Source: an uncultured bacterium (GTDB taxonomy: Bacteria > Bacteroidota > Bacteroidia > CAILMK01). Taken from it: 53,621 nucleotides of DNA. Shown here one piece after another: positions 1 through 53,621 of this stretch (its first letter is position 1; each line of letters begins with the position of its first letter). The position numbers and the translations under genes are program-made. A model generated the notes under the pieces. The model did no database searches. It was not told the DNA's origin and saw only the letters and a list, made by a program, of their open reading frames with translations. The stretch lies in assembly GCA_903829945.1 (NCBI GenBank), contig CAIKRV010000082.1, positions 1 to 53,621 of the forward strand. Direction: 5' to 3'.

Positions 1-122
1 GCATGAACTAAAATCTCGTCCGCAGGTGGTCAATTTGATCCGGTGCGGGGTGGTCAATTTAGACCGGAATCAAGTGGTGAGCTTTGTCCGATGGACGGTG
101 GTCAGTTTGACCGAGTTTTCCA
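1..122. mobile_element. Terminal part of an IS21-family-like insertion sequence (rest lies left of the window)
   Basis: Four copies of a GTGGTCAATTTGATCCGG-like motif start at 26, 50, 74 and 98, an exact 24-bp period. They stop just before the sequence turns into an interrupted protein-coding gene. Multiple terminal transposase-binding repeats of this form are characteristic of IS21-family ends. The boundary is inferred to lie at about 121-124, where the reading frame of the neighbouring PLD protein stops resembling its family and runs into the repeats. No istA/istB coding sequence is inside the window, so the family call rests only on the terminal repeats and the gene interruption. Confidence 0.6.
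26..115. repeat. Four direct repeats of about 18 bp at 24-bp spacing (IS terminal repeats)
   Basis: The copies occupy 26-43, 50-67, 74-91 and 98-115. Copies 1 and 2 are nearly identical (GTGGTCAATTT followed by GATCCGG or AGACCGG). Copy 3 is the most diverged and copy 4 reads GTGGTCAGTTTGACCGAG. The strict 24-bp phase would place the sites at regular helical spacing, as expected for multi-site binding by an IS21-type transposase. The spacers are short and the copies are imperfect, so this is not a CRISPR array. Confidence 0.75.
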
Positions 123-924
123 CATTATGTTGAATTAACTTATTATAACCATCATTGACGGCGTCAATTTGATAGTGTAGTTTCTTATAGCCTTTGGGTA
201 AGTCTGAAATGGATTCAGGGTCATATTCAATACTCTTCCCAAAATATTCAATCAAAAATTTTATGTAAACTTCATGGGGGGTAAAGTCTTCATTCAAGTA
301 GGTTTCAATCTTTAGTTCAGAAATTGAGGAGGGCAAAATATCAACAGCTTCATCCCATAACTCATTAAATGTTTTTAAAGCATATGCTACATCATCAAAA
401 TCTCTTAACTCAACATTGAATTCAAAATTTCTTTCCAGTCCTGATTCAGAAAGATTACTTGACCCAGTAATAACGGAACCCGAATGATGCTCATTGAAGT
501 TCTCAGGTCTAAAAATATATATTTTAGAATGTAGTCTTTGACTAGGGTGAGCTTTAATTTCAATCTTTCCTTCAATTATATCATTGACAAATTGAAGAAT
601 TCCTTCTTCAACACTTTTTTGATATGAAGCACTTTGAATGTCACTTTTTAATTCATTAAGAAATTCATCTCTTGTAACTTCCCTATTGAAATTAAATTCT
701 AGCCCTTTTCTAGCAGCCTCACTTATTAAATGGTCAACATCAATTCCAACTAGGATTCTTATTTTGGAAGTATTTAAAAGTAGTGGCCGAATTCTGAAAT
801 ATCCAGAGGCTCTAAAAAACCCAACAAGAGCATCAAAATAATGCACTTGGGTGTTTGTGAAAATCCCTTCAAATTTACTTATGAGAGTATTATTGTCTTT
901 ATTCGTAAAGAATTTTGTCGCCAT
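70..924 (-). pseudogene. PLD-domain protein, 3'-truncated (N-terminal part of a PLD-helicase), interrupted by the IS end
   Basis: The frame starts at the ATG at 924. It carries one phospholipase-D-like nuclease domain with the HxK motif in HSKIYIF, then ITGSSNLSESG and a downstream ERNFEFNVEL stretch, at about residues 130-175. The region around residues 245-265 (YKKLHYQIDAVNDGYNKLI) resembles the segment just before the Walker A motif of superfamily II helicases carrying an N-terminal PLD domain. There the family match ends, and the last 15 or so codons are read from the IS repeats to a chance stop. I infer that the full gene was a PLD-helicase of the kind found in restriction-like and defence loci, and that the insertion removed or displaced the motor domain. 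The remnant could still be translated as a free PLD domain. Confidence 0.7.
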
Positions 925-990
925 TACTTCTTAAATATTTGATACTTCATTAGACTTATAAACTGGTGTTAGCTGGTTATTCGAGAGCGA

Positions 991-1272
991 CTACCGCTTC
1001 CCACTTAATAAATTTAAGCTTTGCTCAATCAATCCTTTTGCCTCAGCTACTTCGCTGTCAGAAATTATACTTCCTTTTGTCGGTATAAATAATTCTCTAA
1101 TATCTACGTCCAAAGCCTTAGCAAGCTTTGGAAGCAATTCAAGCTTTGGATAATTGGCTTCACTGCAAATATTGCTTATCGTTGTCTCAGACACCTTAAT
1201 TTTCTTTGCCAACTCCTTTCTAGAAATACCTTTTTGCCCCATTAATTCTTTTATACGAAGTATAGCCATCAT
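991..1272 (-). CDS. XRE-family helix-turn-helix transcriptional regulator
   Basis: This 93-residue protein is mostly a Cro/cI-type HTH. Residues 5-60 carry LRIKELMGQKGISRKELA, then KVSETTISNI as the recognition-helix region, then LPKLAKALDVDIRELF. That is the standard five-helix arrangement in which the ALDVDIRELF end closes the domain. A short C-terminal tail of about 30 residues (AEAKGLIEQSLNLLSG) may dimerise. The gene is divergent from the small gene starting at 1405, and an inverted repeat in the shared 132-bp gap is a possible operator. It probably autoregulates and controls that neighbour. Its setting between an IS-disrupted gene and a Rep-like gene suggests mobile-element cargo. Confidence 0.85.
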   Translation of the reverse strand: MMAILRIKELMGQKGISRKELAKKIKVSETTISNICSEANYPKLELLPKLAKALDVDIRELFIPTKGSIISDSEVAEAKGLIEQSLNLLSGKR

Positions 1273-1341
1273 GTTTGGTTTGAGAGGCGAAAATAGTAAA
1301 AGTAAAGCAAAGCTTCATATATTTTCAAAATAATTAAGTGA

Positions 1342-1357
1342 AACTTTTGAAAAAGTT
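1342..1357. promoter_or_regulatory. Inverted repeat AACTTTTGAAAAAGTT, candidate operator
   Basis: The outer bases AACTT and AAGTT are inverted around a six-base centre. The repeat covers the TTG (-33) element of the promoter for the gene starting at 1405. A repressor bound there would block that promoter. The divergent XRE regulator is the obvious candidate ligand, but this is inference from position and symmetry alone. Confidence 0.4.
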
Positions 1358-1375
1358 AAATATTGCTTATCTTTG
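1347..1375 (+). promoter_or_regulatory. Bacteroidota-type promoter (TTG -33, TATCTTTG -7) for the gene at 1405
   Basis: TTG lies at 1347-1349 and TATCTTTG at 1368-1375, with 18 bases between them. This is the spacing known for the primary sigma factor of Bacteroidota. The predicted transcript start is about 1381, leaving roughly 24 bases before the ATG at 1405. The element TAATTAAG occurs on both sides of the promoter (1331-1338 and 1384-1391) and could be a second regulatory motif. Confidence 0.6.
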
Positions 1376-1404
1376 TCACATAATAATTAAGCGTTGTTTT
1401 ATAT

Positions 1405-1731
1405 ATGGAAACTTTAAAAATTGAAAATCAGACTAAATCTATTGAGATAGCATCTACTATTATTGACCAGATTAGATATGCTGACAAGTTTGCCCTAATG
1501 GCTTGGGGTGGTCGTGAATTTGTAGCGTTACCAGAAAGTGAGGAGTTTCAGGGTGGTTTGAGATTCAGAGTCAATGGACTAAAACATAAAGGATATGTTG
1601 TTGTTCAACTTCGCTGGGTTGATGACTATACAGTTAGCTTTCTTAACAAAAAAGGACACCTAGTCCATAAATCTGAAGGAGTTTACTGTGATATGCTGGT
1701 TCTAATTATAGACTGGATTGAGGGTAAATAA
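1405..1731 (+). CDS. Small protein of unknown function, divergent from the XRE regulator
   Basis: The 108-residue product has no signal peptide or membrane segment. Its middle part reads FALMAWGGREFVALPESEEF, then GGLRFRVNGLKHKGYVVVQL and a beta-rich VDDYTVSFLNKKGHL. I know this general pattern from small proteins of phages and mobile elements, but I cannot name a function. It is predicted cytoplasmic. It has its own well-formed promoter, and a possible operator covers the -33 element, so it is probably regulated by the XRE protein. It ends 8 bp before the stop of the convergent HTH-HUH gene. It may be a replication or maintenance accessory of the same element, which is inference from context. 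Confidence 0.65.
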   Translation: METLKIENQTKSIEIASTIIDQIRYADKFALMAWGGREFVALPESEEFQGGLRFRVNGLKHKGYVVVQLRWVDDYTVSFLNKKGHLVHKSEGVYCDMLVLIIDWIEGK

Positions 1732-1739
1732 TCAGGGAA

Positions 1740-2432
1740 CTAAAAGTCTTCTCGAATGCCTTTACTTAATTTATTACCTAGAATGTCCCAGTCTTCAGAA
1801 TGGAGACCTTCCTTGGCAGTGTAAAACAAGGCAGCTTTATACTTATCGTATAGCTTAATATCAACTCTATCCATTACGAAGAAATTGACAATATCCTCCT
1901 CCAATTGTTCTAGCAGTCGTTTATCGGAAACATAGAGCACAAAATGATTGTGATGTCCATCTCTATTCTTGAAAGATTCAGTAGCAAAAAACATTCGTAT
2001 TTCAGAATTCTCTCCGAACTTAATTAATATGTCCTCATACAGAGAATGCATTAGTTTATAACAATTTGTATTACTCCTATCAAGTTTATACGCTACTGTT
2101 ACATATAATGACCATTCCATGTGCCAAAGAGTTGCAGATAGAGATTCTTTGTCCATCAATCCATCTATCAGATTTCTCATTGATTGGTTTTCTTGTTTCA
2201 ATAACTTATTTTCATCAAACATTATTTCGCTGTCAAAGTATTTAGCATGTTCGATTGGGAATACTCTTTTATTGTTTCTAAGCTTTGTGTCATTCCATAA
2301 TTCTGGATTCCTTTTGTAAAACCTATAAATTGTACTTTTACTAGCTTTGGTTCTTCTGGTAAACTCTTTTACATTTTCAATTTTCATAATCCGATATTGA
2401 TATTCCTTTTTAGATAGAGGTTCCCCATACAA
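1740..2432 (-). CDS. Putative HTH plus HUH-endonuclease (rolling-circle Rep-like) protein
   Basis: The N-terminal 60 or so residues contain an HTH-like stretch (ASKSTIYRFYKRNPELW) followed by a basic strand-turn (RNNKRVFPIEHA). A short coiled-coil-like segment follows (ENKLLKQENQSMRNLIDGL). The C-terminal half has three motifs in the order of HUH endonucleases: a strand RMFFATES (motif 1), GHHNHFVLYVSD with the HNH pair (HUH motif 2), and ALFYTAKEG with a YxxK motif (catalytic Tyr and Lys, motif 3). I infer nicking of a replication or transfer origin. The order and spacing of the motifs support the call, but the motifs are short and no close homologue can be checked here. The start may instead be the internal ATG at MKIENVKEF (2387). 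Confidence 0.55.
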   Translation of the reverse strand: MYGEPLSKKEYQYRIMKIENVKEFTRRTKASKSTIYRFYKRNPELWNDTKLRNNKRVFPIEHAKYFDSEIMFDENKLLKQENQSMRNLIDGLMDKESLSATLWHMEWSLYVTVAYKLDRSNTNCYKLMHSLYEDILIKFGENSEIRMFFATESFKNRDGHHNHFVLYVSDKRLLEQLEEDIVNFFVMDRVDIKLYDKYKAALFYTAKEGLHSEDWDILGNKLSKGIREDF

Positions 2433-2966
2433 GGGAGTTATTCAAGCATTTTAATAATAAATAGCTCAAGATTTCTAAAAGTGTAGCTTATTGACACATT
2501 TAAGCTAAATATTTTTAAAAAATGCCCTAAATTCCTAGTTTCATAATGACACACTTATTGTAGAACCTTAAATTATGACCTGAAATTTTGTCCCCAATTT
2601 CTTTTAACAATTGATAGGCTCAAAAAAGTCAAGTTGAAATTTAGAATATAGTAAGGGAGATAACGGGAAAAGTAAAAATACTTTGTCCCTCAAGGGGGGA
2701 CAGGGGTGAATGAACCATTATAGGAACATGCCAATTAGCACGTTTTAGCTAGCATAGTCATATAGTAAAAACGGGATAACATAGGAACATAACGGAGGTA
2801 TAACATTGAGATTTTCGTTGTCCCACCTAAAATTATATAGATAAATAAAAAGTCAAAGAAAATGAATTGAGCGATTGAGGACATTTAAAGGAAATGGAAA
2901 GTTGAAGAATTATACTTTTTCAAAATGTTTCCCACAAAACGCCTAAGATGTTTCCCCCAAAAAGAT
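2433..2966. other. Non-coding AT-rich region with a hairpin and direct repeats (possible replication or transfer origin)
   Basis: No credible gene is visible. The region holds a hairpin, TGTCCC (2684-2689) with GGGACA (2697-2702) around a 7-base loop, and the direct repeat ATAGGAACAT at 2720-2729 and 2781-2790. Related stretches GATAACGGG and GGGATAAC occur nearby. It lies immediately upstream of the HUH-like gene, where a rolling-circle origin would fit. The origin interpretation is speculative. Confidence 0.35.
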
Positions 2967-2999
2967 GAAAGCCCTCACTGTCAAACAGCAAGGGCTTTC
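2960..2999 (-). terminator. Rho-independent terminator of tRNA-Phe
   Basis: GAAAGCCCT (2967-2975) pairs with AGGGCTTTC (2991-2999), with additional CTG/CAG pairing inside the loop. On the minus strand the hairpin is followed by a run of T (complement of the A bases ending at 2963). It sits directly downstream of tRNA-Phe. Confidence 0.75.
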
Positions 3000-3005
3000 A
3001 AAAAG

Positions 3006-3078
3006 TGGTGATGGAGGGAATTGAACCCCCGACACAAGGATTTTCAGTCCTTTGCTCTACCAACTGAGCTACATCACC
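3006..3078 (-). tRNA. tRNA-Phe (GAA)
   Basis: Read on the minus strand, the 73-nt cloverleaf has acceptor GGTGATG with CATCACC, D arm GCTC...GAGC, anticodon stem AAGGA/TCCTT around CTGAAAA (anticodon GAA), and T arm GGGGG TTCAATT CCCTC. CCA is not encoded. The exact ends may be off by one base. A TACCTTTG promoter box lies just upstream at 3094-3101. The gene borders the accessory region on its 3' side, a common site for integration, although no duplicated 3' end of the tRNA was seen. Confidence 0.95.
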
Positions 3079-3093
3079 TCGTTTAAAGAGGTG

Positions 3094-3101
3094 CAAAGGT
3101 A
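3094..3101 (-). promoter_or_regulatory. -7 element TACCTTTG for tRNA-Phe
   Basis: On the minus strand TACCTTTG ends 15 bases before the first base of the tRNA. This fits the Bacteroidota TAnnTTTG consensus. The -33 element is not clear. Confidence 0.55.
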
Positions 3102-3178
3102 ATGCTATCTTAATTTAATCCCAATATTTTTTTTAAAATTTCAAGAAAAGCCCTAAACTTGAACCCTAATTCAATCCT

Positions 3179-4516
3179 ATGTCTTTTGAACGTATTGAAC
3201 AATTTATTTTTATCCTCCTCACCGGTGCTGCCGTCTTTTTGTTTACTAAAAATATTCGTAAACTTAGAAGAAACGTTCTCTTAGGTAAGGATTTAGCCGA
3301 GCCCGTCACCCAGTCCGGCCTGCGCTGGAAACGCCTTTTCCTGAATGCGCTCGGACAGAAAAAAATGTTTAAAAAGCCCTTGCCGGCCATCCTTCACCTC
3401 TTTGTTTATGCCGGTTTTATCATCATTAATATCGAAATTCTTGAAATTATATTGGATGGTATCCTTGGCGTGCACCGCTTATTTGCGCCCTTACTCGGCG
3501 AAAAATGGTATCCTTTATTTATTAGTTGTTTCGAGGTTTTAGGCTTTTTAGTGCTCATTTCCTGCGTTATACTCCTTATCCGTCGTAATGTCATCAAGGT
3601 AGCACGCCTCAATATGCCGGAATTGGAGCGCTGGCCGAAGATGGATGCCAATATTATCCTCATCACTGAAATTATTTTGATGTCCGCCTTCCTTATTTTG
3701 GATGGGGCTGACCAAACCATACAACAAAAACATTTTTTCTATCCGCCTTATTTTCAGACCGGAACCTTCTTCCTAAGCAGTTATTTGGTAACTCCTTTTA
3801 TTCACTTAAGTATGAAACAATTAGTAATACTGGAGCGAACAGGCTGGTGGATTCATATTACAGGTATATTCCTTTTCCTCAATTATTTACCCCTTTCTAA
3901 GCATTTACATATTTTACTCGCCTTTCCGAATACCTATTATGCACGGATAAAAAACTCAGGCAAAATGGCCAATGTGCCGGAAGTCACCCGGGAGGTACAA
4001 TTGATGCTTAATCCTGATGCGGCTGTAAATGAGGCTCCCGCGGCACCCGGTCGCTTCGGCGCTAAGGATGTTCCTGATTTATCCTGGGTGGATGTATTGG
4101 GGGCTTTCAGTTGTACGGAGTGCGGCCGTTGTACCGCTGCTTGTCCGGCCAATATTACCGGCAAAAAGCTTTCTCCGCGCAAAATAATGATGGATACCCG
4201 CGACAGGGCGGAGGAAATAGGACGCAATCAGGACCTCCACGGCAAAGATTATAAGGACGATAAGTCATTATTGGGCGATTATATATCCAAGGAAGAAATA
4301 TTGGCTTGTACCACCTGCCAGGCCTGTGTGGAGGCTTGTCCGGTCAATATTGATCCGCTATCCATTATTGTGGAGCTGCGTCGCTATATGATTATGGAAG
4401 AGGCAGATTCCCCGGGAGAATGGAATATTATGTTTTCCAATACGGAAAATAATCAGGCGCCTTGGCAGTTTTCGCCACAGGATCGCTTTAAGTGGGCCGA
4501 TGATTTAAAAAATTAA
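3179..4516 (+). CDS. Membrane-anchored 4Fe-4S dicluster protein (HdrD/GlpC-like, N-terminal half)
   Basis: The 445-residue protein begins with about five or six hydrophobic segments in its first 250 residues, in the style of a NarI or HdrE membrane subunit. A soluble C-terminal part follows, with two ferredoxin motifs: CTECGRCTAACP near residue 311 and CTTCQACVEACP near residue 376. These would bind two [4Fe-4S] clusters facing the cytoplasm. The next gene, 24 bp downstream, supplies the CCG domains that in archaeal HdrD and GlpC-type proteins follow the ferredoxin domain. The two form a split heterodisulfide-reductase-like electron-transfer unit, probably moving electrons between the quinone pool and a soluble partner. 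The substrate is unknown. The ATG at 3179 directly precedes the first membrane segment. Confidence 0.8.
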   Translation: MSFERIEQFIFILLTGAAVFLFTKNIRKLRRNVLLGKDLAEPVTQSGLRWKRLFLNALGQKKMFKKPLPAILHLFVYAGFIIINIEILEIILDGILGVHRLFAPLLGEKWYPLFISCFEVLGFLVLISCVILLIRRNVIKVARLNMPELERWPKMDANIILITEIILMSAFLILDGADQTIQQKHFFYPPYFQTGTFFLSSYLVTPFIHLSMKQLVILERTGWWIHITGIFLFLNYLPLSKHLHILLAFPNTYYARIKNSGKMANVPEVTREVQLMLNPDAAVNEAPAAPGRFGAKDVPDLSWVDVLGAFSCTECGRCTAACPANITGKKLSPRKIMMDTRDRAEEIGRNQDLHGKDYKDDKSLLGDYISKEEILACTTCQACVEACPVNIDPLSIIVELRRYMIMEEADSPGEWNIMFSNTENNQAPWQFSPQDRFKWADDLKN

Positions 4517-4540
4517 TTTAAAAAGAATAAAAATACATTT

Positions 4541-5329
4541 ATGGATATTAAGGTTCCAACCATGGCGGAAATGATGGCACAGGGAGAGCAGGCAGATATT
4601 TTGTTTTGGGTGGGATGTGCCGGTTCTTTCGATCAGCGTGCACAAAAAATAACGAAGGCTTTTGTTAAAATTCTAAATAAAATACAAATAAAATTCGCAG
4701 TACTGGGGCCGGAAGAATCCTGTACCGGGGATCCGGCACGTCGCGCGGGGAATGAATTTCTTTTCCAAATGATGGCGGCCAATAATATTGCTGTTTTAAA
4801 CGGATATGAGGTCAAAAAAATAGTAACTACCTGTCCGCATTGTTTCAATATGTTGAAAAATGAATACCAGGAATTGGGTGGAAATTATGAGGTAGTACAC
4901 CATACCACCTTTCTTCAGCAAATGATTGATGAGGGCCGATTGAAAATACAAGGCGGCGGAACGTTTAAAGGCAAAAAAATTACCTTCCATGATAGTTGTT
5001 ACCTTGGGCGCAATGCAGGCGTTTATGAAGCTCCCAGAGCCCTCATTGAGGCCTTGGATGCCGAACTGGTAGAAATGAAACGTAGCAGGGCCAATGGCTT
5101 TTGTTGCGGTGCCGGCGGGGCCCAAGTATTTAAGGAGGCCGAGCACGGCAAAAAGGAAGTCTATACCGAGCGTACCGAGGAGGCCTTAGGAACAGGGGCT
5201 TCGGTAGTGGCTATGGCTTGTCCGTTTTGCATGACCATGCTTTCCACCGGCATGACCGAGAAGGATAAAAATGAGGAAGTAAAAACCTTGGATATTGCCG
5301 AACTTATTGCCATGGCGGAAGATTTATAA
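4541..5329 (+). CDS. CCG-domain (Fe-S)-binding protein, HdrD/GlpC-like C-terminal half
   Basis: The 262-residue soluble protein has two cysteine-rich CCG-type domains. Domain 1 contains WVGCAGSFDQRA, SCTGDPARR and TTCPHCFNML. Domain 2 contains HDSCYLGRNAG, FCCGAGGAQVF and MACPFCMTML. In heterodisulfide reductase and related enzymes such CxnCCGxnCxxC domains bind a [4Fe-4S] cluster that works on disulfide-like or quinone-linked substrates. Domain 1 has TG in place of CC and may have lost its cluster. The gene follows the membrane 4Fe-4S gene by 24 bp and is surely cotranscribed. The physiological substrate cannot be read from the sequence. Confidence 0.8.
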   Translation: MDIKVPTMAEMMAQGEQADILFWVGCAGSFDQRAQKITKAFVKILNKIQIKFAVLGPEESCTGDPARRAGNEFLFQMMAANNIAVLNGYEVKKIVTTCPHCFNMLKNEYQELGGNYEVVHHTTFLQQMIDEGRLKIQGGGTFKGKKITFHDSCYLGRNAGVYEAPRALIEALDAELVEMKRSRANGFCCGAGGAQVFKEAEHGKKEVYTERTEEALGTGASVVAMACPFCMTMLSTGMTEKDKNEEVKTLDIAELIAMAEDL

Positions 5330-5379
5330 ACGCCCGCGGCAACAAATTATTTTATCTGCGTATCCCTCCGATACCGGAT

Positions 5380-6126
5380 TTATGGATTCATCCGTTTAAA
5401 AGCTTCGCCAAAGGCTGCTTGTGCCGCACTGAGGGAAATTTTAGAAAATCCGTGGGCAATTTCCAATTCATCTTTTTCCATCCCTTCTAGGGTTACCTGA
5501 GCCATTAATTCCGGACTTATACCTCTATCCTTCATCCCGCGGGCATCACGTGCGCCTCTATCCAGCTCCGTATCCACAATAGGAGGAATCATTTCAAAAA
5601 CCTTGATGGAAGTATTTTTTAATTGATGGCGCAAGGATAAACTGAAGGAATGTAAGGCCGCTTTGGTAGCACAATACACCGGCATGATACTCAAGGGAAC
5701 AAACCCCAATCCGGAGGAGACGTTCATAATCGCAGATGAAGGTAAGGTTCTGAGATGTGGAATAAATAGGGCACACAATCGCATAGGAGCTTCTAAATTG
5801 ATGTTCAGCTCTTCCAAACCTTTTAAATCATTTTCTCCTTGCGTAAAATCCACTTCATACTGCATACCTGCATTATTAATGAGCATGTTCAGTTGCGGGA
5901 ATTGAGCAATAAGCTTACTCACCATTTCCTTGGCCATCGTTCTATCACTCACATCCCATTGGATATAATGTGCTTCGGGAAGTTTGGACTTGGCTTCGTC
6001 CAGTTTATCTTGACGGCGACCACAGATGATGACCGTATTGTTATGCTTAATTAATGCTTCTGCAAGGCAAAAGCCAATCCCGGTGGCACCCCCGGTAATC
6101 AGTATAGTATTCCCTGTAATATTCAT
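5380..6126 (-). CDS. Short-chain dehydrogenase/reductase (DltE-like)
   Basis: The 248-residue protein is a classical SDR. It has a Rossmann NAD(P)-binding motif TGGATGIG at residues 11-18, CGRR after beta-2 (suggesting NADPH), NNAG near residue 88, a catalytic Ser in NVSSG and YCATK as the Tyr/Lys pair. The overall composition resembles DltE-type oxidoreductases, whose substrate is not established. Its start is divergent from the amidohydrolase with only 36 bp between the start codons. The -7 box TATCTTTG ends four bases before the ATG, so the transcript may have essentially no leader. Confidence 0.85.
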   Translation of the reverse strand: MNITGNTILITGGATGIGFCLAEALIKHNNTVIICGRRQDKLDEAKSKLPEAHYIQWDVSDRTMAKEMVSKLIAQFPQLNMLINNAGMQYEVDFTQGENDLKGLEELNINLEAPMRLCALFIPHLRTLPSSAIMNVSSGLGFVPLSIMPVYCATKAALHSFSLSLRHQLKNTSIKVFEMIPPIVDTELDRGARDARGMKDRGISPELMAQVTLEGMEKDELEIAHGFSKISLSAAQAAFGEAFKRMNP

Positions 6127-6130
6127 GATT

Positions 6131-6138
6131 CAAAGATA
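6131..6138 (-). promoter_or_regulatory. -7 element TATCTTTG of the SDR gene, four bases from the start codon
   Basis: The minus-strand box TATCTTTG is followed by AATC and then ATG (6126). With initiation about 5-7 bases beyond the box, the mRNA would begin at or next to the start codon. No clear TTG is visible at -33. Confidence 0.5.
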
Positions 6139-6144
6139 TAATAT

Positions 6145-6152
6145 TAGTTTTG
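6145..6152 (+). promoter_or_regulatory. -7 element TAGTTTTG of the amidohydrolase gene
   Basis: The plus-strand box lies 10 bases before the ATG at 6163 and just 6 bases from the opposing SDR box. The two promoters are back to back, so their polymerases probably compete. This would link expression of the two genes inversely. Confidence 0.45.
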
Positions 6153-6162
6153 TTAGTAAACT

Positions 6163-7797
6163 ATGAAAACATTAATCTTTAGTACCCTAATTATTGCGTG
6201 TCTTGCATCCTGTACCATGAAAAAATCTGCTGATTTGCTTATCCTCCATGCTAAAATTTATAGCGTGAATACTGCCAATACCATTTATGAAGCCATGGCT
6301 GTTAAGGATGGAAAAATTTTGGAATTAGGAAGTTCAATTGCTTTGGAACAAAAATATAAGGCCAGGGAAAAATTGGATGCGAAAGGAAAATTTATTTATC
6401 CCGGTTTTATCGATGCCCATTGCCATTTTTATAGTTATGGCCTGGGCTTGCAAAGGGTAGCTTTGGAAGGGACTTCTTCCTTTGCGGAAGTATTGCAACG
6501 GGTAAAGAAATTTGCATCCACCCACCAAGATAGTTGGATCATTGGCCGGGGCTGGGATCAAAATGATTGGGATATCAAACAATTCCCGGATAAGCAGGAA
6601 CTGGATCTAATGTTTCCGCATACACCCGTCATGCTGAGTAGGGTGGACGGACATGCAGCTTTGGTGAATTCCGAAGCATTGCGTAGGGCGGGAATAAATA
6701 AAAATACTAAGGTGGATGGCGGACTGATCCTCCTGAAAAATAATGAGCCGAGTGGGATATTAATTGATAATGCCATGGATTTGGTAAAATCCATTATTCC
6801 TAAACCGAATGCACTACAGCGAGCGCAAGCATTATTGGCGGCGCAACGCAATTGTTTTGCAGTAGGACTTACCACTGTAGATGATGCGGGTTTAAGTATG
6901 GACATGGTGGATTTAATTTTAAAAATGCAAGCCGATAAAAAATTAAGCATGCGCATATATGCCATGCTCAATGGTACTATGGCTAATATTGATGCATTAA
7001 TAAAACGCAGGAAAATAAAGACGCCCCATTTGAATGTTTGTTCATTTAAATTTTATGCAGATGGAGCCTTAGGTTCCAGAGGTGCTTTATTATTGGCTCC
7101 CTATTCGGATGAACCGAATACGCAAGGATTGTTATTGATGCATGAGGACTCCTTAAATAATTATGCAAAAATTTTATATGATCATCAATTTCAAATGTGT
7201 ACGCATTGTATTGGAGATGCCGCCAATAGGTTAATATTGGATATTTACGGCAAACAATTAAAACGACAAAACGATAGACGATGGCGTATAGAGCATGCTC
7301 AAGTAGTAGCGGTGGAGGACAGGGACAAATTTAAAAAATGGAGCATTATTCCATCCGTACAGGCTACGCATGCTACATCGGATATGTATTGGGCGGAAGA
7401 ACGCTTAGGGAAGGAGCGCATGCCCACTGCCTATGCGTACAAGAGTTTGATGCAAGAGCATGGCATGATAGCGGGCGGAAGTGATTTCCCGGTGGAGGAT
7501 ATTAATCCGCTATATGGATTTTATGCGGCTGTTGCCAGGCAGGATAAAAAGGGCTATCCGGCGGGTGGCTTCCAAATGCAAGATGCCCTAACGAGAGAGG
7601 AAGCATTACGTTCCATGACCATTTGGGCAGCCTTTGCCAATTTTGAAGAACATGAAAAGGGTAGTTTGGAAAAAGGGAAATATGCGGATTTTGTAATATT
7701 AAATGAAGATATTATGCAAGTACCCATACATCAGGTACCCGGTGTAAAAATCTGGCGGACTTATTTAGATGGTACTTGTGTGTATGCCGGGAGTTAA
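6163..7797 (+). CDS. Lipoprotein amidohydrolase of the YtcJ/amidohydrolase_3 type
   Basis: The 544-residue protein begins with a lipoprotein signal (IIACLASC, Cys 16), so it is exported and lipid-anchored. The amidohydrolase fold shows the metal motif DAHCHFYSYG near residue 84, RVDGHAALVN, a FKFYADGALGSRGALLL segment, HCIGDAANR, RIEHAQVV and the late metal ligand GSDFPVED. This order matches the YtcJ-like family, which hydrolyses amides or imides of unknown identity. It ends close to actF, with a strong shared hairpin between the convergent genes. Placement in the envelope suggests scavenging of an external substrate. Confidence 0.85.
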   Translation: MKTLIFSTLIIACLASCTMKKSADLLILHAKIYSVNTANTIYEAMAVKDGKILELGSSIALEQKYKAREKLDAKGKFIYPGFIDAHCHFYSYGLGLQRVALEGTSSFAEVLQRVKKFASTHQDSWIIGRGWDQNDWDIKQFPDKQELDLMFPHTPVMLSRVDGHAALVNSEALRRAGINKNTKVDGGLILLKNNEPSGILIDNAMDLVKSIIPKPNALQRAQALLAAQRNCFAVGLTTVDDAGLSMDMVDLILKMQADKKLSMRIYAMLNGTMANIDALIKRRKIKTPHLNVCSFKFYADGALGSRGALLLAPYSDEPNTQGLLLMHEDSLNNYAKILYDHQFQMCTHCIGDAANRLILDIYGKQLKRQNDRRWRIEHAQVVAVEDRDKFKKWSIIPSVQATHATSDMYWAEERLGKERMPTAYAYKSLMQEHGMIAGGSDFPVEDINPLYGFYAAVARQDKKGYPAGGFQMQDALTREEALRSMTIWAAFANFEEHEKGSLEKGKYADFVILNEDIMQVPIHQVPGVKIWRTYLDGTCVYAGS

Positions 7798-7822
7798 GCA
7801 AATATTTTATACCTAAAATCCA

Positions 7823-7858
7823 AAAAGAAAGGCGAACCATCGGGCTCGCCTTTCTTTT
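7823..7858. terminator. Bidirectional terminator between the amidohydrolase gene and actF
   Basis: AAAAGAAAGGCGA (7823-7835) and TCGCCTTTCTTTT (7846-7858) form a perfect 13-bp stem with a 10-base loop. A and T runs are part of the stem on both sides, so it can terminate both converging transcripts. Confidence 0.85.
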
Positions 7859-7877
7859 AAAATATATTTTTTATAAA

Positions 7878-9074
7878 TTAAATATCGTGGTGAAGACTTT
7901 CTACCAAGTAAGGATGATTTTTAGGTAGTAAGTTAGCTTTGGCTAAGGAAGCGCCAACAATGTAAGCAAAAATACCGGCGAAGAATAACCAGAATCCAAT
8001 TTCATAAAAACCAAATCCGGAATCTTTACCTGCGGTCATTGGCATAATAATCATATACCAATCAATATATTTAGCCAATAATAATACGATACATACGAAT
8101 AATACCCAGTTTAAATTTCTTTTCGCATCGCGCATCATAAATAATAAGAAAGGAGCGAAGAAGTTTAAGCTAAGATTGATAAAGAATAAGCTTTTCCATC
8201 CACCGTGCATACGCATGAGGTAATAAGGAGTTTCTTCAGGGAGATTGGCATACCAAATCAATAAATATTGAGACACCCAAGTATAACACCAGAAAATACT
8301 GAATCCAAACATGAATTTACTAACATCATGCATATGGTTTTCATTTACCCATTCCATTTTACCATTCTTTTTAAGGATAATGATAATAAGGTTGGTGAGG
8401 GTCATACATCCAACTAAGGAGCTGGCGAATACATTTACACCGAAAATAGTACTGTACCAATGAGGTTGGATACTCATCAACCAATCCCAGGAAGCTACGC
8501 AGAAGGTAAATCCGAAGAAAGGAAGGAAGAAAGCAGAAAGGCGGAAGGATTTGTTATAATTAAGCATTCCACCAACTTCATCTTCATTTAAAGAATATTT
8601 ACGATAGGCTCTACCGGCAAGTGCCCAGATGGCCAAGAAAAATACGCCGCGGATTAACCAGAAAGGCATATTTAAATAGCCGCTTTTGCCTTGAAGCACG
8701 ACATCATTTTTAACTACATCCGCATGCGTCCATTCATAGATGGCATGCATACCATTATTTTCACCGATAAAAGTAGCTAAGAAAATAACTACAATAACAC
8801 CAATTCCTACAGGAATATACATTCCCATAGCTTCAAAAATTCTTTTAATACCTGAACTCCATGCACCGCTGGCCAAGTATTGAATAGCCATAAAAGCAAC
8901 AGCCAATACGCTGAAAGCGGTAAAATAAAAGCCGCTGAGCAAGAAATTAGCCCAAAAGCGACCCGGTTGGTTATGATCTACGATCAGTCCCAATATAATT
9001 AAAACTACACCAAGGATGCTTGCACCCATGAAGATCGTTTTGTTTCTACTTGTAAATTCAATTCTGCGAATCAT
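7878..9074 (-). CDS. actF: Alternative complex III quinol:cytochrome c oxidoreductase, membrane subunit ActF
   Basis: The 398-residue, highly hydrophobic protein (about ten membrane segments) belongs to the NrfD/PsrC-like ActC/ActF pair and is the shorter member. The features fit: charged RRIEFTSRNK start, WLIRGVFFLAIWALAGRAYR, SWDWLMSIQPHWYSTIFG and a C-terminal HHDI tail. It is the last of six genes on the minus strand (act order A-B-C-D-E-F), 38 bp after actE. ActF, like ActC, lies in the inner membrane and is thought to help form the quinol-side and possibly proton-conducting part of the complex. In many Bacteroidota the oxidase genes follow actF, but here a terminator and a convergent gene follow. 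Confidence 0.93.
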   Translation of the reverse strand: MIRRIEFTSRNKTIFMGASILGVVLIILGLIVDHNQPGRFWANFLLSGFYFTAFSVLAVAFMAIQYLASGAWSSGIKRIFEAMGMYIPVGIGVIVVIFLATFIGENNGMHAIYEWTHADVVKNDVVLQGKSGYLNMPFWLIRGVFFLAIWALAGRAYRKYSLNEDEVGGMLNYNKSFRLSAFFLPFFGFTFCVASWDWLMSIQPHWYSTIFGVNVFASSLVGCMTLTNLIIIILKKNGKMEWVNENHMHDVSKFMFGFSIFWCYTWVSQYLLIWYANLPEETPYYLMRMHGGWKSLFFINLSLNFFAPFLLFMMRDAKRNLNWVLFVCIVLLLAKYIDWYMIIMPMTAGKDSGFGFYEIGFWLFFAGIFAYIVGASLAKANLLPKNHPYLVESLHHDI

Positions 9075-9112
9075 CGTATTCTGTTATGATTGTTTCTTTA
9101 CCTTAGTTTAAA

Positions 9113-9769
9113 TTAGTTTCCGGCGGAGGCAGTTGCTTCAGCAGGAGCTGCCGTAGCAGCCTTGGATGCTTGGTCTTTAATGTATGAAATAATTAACCAA
9201 CGTTGGTCAGGAGATAATTGGGAAGCATGAGACCCCATTAAGTTTCTGCCATACGTGATGCTATGGTACATTTTACCTTCAGGCAAAGTTTGTAAAAGTG
9301 CAAACTTGCTAAAATCCCAAGTTGGAGGAGGGTACACGCCGCCACTCACTAAAGAGCCTTGCGGAGAACCTTCTTTACCATGACATTGCCAGCAATAAAC
9401 TTCAAATAATCTTTTACCTTCAGCCATATGATCTGGAGAAGCGGTAATCGGATTTTTAAGTTCTTTTCCGGCTTGTTCATACCCTTCGTTAGTATTAGGG
9501 TAAGTATAATAATAGGCCAATTTACCGCGAGCAATAGTGCCCTTAACTGGTAAGCGCATATTTAAAGAATCCTTATTGTAAATCAGTTCATGATGTTTCC
9601 ATTGGGACAATGGATCATATGGAACCGAGTAATACATATCCCCTTCAAATTCATAAACGAATCCCGGATCATTCGGGTCGTAATTCTTAGAGTCAGGGTT
9701 TCTGCTGTAAGAGCAAGCCCCAAGACCGATTAACGCTGCTAAAATACTTCCTGTGATTATCTTCTTCAT
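9113..9769 (-). CDS. actE: Alternative complex III monoheme cytochrome c subunit ActE
   Basis: The 218-residue lipoprotein (IGLGACSYS, Cys 19) has one c-type heme motif, CWQCHG, near residue 126. A Met-rich stretch about 40 residues further on (GKMYHSITYGRNLMGSHAS) contains the likely axial methionine. ActE is the periplasmic heme subunit that passes electrons from the pentaheme ActA toward a cytochrome c or oxidase. The Ala-rich C-terminal tail (AATAAPAEATASAGN) is low complexity. It sits between actD (5 bp upstream) and actF in the operon. Confidence 0.93.
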   Translation of the reverse strand: MKKIITGSILAALIGLGACSYSRNPDSKNYDPNDPGFVYEFEGDMYYSVPYDPLSQWKHHELIYNKDSLNMRLPVKGTIARGKLAYYYTYPNTNEGYEQAGKELKNPITASPDHMAEGKRLFEVYCWQCHGKEGSPQGSLVSGGVYPPPTWDFSKFALLQTLPEGKMYHSITYGRNLMGSHASQLSPDQRWLIISYIKDQASKAATAAPAEATASAGN

Positions 9770-9774
9770 CGCGA

Positions 9775-10344
9775 TTATTTCAATTTAAAAGGTATTGGGA
9801 AAGGCATATTGTGATCCACATGAACGTCATCTCTCAATTCTTCTACCCCCCATGCTTTCATGTTATTTCTAATTTCATCCGCTCTGGAATCTATTTCCAA
9901 TAAAACCACAAATTTATCAGCGGTAGAACGTGGTTCATAAATAACAGGAATTACACCCGGAGCAAGTCTGGAAATGCAAAGATAAGTAGCCACCATACCG
10001 AGGGCGGTAATTAAAACCGTACACTCAAATAATATTGGCATAAAGGATAATAAAGGCCAAATTGGTTTACCGCCAATATTCATTGGCCAATCAAAGGTAT
10101 TGGTATAGCCGGTAAGTGATAAACCGAACAATAAACCGATACAGCCGAATGCGAATGCAGCCACACCGAGGTTTGATCTTTTTACACCTAATACACGTTC
10201 TATGCCGTGTACCGGAAATGGGGTGAATACTTCAATAATGCCGTATCCTTTTTCCCTTGATTTTCTTAATGCACCCATCAGTACTTCATCATCGTTGAAT
10301 ACTGCTACAATGCAATTGGTCCGTCTTATTTTAATAATGCTCAT
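9775..10344 (-). CDS. actD: Alternative complex III subunit ActD (DUF3341)
   Basis: The 189-residue protein has an N-terminal soluble part (IVAVFNDDEVLMGALRKSR and EVFTPFPVHGIERVLG) and two membrane helices at about residues 60-80 and 100-125. This is the usual DUF3341 architecture. The PFPVHGIE motif is a family hallmark. ActD is a small membrane subunit bridging ActC and ActF. Its coding region overlaps neither neighbour: it starts 34 bp after actC and stops 5 bp before actE, consistent with tight cotranscription. Confidence 0.92.
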   Translation of the reverse strand: MSIIKIRRTNCIVAVFNDDEVLMGALRKSREKGYGIIEVFTPFPVHGIERVLGVKRSNLGVAAFAFGCIGLLFGLSLTGYTNTFDWPMNIGGKPIWPLLSFMPILFECTVLITALGMVATYLCISRLAPGVIPVIYEPRSTADKFVVLLEIDSRADEIRNNMKAWGVEELRDDVHVDHNMPFPIPFKLK

Positions 10345-10378
10345 TGTATAAAATAATGGCTTGTCTGTTTCTTAAAAA

Positions 10379-11854
10379 TTAATGGTGGTGTTCGCCTACG
10401 GTTTCGTGCTCATCATGTCCGTGTCCATGTGCCGCAGCAGCCAATTCATATGCCTTATCTTGGTCATAATCTTGTTCGCCATGGTAAGCACCTGCCGGTT
10501 TGCCATGAGTTGTTTTCTTATATATCATTTTTACTTCCGCAATTGCAATTACCGGTAGGTATTTAGCAAATAAGAAAAATAAAACGAAGAATAATCCGAT
10601 AGTACCTACAAACATTCCAAACTCAACCCAAGTTGGAACATACATTGCCCAAGAGGATGGTAAAAAGTCGCGGTGAAGTGAAGTAACAATAATTACAAAA
10701 CGTTCAAACCACATTCCGATATTTACGAAAATGGACATGATAAAGATAAAAATAGGACTGCGACGGAATTTTCTAACCCAGAATAACTGAGGAGAAACCA
10801 CGTTACAGGAAATCATAATCCAATAAGACCACCAGTAAGGACCGAAGGCACGGTTAATAAAGGTAAATTGTTCGTAACTATAACCGGAATACCAAGCCAT
10901 AAAAAACTCGGTACCGTATGCAATACCCACCATAGTCCCGGTTAGGGTAATGATTTTGGACATCGCTTCCAAGTGACCGATGGTAATATATTTTTCTAAG
11001 CGCATTACTTTACGCGCAATAATTAATAAAGTTAATACCATTGCGAAGCCTGAGAAAATGGCACCAGCAACGAAGTAAGGAGGGAAGATGGTGGTATGCC
11101 ATCCCGGTAATACCGAAGTAGCAAAGTCAAAGGATACGATGGTATGTACGGAAAGTACTAACGGGGTAGCTAAACCTGCAAGAATTAAGCTTACCAATTC
11201 AAATCTATTCCACTGACGGATAGACCCGGTCCACCCAAAACTGAAGAAATTGAAAATATGCCAGCGTGTTTTAGATTTTGCACGGTCGCGAAGGGTAGCA
11301 AGGTCAGGAATAATACCGGTATACCAGAATACAATGGATACAGTAAAATAAGTTGAAATGGCAAATACGTCCCAAAGCAATGCAGAGTTGAAATTCGGCC
11401 AAAGTGGACCGTAATCATTCGGCAAAGGAAGGGTGAAGAATGCATTCCAAACACGTCCCATGTGGAATATTGGGAATTGGCCTGCGCAAACCACCGCAAA
11501 AAGCGTCATCGCTTCCGCAGAACGGTTAATTGAATTACGCCAGTCTTGGCGGAATAATAATAAAATGGCGGAAATTAAAGTACCGGCGTGACCAATACCA
11601 ATCCACCATACAAAGTTGGTAATATCAAATCCCCAACCAATGGTTTTGTTTAATCCCCAAGAACCAATACCATGAGTAACTTCATAATAAAAGCTAACTA
11701 TACCAATACAGAGCGTTAGCATGGCAATAGTGAAACCAATATACCAGTGTTTGGTAGGTTTGGCTTCAGCTGGAGCGCAAATTTCGTCTGTAATGACGCT
11801 ATAGTTGGTTTCTCCAAATATTAGAGGTTCCCGTATCGCGGCTTCATGACTCAT
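10379..11854 (-). CDS. actC: Alternative complex III membrane subunit ActC (NrfD/PsrC-like)
   Basis: The 491-residue polytopic protein has about ten hydrophobic segments. It carries NrfD-type signatures including [20 protein letters not shown] near residue 80, [20 protein letters not shown] and [15 protein letters not shown]. The C-terminus is His-rich ([16 protein letters not shown]), which is common in Bacteroidota ActC. It holds the quinol-binding region next to the iron-sulfur subunit ActB. Its start is 24 bp after actB. Confidence 0.95.
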
Positions 11855-11878
11855 CTTCTGTTTCCTTTTCTATTTTTG

Positions 11879-14800
11879 TTAAGCAATTGTTTCATTCGAG
11901 TTTCTAACCTTAGACATATAATTTACTGAAGGTCTTACGTTCAATTCAGTTAATATCTTATAGGTACGTTTGTTTTCAAGCAATTTGCTGATTTCACTGT
12001 TCGGATCATTCATATCACCGAATACAATGGCATTAGCAGGGCAACTTTGTTGACAAGCCGTTTTGATTTCTCCATCTTTTAATGCACGTCCTTCTTTCTT
12101 CGCATCAAGTTTTCCAACTTGGATACGTTGTACGCAGAAAGTACATTTTTCCATGACACCACGCGTACGAACGGTAACATCAGGATTTAATACCATTCTG
12201 CCAAGGTCAGTTTGCATTGGATAATCTTTAAATTTATCATTTAAAGCATAGTTGAACCAATTGAAGCGTCTTACTTTGTAAGGACAGTTATTTGCGCAAT
12301 AACGTGTTCCCACACAACGATTATAAGCTTGTTGGTTCAAACCTTCAGAACTATGTGAAATGGCATTTACCGGACAAACTGTTTCGCAAGGAGCATTGGA
12401 GCATTGCTGACACATGATTGGTTGGAATACCACTTTAACTTTTTCGTAGTTGCCTAATTTGTTTTCAGCACCTAACTTATCTAGTTCTTTATATTTATCG
12501 TGATAAATTTCTTTAGGACCTTCCTCAGAAATGGAATAGTAACGGTCTATACGTAACCAGTGCATTTCTCTTCTGCGACGAACTTCATCTTTACCAACTA
12601 CTGGTACATTGTTTTCAGCCTGACAGCTTACTACACAAGCATTACATCCGGTACATGCGTTCAAATCTACCGCCATGCCCCATTGGTGACCCGGGTAGCG
12701 GTAATCCTGCCACAAAGAAATACGCAAGGAACTTTCTTCTTTTTCCTTTTTCTCCATTTCCTTGTAATAGCTACCATTGGCAATTTCAGCAATAGTAGTT
12801 TCCCTCACAAGATCACGACCTTCCATATGGTGGTGCGTTTGTGATTGCGCTAAAGGATAATTTTCTCCGGTCTTAGTAATGGTTACGGTTTGACCGCCGA
12901 AAATAAGTGCATTATCGGTAACGGTAGCAAAAGGATAGGCATTGGCACCAATACCTGCAGCTACTTTATAGGTAGCGCTTTCTTTGGCATTATGACCATA
13001 ACCTTTGGCGATAGCTATGGTATTATATTTTTGTCCCGGTTGTTTCAAAACAGGAAGTTTAACTGAATAGTTACTTCCTTTAGCTTTGATTTCAACGACA
13101 TCTTCATCATTTAAGCCTAATTTTTCTGCTAATTTTGGTGAAATAGCAGCATAATTGTCCCAACTTACTTTTGAAATTGGATCAGGCATTTCTTGCAACC
13201 AAGGGTTATTGGCATCACGACCATCACGAATAGCTACTTTTTCATAAATAACTACTTCGATATCGCCGGATTCAGCAGCTACTTTTGCAGCGGAGGCTAA
13301 ATTGCCATTGAAGGAATAAGATTTTGCGTTTTTAGATTCCATGCTGATAAAACCTCTTTCAAGGCTATGCATCCAGAAATCTTCAAAGTTTTTATATTCT
13401 CCGCCACCGTAGAAATTTTCTTTCCAATTTTTCTTTACAAACTCATCATAAGTGGTAGAAATTCCTGCCCATAATAATAAGCTTTCTTCAGCTGCACGGG
13501 TATTGAAAATAGGAGAGATGGAAGGTTGATATAAGCTTATATATCCTGCTTTTGGCATATCATCACCCCAACTTTCCAAGAAGTGGTTGGTAGGTGCTAC
13601 AGCAGTACATCTTTCAGAGGTTTCATCCAAACGTGTAGAAAAGGCAATAGATGTTTTAACTTTTGCTAAACCATCATTGAATTTTTTTGCATCCGGATAA
13701 GTATAAGAAGGATTGCAATCATGAATAATTAAAGTACCAACGGTACCGGCATTCATTTCATTTACTAAGGCAATCATTTCTTTATCATTACCTTGATATT
13801 GGTAAGAAGGATTGTCTAAATCAATAGTATTTCCATAGGCACCAAGCATGCTATTGATAGAAGCTACCAATGCTTGATGATCAGGATTATTTGAACCACA
13901 AATAACTAAAGCCTTACCCTTATTTTTTACAAGGTGAGTAGCCGCCATTTTAATGCTATTACCGGCAAGTTCTAAGGAAGAACTTCCTGCTTGAGCACCA
14001 CCGGTACCTTCAGCCACATAATTATGTAAACGCACAAGTGCAGCTCCAATTTGAGAAGGAGATAAAGTTGCTCGGTGGTCTGCATTAGAACCGCTTAATG
14101 ATAAAGTAGATTCGAATTGGAAATGGAAAAGAAAATCTTCCGGTTTTCCACCTTCAACTTTACGGGCAGAAGTATATTGTTTTGTAAATTCTACAGGAGA
14201 AATCCAAGTGCCTAAGAAATCGGCATCCACACTTACTAAAGATTTAGCGTTAGCTATATTAAAGGAAGGTAAAACCGCTTTGCCAAAACCTTGCTCATGC
14301 GCATCTATAATTGCAGAGGCAGAAGCAGCATCATATTGAATATGTTTAGCGTTTGGATATTTTTTAATAAAGGTTTCAATGGCAGCCTTGGTAGAAGGAC
14401 TACTAATAGTACCTGTTAATAAACGAATCGCACCGCCGGCACTTAGTGCACTACTTGCAAGTGTATCAATTGCTTTCCAGTCAGCAGCTTTATTATTTAC
14501 CACCGGATGTGACAAACGACCTAAATCATAAAGATTTAAAACCGTACCTTGTCCAACGGCACAAACCCCGCCTTTAGAGAAAGGAGATTCAGCATTACCT
14601 TCAATTTTAATCGGACGACCTTCCCTTGTTTTTACAAGCAAGGAGCAGCGTGCATTACATCCACCACAAGTAGTAGCATAATAATTTGCTACACCCGGAT
14701 CAATTTCAACAGGCTTATTAATGTAAGGAACTACATTCTTAACCGGACTACGGGAGCAAGCTGCCAGGGTAGCGGCAGTAATACCGAAGCCCATGAACTT

Positions 14801-14959
14801 AAGGAAATCCCTGCGGTTAGAACTAAGTTCCAAGTCATCTTCTTTCAAGACTTTACTTAAAGGTAGCTTCTCAGCGAATTCATTCATGCGATTTTTTTCA
14901 AAATCCGCATCATGATGCAATTCCTCTAAGCCTTTCCAATATTTATTAGTAGTTTCCAT
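11879..14959 (-). CDS. actB: Alternative complex III iron-sulfur/molybdopterin-like subunit ActB
   Basis: This large fused protein (1,026 residues) has a TAT-variant signal at SSNRRDFLKFMGFGITAATL with a following LAAC. A molybdopterin-oxidoreductase-like half comes next (CGGCNARCSLLV near residue 98, and KGGVCAVGQG). The C-terminal half is ferredoxin-like, with cysteine groups CTGCNACVVSCQ (near 767), CQQCSNAPCETVCP (near 850), CVGTRYCANNCPY (near 882) and CTFCVQRI with ACQQSCPANAI. These fit four Fe-S centres, one expected to be a [3Fe-4S]. In characterised ActB proteins the Mo cofactor is absent, so the N-terminal half is probably structural. It acts at the periplasmic side of the inner membrane, taking electrons from quinol. 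Confidence 0.95.
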   Translation of the reverse strand: METTNKYWKGLEELHHDADFEKNRMNEFAEKLPLSKVLKEDDLELSSNRRDFLKFMGFGITAATLAACSRSPVKNVVPYINKPVEIDPGVANYYATTCGGCNARCSLLVKTREGRPIKIEGNAESPFSKGGVCAVGQGTVLNLYDLGRLSHPVVNNKAADWKAIDTLASSALSAGGAIRLLTGTISSPSTKAAIETFIKKYPNAKHIQYDAASASAIIDAHEQGFGKAVLPSFNIANAKSLVSVDADFLGTWISPVEFTKQYTSARKVEGGKPEDFLFHFQFESTLSLSGSNADHRATLSPSQIGAALVRLHNYVAEGTGGAQAGSSSLELAGNSIKMAATHLVKNKGKALVICGSNNPDHQALVASINSMLGAYGNTIDLDNPSYQYQGNDKEMIALVNEMNAGTVGTLIIHDCNPSYTYPDAKKFNDGLAKVKTSIAFSTRLDETSERCTAVAPTNHFLESWGDDMPKAGYISLYQPSISPIFNTRAAEESLLLWAGISTTYDEFVKKNWKENFYGGGEYKNFEDFWMHSLERGFISMESKNAKSYSFNGNLASAAKVAAESGDIEVVIYEKVAIRDGRDANNPWLQEMPDPISKVSWDNYAAISPKLAEKLGLNDEDVVEIKAKGSNYSVKLPVLKQPGQKYNTIAIAKGYGHNAKESATYKVAAGIGANAYPFATVTDNALIFGGQTVTITKTGENYPLAQSQTHHHMEGRDLVRETTIAEIANGSYYKEMEKKEKEESSLRISLWQDYRYPGHQWGMAVDLNACTGCNACVVSCQAENNVPVVGKDEVRRRREMHWLRIDRYYSISEEGPKEIYHDKYKELDKLGAENKLGNYEKVKVVFQPIMCQQCSNAPCETVCPVNAISHSSEGLNQQAYNRCVGTRYCANNCPYKVRRFNWFNYALNDKFKDYPMQTDLGRMVLNPDVTVRTRGVMEKCTFCVQRIQVGKLDAKKEGRALKDGEIKTACQQSCPANAIVFGDMNDPNSEISKLLENKRTYKILTELNVRPSVNYMSKVRNSNETIA

Positions 14960-15004
14960 GTACTTATTTAAAGTAGTCAGTATTCTGTGATTGTTAAATT
15001 TATC

Positions 15005-15907
15005 TTAATAATGGCATTTTGCACATTCTAAACCACCCATTTGCGCAACGGTATAGGTTTTATGTTTCTTTACAAAATCATAAGTAGAAGTATAGTATGC
15101 ATTATCACTATCTATATGTGCCTCGCGGTGACAGTTAATACACCAGCCCATTTCGAGGGTAGAGGCTTGAACCACGCGCTCCATTTCTTGAACTTTACCA
15201 TGACATTGTTCGCATTTTACTTTACCCGCAACTACGTGTTGTGCGTGGTTAAAATAAACGTGGTCAGGTAAGTTATGAACACGTACCCAACGAATTGGGG
15301 TATTGTTTTTGTATGCTGCTTCCAATTTGGCCAATTCCTCACTTCCGTATTGCGGACCGGATTTGATCGCCTTGTGGCAATTCATACATATATTAACGGA
15401 TGGAATATTAGCTTGTTTTGATTTTTCAACCCCGGTATGGCAATATTGGCATTGGATACCATATTGGCCTGCATGGATTTTGTGGTTGAATTTAATCGGT
15501 TGTTCAGGGGCGTAACCCACTTGAGTACCTAAATCTTGTGCCCTATTATACCAATCCACAAAAGTGAATCCGGTTAATATGGTTAAAATGGCAAGCACGA
15601 TAAAAATCGGGTTTATGGTGCTTTTGATGTAATGCCACTTTAAGGCTAGGCCTGTCAATTGTTTGCCTTCTGATCCTTTTTCAGTTGACTTTACCGCGGA
15701 ACGCAAGGATATTACACGACCTATGAGCAAAAATAATATTGCTACACAGATAATCAGTGCAATAGGGAAGGGGATCCCTAAAAATGTACTGCTGGATTCA
15801 GACGCCACCGGCGCCGCTTCAGCAGCATAGGCGCTACTTGATAAAGTGATGAAAAAGAGATGTAATAGTAGAAGTCCTGAGACGAATTTGAAAGTTTTAC
15901 CGGTCAT
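15005..15907 (-). CDS. actA: Alternative complex III pentaheme cytochrome c subunit ActA
   Basis: The 300-residue protein has a signal or anchor segment (residues 1-29), two further membrane segments (about 43-66 and 100-118) and five CxxCH heme motifs: CQYCH (153), CMNCH (174), CEQCH (232), CINCH (256) and CAKCH (295). Five hemes are the norm for ActA, which moves electrons along the periplasmic face toward ActE. This is the first gene of the operon, 45 bp before actB. A TAATTTTG box lies about 50 bases upstream of the ATG. Confidence 0.95.
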   Translation of the reverse strand: MTGKTFKFVSGLLLLHLFFITLSSSAYAAEAAPVASESSSTFLGIPFPIALIICVAILFLLIGRVISLRSAVKSTEKGSEGKQLTGLALKWHYIKSTINPIFIVLAILTILTGFTFVDWYNRAQDLGTQVGYAPEQPIKFNHKIHAGQYGIQCQYCHTGVEKSKQANIPSVNICMNCHKAIKSGPQYGSEELAKLEAAYKNNTPIRWVRVHNLPDHVYFNHAQHVVAGKVKCEQCHGKVQEMERVVQASTLEMGWCINCHREAHIDSDNAYYTSTYDFVKKHKTYTVAQMGGLECAKCHY

Positions 15908-15961
15908 CTTACTTGTGCTTTTTGCAATGCGGATGCGCTTTTACGCACCCTATTTCGTGCG

Positions 15962-15969
15962 CAAAATTA
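15962..15969 (-). promoter_or_regulatory. -7 element TAATTTTG, likely promoter of the act operon
   Basis: The minus-strand TAATTTTG fits TAnnTTTG and places the transcript start near 15955, giving a leader of about 48 bases to the ActA start at 15907. No good -33 element was seen. Confidence 0.45.
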
Positions 15970-16112
15970 ACCGTAAAATTTTTACATAACGAATAGTTTA
16001 AGGATAAATTGTAATTTAGATTCTGTCTAAATAATAAAGTGTTTTTTTATTCTCTTTGATTGTGAATACTTTTATTAATATTTTCGCTGTGTAAATAATT
16101 TAAATTAACACC

Positions 16113-16685
16113 ATGAGACCTATTTTTAAATCGTTTTTTATTGTTTTATTAAGCTCATCTTTGCTTTATTTTTCATGTTCTAAAACCTCCAGTTCCTCCG
16201 GAACCACCACTGGAACTACTACCGGTACTACTTCAGGTACTACCACCGGAACTACTAGCGGAACCACTACCGGTAACAATAATGGTGCTGCTGCTCAGAC
16301 TTTTAGCTTATTCGGACGGATTCATAATGTCTATTATGTAACTGCCGCCAGTGCCAGTGGCTACTGGGCCATGACGGCTTTGGGCGGTTCTTCTGTTCTT
16401 TCTTCGGATACTTCTACTTGTATTATATATTTTGCGGCTCAGCCTACTACCAACGGTAGCTTTACCCTTGGTAATGTGCCAACTTCTTTAACCGGTACCC
16501 AAGCGAGTGTAGTACTGACTGTAAATCATAACGGTAATATTGAAACTTGGATCAGTCAGGATGGGTCTGCAAACCTAAGTGTTTCAGGTGCAACAGTTAA
16601 GGTTACTTATACCAATGTTGATTTTGCAAAAGCAGGCACCAATACGCCTACCTATAAAGGCTCTGGAAGTATTCAGGTCAACTAA
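16113..16685 (+). CDS. Lipoprotein of unknown function with a Gly-Thr repeat linker
   Basis: The 190-residue product has a lipoprotein signal with YFSC as the lipobox (Cys 22). A low-complexity linker then has six four-residue units of GTTT or GTTS. The remaining 130 residues are predicted mostly beta (FSLFGRIHNVYYVTAASASG, SVVLTVNHNGNIETWIS and VKVTYTNVDFAKAG) and do not match a family I can name. It is envelope-associated and probably surface- or periplasm-facing. It lies between the act operon and the HTTM gene. A perfect terminator follows. Confidence 0.75.
   Translation: MRPIFKSFFIVLLSSSLLYFSCSKTSSSSGTTTGTTTGTTSGTTTGTTSGTTTGNNNGAAAQTFSLFGRIHNVYYVTAASASGYWAMTALGGSSVLSSDTSTCIIYFAAQPTTNGSFTLGNVPTSLTGTQASVVLTVNHNGNIETWISQDGSANLSVSGATVKVTYTNVDFAKAGTNTPTYKGSGSIQVN
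16200..16271 (+). repeat. 12-bp in-frame tandem repeat encoding GTT(T/S)
   Basis: Six consecutive 12-bp units encode GTTT GTTT GTTS GTTT GTTS GTTT. Codon usage varies between units, so the repeat is maintained at protein level with some drift in the DNA. Such tracts can change length by slippage and would stay in frame. Confidence 0.8.
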
Positions 16686-16708
16686 AACTTCAAGACATTA
16701 GATCTTAA

Positions 16709-16742
16709 AAAAAAAGGACAGTTTACCAACTGTCCTTTTTTT
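16709..16742 (+). terminator. Rho-independent terminator after the lipoprotein gene
   Basis: A 15-bp perfect stem (16709-16723 with 16728-16742) with a TACC loop, ending in seven T, lies 24 bp after the stop codon. Its A run on the other side would let it work in both directions. Confidence 0.85.
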
Positions 16743-16809
16743 ATCCAAAGCTGACAAGCATCATTTAATTACATCGAGGGATTTAATTAATTTCGCCAAA
16801 AATAGGTGC

Positions 16810-18219
16810 ATGATCGAACGACTTAAAAAATCTTATTCCCTTGATTTGAGGGCCTTAGCACTTTTGCGCATCGGCATTGCTTTGGTATTGATCGCTGATT
16901 TAAGTATTCGATTATTGGATTTGAGTACTTTTTATACCGCCGAAGGGGTGATGCCTTTTTCATTGGTCAGAATGTACCATTGGAATTCTTTTGAGTTCAG
17001 CTTATATGCCTATTCAGATACCAAAGCGTATGTTCTTTTTCTTTTTTGCTTGAATTATATCGCCGCACTCATGCTGCTATTTGGCTATCGAACCCGTTTA
17101 GCAACAATTTTATGTTGGATTTTTCTATTTTCCTTGCAGCATCGAAATCCAATGATCTTGCAAGCCGGGGATGACTTATTAAGGCTACTTTTATTTTGGG
17201 GTATATTTCTTCCTTGGCATTATCGTTATTCCATAGATGCTGATCGTAAAGCTTTTCCAAATGCCCAATCGTATTTTAGTCCGGCGGCTGTGGCTTACAT
17301 TGTTCAAATTTTTTCCATTTATTTTTTTACGGGTTTATTAAAAAATCATCCGGAATGGACCAAAGACGGGACCGCCTTATATTATGCCTTGAGTTTAGAC
17401 CAAATCGTATATCCTGTCGGCAAACTTATTTACCCTTATCCCGGCTTATTGAAATTCCTTACTATTTCAGTATTTTATATGGAAGTAATATTGCCTTTGG
17501 TTTTATTAATTCCCTTCTTTGTACCGCGTTGGCGTAGGCTATTTATCTGCATCATTTTCTTATTCCAGATGGGCATTGGACTGACCATGAATGTAGGTTT
17601 ATTTTTTATTATTAATATTGTTTCCCTAATAGGACTGATCCCCGGCAAGGAAATGGATGGGCTGGATCGGAAATTAAAAATAATACGCACTAAGGGTCAG
17701 GGACTGATTGAAGAGCAAAGTTTTCCAAAAAATTCATTAATAATATTTTTAGTGATTTATGGTTTTACATGGAATTTGGGCACCTTGCCTGCAGTAGGAT
17801 ATGCCTTGGATGATCGAAGTAATTGGATAGGATATTCCTTACGATTAGATCAAAATTGGGCCATGTTTGCACCTTCGGTATTCAAGGATGACGGATGGTT
17901 TATTTTTGAAGCACAAAAATCAGACGGCAGTTGGATAGATATTAAAAATGAAGGCAAGGCCATTAACTATACCAAACCCGAAAATATATATAAACTTTAC
18001 GGCAGAGATCGATGGCGCAAATACTATGAAAATTTCTTATTTGTATTTAATGATTGGATGCGAGGGCCATTTTGCGAATACACTTTTAAGCAATGGAATC
18101 AATCCCATCCGGAAATGAAAGTGCGCAAGTTATTAATAGTGTATATGAAGGAAGTAACAGCACCTGATTATAAATACGTTAAGCCCAAACGAGAAATACT
18201 TTGCAGCTGTGGCGATTAA
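16810..18219 (+). CDS. HTTM-domain membrane protein (vitamin-K-dependent carboxylase-like fold)
   Basis: The 469-residue protein shows HTTM-family features: an N-terminal SLDLRALALLRIGIALVLIA helix, STFYTAEGVMP and SLQHRNPMILQAGDDLLRLL. Then follow repeated membrane helices (about seven to eight) over the first 330 residues, including FTGLLKNHPEWTKDGTALYY. The C-terminal 130 residues are soluble and include NWAMFAPSVFKDDGWFI. HTTM proteins share ancestry with gamma-glutamyl carboxylase, but most bacterial ones have no known reaction. The gene stands alone, between a terminator and tRNA-Lys. Confidence 0.85.
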   Translation: MIERLKKSYSLDLRALALLRIGIALVLIADLSIRLLDLSTFYTAEGVMPFSLVRMYHWNSFEFSLYAYSDTKAYVLFLFCLNYIAALMLLFGYRTRLATILCWIFLFSLQHRNPMILQAGDDLLRLLLFWGIFLPWHYRYSIDADRKAFPNAQSYFSPAAVAYIVQIFSIYFFTGLLKNHPEWTKDGTALYYALSLDQIVYPVGKLIYPYPGLLKFLTISVFYMEVILPLVLLIPFFVPRWRRLFICIIFLFQMGIGLTMNVGLFFIINIVSLIGLIPGKEMDGLDRKLKIIRTKGQGLIEEQSFPKNSLIIFLVIYGFTWNLGTLPAVGYALDDRSNWIGYSLRLDQNWAMFAPSVFKDDGWFIFEAQKSDGSWIDIKNEGKAINYTKPENIYKLYGRDRWRKYYENFLFVFNDWMRGPFCEYTFKQWNQSHPEMKVRKLLIVYMKEVTAPDYKYVKPKREILCSCGD

Positions 18220-18244
18220 ATTTTTTTCATTTGGAGGATTTGCC

Positions 18245-18252
18245 TATTTTTG
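18245..18252 (+). promoter_or_regulatory. -7 element TATTTTTG upstream of tRNA-Lys
   Basis: TATTTTTG at 18245-18252 matches TAnnTTTG and lies 56 bases before the tRNA. The -33 element is not evident. Confidence 0.35.
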
Positions 18253-18308
18253 CACCACTTTTCCTGAAAGGTATGAAATATCTTAAGTGTTAAAGTAAAA
18301 ACATTCAT

Positions 18309-18381
18309 GACTCCGTAGCTCAGCTGGTAGAGCAATTGACTCTTAATCAATGGGTCGAGAGTTCGATCCTCTCCGGGGTCA
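18309..18381 (+). tRNA. tRNA-Lys (CTT)
   Basis: The 73-nt cloverleaf has acceptor GACTCCG with CGGGGTC, D arm GCTC...GAGC, anticodon stem ATTGA/TCAAT around CTCTTAA (anticodon CTT) and T arm GAGAG TTCGATC CTCTC. CCA is not encoded. A terminator hairpin follows 10 bases downstream. Confidence 0.95.
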
Positions 18382-18391
18382 CATGAAATTT

Positions 18392-18422
18392 ACAGGTTTG
18401 CTTTTTGCAAACCTGTTTTTTT
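18392..18422 (+). terminator. Rho-independent terminator after tRNA-Lys
   Basis: ACAGGTTTGC (18392-18401) pairs with GCAAACCTGT (18407-18416) around TTTTT, followed by a run of T to 18422. Confidence 0.85.
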
Positions 18423-18498
18423 ATAATATTACTCCAAATACAATCTTTTGTTCAGTTTTTAATTGTAAATATTCGTAAATTGCTTTCAAATTACTAAG

Positions 18499-19881
18499 AT
18501 GAAATTCTCTATTACACGCTGCCTATTGTTTATATTTCTTTTTGGAAATTCTTTTTTAATTTCTGCACAGACTTGGAACTCTTTGGGTTCTATGGATGCT
18601 TCCGTCAATGCATTGTGCATCAATCCGGGTGCTGATACCCTATTTGTGGGCGGTGGCTTTATGAAGAATGGCAATAAAACCTTGAATTATATTGGAGCAC
18701 TGAATACTTCCAATTGGTACGCAATGGGTATGGACATGGGCTCTGATTATTCCATGATCGGTACCAATGGCAAGGTATTATGTATGCAGCCTTTTCAAGG
18801 CAAACTTTATTTAGGCGGTGATTTTTCTACAGCCGAAAGCTTTGCTGCTTCTCATATTGCCTACTATCAAAATGGAAGTTTTGGTAGTGTAGGGAATGGT
18901 TTCGATAATGTGGTTCGTTGCTTGGCAGTCTATAATGGTGAACTTTATGCCGGTGGCGAATTTAAAAATTCAGGAACTACTGCGCTTTCCCATATTGCAA
19001 AGTGGAATGGTAGCACCTGGGTAGCAGTAGGCGCGGGACTGAATGATGATGTAGAAGCAATGACAGTTTATAACGGTCGTTTAATTGTAGGCGGCGATTT
19101 TGATCAATCCGGAACAACAACTTTAAATCATATTGCGCAGTGGGATGGTTCTAATTGGTCCGCCCTGGGAACCGGTATTACAACCAATAATGCAATGATA
19201 TCCATGGGAATGCCTGCTATGGTTCATTGTTTGCAAGCTTATCATGGGAAATTGTATGCCGGCGGTATGTTTATGTACGCGGATGGTAAAGATGCTACTA
19301 ATTTGGCCGTATGGAATGATACGGCTTGGTCATCCTTAGGGAATGTGGGTACTAAAATGTTGGACGTGGTGGAAAGCATGACGACCTATAATTATAAACT
19401 CATTATCGGTGGTTATTTTGATCAGGTAGGTAGCTTAAGCGCTGCTAATATTGCTGCATGGAATGGTACTACCTGGAGTACCTTAGGAGCAGGGGTGGAT
19501 ACAGCCATTGCCTGCATGGCAGCATATAAAGGAACCTTGGTGATAGGCGGATATTTTAAAAACGTAAATGCTAAACCGATGTCATACCTTGCGCAATGGC
19601 AGGAACCTGCGGGAATCAATCAAAATCATAAAAATGATTTGGCTATTGCAGTATTTCCAAATCCCGGCAGTGATTTTTTTAATATTAGCGGATTGCAAAA
19701 TGAGAAAAATGTAGTGATTAAAATAAATTCATTGGATGGGAAACTCATTTATCAGGAACATGTCGAAAATCCTTCCACGCAAACCAAAATTTTATTAGGA
19801 AAAATTCCAAATGGTATGTACACTTTATATATGGAAAGTGAACAACATTATGCCGTGCAAAAATTAATTATTTTAAATTAA
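18499..19881 (+). CDS. Secreted propeller-like repeat protein with a T9SS C-terminal sorting domain
   Basis: The 460-residue product has a signal peptide ending at ISAQ (about residue 24). Seven repeats of roughly 45-55 residues follow, each with a GG-x-F motif (GGGF, GGDF, GGEF, GGDF, GGMF, GGYF, GGYF) and a YxGxLxxGGxF...IAxWNGxxWxxLG pattern. This suggests a seven-bladed beta-propeller. The last 75 residues are a typical T9SS type A tail (FPNPGSDFFNISGL through ALKLIILN-like AVQKLIILN). The protein should be exported across both membranes and attached to the surface or released. No enzymatic residues are evident. Its stop is 3 bp from the stop of the convergent transsulfuration gene. Confidence 0.88.
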   Translation: MKFSITRCLLFIFLFGNSFLISAQTWNSLGSMDASVNALCINPGADTLFVGGGFMKNGNKTLNYIGALNTSNWYAMGMDMGSDYSMIGTNGKVLCMQPFQGKLYLGGDFSTAESFAASHIAYYQNGSFGSVGNGFDNVVRCLAVYNGELYAGGEFKNSGTTALSHIAKWNGSTWVAVGAGLNDDVEAMTVYNGRLIVGGDFDQSGTTTLNHIAQWDGSNWSALGTGITTNNAMISMGMPAMVHCLQAYHGKLYAGGMFMYADGKDATNLAVWNDTAWSSLGNVGTKMLDVVESMTTYNYKLIIGGYFDQVGSLSAANIAAWNGTTWSTLGAGVDTAIACMAAYKGTLVIGGYFKNVNAKPMSYLAQWQEPAGINQNHKNDLAIAVFPNPGSDFFNISGLQNEKNVVIKINSLDGKLIYQEHVENPSTQTKILLGKIPNGMYTLYMESEQHYAVQKLIILN

Positions 19882-19884
19882 TTT

Positions 19885-21045
19885 TTAGATTTTATCCAAG
19901 GCTTGCGTTAAATCAGCAATAATATATTCCGGGGATTCTAATCCAACATACATGCGTACAGCACGATGTTCAGGATTTTTAGCATCAAATTCATGTGCCT
20001 CCATGCTCGCGCATTTTGGAATAATTAAGGATTCATGGCCACCCCAGCTTACGGCCATCATAACATGATGTAAGGATTCGCAGAACTTTTCAATTTTTGA
20101 CAAGGAATCTGTTTTCAATATAAAAGTAAATAATCCGCAAGCATTTTTCATTTGCTTTTTGGCAAGTTCATATTGAGGAAAACTTGGATCCATCGGGAAG
20201 ATAATACGCTCAATTTTCGGATGATTTTTCATGGCCTCCACTACTTGATACGTACTGTGAGTGATGCGGTCCAAACGCGCAGGCAAACTTCTCAATCCGC
20301 GTATTAATAACCATGCATGAAATGGGGTTGCCCCGGAACCGGTATTTAAATATTCACTCTGAAATATTTTATTAATTAATTGATGGGAACCTGTTAATAC
20401 CCCTGCTACCACATCGCTATGTCCGCCGATGTATTTAGTCGCACTTTGTAAACATAAATCTATGCCTAAGGTGATAGGTTTTTGATATAAGGGAGTACAA
20501 AAACTATTATCAATAATGGTGATTATATTTTTACTTTTGGCCAATTGGGAAATTGCACGCAAATCTTGCAATTGAAACATAAAACTATTGGGAGATTCTA
20601 AGTAAATAATACTTGTATTTTCCCTGATGGCTTCCTCGAAATTTGTTATGGAAGTACCATCAATATAAGTAACGCTAACATTAAATCGAGGCAGGATATT
20701 ATTAAATAATCTTTGGGCCCAAGAATATGGCTCTTTAACACTAAGAATATGGTCACCACTTTTAACATTGGCAAGTACCGCGCAAAAGATGGCAGATGCC
20801 CCGCTATTAAATACTAAGGCATCTTCGGCTTCATCCAAAGCGGCCATTTTTTTACGTAAAATATCAACGGTTGGATTGATGCCTCGACTATAAATATAAT
20901 GTTTAAATTCATCTTTAAAAGTTTGACGCATTTCATCCACCTTTTTAAATTGAAAATTGCTGGTTTGTACAATTGGTGGAGCAATAGCATTAAAGTAATT
21001 TTCCCGCTCTTCGCCAAGTTCATTTAAGATGTATGAAATATCCAT
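19885..21045 (-). CDS. PLP-dependent transsulfuration enzyme (Cys/Met metabolism family)
   Basis: The 386-residue protein is a cystathionine gamma-synthase/gamma-lyase-type PLP enzyme. It shows YSRGINPTVDILRKKMAALD, ALVFNSGASAIFCAVLA, the cofactor Asp in IIDNSFCTPLYQKP, and the Schiff-base Lys in QSATKYIGGHSDVVAG (about residue 199). Whether it is a synthase, a lyase or a methionine gamma-lyase cannot be decided from motifs. It follows the amino-acid permease by 14 bp, so the two are probably cotranscribed and may handle the same sulfur amino acid. That link is inference. Confidence 0.88.
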   Translation of the reverse strand: MDISYILNELGEERENYFNAIAPPIVQTSNFQFKKVDEMRQTFKDEFKHYIYSRGINPTVDILRKKMAALDEAEDALVFNSGASAIFCAVLANVKSGDHILSVKEPYSWAQRLFNNILPRFNVSVTYIDGTSITNFEEAIRENTSIIYLESPNSFMFQLQDLRAISQLAKSKNIITIIDNSFCTPLYQKPITLGIDLCLQSATKYIGGHSDVVAGVLTGSHQLINKIFQSEYLNTGSGATPFHAWLLIRGLRSLPARLDRITHSTYQVVEAMKNHPKIERIIFPMDPSFPQYELAKKQMKNACGLFTFILKTDSLSKIEKFCESLHHVMMAVSWGGHESLIIPKCASMEAHEFDAKNPEHRAVRMYVGLESPEYIIADLTQALDKI

Positions 21046-21059
21046 GAAGTATTGATAAT

Positions 21060-22406
21060 TTATGCTCTTTTTTTAAGAGCGTTTCCTGTAAAATAAATAA
21101 TTATAAAAAAAGCTAAGGTACCCACGGCAATTAAGGCCGCATTGGAATTTTGTACGGCAATACTTATGGCAATAAAGACATAAGAACAAATAAATATTAA
21201 TGGCAGCAAAGGAAATAATTTCATTGAAAATATTTGCTTTTTATCTAAATGTTTGGTCTCTTTTCTAAGCTTAAAAATTGCTGCTGCGGAGGCGGCCATG
21301 CCAATGCAATCAAGGAATATAACGAAGCTTAAAATTTTGTCAAAAGTTTGTGCAAAATATAATATTATCACTGCCACTATTGTAAAAACAGTTAGGGAAA
21401 CCGTTAATACTTCTCTACGCTTTGACTTTTTAGAAAATATTTTTGGAATGGCTCCGCTTTCGCTCATGGCAAACATCACCCGCGGATTGCTCATTAAAAT
21501 AACATTTACATATGCTAATACACATAAAAAAAGTAAGGAACTAAATATTTTCCCTCCGGTATTACCCAATAATCTTTCTGCTATTAAAGAGGCAATTTCT
21601 TTTTCAGCTTTGAGATGAGAAAATCCTATCACTTTAAAGTAAGATAAATTCACCAATAAATAGAGAACAATTACCAGTAAAATACCAATGAAAATACCAC
21701 GCGGTAAATTTTTAGCAGGTTTTTCCACATCGGTTCCGAAATTAATGGATTGTTGGTATCCGCCATAGGTGAATGAAACAGCCACCAAAGTAGTTCCAAA
21801 AGCTTTTAACCAAGTAAGTGCATTGGTACCTTCCGGCAGATTAATATTGCTTACGTCGGCTGCGTGAATACTTGGGAAAAAGAGGGCGGAGATTAAGGTT
21901 AAAATCATCCCTATTTTTACTGCCATTAAAATATTTTGTGCCCGTGAACTCATACGCAAGCCCAATAAATTGACGCCATAAAATAAAATAATTGCAAAGG
22001 TGGCAATGAGTGCTTCTATGGTTTCATTAGCGGCGCTGCCCAATATCACTTTGGCTAAGTAACCGGAGCCAATTAATGCTACCATAGCCATAGATGCGGC
22101 ATTGGAAACTAAAATAATACAATTGATGGCGAATGCTATGGAAGGATGATAGGCATAAGCAATTATTTTATAATAACCACCCATGACCGGAAACCTGGAT
22201 CCTATTTCTGCATAAGTTAGTGCACCGCATAAGGCGATGATTCCCCCAACGATCCAAGCCAAAAAAAACATAGTGGGATTGAGGGCATCCTTTGCAGAGG
22301 TGGCGGCCGTACGGAAAATACCCATACCGATAATAAGTCCAATGATGACCATCGTCAGGTCATATCTGGAAAGTAGCTGCGTTTCTTTTTTGTTGTGATT
22401 ATCCAT
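21060..22406 (-). CDS. APC-superfamily amino acid permease
   Basis: The 448-residue protein has about twelve hydrophobic segments. It starts with YDLTMVIIGLIIGMGIFRTA, the typical APC helix I with an unwound GMGIF substrate motif, and later shows ALCGALTYAEIGSRFPVMGG. It is an inner-membrane amino acid transporter or exchanger. Specificity cannot be read. The C-terminus is basic (GNALKKRA). It is 53 bp after rsmG and 14 bp before the transsulfuration gene. Confidence 0.88.
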   Translation of the reverse strand: MDNHNKKETQLLSRYDLTMVIIGLIIGMGIFRTAATSAKDALNPTMFFLAWIVGGIIALCGALTYAEIGSRFPVMGGYYKIIAYAYHPSIAFAINCIILVSNAASMAMVALIGSGYLAKVILGSAANETIEALIATFAIILFYGVNLLGLRMSSRAQNILMAVKIGMILTLISALFFPSIHAADVSNINLPEGTNALTWLKAFGTTLVAVSFTYGGYQQSINFGTDVEKPAKNLPRGIFIGILLVIVLYLLVNLSYFKVIGFSHLKAEKEIASLIAERLLGNTGGKIFSSLLFLCVLAYVNVILMSNPRVMFAMSESGAIPKIFSKKSKRREVLTVSLTVFTIVAVIILYFAQTFDKILSFVIFLDCIGMAASAAAIFKLRKETKHLDKKQIFSMKLFPLLPLIFICSYVFIAISIAVQNSNAALIAVGTLAFFIIIYFTGNALKKRA

Positions 22407-22459
22407 CGATGGACAAAAATAGGTATTTACCTTGAAAAATTAGAAATAAAAGATAATTC

Positions 22460-23110
22460 CTAATTGGCCAGTTCTATATAAACAACTGCCTTGGTTTCAA
22501 AGAATTCTCCGCTAAAATAATCTTTAAGCGGAAATACTTGAGCGCGATTTTTAAAGCTTGATAATTCTTCTTTTAAATCGCCGCCCTTCAAATATAATAT
22601 ACCATTAGGCATGCCATTGATGCCTTTGGTACTGATGCGTCCCCTGACCCAGGAGGCAAATTCAGGTAGGAGGGTCACACCTCTGCCTGTAATGAAATCG
22701 AATTTTTCAGTTAATTGTTCTGCTCTAATCTGACGGGAGCGAACATTTTTTAAATTTAATTCCCGTGTTATTTCTTGAACTACTTTTATTTTTTTACCAA
22801 TAGAATCTACCAGCATAAATTGTGTTTCCGGAAACATAATGGCCAAAGGCAATCCCGGTAATCCGCCACCTGTTCCTACATCTAATACGCGGGTTCCCGG
22901 TGCAAATCGAATTATTTTAGCAATACCTAAAGCATGCAAAATATGTTTTTCCATCACATGCTCAATATCCTTTCTGGAAATGAGATTCACTTTTTCATTC
23001 CAATCCATATAGCAAGCAGCCAAGGCATCATATTGTGCCAGCGTTTCTGCACTTAGCGATGGGAAATGAGCTGCAATAATAGAGGAATCTAGCATAGGAT
23101 TACCAATCAC
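22460..23110 (-). CDS. rsmG: 16S rRNA (guanine-527-N7)-methyltransferase RsmG
   Basis: The 216-residue protein has the RsmG signature: NLISRKDIEHVMEKHILHAL, the SAM-binding motif VLDVGTGGGLPGLPLAI and FMLVDSIGKKIKVVQEI. It methylates G527 of 16S rRNA using S-adenosylmethionine. Its first codons overlap the end of the upstream glycosyltransferase gene by 11 bases, so translation of the two is coupled. The ATG at 23110 fits family starts. Confidence 0.93.
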   Translation of the reverse strand: MIGNPMLDSSIIAAHFPSLSAETLAQYDALAACYMDWNEKVNLISRKDIEHVMEKHILHALGIAKIIRFAPGTRVLDVGTGGGLPGLPLAIMFPETQFMLVDSIGKKIKVVQEITRELNLKNVRSRQIRAEQLTEKFDFITGRGVTLLPEFASWVRGRISTKGINGMPNGILYLKGGDLKEELSSFKNRAQVFPLKDYFSGEFFETKAVVYIELAN

Positions 23111-24224
23111 TTTTTTTAGAAAACATACTACCCATGCCCATTAATGGCATAATAATTATTTGGAACAGAAAGTCCATGAAGGGCGCCGCCAACCAGACAT
23201 ATTTAAAATTTAATTTTTTTCCTGCTATTCCAAAAATAATAATTTGTATAATCATTCTCAAACTAAAAATTCCTAGTGCCGGAATCCATTGTGTGGGGAA
23301 AAAACAAGCTGCTGCAATAACGATATAAAATAAAAAATTGGCCAGCCAAAGCATACCTAACCTGCGTTTATCTCCACCTTTATAAAATTTGCTCACGCTA
23401 ATATGTCTTCTTTTTTGTCTGATCCATTCCCCCCAAGTTCTTTTAGGTTCGGAAAGCATAAAACTTTCAGGATTTAATTGCACTTTGGTTCGCTTAGGCG
23501 AAGCATGCATATTTACAAATAAATCATCATCCCCGGCCGCTATTTTTAAGTATGGAGAAAAACCTTTCTTGGCAAAAAATACAGATTTTTTATAGGACAA
23601 ATTTCTGCCAACTCCCATATAAGGTTTGCCTGATAATGCAAATGAGATATATTGCATGGCCGTATAAAATGTTTCATAGCGTATTAATAAATTTAATAAG
23701 CCGCCATAATATTTATAAGGGGAGTATCCCAGTACAAATTCAATTTTTTTATCAATAAAGGCCGATTGCATGCTTTTAATCCATTGCTTGGATTGGGGGG
23801 TGCAATCTGCATCCGTTAAAAGTAAAGTTTCATATTTAGCCGCTTTGAAAGCTAAAGTTAATGCTAATTTTTTGCCTTTAAACTCATTAATATGAGGCTC
23901 AATGGCAATTACCTTTAAATGAGGATACTGAAGGCTAAAGGCGCCTAAAATATCAGCTGTTTCGTCATAACTTTGATCATCTACAACAATCACTTCAAAT
24001 TCCGGATAATCTTGTTCCAGAATTAAGGGCAAATTTGTTTTTAATTGTTCATCTTCGTCCTTCGCACATATAACGATAGTTACCGGCTCGAAACTTTCAG
24101 CCAATGGCATAGGTTTATAGGCGGCTACTTTTCGGAACAATAATAAATAAATGAGGACTTGTATTAAAAATACAAATCCGACAGCCCAAAATATAGGATC
24201 TAAATAAAATTGAAGGTCGAACAT
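23100..24224 (-). CDS. Family 2 glycosyltransferase, membrane-bound
   Basis: The 374-residue protein has an N-terminal membrane segment and a GT-A catalytic domain. Its motifs are VTIVICAKDEDEQLKTNL, EVIVVDDQSYDETADIL (a DDQS variant of DDxS), LLTDADCTPQSK (DxD-type), GVGRNLSYKKS, AAGDDDLFVN, and WGEWIRQKRRHISVSKFY near the C-terminal third. Two or more membrane segments follow. It probably transfers a sugar to a lipid carrier or a polymer. Acceptor unknown. The TAATTTTG box lies seven bases before the ATG, and the 3' end overlaps rsmG. Confidence 0.87.
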   Translation of the reverse strand: MFDLQFYLDPIFWAVGFVFLIQVLIYLLLFRKVAAYKPMPLAESFEPVTIVICAKDEDEQLKTNLPLILEQDYPEFEVIVVDDQSYDETADILGAFSLQYPHLKVIAIEPHINEFKGKKLALTLAFKAAKYETLLLTDADCTPQSKQWIKSMQSAFIDKKIEFVLGYSPYKYYGGLLNLLIRYETFYTAMQYISFALSGKPYMGVGRNLSYKKSVFFAKKGFSPYLKIAAGDDDLFVNMHASPKRTKVQLNPESFMLSEPKRTWGEWIRQKRRHISVSKFYKGGDKRRLGMLWLANFLFYIVIAAACFFPTQWIPALGIFSLRMIIQIIIFGIAGKKLNFKYVWLAAPFMDFLFQIIIMPLMGMGSMFSKKSDW

Positions 24225-24231
24225 AAAAAGG

Positions 24232-24239
24232 CAAAATTA
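24232..24239 (-). promoter_or_regulatory. -7 element TAATTTTG of the glycosyltransferase/rsmG/permease run, seven bases from the start codon
   Basis: On the minus strand TAATTTTG is followed by seven bases and then ATG (24224). This is the same geometry as at tgt. It predicts transcription starting at or beside the A of the ATG, that is, a leaderless mRNA. Confidence 0.5.
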
Positions 24240-24306
24240 AGGAAAAGCCTTGACGCCTATCCCAGGCTTGAAAGGAATTTCATGAAATGTGAATAAAAAA
24301 ATATTT

Positions 24307-24948
24307 TTATTTTTTTATATCATTACTCATTAATAACAAATTGATTCCGAGTCCTATAAGTATAGAGCCTGCTAAGCGGTCAATCCATTTAGGCAAACGG
24401 CTATTGGAATTGCTAAGATGTTTACTTCTAGAAGCTATTCTTCCATAAGCCATTAGGATAAATATCTCAGTACTAATATTAGTAGCACCTAAAATTAAGA
24501 ATTGTACTAAAATATTGCCATTGGGATTGACAAATTGAGGAAGCAAGGCAACAAAAAAAATAATTGCTTTAGGATTAGATGCTTGAGTGATAAAACCAAT
24601 TAAAAAAGACTTGAAGGCTTTTTGATGGGTAGGTGCTTCCACCACTTTAGCTTGTTTCTTTTTCAGACTCGCAAAAATCATAAGTATGCCCATGCCAAGT
24701 AAATAGATAGCTCCGGCCAATTTGATATAATTAAAGATAAATGCATAAGTCAGGATCATCGCACTTAATCCCAAGGCTGATAATATATAATATACCAAAT
24801 TGCCGGTACAAATACCCATAGAGGTGAAGTAACTGCTTTTAGCACCATATTTTATAGCTTGTGAAGAAACGCAAAGCACTGCAGGCCCGGGGGTAAAACT
24901 AAGTAATAAATCCGTAAGTAAATACGTGAGCCAGAGATTGAAAGTCAT
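24307..24948 (-). CDS. LysE-family translocator (amino acid or metabolite exporter)
   Basis: The 213-residue protein has about six hydrophobic segments. It shows the N-terminal LysE/RhtB motif SFTPGPAVLCVSSQAIKYGA with the conserved PGP, and SNPKAIIFFVALLPQFVNP in the middle. It should sit in the inner membrane and export an amino acid or a related small molecule. It has its own promoter and is divergent from tgt, with 103 bp between the start codons. Confidence 0.9.
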   Translation of the reverse strand: MTFNLWLTYLLTDLLLSFTPGPAVLCVSSQAIKYGAKSSYFTSMGICTGNLVYYILSALGLSAMILTYAFIFNYIKLAGAIYLLGMGILMIFASLKKKQAKVVEAPTHQKAFKSFLIGFITQASNPKAIIFFVALLPQFVNPNGNILVQFLILGATNISTEIFILMAYGRIASRSKHLSNSNSRLPKWIDRLAGSILIGLGINLLLMSNDIKK

Positions 24949-24970
24949 GTGTTTGGGATTAAAATTACTG

Positions 24971-24978
24971 CAAATTTA
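24971..24978 (-). promoter_or_regulatory. -7 element TAAATTTG of the LysE-family gene
   Basis: The minus-strand TAAATTTG lies 22 bases before the ATG at 24948, so this gene has a short leader. It is 38 bases from the opposing -33 element of tgt. Confidence 0.5.
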
Positions 24979-25015
24979 CGGATTATTTTTTGCAACGCGG
25001 GGTGGCAGCCATGCA

Positions 25016-25044
25016 TTGTGCCCGATTCAATTTCATTACCTTTG
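25016..25044 (+). promoter_or_regulatory. Promoter of tgt (TTG -33, TACCTTTG -7) abutting the start codon
   Basis: TTG at 25016-25018 and TACCTTTG at 25037-25044 are separated by 18 bases, the same spacing as at 1347 and 29186. The ATG at 25052 begins eight bases after the last base of the box. The predicted start of transcription is at or within two bases of the ATG, which implies a leaderless mRNA. Confidence 0.7.
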
Positions 25045-25051
25045 CACCTAA

Positions 25052-26182
25052 ATGAAATTTGACCTTCAGGCTACCTGCACAAAGTCTGCTGCCCGAGCAG
25101 GTAAAATTATGACCGACCGAGGAGTGATTGAAACTCCTATTTTTATGCCTGTGGGTACCATTGCTACCGTAAAGGCAATACATACCAGAGAGCTTAAAAA
25201 TGATATAGATGCACCAATTATTTTGGGAAATACCTATCATTTATATTTACGTCCCGGTATGCCTACTATTGAGGCAGCAGGAGGCTTACATAAGTTTATG
25301 CATTGGGACCGCTTTATTCTTACGGATAGTGGTGGTTATCAGGTTTATTCATTATCAGATATTCGAAAAATTACAGAAGAAGGGGTGCAATTTAAATCGC
25401 ATATAGACGGTTCTAAACATATGTTTACTCCTGAAAATGTAATTGATATTCAGCGTTCTTTGGGTTCAGATATTATGATGGCTTTTGATGAATGTCCACC
25501 TTATCCATGTGATTATGCTTATGCAAAAAATTCTATGGAATTAACCCATCGATGGTTGGAACGATGTGTAGCACAAGTCAAAAACACAAAAGAGAAATAT
25601 GGTTTTTCTCAAAGCTTATTTCCAATTGTACAAGGCAGTGTTTATGAAGATTTACGTATAAAATCAGCGGAATTTATTGCTTCACAAGATTGTGATGGAA
25701 ATGCCATCGGCGGACTATCCGTAGGAGAGCCCATTGAGGAGGTATATAAATTTACAGAATTGGTTTGTAAGATTTTACCCCAAAATAAGCCTCGGTATTT
25801 AATGGGGGTCGGTACCCCTGAAAATTTATTGGAATGTATTTCCAGAGGCGTAGATATGTTTGATTGTGTAATGCCCACGCGAAATGGAAGAAATGGCATG
25901 ATTTTTACCACTGAAGGGATTATTAATATTAAAAATGCCAAGTGGAAAAATGATTTTACACCACTGAATCCGGAACCTTTAAGTTTTATTGATACGGATT
26001 ATACCAAAGCGTATTTAAAGCATTTAATTCATTGTGATGAACGTTTGGGGGATCAAGTGGCTTCCTTGGCTAATTTAACTTTTTATTTATGGTTGGTGAA
26101 AGAGGCGCGTAAGCATATTTTAGAAGGCGATTTTTTTGATTGGAAACAAAAAACTTTAGCTAAAATTACCAGAAGACTTTAA
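25052..26182 (+). CDS. tgt: tRNA-guanine transglycosylase (queuine/preQ1 tRNA-ribosyltransferase)
   Basis: The 376-residue protein exchanges guanine 34 for preQ1 in GUN-anticodon tRNAs. Motifs include LTDSGGYQVYSL (active-site Asp about residue 90), AFDECPPYPC, GGLSVGEPIEEVYKF and the nucleophile region MFDCVMPTRNGRNGM. Characterised bacterial enzymes bind zinc through CxCxxC and a later His. Here that segment reads FIDTDYTKAYLKHL, then SLANLTFYLWLV where SLHNL-like sequence is usual, so all four ligands are missing. This may be a lineage trait. The next gene starts 18 bp downstream. Confidence 0.94.
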   Translation: MKFDLQATCTKSAARAGKIMTDRGVIETPIFMPVGTIATVKAIHTRELKNDIDAPIILGNTYHLYLRPGMPTIEAAGGLHKFMHWDRFILTDSGGYQVYSLSDIRKITEEGVQFKSHIDGSKHMFTPENVIDIQRSLGSDIMMAFDECPPYPCDYAYAKNSMELTHRWLERCVAQVKNTKEKYGFSQSLFPIVQGSVYEDLRIKSAEFIASQDCDGNAIGGLSVGEPIEEVYKFTELVCKILPQNKPRYLMGVGTPENLLECISRGVDMFDCVMPTRNGRNGMIFTTEGIINIKNAKWKNDFTPLNPEPLSFIDTDYTKAYLKHLIHCDERLGDQVASLANLTFYLWLVKEARKHILEGDFFDWKQKTLAKITRRL

Positions 26183-26200
26183 ACGATTAATTTTATTATC

Positions 26201-27280
26201 GTGAAATTTAAAATAATAGATTTATACATAGCAAAAAAATTTATAGGAGCAGTCGTTTTTACGCTATTGCTTACTGCTGTGATTTCATCTATTTTTGATA
26301 TTTCCGAAAAATTGGATAATATGATTCAAAACGGGGTAACATTGAAAATTGCCCTCGTATATTATCTAAGCTTTATACCGAATATTATCAATTTGACCAG
26401 CCCGATGCTTATTTTTATAGCATCATTATTTTTTACGGCACGTCTGGCCAATGATACCGAGTTTGTAGCCTTGCTTTCCAGTGGTGTCAGTTATTATCGT
26501 TTGCTTTTACCTTATATTGTAGTGGGGCTCATGCTTACCGGAACTGACCTGATTATGAAAAATTATTTGGTTCCTTATGCTTATCGGAATGTATTGGCTT
26601 TTGAATTGAAATATGTACAAGTGAGGTATGATAATGATGCACGAAACATCCATAAACAACTCGATAATAATTCGTTTTTTTATATTCATGATGTGGATTT
26701 GAATAATAATATTGTCCATTTATTATCCATAGAAAAGTTTGACAAACAAAAACTAATATATAAGCTGAATGCTCAGGAAGCACGCATGGATACGGTGCAT
26801 AATAATTGGCATTTGCATAATTATTACACCCGAACCTTTGATGGCATGCATGAGCATATTACCCGCGGTGATTCCATGATTTTGAAATTACCGATTACTA
26901 AGGAAGATTTTACGCAAAAGGTAAGAGCCTCTCCGGCGATGACCACCCCACAATTATCTAAATTTATTGAAGAGGAAAGTTTTAAAGGGGAAAACCTGAA
27001 TAATTTTTATCTCATTGAAAAATACCGAAGGCAATCCTATCCTTTTGCCATATTTGTATTGGTGATGATTTCAGTTGCCATTGCCACACGAAAAGTAAGA
27101 GGAGGTATTGGTGCACATATTATGATCGGAATACTGATTGCCATCAGCTTTGAATTATTTATGCGCTTTTCAACCACATTTTCTACCAATGGCAATTTAC
27201 CGCCGCTAATATCGGTATGGATACCAAATTTCTTTTATTCCTGCGTGGCGGTTTATTTACTCTATAAAACTCCGAAATAA
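26201..27280 (+). CDS. LptF/LptG-family permease (lipopolysaccharide export)
   Basis: The 359-residue YjgP/YjgQ-type protein has N-terminal membrane segments (IDLYIAKKFIGAVVFTLLLT, IINLTSPMLIFIASLFFTA), a central periplasmic beta-rich domain (about residues 130-260) and three C-terminal membrane segments. This is the LptF/LptG architecture. Together with LptB such proteins extract lipopolysaccharide from the inner membrane. The start codon is GTG. It follows tgt by 18 bp and is probably cotranscribed. Its stop lies 2 bp from the convergent DUF502 gene. Confidence 0.88.
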   Translation: MKFKIIDLYIAKKFIGAVVFTLLLTAVISSIFDISEKLDNMIQNGVTLKIALVYYLSFIPNIINLTSPMLIFIASLFFTARLANDTEFVALLSSGVSYYRLLLPYIVVGLMLTGTDLIMKNYLVPYAYRNVLAFELKYVQVRYDNDARNIHKQLDNNSFFYIHDVDLNNNIVHLLSIEKFDKQKLIYKLNAQEARMDTVHNNWHLHNYYTRTFDGMHEHITRGDSMILKLPITKEDFTQKVRASPAMTTPQLSKFIEEESFKGENLNNFYLIEKYRRQSYPFAIFVLVMISVAIATRKVRGGIGAHIMIGILIAISFELFMRFSTTFSTNGNLPPLISVWIPNFFYSCVAVYLLYKTPK

Positions 27281-27282
27281 TT

Positions 27283-27834
27283 TTATTGCAATCCGGTTAT
27301 CCCGGCAGAAATTAAAAAGCGCATCACTTCAGTTGCATTGGCATCTACCATTTGTATTTTATCTTTAGGAACAATAAGTAATTGCCCGGCTACCGAATAA
27401 GAATAAGGGAAATAAACAGCCACTTTTTCTTTGGCATTTAATTCCTTTAAATCATCGCGCGTTACAAAGCCCAATCCACTCACGCCACCGGGATATAATT
27501 CTACTAAAACAGGTTCCGTAAATTTTTTCTTTTCACCTACAAAAGCCTCCATTAAATCCTTTAAGGAAGTATAAATAATATTTACGAATGGCGTTTTTGA
27601 AATAAATTTTTCAAAGAAATTAAATAGTGCTGAACCGAATATTCCTGAAAATAAAATTCCCGTAAGGACCACAATGCCTAAGGCGATGAGTATTCCTAAG
27701 CCGGGAATTTTTAAGTTACCGATATTAAGTAATGCATTAAGCCAGGTTACAATTCTAATAATAATATAGGAGGTTAGTCCTATAGGCAATAAAATCAATA
27801 GGCCTTTTAAGAAGTAAGTAATCAGTTTATGCAT
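27283..27834 (-). CDS. DUF502 family membrane protein
   Basis: The 183-residue protein has two membrane helices (residues 5-30 and 48-72) and a conserved soluble part with VNIIYTSLKDLMEAFVGEKKKF, TEPVLVELYPGGVSGLGFVT and VAVYFPYSYSVAGQLLIVPK. These are DUF502 signatures. Function unknown. Distribution suggests an envelope role. It follows purD by 10 bp on the same strand and is probably cotranscribed with it. Confidence 0.85.
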   Translation of the reverse strand: MHKLITYFLKGLLILLPIGLTSYIIIRIVTWLNALLNIGNLKIPGLGILIALGIVVLTGILFSGIFGSALFNFFEKFISKTPFVNIIYTSLKDLMEAFVGEKKKFTEPVLVELYPGGVSGLGFVTRDDLKELNAKEKVAVYFPYSYSVAGQLLIVPKDKIQMVDANATEVMRFLISAGITGLQ

Positions 27835-27844
27835 TGTTTTTGTT

Positions 27845-29125
27845 TTAATAGTTCAATAAATCATTTCCAATATCCTTGCGATAATTCATTTTTTCGAAGC
27901 TGATTTTATGCAGTGCATCATAGCTTTTTTCTTGAGCAGCCTTAATGGTATCACCCATGGATACGATGGCAAGCACCCTTCCTCCGGTAGTATAAATACC
28001 GTTTTCATTTTCTTCGGTACCGGCATGGAAAATAATGCTATCCTTAACTTTTTCCAATCCTTGAATTTTTTTGCCTTTTTCATAGGCTTCCGGATAGCCG
28101 CCCGATACAGCAATTACGCATACCGCATATTCCGGATGAACCGCTAAACTTGTAGTTTTTAGATTGCCATTGGCCGCCTCAAATAAAATGGGTAAAATAT
28201 CATCTTTTATTCTTGGGAAAACTACTTCCGTTTCCGGGTCACCCATGCGTACATTGTATTCTATAACATAAGGGCTGCCATCAACATTTATTAAACCGAA
28301 AAATACAAATCCTTTGTAATTAATATTTTCATCCTGAAGGCCTTGAATGGTAGGTTTGATAATGGTTTCTTCCACAGATTGCATAAACTTGGCATCAGCG
28401 AATGGAACCGGAGATACGGTACCCATACCACCCGTATTTAATCCTTGATCCCCTTCTCCAATTCTTTTATAGTCTTTGGCATTTGGTAAAATGACATAAT
28501 TTTTACCATCAGTTAGCGCAAAGACGGATAATTCAATCCCGGATAGAAATTGCTCAATCACCACCTTATTACCGGAAACTCCAAATTTTTGGTCTTCCCA
28601 TACTTCATTTAAAAATTGTAGGGCTTCCTCAGCGGAATTACATATTACTACGCCTTTTCCCGCCGCTAAGCCATCGGCCTTCATTACAATAGGAAGCGTA
28701 TGTTTCCGAACATAATCTTCGGCTTGTGTTTTTTCTGATTGTGTAAATGTTTGATATTGAGCAGTAGGGATATTGTGGCGCAACATAAATTGCTTAGCAA
28801 AGTCCTTACTGCTTTCCAATTGGGCCCCATATTGATCAGGACCGAGGATAGGTATATTTTTTAATAATAAATCATTTTTGAAAAAATCAACAATCCCTAA
28901 AGCCAAGGGGTCTTCCGGTCCCACAATGACGAAATGGATATTATTTTCAATGACAAAAGACTTGATGCTGTTAAAATCATTTAGTTTTAATGCTTCATTA
29001 CCACCTTCCTCAAGCGTTCCTGCATTGCCAGGGGCAATGTATAAAGCGTCACAAAGCGGACTTTGTCCAATTTTCCATGCAATGGCATGTTCTCTTCCTC
29101 CAGATCCTAGTAAAAGTATATTCAT
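27845..29125 (-). CDS. purD: Phosphoribosylamine-glycine ligase (GARS)
   Basis: The 426-residue ATP-grasp enzyme joins phosphoribosylamine and glycine in step 2 of purine synthesis. Motifs: MNILLLGSGGREHAIAWKIG (N domain), IVGPEDPLALGIVD, VMKADGLAAGKGVVIC (ATP-grasp), DYKRIGEGDQGLNTGGMGTV and IEYNVRMGDPETEVVFPR (metal-binding Glu/Asn). The length is usual for the family. The DUF502 gene follows closely on the same strand. Confidence 0.96.
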   Translation of the reverse strand: MNILLLGSGGREHAIAWKIGQSPLCDALYIAPGNAGTLEEGGNEALKLNDFNSIKSFVIENNIHFVIVGPEDPLALGIVDFFKNDLLLKNIPILGPDQYGAQLESSKDFAKQFMLRHNIPTAQYQTFTQSEKTQAEDYVRKHTLPIVMKADGLAAGKGVVICNSAEEALQFLNEVWEDQKFGVSGNKVVIEQFLSGIELSVFALTDGKNYVILPNAKDYKRIGEGDQGLNTGGMGTVSPVPFADAKFMQSVEETIIKPTIQGLQDENINYKGFVFFGLINVDGSPYVIEYNVRMGDPETEVVFPRIKDDILPILFEAANGNLKTTSLAVHPEYAVCVIAVSGGYPEAYEKGKKIQGLEKVKDSIIFHAGTEENENGIYTTGGRVLAIVSMGDTIKAAQEKSYDALHKISFEKMNYRKDIGNDLLNY

Positions 29126-29185
29126 ATAGTTAATTATGCGGATTTAAATAATCCCAATTTTATGGTAGTCTGCCTTTTCTTACTA

Positions 29186-29214
29186 TTGTTTCAGACATTT
29201 TCTTCCTACCTTTG
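29186..29214 (+). promoter_or_regulatory. Promoter of secA (TTG -33, TACCTTTG -7)
   Basis: TTG at 29186-29188 and TACCTTTG at 29207-29214 with 18 bases between them. The transcript would start near 29221, about 43 bases before the ATG at 29264. Confidence 0.65.
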
Positions 29215-29263
29215 CTACGGCAAAGTTATTGCAGAGATGCATATTTATTATAAAATTTAAAAG

Positions 29264-32200
29264 ATGTTAGATATTATTGGTAAAGCGTTCGGCTCTCTCT
29301 TTGGGGGAAACAAGTCCGAAAGAGAATTAAAGGCTGTAACGCCTAAGGTAAAAGAAATCAATGAAGAATATGATCGTTTACAAGGCATAAGCAATGATGA
29401 GTTGCGTGCTAAAACACAGTATTTCAGGGATAAAATTCAGGAAGGGATTAAGCCTATCAAGGATCAAATGGCAGAAATTCGAGAAAGAATTGATGCCGAA
29501 CCTGACATGGATGCTGAAGAAAAAGAAGATTTATTCAGACAAATTGACAGCCTGAAAAAAGAAAAAAATAAACAGATTGAGGCAGAATTAGAAAATATTC
29601 TTCCGCAAGCTTTTGCCGTCATGAAGGAAGCGGCTAAAAGATTTAAAGAAAATCCGGTAATAACATCCACAGCTACAGATCGTGACAAGTTCCTTGCCAC
29701 TACTATGGATTTTGTAGATGTAAAAGGAGATCAGGCATTTTATAAAAATTCTTGGGAAGCTGCCGGTATTACCATTACATGGGATATGGTTCACTATGAT
29801 GTTCAGCTGATTGGTGGAATTGTACTACATGAAGGGAAAATTGCGGAAATGGCCACGGGTGAAGGTAAAACCTTAGTTTCTACCTTGCCGGCTTATTTAA
29901 ATGCTCTTGCCGGGGAAGGGGTGCATATCGTAACCGTCAACGATTATTTGGCACGTCGTGACTGTGAATGGATGGCTCCGATTTATGAATTTTTAGGCAT
30001 ACGCGTGGATTGTATTGAATATTATGAACCTAATTCCGAAGATCGTAAAAATGCCTACCTGGCCGATATAACTTATGGTACCAATAATGAATTTGGTTTC
30101 GATTATTTGAGGGATAATATGGCCAGAACCCCAGAAGATATTGTTCAACGTCCTCATCATTTTGCGATGGTGGATGAGGTGGACTCCGTTTTGGTGGATG
30201 ATGCTCGTACGCCTTTAATTATCTCCGGTCCAACGCCTAAAGGAGATCAGCATCAGTTTTTTGAAATGAAACCTCGGGTTGAAATTTTGATGCAAGCCCA
30301 ACGTCAATTTGTCAATACTTCTTTAGCAAGAATTAAAGAATTATTTAAAAATGGCGATAAACTATCCAAAGAGGAAGATAAGGAAGCCGGATTATTAATT
30401 ATGCGCTTGTATCGCGGCTTACCTAAAAATAAAGCCTTTATTAAATTCCTCAGTGAACAGGGAAATAAAACGTTCCTTCAAAAATGGGAAAATTATTATC
30501 TTCAGGAACAAATGAAGCATATGCCGGAAGTGGATAAGGAGCTTTATTTTGTAATTGATGAAAAAAACAATAGTGTGGACCTGACGGATAAGGGTATTGA
30601 TTTAATCACTTCTTCGGGTGTGGATCCTGAATTCTTTGTGATGCCGGACGTAGGTTCAGCCATGGCCGATATTGAAAAATCTACTTTGTCAGCGGAAGAA
30701 CGTTTGCGCAAAAAGGATGAATTAATGCAGGATTTTGCTGCCAAATCGGAGCGTATTCATACCATTAATCAATTATTAAAAGCTTATGCATTATTTGAAA
30801 TAGATGTTGAATACATTATTGCCGATAATAAGGTTAAAATTGTAGATGAGCAAACCGGTCGTGTACTTGAAGGGCGCAGATATTCCGATGGCTTGCACCA
30901 GGCCATTGAAGCCAAAGAAAATGTAACGATTGAAGCGGTTACCCAAACCTATGCCACCATTACTTTGCAGAATTATTTCAGAATGTACCATAAGCTTTGC
31001 GGTATGACCGGTACAGCGGAAACCGAAGCCGGTGAATTCTGGTCTATTTATAAATTGGATGTAAGTGTAGTACCAACCAATAGGTCTGTCATAAGAGATG
31101 ATAAACAAGATTTGGTTTATAAAACGCGTAAAGAAAAATTTAATGCAGTTATTGATGAAATTGTAGCATTGATAGGGCAGGGCCGTCCGGTATTGGTAGG
31201 TACCACCTCTGTTGAAATTTCAGAATTACTGAGCAGAATGTTGAAATTGCGTAATATTAAGCATAATGTATTAAACGCAAAACAACATCAGCGCGAAGCA
31301 GAAATAGTTCAAGAAGCAGGAAAAGCAGGAACGGTTACGATTGCCACCAATATGGCCGGTCGTGGTACGGATATTAAATTAGGCCCCGGCGTAAAAGAGG
31401 CCGGTGGATTAGCCATTATCGGTACCGAGCGCCATGAGTCCAGACGGGTTGACCGTCAGCTTAGAGGTCGTGCCGGTCGTCAGGGTGACCCGGGAAGTTC
31501 ACAATTTTATGTTTCCTTGGAAGATGATTTGATGCGATTATTCGGTTCGGATAGAATTGCGGGATATATGGATCGCTTAGGAATGAAGGAAGGTGAAGTT
31601 ATTCAACATTCTTTAATTACTAAATCCATTGAAAGAGCCCAGAAAAAAGTTGAACAAAACAACTTTGGTATTCGTAAGCGTTTGTTGGAATATGATGATG
31701 TAATGAACTCTCAACGCGAAGTTGTTTATACCCGTCGTAGAAATGCATTATACGGTGAGCGTTTGCAAGTGGATATTCAAAATATGTTGAGTGATTTATG
31801 TGATTCACTTATCAGTCAATATCAATCTGCGGCCGATTTTGAAGGATTGCAATTGGAAATTTTGAAAGTATTTGCTGCTGAATTGCCATTTACGGATAAA
31901 GAATTCCTTAGTGATAAGGCAGATACTTTGGCTGATAGGTTATATACACATTTGGACGAGCATTACCATCGTAAAAATGGATACATGCTCGACAACGCCA
32001 TGCAAGTGATTGAAAAGATTTATGAGGACAAGGGCAAGCAGATTGAAAATATTGTAGTGCCTTTTACCGATAGCATAAAGATGATTCAAATTGCTGCCAA
32101 TCTTGAAAAAGTAATGGCAACGCATGGGAAGGAATTAATCACCGAGCTTGAAAAAAATATTACCTTATCCATTATAGATGATCATTGGAAAGAGCATCTT

Positions 32201-32599
32201 CGTGAATTGGATGATTTAAGGCAAAGTGTGCAGAATGCAGTCTTTGAACAAAAGGATCCATTGTTAATTTATAAATTTGAATCTTTTAAATTATTCGGCG
32301 AAATGCTGGGTGCCATCAGCAGGGATGTATTGTCCTTTATTTTTAAAGGCCATATTGAAGGCTCCGATCCTCAGGATTTAAGAAATGCAGCCCCTAAAAA
32401 ACAGGAGCAAAAAGCATTGAAAACTTCCAGAGATAATATTTATGCGGAAGCCAATCCAAGGCAATTTATGGAAGATGAAGAAGAAGCTCCACTTCCTAAG
32501 GCCGTACCGGTAAAAGTAGGTGAAAAAATAGGACGTAATGATCCTTGTTATTGCGGAAGCGGCAAGAAATTTAAAAATTGTCACGGAAAAGAAGAATAA
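29264..32599 (+). CDS. secA: Preprotein translocase ATPase SecA
   Basis: This 1,111-residue motor drives preproteins through SecYEG. Motifs: MATGEGKTLVSTLPAYLNAL (Walker A), VNDYLARRDCEWM, NNEFGFDYLRDNM, MVDEVDSVLVDDARTPLI (DEVD Walker B), AGRGTDIKLG and RQLRGRAGRQGDPGSS (helicase motif VI). The C-terminal CYCGSGKKFKNCHG is the zinc-binding SecB/ribosome contact motif. It is longer than the roughly 900 residues of E. coli SecA because of inserts, for example about residues 330-430, as is usual in Bacteroidota. Its stop overlaps the ATG of the SPOR gene. Confidence 0.97.
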   Translation: MLDIIGKAFGSLFGGNKSERELKAVTPKVKEINEEYDRLQGISNDELRAKTQYFRDKIQEGIKPIKDQMAEIRERIDAEPDMDAEEKEDLFRQIDSLKKEKNKQIEAELENILPQAFAVMKEAAKRFKENPVITSTATDRDKFLATTMDFVDVKGDQAFYKNSWEAAGITITWDMVHYDVQLIGGIVLHEGKIAEMATGEGKTLVSTLPAYLNALAGEGVHIVTVNDYLARRDCEWMAPIYEFLGIRVDCIEYYEPNSEDRKNAYLADITYGTNNEFGFDYLRDNMARTPEDIVQRPHHFAMVDEVDSVLVDDARTPLIISGPTPKGDQHQFFEMKPRVEILMQAQRQFVNTSLARIKELFKNGDKLSKEEDKEAGLLIMRLYRGLPKNKAFIKFLSEQGNKTFLQKWENYYLQEQMKHMPEVDKELYFVIDEKNNSVDLTDKGIDLITSSGVDPEFFVMPDVGSAMADIEKSTLSAEERLRKKDELMQDFAAKSERIHTINQLLKAYALFEIDVEYIIADNKVKIVDEQTGRVLEGRRYSDGLHQAIEAKENVTIEAVTQTYATITLQNYFRMYHKLCGMTGTAETEAGEFWSIYKLDVSVVPTNRSVIRDDKQDLVYKTRKEKFNAVIDEIVALIGQGRPVLVGTTSVEISELLSRMLKLRNIKHNVLNAKQHQREAEIVQEAGKAGTVTIATNMAGRGTDIKLGPGVKEAGGLAIIGTERHESRRVDRQLRGRAGRQGDPGSSQFYVSLEDDLMRLFGSDRIAGYMDRLGMKEGEVIQHSLITKSIERAQKKVEQNNFGIRKRLLEYDDVMNSQREVVYTRRRNALYGERLQVDIQNMLSDLCDSLISQYQSAADFEGLQLEILKVFAAELPFTDKEFLSDKADTLADRLYTHLDEHYHRKNGYMLDNAMQVIEKIYEDKGKQIENIVVPFTDSIKMIQIAANLEKVMATHGKELITELEKNITLSIIDDHWKEHLRELDDLRQSVQNAVFEQKDPLLIYKFESFKLFGEMLGAISRDVLSFIFKGHIEGSDPQDLRNAAPKKQEQKALKTSRDNIYAEANPRQFMEDEEEAPLPKAVPVKVGEKIGRNDPCYCGSGKKFKNCHGKEE

Positions 32600-33051
32600 T
32601 GCATCATTCAATTGCTAAATATTATTTAAATCATATGGCCTTTAGCCTTGGCTTGGCTTTGTTTTTAATGATGTTTAGTACTACGCATATCGGTGCACAA
32701 AACAATACCGCAAGCAGCGGAGAAATTCATGTATACGTTGATCCTAAATTGGATGATGATATTTATTTAAAGCAACGTTTAAAGAATCCTGAAAAGGAAA
32801 CAGAAATTCCGGGCTATCGGATTCAAATATTTTTTGGTTCCGACCGTACGGATGCCAATAAAATAAAAGCAGAATTTTCAGAGCGTTTCCCTGAGGTGGA
32901 GGTTTATATTGCTTATGAATCTCCAAATTTTAAAATTAGAGCAGGGAATTTTAGAAATAAAATTGAGGCACAAAAATTGTTGCATCAAATTAAAGCAAAA
33001 TATGACGGGGCTTTTATTGTACCTGATAAAATTAAATTCCCAAAATTATAA
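32599..33051 (+). CDS. Secreted SPOR-domain protein
   Basis: The 150-residue product has a signal peptide ending at about THIGAQ. A C-terminal SPOR fold follows (PGYRIQIFFGSDRTDANKIK, FKIRAGNFRNKIEAQKLLHQ). SPOR domains bind denuded peptidoglycan, so this is likely a cell-wall-associated envelope protein. I chose the ATG overlapping the secA stop (TAATG). An internal ATG 33 bases further on is the alternative. The following M20 gene starts 9 bp after its stop. Confidence 0.8.
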   Translation: MHHSIAKYYLNHMAFSLGLALFLMMFSTTHIGAQNNTASSGEIHVYVDPKLDDDIYLKQRLKNPEKETEIPGYRIQIFFGSDRTDANKIKAEFSERFPEVEVYIAYESPNFKIRAGNFRNKIEAQKLLHQIKAKYDGAFIVPDKIKFPKL

Positions 33052-33060
33052 GGCCATCCT

Positions 33061-34248
33061 ATGAAATTAGCGGAGGAAATACGTGCATTGTCAAATTCCT
33101 ATTTTGAGGAAGTTCGAGCGATTCGAAGGCATATACACATGTATCCGGAATTATCATTTAAAGAAGAAAAAACTGCTGCTTACGTTAGTAGTACCCTGGA
33201 TAGCTATGGGATTGCTTATCGGGATAAAATTGCAGGCACCGGCATTGTAGCAAGTATAAAAGGTACCCAATCCGAATCGGACAAAGTAATTTGCCTGCGT
33301 GCAGATTTAGATGCTTTGCCCATTCAGGAAAAGACCGCATTGGAATACGCTTCCAAAAATGATGGCATTATGCATGCTTGCGGGCATGATGTTCATACCT
33401 CTTCATTATTAGGCGCTGCTAAAATAATAAATCAATACCGCTCACAATTTGCCGGGGAAATAAAACTCATATTCCAGCCTGGTGAGGAATTATTGCCCGG
33501 AGGGGCATCCTTATTAATTAAGGAAGGCGTATTACAGCATCCTGTTCCGGAGGCGATTATTGGGCAGCATGTAATGCCTGAAATGCCTGTAGGGAAGGTT
33601 GGTTTTCGTCCCGGTTTATATATGGCTTCCACCGATGAATTATACATCACAGTAAAAGGCAAGGGCGGTCATGGTGCTATGCCTCATAAACTGATTGACC
33701 CGGTGATGATGGCAGCACAATTACTGGTTGCTTTGCAGCAAGTAGTGAGCCGATGGGCAAGTCCCTCTATTCCTACCGTTTTATCCTTCGGAAAATTTCA
33801 AGCAGACGGGGCAACGAATGTCATTCCTGATGAAGTTAAAATTGAAGGTACTTTTAGGACTTTTGATGAAGCTTGGCGTGCCAAAGCCCATGAAAAAATG
33901 AGAAATTTTGCAAAATCCTTTATAGAAGGAATGGGCGGTACCATTGATTTTGATATCAGAAACGGTTATCCGTTTTTAAAAAATGATGAGGTGCTAACCA
34001 AATTTTTAACACAAGAAGCCGTTCAATATATGGGAGCCTCCAATGTAGAAGCCATGGATTTAAGAACCACGGGTGAAGATTTTGCCTTTTATACCCATCA
34101 TGTTCCCGGTTGTTTTTATAGAATAGGCACCGGTAATATTGAAAAGGGAATTACTGCTTCTGTACACAATCCTCATTTCAGTATTGATGAGGATGCTTTG
34201 AAAACCGGTATGGGATTAATGGCTTATCTGGCTATTAAGAAAATTTAA
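33061..34248 (+). CDS. M20 family amidohydrolase (IAA-amino acid hydrolase/carboxypeptidase-like)
   Basis: The 395-residue protein has the metal-binding motifs HACGHDVHTSSLLGAAK, GEELLPGGASL, GQHVMPEMPVG and the dimerisation region KGKGGHGAMPHKLIDPV, then TTGEDFAFYTHHVPG and VHNPHF. These are typical of M20D amidohydrolases, which cleave N-acyl or N-carbamoyl amino acids with a di-metal centre. No signal peptide, so cytoplasmic. The gene is 9 bp after the SPOR gene and 15 bp before the metalloprotease gene, likely one transcript. Substrate unknown. Confidence 0.9.
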   Translation: MKLAEEIRALSNSYFEEVRAIRRHIHMYPELSFKEEKTAAYVSSTLDSYGIAYRDKIAGTGIVASIKGTQSESDKVICLRADLDALPIQEKTALEYASKNDGIMHACGHDVHTSSLLGAAKIINQYRSQFAGEIKLIFQPGEELLPGGASLLIKEGVLQHPVPEAIIGQHVMPEMPVGKVGFRPGLYMASTDELYITVKGKGGHGAMPHKLIDPVMMAAQLLVALQQVVSRWASPSIPTVLSFGKFQADGATNVIPDEVKIEGTFRTFDEAWRAKAHEKMRNFAKSFIEGMGGTIDFDIRNGYPFLKNDEVLTKFLTQEAVQYMGASNVEAMDLRTTGEDFAFYTHHVPGCFYRIGTGNIEKGITASVHNPHFSIDEDALKTGMGLMAYLAIKKI

Positions 34249-34263
34249 AATATTTAATCGCAT

Positions 34264-35580
34264 ATGGAATTGCAAAAGCTCATTAATATGCGTTGTAGGT
34301 TCCAAAATATTGCCATAATATTTATTGTCGGCTTATCTTTTATTGTTTATTCCAGGCTATCGGCACAGAATAATTCCGTTATTCCTTGCTATACCGACCA
34401 GATGCGAAAAATGCATGGCTTTATTCAGCCGGATCATGAGCCGATGAATAAAACAGAATTTACAATAGAGGATACAGATACCTATTATATTCCTATAGTT
34501 TTTCATATTATTTATACAACTAAAGGTACCGGTGCTGACCAATTAACGGATGCGGATATTCAAAGTCAAATTAAAGTACTTAATGAAGATTACAGCAAAA
34601 TGCCGGGTACGCATGGGTATAATAATTATAATTTTGGAGCAGACACAAAAATTCGTTTTTATTTAGCCACTAAAGACCCTTACGGAAATCCTACGACGGG
34701 CATTGAAAGAATCCAAAATACAACGGACAATATTTCATCTGCCGATGAAATGGCCATTAAAAACTTAAGTCGCTGGAATCAATTGTATTATTTTAATGTC
34801 TGGATTGTTAGCCAGATAGATGGAAGTAATCGAATTGCAGGGTATTCCTACTTGCCGCAAGATGTTGCTACGGCTACCTCTGCACAAGATATAGACGGAA
34901 CCGTTATTAATTACTTATTTGTAGGTAAAAATACCGGTTTGTATAATGATGCCCGCTACCAATTGGCCAGAACTTTAACTCATGAAGCCGGGCATTATTT
35001 CAATTTGCATCACCCATGGGGAGATGAAGATATAAATGTATGCGGCGATGATGGGGTAGATGATACGCCTCCTTGCGAGAATATTTATTTTTCAAATTAT
35101 CCGCCGCCTTATTATTGTGATTCGCCTTTCCAATGCGGCCATTATCGATTGGTAGAGGATTATATGGATTATTCGGACGACAGATGTATGGATGTATTTA
35201 CTAAGGGGCAGAGCAAGAAGATGCGGGCCGCCTTACGTCAGTATCGCCCTAACTTAATCTCTTGCCCCAATAGGGAACGTACAGGGGCTCCTGTAGGTTG
35301 CGGGTTGACTTCAGTTGAAAATACCAATACCATAAATATTGTTCCCAATCCGGCGGATGCTGCGGACATAAATTTTAAATTATTTTTAGACCATGAGCAA
35401 AGCCTTGATTTTTATATATATGACCAATTAGGGAATTTATTACAAGAGCAATTGGGTATTCGAGGGGCCGCAGGAACTTTTACGATGCATTTGCCGGGTT
35501 TGCGTACCGGAATTTATTATGGATTGGTAAAAGGACAAACACAGGTATTCCGAAAAAGGATATTAATTGCTACTCATTAA
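34264..35580 (+). CDS. Secreted M43 (pappalysin-like) zinc metalloprotease with T9SS sorting domain
   Basis: The 438-residue product has a long signal region ending near SRLSAQ. The zinc motif HEAGHYFNLHHPW (HExxHxxxxxH) lies near residue 239, and the Met-turn-like DYMDYSDDRCM is about 60 residues later. This arrangement is typical of M43B metalloproteases. The final 85 residues (NIVPNPADAADINF to FRKRILIATH) form a T9SS type A sorting domain, so the protease is exported to the cell surface or medium. It is predicted to act extracellularly on proteins or peptides. Confidence 0.88.
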   Translation: MELQKLINMRCRFQNIAIIFIVGLSFIVYSRLSAQNNSVIPCYTDQMRKMHGFIQPDHEPMNKTEFTIEDTDTYYIPIVFHIIYTTKGTGADQLTDADIQSQIKVLNEDYSKMPGTHGYNNYNFGADTKIRFYLATKDPYGNPTTGIERIQNTTDNISSADEMAIKNLSRWNQLYYFNVWIVSQIDGSNRIAGYSYLPQDVATATSAQDIDGTVINYLFVGKNTGLYNDARYQLARTLTHEAGHYFNLHHPWGDEDINVCGDDGVDDTPPCENIYFSNYPPPYYCDSPFQCGHYRLVEDYMDYSDDRCMDVFTKGQSKKMRAALRQYRPNLISCPNRERTGAPVGCGLTSVENTNTINIVPNPADAADINFKLFLDHEQSLDFYIYDQLGNLLQEQLGIRGAAGTFTMHLPGLRTGIYYGLVKGQTQVFRKRILIATH

Positions 35581-35696
35581 AGTTTAGCATTCAATTATTC
35601 GTATAAATAATCGTAACTGTTTGATAAACAATGATAAATTATATTTAATTTTCATTAATAAGTTTCAGGTAATTTAGTAAAAATCATAATTATTCT

Positions 35697-35704
35697 TAAC
35701 TTTG
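35697..35704 (+). promoter_or_regulatory. -7 element TAACTTTG of the universal stress protein gene
   Basis: TAACTTTG lies 21 bases before the ATG at 35726. The -33 region has TTTAG in place of TTG. Confidence 0.5.
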
Positions 35705-35725
35705 CAGTAATATATTATTGAAATT

Positions 35726-36625
35726 ATGGATAAGACGCAACTTTTAAATTCTACACTGGTACCCATCGACTTTTCTGTTACCTCTCTCATTGCCTTAGAT
35801 CATGCAGCAGCAATTGCAAACCTTAGTGATGATAACGTTAATAGAGTAGTTACCTTACTTCATGTAATTGAAGGTGCTAATTTTGAACCGGTATATGATA
35901 TCGCTGAAATTGAAGTTAGTAATCGTGATGCACTTGCCATTGAAGGTGCTATAAATCGTTTACAAAGCGTTATTGATAAATCTAAAGCATCCTATAAAGT
36001 AAATTTCCGATATATCGTAGTAGGAGGTAAGCCATCACGCAAAATTGCTGAAGTGGCTGAAGATATTCAGGCGCAAAGTATTGTTATGGGAACCCATGGT
36101 TCTTCAGGCATTCAAGCCTTGGCAGGTTCCAATGCCAGCCGTGTGATTCAATTATCTGCTTGTCCGGTAATTGTAGTTCGTGAAACCCCCATCGGTCAGG
36201 GATATAAAAACATTGTATTACCGATAGATTTATCTAAGGAATCAAAACAAAAAGTGAATATCACTGTTCAGATTGCAAAACATTTTAATTCTACCGTGCA
36301 TATTGTAGGGATTGATGAAAAAGATGAATTCTTGGCATCAAGAATGGAAGCAAATATTAACCAAGTAGTTGAGTATTTCAATGAAAGAGGAATTGCCACC
36401 ACTGCAACTACATTGACTGAAGCGAACGGCAACTTTGCCATTCAAACTTTAGTTTGGGCACAAGGTAAAAATGCAGACTTAATTGTTATTATGTCTCAAC
36501 AAGAAAAAGGATTATCAGAATATATTTTTGGTTCTTACGCGCAACAAATTGTTAACCGTTCCACCATTCCTGTATTAACTGTCAATCCTGATGCACGCTT
36601 AAAAGGTGTATTTGGAATTATGTAA
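35726..36625 (+). CDS. Tandem-domain universal stress protein (UspA family)
   Basis: The 299-residue protein contains two UspA domains. Domain 1 (residues 1-150) has the ATP-binding loop MGTHGSSGIQALAGSNASRV and CPVIVVRE. Domain 2 (160-299) starts with NIVLPIDLSKESKQK and ends with GSYAQQIVNRSTIPVLTV. The second loop is diverged and may not bind nucleotide. The protein is cytoplasmic and typical of stress and growth-arrest responses. It stands alone between a promoter and a strong terminator. Confidence 0.92.
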   Translation: MDKTQLLNSTLVPIDFSVTSLIALDHAAAIANLSDDNVNRVVTLLHVIEGANFEPVYDIAEIEVSNRDALAIEGAINRLQSVIDKSKASYKVNFRYIVVGGKPSRKIAEVAEDIQAQSIVMGTHGSSGIQALAGSNASRVIQLSACPVIVVRETPIGQGYKNIVLPIDLSKESKQKVNITVQIAKHFNSTVHIVGIDEKDEFLASRMEANINQVVEYFNERGIATTATTLTEANGNFAIQTLVWAQGKNADLIVIMSQQEKGLSEYIFGSYAQQIVNRSTIPVLTVNPDARLKGVFGIM

Positions 36626-36644
36626 TTACTAATAAAGTACAGAT

Positions 36645-36678
36645 AACAAAAGAGGCGGGATCACCCGCCTCTTTTGTT
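36645..36678. terminator. Bidirectional terminator between the usp gene and trhO
   Basis: A 15-bp perfect stem (AACAAAAGAGGCGGG, 36645-36659, with 36664-36678) and an ATCA loop lie between the convergent genes. Confidence 0.85.
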
Positions 36679-36696
36679 ATATATTTTAAGCCTTGA

Positions 36697-37641
36697 TTAG
36701 GCTGTTAATTCTTTTTCACCGCGCCCTTGGGCAAAGGGCTTGGCATAATAGCCGGTGCCGTCATAGGCGCGCTTAGAAGCATGTGCCTCCTTACATGCAC
36801 TGGAACAAGTACCTTCCCATTCCCAGCCGCATTGCTCACACAAAATAATTTGGTCATTGCAGAGTACATTGGCACAGTTAACATAGCGTGCACTGGTTTC
36901 TCCGCAATGAATACATTTGGTAATAATGACCGGATTAACTGAATTGACGTCCACGGTTATTCTCCCGTCAAATACATAACATTTGCCTTCAAAATCTTCA
37001 CCTCCACCTTCCTTGCCGTATTTTAAAATTCCGCCATCTAATTGATATACATCTTTAAAACCGCGTTTGAGCAACAATGCAGAAGCTTTTTCGCACTTAA
37101 TGCCCCCGGTACAATAGGTAATAATAGTCTTATCTTTTAGGTCTTCCAATTCGGAAATCTTAGCCGGAAAATCTCTGAAGTTTTCAATATCCAGGGTCAT
37201 GGCGCCTTTAAATTTACCTACACTATGCTCATAATTGGAACGCACATCCAGAACAACAACATTATCTTCTTTTTTAAGTTTTTTAAATGCTTCAGCAGAT
37301 AAATGTTTTCCGGTTTCTTTGGAAGGATCTATTTCATTGGGATCGCGTAAACCGGAATGAACGATTTCGGGTTTGTATCGAACATGCATTTTTTTAAATG
37401 CCGGTGCATCACAAGGGTCAATTTTAAAATCCGTTTCTGCAAAGCGAGGATCAGCAATTAAATCAGCAATGTATTTTTGACATTGCTCTATAGTTCCGGA
37501 AAACTGACCGTTCAGACCTTCATCGGCAACAATAATTCTGCCCGTAATTCCCAAACGCTTACAATATTTTAAATGCCGAACTGCATAAACATCGGCTTCC
37601 TCAATGTGTACATATTTGTAAAAGGCTACGGCTTGGTACAT
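36697..37641 (-). CDS. trhO: tRNA uridine-34 hydroxylase TrhO (rhodanese-domain protein)
   Basis: The 314-residue protein has an N-terminal domain (AVAFYKYVHIEEADVYAVRH, GRIIVADEGLNGQFSG), a rhodanese domain with VLDVRSNYEHSVGKFKGA and the active-site Cys in YCTGGIKCEKAS, and a C-terminal cysteine-rich domain (CIHCG...CANVLC...CEQCGWEW...CSSAC). In E. coli TrhO/YceA this domain set is needed for 5-hydroxyuridine at tRNA position 34. I start it at the ATG at 37641, not the upstream GTG at 37665, because the -7 box TATCTTTG overlaps that GTG and transcription would begin downstream of it. Confidence 0.9.
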   Translation of the reverse strand: MYQAVAFYKYVHIEEADVYAVRHLKYCKRLGITGRIIVADEGLNGQFSGTIEQCQKYIADLIADPRFAETDFKIDPCDAPAFKKMHVRYKPEIVHSGLRDPNEIDPSKETGKHLSAEAFKKLKKEDNVVVLDVRSNYEHSVGKFKGAMTLDIENFRDFPAKISELEDLKDKTIITYCTGGIKCEKASALLLKRGFKDVYQLDGGILKYGKEGGGEDFEGKCYVFDGRITVDVNSVNPVIITKCIHCGETSARYVNCANVLCNDQIILCEQCGWEWEGTCSSACKEAHASKRAYDGTGYYAKPFAQGRGEKELTA

Positions 37642-37664
37642 GGTACTAAAATCAAAAATAAGCA

Positions 37665-37672
37665 CAAAGATA
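37665..37672 (-). promoter_or_regulatory. -7 element TATCTTTG of trhO
   Basis: The box lies 23 bases before the ATG at 37641 and shares its last G with an in-frame GTG. This rules that GTG out as the start if transcription begins about seven bases downstream. Confidence 0.6.
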
Positions 37673-37820
37673 CGGTTAAAAATAAAAATATTGTATATAA
37701 TTGTTTATCAATATTATATGAATTTTTGATGGATTTATGACGCTTAGGAACCCTGTATTATATTAGTAGTCAATCAATTATTTTTTTTCTATGCTTCGGT
37801 ATTTTGATTTCATTTTTTCA

Positions 37821-37828
37821 TATCTTCG
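37821..37828 (+). promoter_or_regulatory. -7-like element TATCTTCG of clpS
   Basis: A one-mismatch TAnnTTTG box lies 19 bases upstream of the clpS ATG. It supports the start at 37848 over the earlier in-frame ATG at 37791. Confidence 0.4.
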
Positions 37829-37847
37829 TAATACCAATTTAATATTC

Positions 37848-38117
37848 ATGGCTACCCAACTCAAAGAAGCGTATTCAAGTTTATTACTCGAAACACTTGA
37901 AAAGAACATTGTTGTTTACAATGATGACTTCAATACGTTTAATCACGTTATTGAAACTTTAATTCAAGTACTTGATCATTCCCCTGAGCAAGCGGAACAA
38001 TGCACCATGTTAATTCATTATAAAGGAAAGTGCAAAGTAAAGCAGGGAACTTATGAAGTTTTAGAGCCGCTTTGTACCGCCATTCTCAGGCGAGGTATTT
38101 CAGCCGAAATACATTAA
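37848..38117 (+). CDS. clpS: ClpS-like adaptor of the ATP-dependent Clp protease
   Basis: The 89-residue protein matches the ClpS core: VVYNDDFNTFNHVIETLIQV (the NDD-x-T motif and N-degron pocket) and CTMLIHYKGKCKVKQGTYEV. ClpS delivers N-end-rule substrates to ClpAP-type proteases. The longer frame from 37791 adds a hydrophobic leader (LRYFDFIFSYLRN) that ClpS proteins lack, so the start at MATQLKEAY is chosen. No clp ATPase lies nearby. Confidence 0.85.
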   Translation: MATQLKEAYSSLLLETLEKNIVVYNDDFNTFNHVIETLIQVLDHSPEQAEQCTMLIHYKGKCKVKQGTYEVLEPLCTAILRRGISAEIH

Positions 38118-38251
38118 AACATCAGGCTATATTAATTTTCAGTGGCGAATCGATTTTCTTAAGATTCCCATTAAACCTTCCAACTTTTTATCATCTAAAT
38201 AGGAGGTGCAAGAGCATCCCCAAATGATAAAATTTAATCGTCGTTAAAAGT

Positions 38252-38268
38252 TTGGCACAGTTATTTCA
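38252..38268 (+). promoter_or_regulatory. Sigma-54-type promoter (TTGGCAC N5 TTTCA) of the small Lys/Ala-rich gene
   Basis: TTGGCAC at 38252-38258 is a perfect -24 element. After five bases, TTTCA stands where TTGCA is the -12 consensus. The transcript would start near 38280, about 23 bases before the ATG at 38303. A similar site precedes hsp20. Confidence 0.45.
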
Positions 38269-38302
38269 TTAGACAAGATATAACAATTAAATTTTAAGTA
38301 TT

Positions 38303-38596
38303 ATGAAAAAAGTATCAATCATCCTCACCGGCCTATTCTTAGCTGCAAGCGTAGTAAGTTTTGGTCAAACTAAGCCTGCTGCAGATCCTGCAACTAAAGC
38401 AAAACGTCAGGAAATTAAAAAGGACATCAAAGGCGATAAAGCTGAAGTAAAAGCTGATAAAGCAGCTCGTGCAGCAGATATGAAAGCCGGCGATAAAGCA
38501 GCAGCTGCAAAAGAAACCAAAGAAATTAAGAAAGAAAAAGCGGACATGCGTAAAGACAAGAAGGAATTAAAGTCTATGCATAACGCGAAAAAATAA
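38303..38596 (+). CDS. Small secreted Lys/Ala/Asp-rich protein of unknown function
   Basis: The 97-residue product has a signal peptide cleaved around SVVSFGQ (residue 22). A highly charged, helix-prone body follows, built on irregular K-A-D units (IKKDIKGDKAEVKADKAARA). It contains no cysteine and resembles intrinsically disordered or single-helix envelope proteins of Bacteroidota. The function is unknown, and the sigma-54-type promoter suggests stress or envelope control. A strong terminator follows, so it is monocistronic. Comparison with periplasmic stress adaptors or Spy-like chaperones is only a guess. Confidence 0.75.
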   Translation: MKKVSIILTGLFLAASVVSFGQTKPAADPATKAKRQEIKKDIKGDKAEVKADKAARAADMKAGDKAAAAKETKEIKKEKADMRKDKKELKSMHNAKK

Positions 38597-38624
38597 TCTG
38601 TTTTCATACAGGGTTTTGTTTGGT

Positions 38625-38655
38625 AAAGAGCCGTCAGTCCTTGACGGCTCTTTTT
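38625..38655 (+). terminator. Rho-independent terminator after the small Lys/Ala-rich gene
   Basis: AAAGAGCCGTCA (38625-38636) pairs with TGACGGCTCTTT (38642-38653), followed by T. Confidence 0.85.
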
Positions 38656-38692
38656 GTTTGTGATAATATTTACCTAAGCATCAAACTAACAG

Positions 38693-38700
38693 TATATTTG
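38693..38700 (+). promoter_or_regulatory. -7 element TATATTTG of the gene at 38716
   Basis: TATATTTG lies 15 bases before the GTG at 38716, leaving a leader of about 8-10 bases. Confidence 0.45.
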
Positions 38701-38715
38701 TAAAAAAAATATCCT

Positions 38716-39288
38716 GTGAAGTTTTTAATAATTACCTTACTTTTATTTCTTATGCAAACGGAACATTGTCCGGATACCGGTGATGCCAGACGCGTAGAAA
38801 TTCAAAGATTAAATATTTTAAAAAATAGACATTCCCTTCCTAAGCCTGAAGAAATAGATCGCAGTGTTAGCAGTGCGAAACTGTTTAATTCCGGTGATCG
38901 GCCCAATGCTTTTAATGAACATGCTGCTGCCAGTATAGAAGGGTATATTTTAAAAGCCAAGGAAGAAAAGGAAGAAAGCTGTAATTGTCACAGTCATAAT
39001 CCATCGAATTGGGATTATCATGTTTATTTAACTTTAGATAAAGAGGCTCATAAAATAGGTGAATCTATTGTTATTGAAATTACGCCTTATACCCGAAAAT
39101 TACATCCGGAATATACCTTGGAATATATGCAACATCTAAAAGGGAAAAAGGTGCGCATTACCGGTTGGTTAATGTTCGATTTTGAGCATTTATCTAATTC
39201 CTATGAAAGCCATCCCGAGGTGGAGAAAGTATTCAGACATACCGTTTGGGAAATTCATCCTATTACTTCGATAGAAGTAATAAATTAA
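38716..39288 (+). CDS. Uncharacterised envelope protein with a CNCHSH motif
   Basis: The 190-residue product starts at GTG (no nearby ATG in frame fits better) and has a short hydrophobic leader (FLIITLLLFLMQ). It contains a small beta-rich region with IEGYILKAKEEKEESCNCHS, then NWDYHVYLTL, IVIEITPYTR and a C-terminal KVRITGWLMFDFEH and HTVWEIHPITSIEV. The Cys/His cluster CNCHSHN could bind a metal but is not a heme motif. I do not recognise the family. The closing WEIHPITSIEV pattern is seen in other uncharacterised Bacteroidota proteins. Confidence 0.65.
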   Translation: MKFLIITLLLFLMQTEHCPDTGDARRVEIQRLNILKNRHSLPKPEEIDRSVSSAKLFNSGDRPNAFNEHAAASIEGYILKAKEEKEESCNCHSHNPSNWDYHVYLTLDKEAHKIGESIVIEITPYTRKLHPEYTLEYMQHLKGKKVRITGWLMFDFEHLSNSYESHPEVEKVFRHTVWEIHPITSIEVIN

Positions 39289-39353
39289 GGCATTGACATA
39301 TAAATTTACTCCGACAAGTTTATAATAAAGGATGTCGGTCAACAGGCTCAATT

Positions 39354-40286
39354 TTACTTTTTCTTTTTGCCTTCTTTGTTTGGCGGCGGAGGAACTGATA
39401 TCAATCCTTTTAGAGTATCATTGAATGTTGGGCTTCCTGTTGTATGAATTTCTGCTTTTGTAAAAGGGCTTTCAATTTGCGCTAAAGTATAATTGCTAGC
39501 TCGCAATGATTTTAATTGATGTATAGCTTCTTGTCTTAATCGTTTCAACCTCTCTTCCTTTTTTATATTCTCTCTTATCATTAAAGCGTTTAAACTTTCA
39601 AGATTAGACATTACTATTAATTCATGTGCATCTGCCAAATCCCTCGGATTTAGTCCCTGCAATGCTTCTTTGGGGTTCTGTTTCTTCCACTCTTGCGCAG
39701 TAAAATTAAAAAGTGCATAATTTAACAACTCTGCTTCGTTATTGTAAATCTGCTTTGACTTTTCGGTAGGGATAATATTTTCAAGTTCTTTCAGTTTGTC
39801 TTTAATAGCATCTGTATGAATTCTATAATTTGCCTTTGCTAAATATCTTCTAAAATCCCATTCAGAACCCAATCGCTTAGATTCTTCCTCTTTAAGTCTT
39901 TGGAACTCTTTAATTAGGTAAAGCTTAAACGTAAGGCTTATCCAAGTCCCAAATTCAAAGGCGATATCTTTATGTGCATAAGTGCCTCCGTATCGTCCTG
40001 CTTTTGCAATTATTCCAATTGCACCTGTTTTTTCCGCCGATTCCTTAACGCTGATTTTAAAAGAGTTAAGCCCAGCCTCACTTTTAATTAAGTCGAATTC
40101 GCCATAATTAAAATGTGAATTGTTAAAACCCTCCCAAACGGATAAAAATTCTAATGTGTTCCTATTCCAATCAGTTACAAAAAAATCTCCGTCTTTTGCT
40201 TTAATCATATCTGTAAGACTGATATAATCTTCGCCATTCTCCTTTAGAATTGAAATATCAATCCCATCAATTGTAATTTTACTCAT
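39354..40286 (-). CDS. KilA-N domain protein (phage-like DNA-binding protein)
   Basis: The 310-residue protein has an N-terminal KilA-N domain at residues 1-115: GEDYISLTDMIKAKDGDFFV, NRNTLEFLSVWEGFNN, and GRYGGTYAHKDIAFEFGTWI (the typical YAHKDIAFEF core). An alpha-helical, coiled-coil-prone region follows, and the C-terminus is basic (NKEGKKKK). KilA-N proteins are common in phages and genomic islands and bind nucleic acids. No phage genes surround it. It sits alone between two core genes with a 340-bp non-coding stretch upstream, suggesting an isolated transferred gene. Confidence 0.88.
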   Translation of the reverse strand: MSKITIDGIDISILKENGEDYISLTDMIKAKDGDFFVTDWNRNTLEFLSVWEGFNNSHFNYGEFDLIKSEAGLNSFKISVKESAEKTGAIGIIAKAGRYGGTYAHKDIAFEFGTWISLTFKLYLIKEFQRLKEEESKRLGSEWDFRRYLAKANYRIHTDAIKDKLKELENIIPTEKSKQIYNNEAELLNYALFNFTAQEWKKQNPKEALQGLNPRDLADAHELIVMSNLESLNALMIRENIKKEERLKRLRQEAIHQLKSLRASNYTLAQIESPFTKAEIHTTGSPTFNDTLKGLISVPPPPNKEGKKKK

Positions 40287-40626
40287 GCTATCAAATCTTC
40301 ATATTTTAAACGTCATGCAATGTTTGTCAAAATTAAGTCAAATCTTCCTTGTGTGGTATGTTTTCGTGTATTGTATTAGTAAGAATATTCATCTTCATAA
40401 CTCTGCAAATGTTTATGATTTACCCAATGATTAATTCCATTTATAAATCGTTTTATGTGTAATCAGAAACATTCCAGATTATTAGTATGAATCATATTAT
40501 TTACATATTGCTTTGCACTGTGATTAACTACAAAATGATTGTTGTAATACTTACTAAGCATCATATAAGAATTGTATTCGACTGTGAATACATAAGCACT
40601 CCGTTGAACTACTTTCTGTAAATTAA
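40287..40626. other. Non-coding stretch next to the KilA-N gene
   Basis: About 340 AT-rich bases without a credible gene, RNA or strong hairpin. It may hold the promoter of the KilA-N gene or the remains of an insertion, but nothing identifiable is visible. Confidence 0.5.
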
Positions 40627-41310
40627 TTATCCTTCATTCATGGGAATACCATTGGGGTCGGTACTTAATATTTCAATCATAAAATCTAGAAATGGGCGCA
40701 TATTTTTGAAGGAAGTATTCACCTGATTTAAGAAATCAGGCGAGAGGACTTCTTCATCCTTAAAATATTTTCTTAATAAGAATTGTTTGTATCTTAAAAA
40801 TTTAATTCCCGGATCATCCTTGGCAAATCCGCGCGGCGCACTGATCAGTTGTTCTCCTCTTAATGTCCCAAAATTATCTTTTATTTTTTTGGTATTCAAC
40901 AGCTTTTCCCAAGCTTGGAAATCGAAGGAAATATCTTTTCGAATTAAATCCATATCCTGTGGGTTCGGTCCCCAAAATCCACCCATTACATAGCTATTGC
41001 CCGGTGCAATTTGAACATAATAACTTCCTCTTAAATATTTAGTTGCTCTTTTAAATCCAGCTGAAAGGCAGGTATGGTAGGGCTTTTTATTTTTAGAAAA
41101 TCGAACATCCCGGTAAATACGGTACATACTTTGCCGGCCTGATGTATTGGCAATCTTATCGTGTTTATTTAGTAATTCGAGTAATGCCTCAATAAAGGAA
41201 ATCATATTTTCATTGGCCGCCAAGTATTCACTTTTATGGTTTAAAAACCATTCGCGATCATTGTTTTTCTCTAATTTTTTCAAAAATGCAAAACTCTCTT
41301 TCTTAATCAT
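40627..41310 (-). CDS. DUF2461 family protein
   Basis: The 227-residue protein shows the DUF2461 pattern: FAFLKKLEKNNDREWFLNHK, YRIYRDVRFSKNKKPYHTCL, YVQIAPGNSYVMGGFWGPNP and FLRYKQFLLRKYFKDEE. The function is unknown; it is likely cytoplasmic. I start it at the ATG at 41310 because the longer frame begins with TTG at 41331. A TAACTTCG box at 41339-41346 would place transcription near that TTG, and other members start at MxKExxxFLK. Confidence 0.85.
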   Translation of the reverse strand: MIKKESFAFLKKLEKNNDREWFLNHKSEYLAANENMISFIEALLELLNKHDKIANTSGRQSMYRIYRDVRFSKNKKPYHTCLSAGFKRATKYLRGSYYVQIAPGNSYVMGGFWGPNPQDMDLIRKDISFDFQAWEKLLNTKKIKDNFGTLRGEQLISAPRGFAKDDPGIKFLRYKQFLLRKYFKDEEVLSPDFLNQVNTSFKNMRPFLDFMIEILSTDPNGIPMNEG

Positions 41311-41338
41311 ATGAACTAATTTCTGAAGCAATAGCGCA

Positions 41339-41346
41339 CGAAGTTA
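41339..41346 (-). promoter_or_regulatory. -7-like element TAACTTCG of the DUF2461 gene
   Basis: A one-mismatch TAnnTTTG box on the minus strand, 28 bases before the ATG at 41310. It is divergent from the CBS-gene box 40 bases away. Confidence 0.4.
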
Positions 41347-41386
41347 AGCTTAAATTTTATGCCTAATGATTCTGCCTCTAAATCCT

Positions 41387-41394
41387 TATATTTG
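41387..41394 (+). promoter_or_regulatory. -7 element TATATTTG abutting the start of the cystathionine beta-synthase-like gene
   Basis: TATATTTG ends four bases before the ATG at 41399 and seven bases before the second ATG at 41402. The second spacing equals that at tgt and the glycosyltransferase gene. Transcription would start on the ATG, and the earlier in-frame ATG at 41366 would not be in the mRNA. Confidence 0.5.
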
Positions 41395-41401
41395 CAGTAT
41401 G

Positions 41402-42763
41402 ATGTACCAACATATTCTCGATACCATTGGACATACTCCGTTGGTAAGAATCAATAAGATATCCAAAAATATTAATGCTGAAATTTATGCTAAATTAGAA
41501 TATTTTAATCCGGGTAATTCCATTAAGGACCGCATTGGAATCAAAATGATTGAGGGCGCAGAAAAGGCAGGTTTATTAAAACCGGGCGGTACCGTTATTG
41601 AAGGAACATCAGGAAATACCGGTATGGGCTTAGCTTTGGCCTGTATTTGCAAAGGATATAAATTAATTTGTACTACAACTGATAAGCAGTCCAAAGAAAA
41701 AATGGATTTATTGCGTGCGGTAGGAGCGGATGTTATTGTTTGTCCTACCAATGTAGAACCGGAAGACCCACGTTCTTATTATTCCGTTGCGAAAAGATTG
41801 GCCAAAGAAATTCCAAATTCATATTATCCCAATCAATATGATAATTTATTAAACAGAGAAGCGCATTACCTGAGCACCGGTCCGGAAATATGGGAAGAAA
41901 CCAATGGTAAAATTATGCACTTGGTATGCGGCGTTGGAACGGGGGGTACCATATCAGGCATTGCAAAATATTTGAAAGAAAAAAATCCGGCCATTAAAAT
42001 TTGGGGGATAGATACCTATGGTTCGGTATTTAAAAAATACCATGAAACAGGTATTTTTGATGAAAAAGAAATATATCCATACATTACTGAAGGCATAGGG
42101 GAGGATATTTTACCGGCCAATGTTGATTTTAAATTAATTGATAGATTTGAAAAAGTAACAGATAAGGATAGTTTTTTAATGACCCGCCGTATAGCCAGGG
42201 AAGAGGGGATGATGGCCGGAAATTCCTCCGGTGCTGCCTTGGCAGGTGCCTTACAATTACAAAATGAATTTAAACCTGGAGAATTGGTGGTCGTTATCTT
42301 TCCTGATCATGCTTCCCGTTATGTAGGCAAAGCATTTAATGATGATTGGATGCGTGAAAGAGGATTTTTGGATAGCAAGCCAAATACTGCAAAAGACTTA
42401 TTGCACTATAAAGGTGCCGGAGAATTAGTATCCTTGGATAAAAATGATACCGTACAAATGGCGGTTAGTTTAATGCAAGATAAAGATATTGACCAGGTCA
42501 TCATCATGGAAGGTGAACATATAGTTGGAAGCCTTACCGAGCATCGCTTATATGCTAAGCTTTTAGAAAATCCGGAAAATAAACATCAAACCATTGAAAA
42601 ATTAATGGAAAAACCTTTTCCTATTGTGGATGCACTTACCTCTTATGCGGATATTTCCGGGATGATTAATAGAGATAATCCTGCAGTATTAGTAAGGACT
42701 TCTTCCGGAGAATTACAAATCATTACTAAATATGATATTATCCACGCTTTGGCGGGGAAATAA
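41402..42763 (+). CDS. Cystathionine beta-synthase / cysteine synthase-like PLP enzyme with C-terminal CBS domains
   Basis: The roughly 453-residue protein has a fold-type II PLP domain: HTPLVRINKI, NPGNSIKDRIG (Schiff-base Lys), EGTSGNTGMGLALACI and CGVGTGGTISGIAKYL. A C-terminal tandem CBS region (about 330-450: MAVSLMQDKDIDQVIIMEGE and EKLMEKPFPIVDALTSYADI) follows. This architecture is that of cystathionine beta-synthases and CBS-domain cysteine synthases. It makes cystathionine or cysteine from serine or O-acetylserine. The choice between these cannot be made from the sequence. Start at 41402 (or 41399) chosen from the promoter position. Confidence 0.87.
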   Translation: MYQHILDTIGHTPLVRINKISKNINAEIYAKLEYFNPGNSIKDRIGIKMIEGAEKAGLLKPGGTVIEGTSGNTGMGLALACICKGYKLICTTTDKQSKEKMDLLRAVGADVIVCPTNVEPEDPRSYYSVAKRLAKEIPNSYYPNQYDNLLNREAHYLSTGPEIWEETNGKIMHLVCGVGTGGTISGIAKYLKEKNPAIKIWGIDTYGSVFKKYHETGIFDEKEIYPYITEGIGEDILPANVDFKLIDRFEKVTDKDSFLMTRRIAREEGMMAGNSSGAALAGALQLQNEFKPGELVVVIFPDHASRYVGKAFNDDWMRERGFLDSKPNTAKDLLHYKGAGELVSLDKNDTVQMAVSLMQDKDIDQVIIMEGEHIVGSLTEHRLYAKLLENPENKHQTIEKLMEKPFPIVDALTSYADISGMINRDNPAVLVRTSSGELQIITKYDIIHALAGK

Positions 42764-42783
42764 TAAAATTAATATTAAAGTAA

Positions 42784-42815
42784 AAATCCTTGCTTCTTTA
42801 TGGAAGCAAGGATTT
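42784..42815. terminator. Terminator between the convergent CBS and thioredoxin-like genes
   Basis: AAATCCTTGCTTC (42784-42796) and GAAGCAAGGATTT (42803-42815) form a 13-bp stem with a TTTATG loop. Its T tracts are short, so the efficiency is uncertain. Confidence 0.65.
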
Positions 42816-42842
42816 ATTTGTTTTACGGACCCGAATATTTAA

Positions 42843-43358
42843 TTATTCTTTATCTTCTTTTTCATCCTCATCGTCATCATCCTTGGCATCTTTTTTATTT
42901 TTTGGAGCATTAGGATCAATTTTACCCGGATTACTTTTCAGCCCCATCATTTTAAGCGCAGTTTCACCTTCTTTTATTACGGCATCAGCTTCTCTAAAAC
43001 CTGAAAAGGTATAAATTTTTTCTTTATTGGGTTTGAAAAAGAAAAAAGTTGGAACCCCGGTAGCCCCCCAATTACTGGCACGAATATTATCCAAAGCATT
43101 CTCAGTAAAAATCTGAACACAAACAAAATTTGCATTGAAAAATGCAGCAACTTTTGGATCATGAAATATCTGATCCATTCTTGCTGATATCCTACAGGTA
43201 GAAGTGCGCACAAAGGCAAATATAGGTTTGTTTACAGCTTTGGCATGTTTTACTGCAGCGGACCATGTTTCGTCTTGAAAATTGACGCCACCGGTATATG
43301 AAGAGCTATTAAATGCGGAGGATATTACAATAATAAGGGTTAGCAATGCATATTTCAT
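42843..43358 (-). CDS. Exported thioredoxin-fold protein with a degenerate active site
   Basis: The 171-residue product has a signal peptide (MKYALLTLIIVISSAF). A thioredoxin-like fold with HAKAVNKPIFAFVRT, GATGVPTFFFFKPN (cis-Pro loop) and FTENALDNIRASNWG follows. The usual WCxxC is replaced by STCRISARM, with one Cys, so classic disulfide exchange is unlikely. It resembles Thioredoxin_7/DUF255-type proteins. The C-terminal tail is very acidic (KDDDDEDEKEDKE). I start it at the ATG at 43358 because a TATATTTG box at 43380-43387 overlaps the earlier ATG (43382). Confidence 0.75.
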   Translation of the reverse strand: MKYALLTLIIVISSAFNSSSYTGGVNFQDETWSAAVKHAKAVNKPIFAFVRTSTCRISARMDQIFHDPKVAAFFNANFVCVQIFTENALDNIRASNWGATGVPTFFFFKPNKEKIYTFSGFREADAVIKEGETALKMMGLKSNPGKIDPNAPKNKKDAKDDDDEDEKEDKE

Positions 43359-43379
43359 CTTGGGGGAAATTTTAATGTA

Positions 43380-43387
43380 CAAATATA
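43380..43387 (-). promoter_or_regulatory. -7 element TATATTTG of the thioredoxin-like gene
   Basis: It lies 21 bases before the ATG at 43358 and covers the first bases of an upstream in-frame ATG, which it thereby excludes. Confidence 0.5.
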
Positions 43388-43465
43388 TTTAAATTATAGT
43401 GCAATCATATTGCCGAATTATAAAATTACCTTCAATTAAATTTTGATTTGTGGATTCAGCACACA

Positions 43466-43496
43466 AAAAAATGGGGTATCTCCTTGATACCCCATT
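43466..43496 (-). terminator. Rho-independent terminator of hsp20
   Basis: On the minus strand AATGGGGTATC pairs with GATACCCCATT around a short loop and is followed by seven T. It lies about 65 bp after the hsp20 stop. Confidence 0.8.
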
Positions 43497-43559
43497 CCAA
43501 ATGATTTCACCAACAAAAAAAACTAATTTATTAGATAATAAAGAACATCCTTCTTGCAA

Positions 43560-43991
43560 TTATGCAATTTCAATTTTTGTAGTACTGTCTTGAATTTTTT
43601 CTAAGGAAATAATTAAAATACCGTCTTTAAATTCAGCTTTAATAGAATCCTTATTAATGTTTTCAGGCAGGTGGAACTGACGTTGAAAAGTACCGTAAAA
43701 GCTTTCCTTTAAATGATATTGTTCCTTTTCAATAACTTCTTTTCTTTCGCCGCTAATATGTAAGGTATGGTTTCTGACTTCTAAATGAATGTTTTCTTTT
43801 TTGAAGCCCGGTAATACACTATGAATTTCATAGGCATTCTCATTTTCAATAATATCAGCCAGCGGACGATGTTCCGCTCTTGCAGGACGCAATGCTTCAT
43901 TAAATAGGTTGTCTACGAGTGTTGTGAAGTTGCGAGGAACGAGTGCTTCTCTTAGAAGCTCACCATTGTTACTAAATTTTACCATTGTCAT
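43560..43991 (-). CDS. Small heat shock protein, Hsp20/alpha-crystallin family
   Basis: The roughly 143-residue protein has an alpha-crystallin domain: YEIHSVLPGFKKENIHLEVR, LHISGERKEVIEKEQYHLKE, RQFHLPENINKDSIKAEF and DGILIISLEK. It is an ATP-independent holdase that binds unfolding proteins in the cytoplasm. I start it at the ATG at 43991 (MTMVKFSNNGELL), not 44018, because the sigma-54-type promoter (44021-44037) would start transcription near 44011. A terminator follows. Confidence 0.93.
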   Translation of the reverse strand: MTMVKFSNNGELLREALVPRNFTTLVDNLFNEALRPARAEHRPLADIIENENAYEIHSVLPGFKKENIHLEVRNHTLHISGERKEVIEKEQYHLKESFYGTFQRQFHLPENINKDSIKAEFKDGILIISLEKIQDSTTKIEIA

Positions 43992-44020
43992 AATTTTAAC
44001 ATTTAATTTGATTGCCAATG

Positions 44021-44037
44021 TTCAAATCCGGTGCCAA
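44021..44037 (-). promoter_or_regulatory. Sigma-54-type promoter (TTGGCAC N5 TTGAA) of hsp20
   Basis: On the minus strand, TTGGCAC (44037-44031), five bases, then TTGAA (44025-44021). The -24 element is perfect and the -12 element keeps TTG. The same -24 heptamer lies before the small gene at 38303. Confidence 0.5.
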
Positions 44038-44186
44038 TTAAAAATTGACCAATAAAAATGACAAAATTGCCGAAATGCTTAAAAATATATTTTTACGGGA
44101 AGCCAAAATGGCGATAATATTACATTTTGACATAATTTTATAATACTCAGTATTATATTTAGTATTAGGCTTCAACATTAGAGCAT

Positions 44187-44212
44187 AAAAAAAGCCACCC
44201 ATAGGGTGGCTT
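44187..44212 (-). terminator. Rho-independent terminator of the peroxiredoxin gene
   Basis: AAGCCACCC (44192-44200) and GGGTGGCTT (44204-44212) form a 9-bp stem with an ATA loop. On the minus strand T runs follow. Confidence 0.85.
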
Positions 44213-44232
44213 AATCCTTATATTTCAAAAAA

Positions 44233-44868
44233 TTAATTTTGATGTTTGGCCAAATAAGCACTTACACTTTCATGGGTGCCTTGCATAGCATCTTCACCTT
44301 CGCGCCAATTGGCTGGGCAAACTTCGCCATTTTCTTCATTAAAGATCATGGCATCAAGCATACGCAATGCTTCATCCACGTTTCTTCCCAATGGCATATC
44401 GTTAATCACGCAATGACGTACAGTTCCTTCTTTATTAATTAAGAAAAGTCCGCGATACGCTTGCGGAACACCATTAAAAATAGTGTTGCCATCTTCATCA
44501 TAATCATAATGTCCGGCCAATACGCCATAGTTTTCAGCAATGGTTTTGCTTAAATCAGCTACAATCGGATAGGTTACTCCATGAATACCACCTTTATCTT
44601 GAGGTGTTTGTAACCATGCCCAATGTGAAAATTTGCTATCCACCGAACAACCGACAACTGCACAATTACGTTTTTCAAATTCTGCAAGTTTTCTTTGAAA
44701 TGCGATTAATTCTGTAGGACAAACAAATGTAAAATCCAATGGATAAAAGAAGAAAATCACATTTTGTTTTCCTAAATATTGATCAAGTGAAAAATTATCA
44801 ACAAATTCTCCACCGTTAACTACTGCTGACGCTGTAAAACGAGGCGCCTTTTTACCAACTAATGACAT
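44233..44868 (-). CDS. Typical 2-Cys peroxiredoxin (AhpC/TSA family)
   Basis: The 211-residue protein has the peroxidatic Cys 50 in DFTFVCPTEL and the resolving Cys 184 in GEVCPANWREG, typical of AhpC/Prx1-type 2-Cys peroxiredoxins. The C-terminal YLAKHQN region resembles the sensitive YF-containing tails. It reduces hydrogen peroxide and alkyl hydroperoxides in the cytoplasm, using thioredoxin or AhpF as reductant. Neither reductant gene is adjacent. It has its own promoter box, an AAGGAG ribosome-binding site about 10 bases before the ATG, and a terminator. Confidence 0.95.
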   Translation of the reverse strand: MSLVGKKAPRFTASAVVNGGEFVDNFSLDQYLGKQNVIFFFYPLDFTFVCPTELIAFQRKLAEFEKRNCAVVGCSVDSKFSHWAWLQTPQDKGGIHGVTYPIVADLSKTIAENYGVLAGHYDYDEDGNTIFNGVPQAYRGLFLINKEGTVRHCVINDMPLGRNVDEALRMLDAMIFNEENGEVCPANWREGEDAMQGTHESVSAYLAKHQN

Positions 44869-44899
44869 ATTATTTATCTCCTTATAATTTAATTTGCGA

Positions 44900-44907
44900 C
44901 AAAGTTA
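44900..44907 (-). promoter_or_regulatory. -7 element TAACTTTG of the peroxiredoxin gene
   Basis: TAACTTTG lies 31 bases before the ATG at 44868, so the leader is about 25 bases and includes the AAGGAG ribosome-binding site. Confidence 0.55.
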
Positions 44908-44922
44908 GGCAATTTACATCTA

Positions 44923-45681
44923 CTAAAAAGTATTCTTAAAATGAACCAATCGACTTCCGTACCAACTAAACATTTCTCCATCACATAATAAAATTTCAGC
45001 CTTGGGAAAATGCTCTTGTAATTCTTTGATATGTTTGTCCTTAAATGGATATGGTTCAGAGGATAATAAGATTAATTCTGCATCCGTTTGTTGCATTTCC
45101 GCTATACTTAATATGGGATAACGATTCATATTTTCACAACAATTTCTTAATCCGAGTCTTTGTAGCATGTCATGGATAAAAGTGTCCTTACCAACACTCA
45201 TCCAGGGCTCTTTCCAAATTAAGTATAATGTATTTAGAGGCGGACATCGTTTAAGTAAATTGAAAGTGTTTCTAATGTCGTTACAAATAATATTAGCCTC
45301 ATTAGTTTTCCACGTCAGTTCCCCAACGGCTTTTATCATGGCTAAGGCATCATCCAAATGATGAATATCACTGGTCCATACAGGGAATTGTGCGGATAAT
45401 AATTCTATGGCTTCTTTTGTATTTTCTTCTTTATTGGCTAGGATTAAGTCAGGATTTAATTGCTTAATTCGCTCTATATTAATTGTTTTTGTACCACCAA
45501 TTTTAGTTTTGAATTTGGTCTTTTCTTTTGGATGAATACAAAAGTGCGTCAATCCCACAATAAATTCCTCTAATCCTAAGTCAAAAAGCAATTCCGTCTG
45601 CGAAGGAACTAAAGAGATGATTCTTTTAGGTTGCTCGGGTAATAAAATTTCGTGTCCTATTGGATCGGTATATTTATACAA
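44923..45681 (-). CDS. BtuF-like helical-backbone metal-receptor protein without a signal peptide
   Basis: The 252-residue protein matches the helical backbone periplasmic-binding fold of vitamin B12/iron-chelate receptors: PKRIISLVPSQTELLFDLGL, VGLTHFCIHPKEKTKF, IGGTKTINIERIKQLNPDLI and WMSVGKDTFIHDMLQRLGLR. It lacks a signal peptide or lipobox, so it appears cytoplasmic. Its start codon is TTG at 45681, with no ATG near the N-terminus. Such leaderless BtuF-like proteins occur in Bacteroidota, and their ligand is not known. No ABC transporter genes are adjacent. Confidence 0.75.
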   Translation of the reverse strand: MYKYTDPIGHEILLPEQPKRIISLVPSQTELLFDLGLEEFIVGLTHFCIHPKEKTKFKTKIGGTKTINIERIKQLNPDLILANKEENTKEAIELLSAQFPVWTSDIHHLDDALAMIKAVGELTWKTNEANIICNDIRNTFNLLKRCPPLNTLYLIWKEPWMSVGKDTFIHDMLQRLGLRNCCENMNRYPILSIAEMQQTDAELILLSSEPYPFKDKHIKELQEHFPKAEILLCDGEMFSWYGSRLVHFKNTF

Positions 45682-45912
45682 CGAATTGATATTTAGTTAA
45701 TAATTTAGTTTAAATCGTAAATTTTATAGTCTAATCCAAGTAAGAATTTTTCATTTCTTTCATTGAGGATTCAAAATTAATCTTGAAATTCGACCATGTT
45801 TATTTATTTAGTGAAATTAAATATTTATTAACAGCTTAAACTTTAATTCTGCTATTTTATCTAAACGTACTCCTCCACACACACATTACTACTAATTAAT
45901 TTAAAACAGACA

Positions 45913-48900
45913 ATGAAACATTCAAAATTAAGTTTCCTTGGGATTCTTGCATTTATTTTATGCTACTCTTTTGCAAATGCCCAAACCTTTAAAGGTCAAG
46001 TAAAACAAGGAAGTACAAGTGCTGACAATGCCTCCTCAGTGGCAGTGGATGCCTATGGTAATTCCTACGTAATCGGTTCTTATCAGTCCACCTTGAAATT
46101 TGGTAAAAGTAGTAAAACACTTACCAGTAATGGGGGATATGATATGTACCTGGCCAAATATGATAAATTTGGTAGTTTAATTTGGGTTGCCAGTGCCGGT
46201 GGGCCCTTGGATGATAAAGGTATTGGCTTGACCTTGGATGGCAATGGATATATTTATCTAACCGGTAGTATTCAAAGTACTACCACTTCCACGGGGCCTG
46301 CCGTATTCGGAAGCATCAAAATATATAGTGCGGGTAGTTCGGATTTTTGTTTGGCAAAATGTGATACTTCCGGAAACTTTATTTGGGCCAAATCTGCGGG
46401 CGGTACCGCTGCAGAATATGGAAATGTTGTAAAAGTAGATGTTGCCAATAATTTATTTGTCGTTGGAAATTATAATAGTTCATCCCTAAAAATAGGGACA
46501 CATTCTATTACCAATGCAGGTAGTACTGATGGCTTTATGGCAAAATATGATAGTGCAGGTAAAATCATATGGCTCATCAATGCTGCCTCCGGTACCAATG
46601 AAGAATCAGCTGCCTCACTGGCCATTGATAATGGCAATAACTTATTTGTAACCGGTAGATTTGCCTCTACAGGAACAAAAATTGCAGGTAAATCTTTAAC
46701 TACTAATGGTGTTGCAGATTTCTTTCTGGCCAAATATGATACCTCGGGAACCGGTAAATGGGCTATTGGCGAAGGTGGGAGTGGGGATGATCGCGGATTA
46801 AGCGTGGCCATTTCCGGTACCAGTAATATTGTATATGTGAGCGGTAGTTTTTCAAGTAATTTTACTTGGGCAAGCACTACTTCCATCACTTCTAATGGCG
46901 GAAAAGATATTTTTATTGCTAAATATGATACTGCCGGGTCATTTGGTTGGATAGAAACCTCCGGTAGTTCCAGTGATGACCAAGCGGCATGTATTACTTC
47001 TGATGTTTTTGATAATGCATACATCACAGGAAATTTCCAAAGTGGCGCTTCTGGTACTGCCTTTAATGGGGCAAGTTCTACCAAGAAAACTTTAACGAGT
47101 TCAGGCTCGGATGATATATTCCTCGCTTGTTATCGCTCCAACGGACAAATTTATAGCGCTGTCGAAGCCGGTGGTTCCAGTTCTGATTTAGGTACCGGCG
47201 TGGCCGATAATAGTACCGGTGATGTATGGATCTGCGGTAGTTTCCAAGGTACTTCCAGTTTTGGTTTAGGTTCCTTAACCAGTTATGGTTCTACCGATGG
47301 ATTTGTTGCTCGTTTAAATGATGCCTCTGCTGTTAATCCTCCTTTATTTTATTCCCGAAGCTTATCTTTTTGTTCCGGGGATTCGGCTATTTTATACACG
47401 ATTAATAATTCAAGTTATAATTATCAATGGTATAATGGCTCTACTGCTATAAGCGGTGCCACTAATTATAATTATATCGCTAAAACCGCAGGTACCTATA
47501 ATGTTAAAATTACGACCTCCGGCGGTGTATCAGGAACTTCAAGTTCCGGTTTAACCGTTAGCGTGACAACTACACCTACGGCTACTTTTTCTATCGTAAA
47601 AAATCCTGCTTGTGACAGCACCTTAGTTTATACTAAAACTGTTTCAGGTTATACCTATCAATGGAACATGGGTGGGACGGCTATCAGTGGCGCAACGGGA
47701 AGCACTTATTATGTGAAAACTTCCGGAAATTTAACATTGACGGTTACCAATGGCTCTTGCAGTGCTACCTCTTCCAGTCTAAGTGTAACCGTCAGTCCTA
47801 CGCCAAAAGCTAGCATTACTCATATTGGATCTTTACATCAATGTAATGGAGATAGTGTGTTATTACATGCCTTCCCTCAATCTAGTGGCAATACCTACCA
47901 ATGGTATATTAATTCTACCGCAGTTAAAAGTGGAACGGACTCTACTTTTTATGCCTCAAAATTACATACTAATTCCTATACCGTAAAAGTTACTACTTCT
48001 GCAGGTTGTTATAATACTTCCTCGGCGGTATCTGTAGATATTGATTCGGCTTTATTTAATAGAACCGGTCCTGCCAAATCCATTTGTGTAGGAACATCAG
48101 CTGTTTTAGGTTACAATAAAATAAATACCTATAAATACGCCTGGACTTCTAAACCAAGTGGCATGACTTCCTCTCAGGCAAGACCCTTGGTTACTCCGGT
48201 AACCACTACCACTTATTATTTAACGGTGACGGATACCACCATCAACTGTTCCCGATCTGATTCTGTAGTTTATACCGTGCTGCCGATCCCTAAGCCAAAT
48301 ATTATTGCTAATACGACTATTTGTAGCGGCGATAGCATCTCCATCGGCGGAACGGCCAATAAAAATGAATATTATTCTTGGACTTCCAGTCCAACTGGAT
48401 TTACTTCAACTTCTTCTAATCCTAAAGTGGCGCCTACCACCACCACAACTTATAAACTTGCTGATAGTAGTTCCATCACCGGATGTATAACCAAAAAGAA
48501 TATTTTAATTACTGTTAATTCCAGACCTTCTGCGCCAATTTTAACAGCAAATACCCCATTCTGTGCCGGCGGAACTTTAAAATTAACTGCTCCTACCGTT
48601 TCAGGTGCTACCTATAAATGGACAGGTCCTGACACCTTCAGCAGATCCAAACAAAATCCGCAAAGATTATTAACTACGCTTGCCGATTCCGGAGTATATA
48701 AATGCGTAGTTACCGTTAGTGGTTGCTCGGATTCCAGTACTATTACTGCTACTATTAATCCTTTACCATTAGCATCTCATATTGCAAGTACCACTATTTG
48801 CTCGGGGTCCAGTATAAGTATTGGAGCAAGTTCCATTAGTGGCCATACGTATTCTTGGACGTCTAATCCTTCCGGTTATACTTCTTCCAGTAGCAATCCT

Positions 48901-51900
48901 AGTGTGAGCCCTACCAGTGCAACTACTTATAAACTCACTGAAACCGTAACTTCCAGCGGTTGCTCAAAAACGGATTCATTAACCATTAGCGTGAGTGCGA
49001 CGCCATCTGCACCTACTGCTTCAAGTAATTCTGCGATATGTGCGGGAAAAACATTAAATTTATATGCCAGTAAAATTACCGGTGCTACCTATAGCTGGAC
49101 CGGTCCCAATAGTTTTACTTCTTCTATAGAAAATCCTTCCATCACCGGCGCTACTACTGCTGCCACGGGTACTTATTATGTAACGGCTACGGTTGGTACT
49201 TGTACCAGCTCCAGTAGCAGCACTAGCGTTACCATCAATCCGCCTCCGGTGCCGGTACCCGGCACGGCAACCACCATTTGTGCCGGTTCTTCTACCACCA
49301 TTGGTGGTACTGCTACCACTGGTCATACTTATGCTTGGTATAGCAAGCCTTCCGGATTTTCTTCAAGTAGTAGCAGTCCGACAGTTAGTCCTAAAGTAAG
49401 TACTACTTATTATGTTCAGGAAACGATAACAGCGACCGGCTGCGTAGCAGCCGACTCCGTAAGAATAACAGTTAACCCGCAGCCTAGTGCTACCGTTGGA
49501 AGCGCAACCAGTATCTGTGCCGGACAATCCGTAACGCTTGGTGCTTCCGCGGTTACTGGTAACACCTATAGTTGGACATCCACGCCTAGTGGATTTACTT
49601 CAACCTCTTCCAATCCAAGTGTATCGCCTACCACCACCACCACTTATAAACTTACTGAAACGATAACAGCCACCGGATGTTCTAAAACTGATTCGGTAAC
49701 CATCACCGTTAATCCGCTACCTAGTGCCACGGTGACAATTGCTACCACGATATGTGCGGGCACATCAGTTAAAATAGGGTCAAGTAGTGTGAGTGGTCAT
49801 ACGTACAGCTGGACTTCCAATCCTTCCGGATATACTTCAAGTTCCAGTAATCCTTCCGTTACACCGAGTACCACCACCACTTATATTTTAAAAGAAACAA
49901 TAACAACTACCGGTTGTGCTAAAACGGATTCTGTTACTATTACAGTAAATCCATTGCCAACTGCCAGCGTAGGTAGTGCAACTTCAATTTGTAAAAATTC
50001 TTCCACAACTATTGGGGCAACTGCTATTTCAGGGCATACCTACAGCTGGACATCCAATCCGAGCGGATTTACCTCAACTACTAGCAATCCAAGTGTATCT
50101 CCGAGTGTGACTACAACTTATAAATTAACGGAAACAATTACTGCCAGCGGTTGTTTTAAAACGGATTCCGTAAAAATAACAGTTAATCCTTTACCTACGG
50201 TTAATGTAGGTAGTCCAAAAACAATTTGTAATGCTTCTTCTACTACTATCGGGGCAAGCTCCGTAAGTGGTTATAGCTATAGTTGGACTTCTAATCCGAG
50301 TGGGTTTACTTCTACTACAAGTAACCCTAGTGTGAGTCCGTCCACGACAACCATGTATAGACTCACAGTGACCAATAATACCAGTTTATGTGCAGCCACA
50401 GATTCTGTAAAAGTTACCGTCAATCCTCAGCCAAGTGTCAGTGCAGGTACTTCCAGTAGCATTTGCAAAGGAAATAGTATTACCATTGGGGCAAGTGCAG
50501 TTTCAGGACATACCTATAGCTGGAGTTCTAATCCAAGCGGTTTCAGTTCAAGCTCCAGTAATCCTAGTGTTTCTCCTACGGTAACCACCAAGTATAAAGT
50601 TACTGAAACCATCACTGCAACGGGTTGTTCAAAAAGTGATTCAGTGACCATCACCGTAAATCCACTTCCTGCTGCCAGTGTAGGTAGTGCGAGCAGTGTT
50701 TGTTACGGATCTTCCACCACTATAGGGGCCAGCGCCATCAGTGGCAATACTTACAGTTGGACATCTCATCCTAGCGGATTTACTTCCGGTAGCAGCAATC
50801 CAAGCGTAAGCCCTACAGTGGCTACGGAATATATCCTAACGGAAACTATTACTGCTACCGGTTGTACTAAAACTGACTCTGTAAAAATATCTGTCAATCC
50901 ATTACCGTTAAATAATGCTGGTACTAACCAAAGCATTTGTTCCGGAACCAGTACTAAAATAGGTGCTAGTGCTACCTTAGGTCATACCTATGCTTGGAGC
51001 TCAAATCCAAGCGGATTTACTTCTACAAGTAGTAATCCGAGTGTCAGTCCAACTTCAAGCACTACTTATTATTTAACTGAAACTATAACTGCTACAACAT
51101 GTAGTAAATTAGATAGTGTTGTTATTACTGTTAATCCGACACCATCTAATCCAACCTTATCTAATAATGGTCCGCTTTGCGTTGGTCAAACCTTAAATTT
51201 AAGCGCTTCCACGATTAGTGGAGCTTCATATTCCTGGACCGGACCTGCTTCCTTTAGTTCAAGCAGTCAAAACCCTAGCAGATCTTCAGTTGTTTTAGGA
51301 GATAGCGGGGTGTATTCTTGTACCGGTATTTTAGGTACTTGTTCCAGTGCTGTAGTGACTACTACCGTAAAAATAAATGCATTGCCAACACCTTCTGTTT
51401 CCGGTTTATCTACGGTTTGTGCATTATCTACCAGTGGATATGCTACTACGCATCATGCCGGTAGTACCTATGCTTGGACCATCAACGGCGGAACCATTAA
51501 AACCGGTGCAGGAACAAATAGCATTACAGTGCAATGGGATACCCTTAGTAGCGGTACTGTGATGGTAAAAGAAACCAATGCATCTTCCTGTCAGGATAGT
51601 AACACCTTGAGTGTAACAATTGACCCGCTACCTAAAGCAAGCATCGTTAATAGCCAAACTATTTGCTCAGGACAAAAGGTATTTCTTGGAGGTTCTGCTA
51701 CCACAGGGGATACTTATAGCTGGACTTCCAAGCCAAGTGGATTTAGTTCTACCTCTTCCAATCCATCGGTTACTCCTAGTTCAGGCATCACTTATTATTT
51801 AACTGAAACGATTACGGCAACAGGTTGTGCGAAATCCGATTCTACAGTGATTACCATCGGACCTAAAGCGTCTGCACCTGTAGTATCAAATAATGGTCCG

Positions 51901-53621
51901 TTATGTGTAGGTCAAACCATGAAATTAACGGCCAGTAATATTTCCGGCGCTACCTATGCTTGGTCAGGTCCGGGTACTTATTCTTCTTCCTCTCAAAATC
52001 CGACCAAATCATCGGTTAGTTTATCAGATACCGGAACTTATACCGTAGTTGCAACGATTGGATCATGTGTTTCGAATGCTGCTTCTACTAAATTGGTAAT
52101 AAATCCATTGCCTACACCGGCAGTAAGTGGTAAAACCAGCGTTTGTGCGTTGACCACCCAATCCTATTCAACAACTTCAAATACCGGAAGTACTTATACT
52201 TGGAAAATTAGCGGCGGTACGATTGTGAGTGGTGCCGGTACGGCTTCCATTTCTGTACTTTGGGGAAGTGCAGGCAGCGGCAGTGTAAAGGTGATTGAAA
52301 CCAATGCATCTTCTTGCGCTGATTCTTCAAGCACTGCAATAACCATTAATGCATTGCCAACGGCAAGTATTAGCGGCTCCAGTTCCGTTTGCGCCGGTTC
52401 TAATCAAACATATTTATCCGGCTCTACCACCAATTCTTATGCATGGAGCGTAAGCGGAGGTTCTATTTCTTCCGGTGCATCTTCTCATAAAATGATCATG
52501 TCATGGGGTAGTGCAGGCAGCGGTTCCGTTCAATTAATCGAAACCAATAGCAATGGTTGTGTCGATACCACAACCACAAGCATTACCATTAAAGTTACGC
52601 CTACTGCCACAGTGATTTCTAATACGAGCATTTGTAAAGGTAGTTCCATAAACATTGGTAGTACTGCTACCACCGGTGATACTTATAGTTGGAGCAGCAA
52701 TCCTAGCGGATATAGCTCTTCCTCCAGCAATCCTTCCGTGGCACCGAGCACAACTACCACTTATTATTTAACTGAAACAAATACTTCAAGCACTTGTCAA
52801 AAAGCGGATAGCGTTACCATAACGGTTAATCCTTTACCTGCGGCTTCACATATCGCTTCTACTGCTATTTGTAATGGAAATTCCATCAGTATCGGTGCGG
52901 CAAGTGTAACGGGCAGTACGTATAGCTGGACTTCCAAACCTAGCGGATATACTTCTACGAGCAGCAATCCAAGTGTTAGTCCGACTGCAACTACAGTGTA
53001 TTATATTACTGAAACAACTACTGCTACGGGTTGTAATAAATCCGATAGCGTAACGATTACAGTGAATCCTTTACCTGCAGCTTCGCATATCACTTCTACT
53101 GCTATTTGTAATGGAAATTCCATCAGTATCGGTGCGGCAAGTGTAACAGGAAGTACGTATAGTTGGACATCCAAACCTAGCGGATACACTTCTACGAGCA
53201 GCAATCCAAGTGTTAGTCCGAGTGCAACGACAGTTTATTATGTTACCGAAACCATCACTGCTACGGGTTGTAATAAATCCGATAGTGTAACGATTACCGT
53301 TAATCCTTTACCTGCAGCTTCGCATATCACTTCTACCGCTATTTGTAATGGTAGTTCCATCAGTATCGGTGCGGCAAGTGTTACGGGCAGTACTTATAGC
53401 TGGACTTCCAAACCTAGCGGATATACTTCTACGAGCAGCAATCCAAGTGTTAGTCCGAGTGCAACGACAGTTTATTATATTACTGAAACAACTACAGCTA
53501 CGGGTTGTAATAAATCCGATAGCGTAACGATTACGGTGAATCCTTTACCTGCAGCTTCGCATATCACTTCAACTGCCATTTGTAATGGTAGTTCTATCAG
53601 TATCGGCGCGGCAAGTGTAAC
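45913..53621 (+). CDS. Giant secreted SBBP/Ig-like repeat protein (partial, 3' end beyond window)
   Basis: The frame is open from the ATG at 45913 to the window end, at least 2,569 residues. Residues 1-24 are a signal peptide ending at SFANAQ. Residues about 30-470 hold about seven SBBP-type repeats (DxFLAKYDxxGxxxWxxxxGG with DDxAxxIAxDxxGNxYVTGxF patterns). From about residue 485 on there are about 26 complete Ig/PKD-like modules of about 79 residues, recurring as ICxGxSxxIGASxxSGxTYSWTSNPSGFTS. They end in 237-bp near-identical tandem repeats. It is probably a T9SS-exported surface adhesin or filament-like protein. The sorting domain must lie beyond the window. It could be related in style to gliding adhesins, but I see no specific homology. 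Confidence 0.85.
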   Translation, partial: MKHSKLSFLGILAFILCYSFANAQTFKGQVKQGSTSADNASSVAVDAYGNSYVIGSYQSTLKFGKSSKTLTSNGGYDMYLAKYDKFGSLIWVASAGGPLDDKGIGLTLDGNGYIYLTGSIQSTTTSTGPAVFGSIKIYSAGSSDFCLAKCDTSGNFIWAKSAGGTAAEYGNVVKVDVANNLFVVGNYNSSSLKIGTHSITNAGSTDGFMAKYDSAGKIIWLINAASGTNEESAASLAIDNGNNLFVTGRFASTGTKIAGKSLTTNGVADFFLAKYDTSGTGKWAIGEGGSGDDRGLSVAISGTSNIVYVSGSFSSNFTWASTTSITSNGGKDIFIAKYDTAGSFGWIETSGSSSDDQAACITSDVFDNAYITGNFQSGASGTAFNGASSTKKTLTSSGSDDIFLACYRSNGQIYSAVEAGGSSSDLGTGVADNSTGDVWICGSFQGTSSFGLGSLTSYGSTDGFVARLNDASAVNPPLFYSRSLSFCSGDSAILYTINNSSYNYQWYNGSTAISGATNYNYIAKTAGTYNVKITTSGGVSGTSSSGLTVSVTTTPTATFSIVKNPACDSTLVYTKTVSGYTYQWNMGGTAISGATGSTYYVKTSGNLTLTVTNGSCSATSSSLSVTVSPTPKASITHIGSLHQCNGDSVLLHAFPQSSGNTYQWYINSTAVKSGTDSTFYASKLHTNSYTVKVTTSAGCYNTSSAVSVDIDSALFNRTGPAKSICVGTSAVLGYNKINTYKYAWTSKPSGMTSSQARPLVTPVTTTTYYLTVTDTTINCSRSDSVVYTVLPIPKPNIIANTTICSGDSISIGGTANKNEYYSWTSSPTGFTSTSSNPKVAPTTTTTYKLADSSSITGCITKKNILITVNSRPSAPILTANTPFCAGGTLKLTAPTVSGATYKWTGPDTFSRSKQNPQRLLTTLADSGVYKCVVTVSGCSDSSTITATINPLPLASHIASTTICSGSSISIGASSISGHTYSWTSNPSGYTSSSSNPSVSPTSATTYKLTETVTSSGCSKTDSLTISVSATPSAPTASSNSAICAGKTLNLYASKITGATYSWTGPNSFTSSIENPSITGATTAATGTYYVTATVGTCTSSSSSTSVTINPPPVPVPGTATTICAGSSTTIGGTATTGHTYAWYSKPSGFSSSSSSPTVSPKVSTTYYVQETITATGCVAADSVRITVNPQPSATVGSATSICAGQSVTLGASAVTGNTYSWTSTPSGFTSTSSNPSVSPTTTTTYKLTETITATGCSKTDSVTITVNPLPSATVTIATTICAGTSVKIGSSSVSGHTYSWTSNPSGYTSSSSNPSVTPSTTTTYILKETITTTGCAKTDSVTITVNPLPTASVGSATSICKNSSTTIGATAISGHTYSWTSNPSGFTSTTSNPSVSPSVTTTYKLTETITASGCFKTDSVKITVNPLPTVNVGSPKTICNASSTTIGASSVSGYSYSWTSNPSGFTSTTSNPSVSPSTTTMYRLTVTNNTSLCAATDSVKVTVNPQPSVSAGTSSSICKGNSITIGASAVSGHTYSWSSNPSGFSSSSSNPSVSPTVTTKYKVTETITATGCSKSDSVTITVNPLPAASVGSASSVCYGSSTTIGASAISGNTYSWTSHPSGFTSGSSNPSVSPTVATEYILTETITATGCTKTDSVKISVNPLPLNNAGTNQSICSGTSTKIGASATLGHTYAWSSNPSGFTSTSSNPSVSPTSSTTYYLTETITATTCSKLDSVVITVNPTPSNPTLSNNGPLCVGQTLNLSASTISGASYSWTGPASFSSSSQNPSRSSVVLGDSGVYSCTGILGTCSSAVVTTTVKINALPTPSVSGLSTVCALSTSGYATTHHAGSTYAWTINGGTIKTGAGTNSITVQWDTLSSGTVMVKETNASSCQDSNTLSVTIDPLPKASIVNSQTICSGQKVFLGGSATTGDTYSWTSKPSGFSSTSSNPSVTPSSGITYYLTETITATGCAKSDSTVITIGPKASAPVVSNNGPLCVGQTMKLTASNISGATYAWSGPGTYSSSSQNPTKSSVSLSDTGTYTVVATIGSCVSNAASTKLVINPLPTPAVSGKTSVCALTTQSYSTTSNTGSTYTWKISGGTIVSGAGTASISVLWGSAGSGSVKVIETNASSCADSSSTAITINALPTASISGSSSVCAGSNQTYLSGSTTNSYAWSVSGGSISSGASSHKMIMSWGSAGSGSVQLIETNSNGCVDTTTTSITIKVTPTATVISNTSICKGSSINIGSTATTGDTYSWSSNPSGYSSSSSNPSVAPSTTTTYYLTETNTSSTCQKADSVTITVNPLPAASHIASTAICNGNSISIGAASVTGSTYSWTSKPSGYTSTSSNPSVSPTATTVYYITETTTATGCNKSDSVTITVNPLPAASHITSTAICNGNSISIGAASVTGSTYSWTSKPSGYTSTSSNPSVSPSATTVYYVTETITATGCNKSDSVTITVNPLPAASHITSTAICNGSSISIGAASVTGSTYSWTSKPSGYTSTSSNPSVSPSATTVYYITETTTATGCNKSDSVTITVNPLPAASHITSTAICNGSSISIGAASV
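52834..53621 (+). repeat. 237-bp tandem repeats (79 residues each), 3.3 copies to the window end
   Basis: Copies start at 52834, 53071, 53308 and 53545, with an exact 237-bp step. The first three are nearly identical in DNA, including long blocks without change, such as the segment encoding CNG(N/S)SISIGAASVTGSTYSW. The fourth is cut by the window edge, so the array continues. Earlier modules of the same protein have diverged much more, which points to recent amplification or gene conversion in this part. Confidence 0.9.

What the first reader, a model, noticed from the sequence alone, without database searches (positions are those of the whole stretch)
45913..53621. Giant surface protein with SBBP propeller and about 26 Ig-like modules
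More than 2,569 residues are encoded in one uninterrupted frame ending at the window edge. The layout (signal, about seven SBBP repeats, then a long row of 79-residue modules) is that of a rod-like adhesin with a globular head. I expect a T9SS sorting domain beyond the window. The size, the mixed module types and the recent amplification make it a good candidate for an undescribed surface structure.
Basis: partly seen in the sequence, partly recalled or inferred. Interest (0 to 1): 0.6.

Follow-up and report, generated by a model that had tools for sequence, protein, structure and literature searches.

The report
Giant stapled-rod surface protein with propeller
A Bacteroidota genome encodes a very long secreted rod of at least 36 immunoglobulin-like beads carrying a propeller-shaped head; the protein type is known, but its cysteines suggest that neighbouring beads are stapled to each other by disulfide bonds, an easily tested idea about how such bacterial rods are stiffened.

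Summary
An uninterrupted frame (45913-53619, 2,569 aa) has a signal peptide, a seven-bladed SBBP-type propeller and 26 full Ig-like modules, and runs off the contig. Its missing end is on another contig of the same genome (C70), the only one carrying the same repeat subfamily (89-94% DNA identity): six more Ig_7, two PKD_6 and two PKD modules, then a T9SS type-A sorting domain. The protein is at least 3,514 aa. Three other genes in the genome have the same stalk and C-terminal cassette, two of them with protease heads. A gap-free propeller-array-tail protein exists in another genome, so the architecture is of a known kind. The modules' closest solved relative is GhpA, the Aureispira grappling hook, but this similarity belongs to the module family, not to this protein in particular.

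The new element is the cysteine pattern. Most modules have two Cys. They do not co-vary within a module, but the first Cys of module n co-varies almost perfectly with the second Cys of module n+1. Array ends carry only the Cys this predicts. I infer a ladder of inter-module disulfides stiffening a surface rod that presents the propeller. The bonds and the adhesive function are untested.

The parts
45913..45984 (+). Signal peptide (residues 1-24), predicted SPase I site ANA-Q
   Evidence: sequence by eye; no signal-peptide program available
45985..47334 (+). SBBP-type seven-bladed beta-propeller head (residues 25-474)
   Evidence: PF06739 22.0 bits against cut-off 20.5, NF047494 partial, AF2 pLDDT 82.4 pTM 0.88, CylK propeller best in PDB by sequence and fold
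47335..53541 (+). Array of 26 full Ig-like modules (residues 475-2543), mostly Ig_7, three PKD_6-like
   Evidence: AF2 of three modules pLDDT 97.4
47335..47568 (+). First module of the array: carries Cys C1 only, no C2, as the inter-module ladder predicts
51379..51624 (+). PKD_6-like module (residues 1823-1904)
52105..52593 (+). Two PKD_6-like modules (residues 2065-2227)
52831..53619 (+). Amplified module subfamily: three full modules plus 26 residues of a fourth, continuing on contig C70 (L009:3-1448)
   Evidence: 237-bp tandem repeat; 87-96% DNA identity, pS 0.28, pN 0.024

Best explanation
It is a giant cell-surface protein of the T9SS type-A cargo kind. The Sec signal sends it to the periplasm, the C-terminal sorting domain (on contig C70) takes it through the T9SS to the surface, and a stalk of at least 36 Ig-like/PKD modules (roughly 0.1 micrometre if extended; inferred) holds the N-terminal seven-bladed propeller away from the cell, where it probably binds a partner or surface. 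Neighbouring modules are stapled: Cys C1 (position 14) of module n forms a disulfide with Cys C2 (position 68) of module n+1, giving a continuous covalent ladder that stiffens the rod without calcium. Shown: frame, modules, propeller fold (predicted), sorting domain, C1(n)/C2(n+1) co-variation, end pattern. Inferred: the contig join, disulfide formation, surface exposure, rod stiffness, ligand binding by the head.
For: Frame and modules. C70 is the only other contig with this repeat subfamily, 89-94% against at most 69% in any other gene; its ORF ends in TIGR04183 (37.6 bits, cut-off 23). Translocon SprA present (2,361 bits). A gap-free 2,449-aa protein with propeller, array and sorting tail in another genome (L172). 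Ladder: in 413 modules C1 and C2 are not associated within a module (334/43/30/6, p 0.41), while C1(n)-C2(n+1) gives 247 both, 19 neither, 4 discordant (p 6e-25). Phi is 0.71 at offset +1 against -0.04 at 0 and at most 0.45 elsewhere. Permutation: 6 discordant junctions observed, shuffled mean 17.9, minimum 9 in 2,000; joint losses in nine genomes. Hold-out loci: 169 both, 1 discordant at +1, while 24 of 258 modules are single-Cys. Ends: first module C1-only (P0001; L179); last PKD C2-only in P0002, P0003, P0004, P0005 and the type-B protein L179. Method control: an extra Cys pair in L173 co-varies within its module (10/11/1/1) and not at +1.
Against: No coordinates were available, so SG-SG distances in the AF2 model could not be measured. 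Four to six discordant junctions remain in the strict sets, and 22 (17 C2-only, 5 C1-only) when loosely scored modules are included. The hold-out set has no jointly Cys-free junction at the strict score, so it supports the ladder only through where single-Cys modules sit, and four of its loci are close homologues. No DsbB or VKOR was found, and the only DsbA-family hit lacks a signal peptide, so the oxidant is unknown. The first CARDB-like domain of P0003 also carries a C1-like Cys where no Ig module follows. The C82-C70 join rests on repeat identity. No binding or surface data exist.
Confidence: 0.72

Rival explanations
1. The two conserved Cys of each module bond with each other inside the module, as in ordinary Ig domains, and the n/n+1 correlation is a by-product of module shuffling.
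For: Most modules have exactly two Cys (331 of 413); intramolecular Ig disulfides are common in general.
Against: No within-module association (p 0.41; phi -0.04); single-Cys modules sit at array ends; joint losses at a junction in nine genomes. C1 lies at the end of the first strand and C2 at the turn before the last strand (strand positions), which in an Ig fold are opposite ends of the domain (inference from fold topology).
Confidence: 0.08
2. The C1(n)-C2(n+1) bonds are formed in trans between parallel copies of the protein, cross-linking a multi-stranded rope like the GhpA heptamer.
For: Covariation cannot tell cis from trans. The module family builds a heptameric rope in GhpA (PMC13319060, citing Lien et al. 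2024); fold match over all three modules to all eight GhpA fragments.
Against: The similarity to GhpA is shared by the protease-headed sister P0005, so it says nothing about oligomers here. The modules meet end to end at each junction in a single chain, which is enough for a cis bond.
Confidence: 0.12
3. The protein is an enzyme or enzyme-display scaffold rather than an adhesin: the propeller is catalytic or a nutrient-capture head, as its stalk sisters carry proteases.
For: Same stalk and cassette on S8 and M4 peptidase heads; best structural match of the head is the CylK propeller, part of an enzyme.
Against: Propeller identity to CylK is only about 25%; no catalytic residues were tested; SBBP-type propellers occur in 38 of 40 relatives in many contexts.
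Confidence: 0.3
4. C82 and C70 are parts of two different genes and the window protein ends otherwise.
For: No terminal overlap between the contigs; a gap of unknown size.
Against: No other contig end carries this repeat subfamily in a genome scored 99.99% complete; frame and module register continue; a gap-free homologue has the same order.
Confidence: 0.05

Closest known systems
GhpA, grappling hook protein A of Aureispira sp. CCB-QB1 (PDB 9flp and seven more)
   Same: Ig_7-like array; the three-module model matches all eight GhpA fragments over 227-232 of 237 residues (Z 10.5-13.1, 25-31% identity); very large single chain
   Different: Head is an SBBP propeller with no GhpA match. GhpA's Ig-like matches start only near residue 1150. 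Oligomer unknown here. No T6SS TssC model hit in this genome. A protease-headed sister matches GhpA at least as well
Bacteroidota T9SS type-A cargo with Ig_7/PKD stalks
   Same: Signal, Ig_7/PKD array, TIGR04183 tail; the same architecture (with SprB-like modules) complete in L172
   Different: Length, module mixture and the amplified block; no paper describing the inter-module Cys ladder was found in the library searched
CylK-type / SBBP seven-bladed propellers
   Same: Fold and repeat
   Different: About 25% identity; no alkylating enzyme domain
Mobiluncus mulieris giant Ig adhesin (PMC10619420)
   Same: Tens of Ig-like domains with covalent cross-links
   Different: There the cross-links (ester, isopeptide, disulfide) lie inside domains; here the evidence points to bonds between domains

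Membership tests
T9SS type-A cargo | Sec signal peptide | tested here: inconclusive
   Clear by eye (residues 1-24), no prediction program available
T9SS type-A cargo | C-terminal sorting domain TIGR04183/PF18962 | tested here: met
   37.6 bits against cut-off 23 on the C70 part; PF18962 29.9 bits in the genome search, 23.8 in hmmscan, below its cut-off of 27; depends on the C82-C70 join
T9SS type-A cargo | T9SS translocon in the genome | tested here: met
   SprA TIGR04189 2,361 bits; 128 sorting-tail matches
T9SS type-A cargo | Exposure on the cell surface | not testable with these tools
   none
Ig_7 (PF19081) array | Tandem modules over Pfam cut-off | tested here: met
   359.8 bits, 20 stretches
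GhpA grappling hook | Ig_7-like modules of the GhpA type and fold | tested here: met
   not specific
GhpA grappling hook | Similarity to GhpA outside the Ig array (N-terminal region) | tested here: not met
   by sequence the propeller finds CylK only
GhpA grappling hook | Heptameric rope | not testable with these tools
   none
SBBP / CylK-like propeller | Seven four-stranded blades | tested here: met
   seven motifs; AF2 pTM 0.88; TMq 0.74-0.76 to CylK
Ca2+-clamped giant adhesins (SiiE, MpAFP type) | Acidic calcium ligands at module junctions | tested here: not met
   Asp 1.7%, Glu 0.9% of the stalk, too few for several ligands at every junction
SprB gliding adhesin | Type-B (CHU_C) C-terminal domain | tested here: not met
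   type-A tail instead

The most novel reading that the evidence does not exclude
Ig_7/PKD_6/PKD arrays across Bacteroidota, including those related to the GhpA hook, are disulfide-laddered rods: every module is covalently stapled to the next by a C1(n)-C2(n+1) bond, with one-Cys caps at both ends. This would be a general calcium-free way of building stiff extracellular rods that can carry different heads (propeller, subtilisin, thermolysin).
Probability: 0.7. Interest if true: 0.55.

Novelty: new member of a known kind. Interest (0 to 1): 0.42.

Why it matters
Ig_7/PKD arrays are common surface parts of Bacteroidota (Ig_7 in 63 of 198 genomes sampled in the phylum; PKD_6 in 132 of 149 in the class). 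If the modules are stapled in series, this predicts stiffness, redox sensitivity and a defined way to recognise array ends from sequence. It also offers a modular rod for protein display. The claim can be checked at once against maps already deposited for GhpA.

Tried and rejected
An orthologue in relatives that would close the contig gap: none, the best propellers are 32-38% identical. GhpA as a specific relative: rejected, because the M4-protease sister matches it more strongly. Ixotrophy-like predation: no TssC hit. Ca2+ stiffening: rejected on composition. Periplasmic oxidase: no VKOR or DsbB hit, and the DsbA-family hit is FrnE-like without a signal, so the oxidant stays open; disulfides do form in the F. 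johnsoniae envelope (PMC12635249). Distances from the AF2 model: coordinates are not exported. Papers on inter-module disulfides in such arrays: none found in the open-access library; the GhpA paper itself (Lien et al. 2024) is not held, so prior description there cannot be excluded.

Full report
Observation. The frame at 45913-53619 is real and uninterrupted. The window is the whole of contig C82 of a 2.9-Mb, 97-contig genome. The protein starts with a signal peptide, continues with a seven-motif SBBP-type propeller (residues 25-474) and then 26 full Ig-like modules plus 26 residues of another.

The missing end. The last 622 bases match one other contig, C70, at 89-94% over several registers; all other genes reach at most 69% over long stretches. 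C70 opens in frame inside the same repeat subfamily. Its 899-aa frame holds six Ig_7, two PKD_6-like and two PKD_4 modules and a type-A T9SS sorting domain. The contigs share exact stretches of 100-110 bp but do not overlap at their ends, so an unknown number of repeats may be missing. If the two partial modules are one, the protein has 3,514 residues and 37 modules. The join is inferred, strongly, from the uniqueness of the subfamily.

Sister genes. Directly downstream on C70 lies a 2,048-aa protein with a subtilisin (S8) head. On C11 there is a 3,204-aa protein with a thermolysin (M4) head, and on C63 a 2,650-aa fragment whose head is missing. All four share a C-terminal cassette of PKD-like modules plus sorting domain, 33-45% identical over 340-420 aa, while the window's propeller has no similarity to the other heads. 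The stalk is thus a chassis for different heads. The genome has 128 T9SS tail matches and SprA.

Recurrence. Propellers of this kind occur in 38 of 40 relatives. A 2,449-aa protein in another genome of the class has signal, propeller, 22 detected modules and a sorting tail without any gap (L172). The architecture is therefore real and not unique.

Folds. Three modules, modelled with 77 rows from the window and fetched loci, give pLDDT 97.4. The best PDB matches are all eight fragments of GhpA, Z 10.5-13.1 over 227-232 residues. GhpA is a 5,898-residue heptameric filament protein (PMC13319060). The protease-headed sister's stalk matches GhpA still better by sequence (E 1.7e-188 against 6e-160), so this is a family resemblance. 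The propeller model (pTM 0.88) is closest to CylK's propeller.

Cysteine ladder. Nearly every module has Cys near position 14 (C1) and 68 (C2). In 413 modules from 77 proteins, C1 and C2 show no association within a module, but C1 of module n and C2 of module n+1 are present or absent together (247 and 19 against 4 discordant). The association peaks at offset +1 (phi 0.71; -0.04 for the same module) and survives shuffling within proteins. Joint absence occurs in nine genomes. In a hold-out set of other genomes, 1 of 170 junctions is discordant although 24 of 258 modules have one Cys only; those single-Cys modules sit at the ends of runs. A within-module pair in L173 is detected as within-module by the same kind of test. 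At array ends the window protein's first module has C1 only, the last PKD modules of four proteins (paralogous to each other) have C2 only, and an independent type-B protein of the same genome (L179) shows both caps. Residues 133 apart in sequence cannot be in one 79-residue unit, so the pairing is between units. Strand positions put C1 and C2 at opposite ends of the Ig fold, where C1 of one module faces C2 of the next (inference from fold topology; distances could not be measured). Cis and trans bonding cannot be told apart by covariation; cis is simpler.

Evolution of the array. Nine modules (three here, six on C70) form one subfamily with pS 0.28 and pN 0.024, a ratio of 0.09; older modules have pS 0.70 and pN 0.30. 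The block was amplified from one founder and has since been held by purifying selection, so 'recent' is relative. 25 of 36 modules of this gene have their nearest relative in the same gene, consistent with duplication within the gene.

Verdict. The finding is genuine. As an object it is a new member of a known kind: a T9SS-exported, Ig_7-stalked giant surface protein. The part a specialist may not expect is the inter-module disulfide ladder, which I rate likely and which can be checked against deposited maps. Adhesion is the usual guess for such a protein and remains untested; sister genes show that the same rod also displays enzymes.

Noticed in passing
L009:2948-9094 (contig C70): 2,048-aa protein with S8 peptidase head, a beta-helix-like middle, Ig_7/PKD stalk and T9SS tail directly downstream of the window gene's C-terminal part.
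   Followed up: partly
L011:6426-16040 (contig C11, minus strand): 3,204-aa thermolysin-headed protein with Ig_7 stalk and T9SS tail.
   Followed up: partly
L173 (G018:C6), residues 1230-2110 of the frame: An additional Cys pair (CNGxCNG ... LCAG) co-varies within each repeat module, unlike the C1/C2 pair.
   Followed up: partly
G000:C77 near 21529 and C78 near 13282 and 91715: Further giant open frames (5,299, 4,319 and 4,071 aa) carrying sorting-tail or Ig_7 matches in the same genome.
   Followed up: no
window 39354-40286 (-): KilA-N domain protein (62.7 bits), a domain often found in phages and large DNA viruses, among housekeeping genes.
   Followed up: no
window 34264-35580 (+) and 18499-19881 (+): M43 (pappalysin-type) peptidase with a weak sorting tail, and another propeller protein with a clear T9SS tail.
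   Followed up: no
L171:1480-2187 (contig C69): The only DSBA-family hit of the genome lacks a signal peptide (FrnE-like); no DsbB or VKOR was found although many exported proteins carry conserved Cys.
   Followed up: partly
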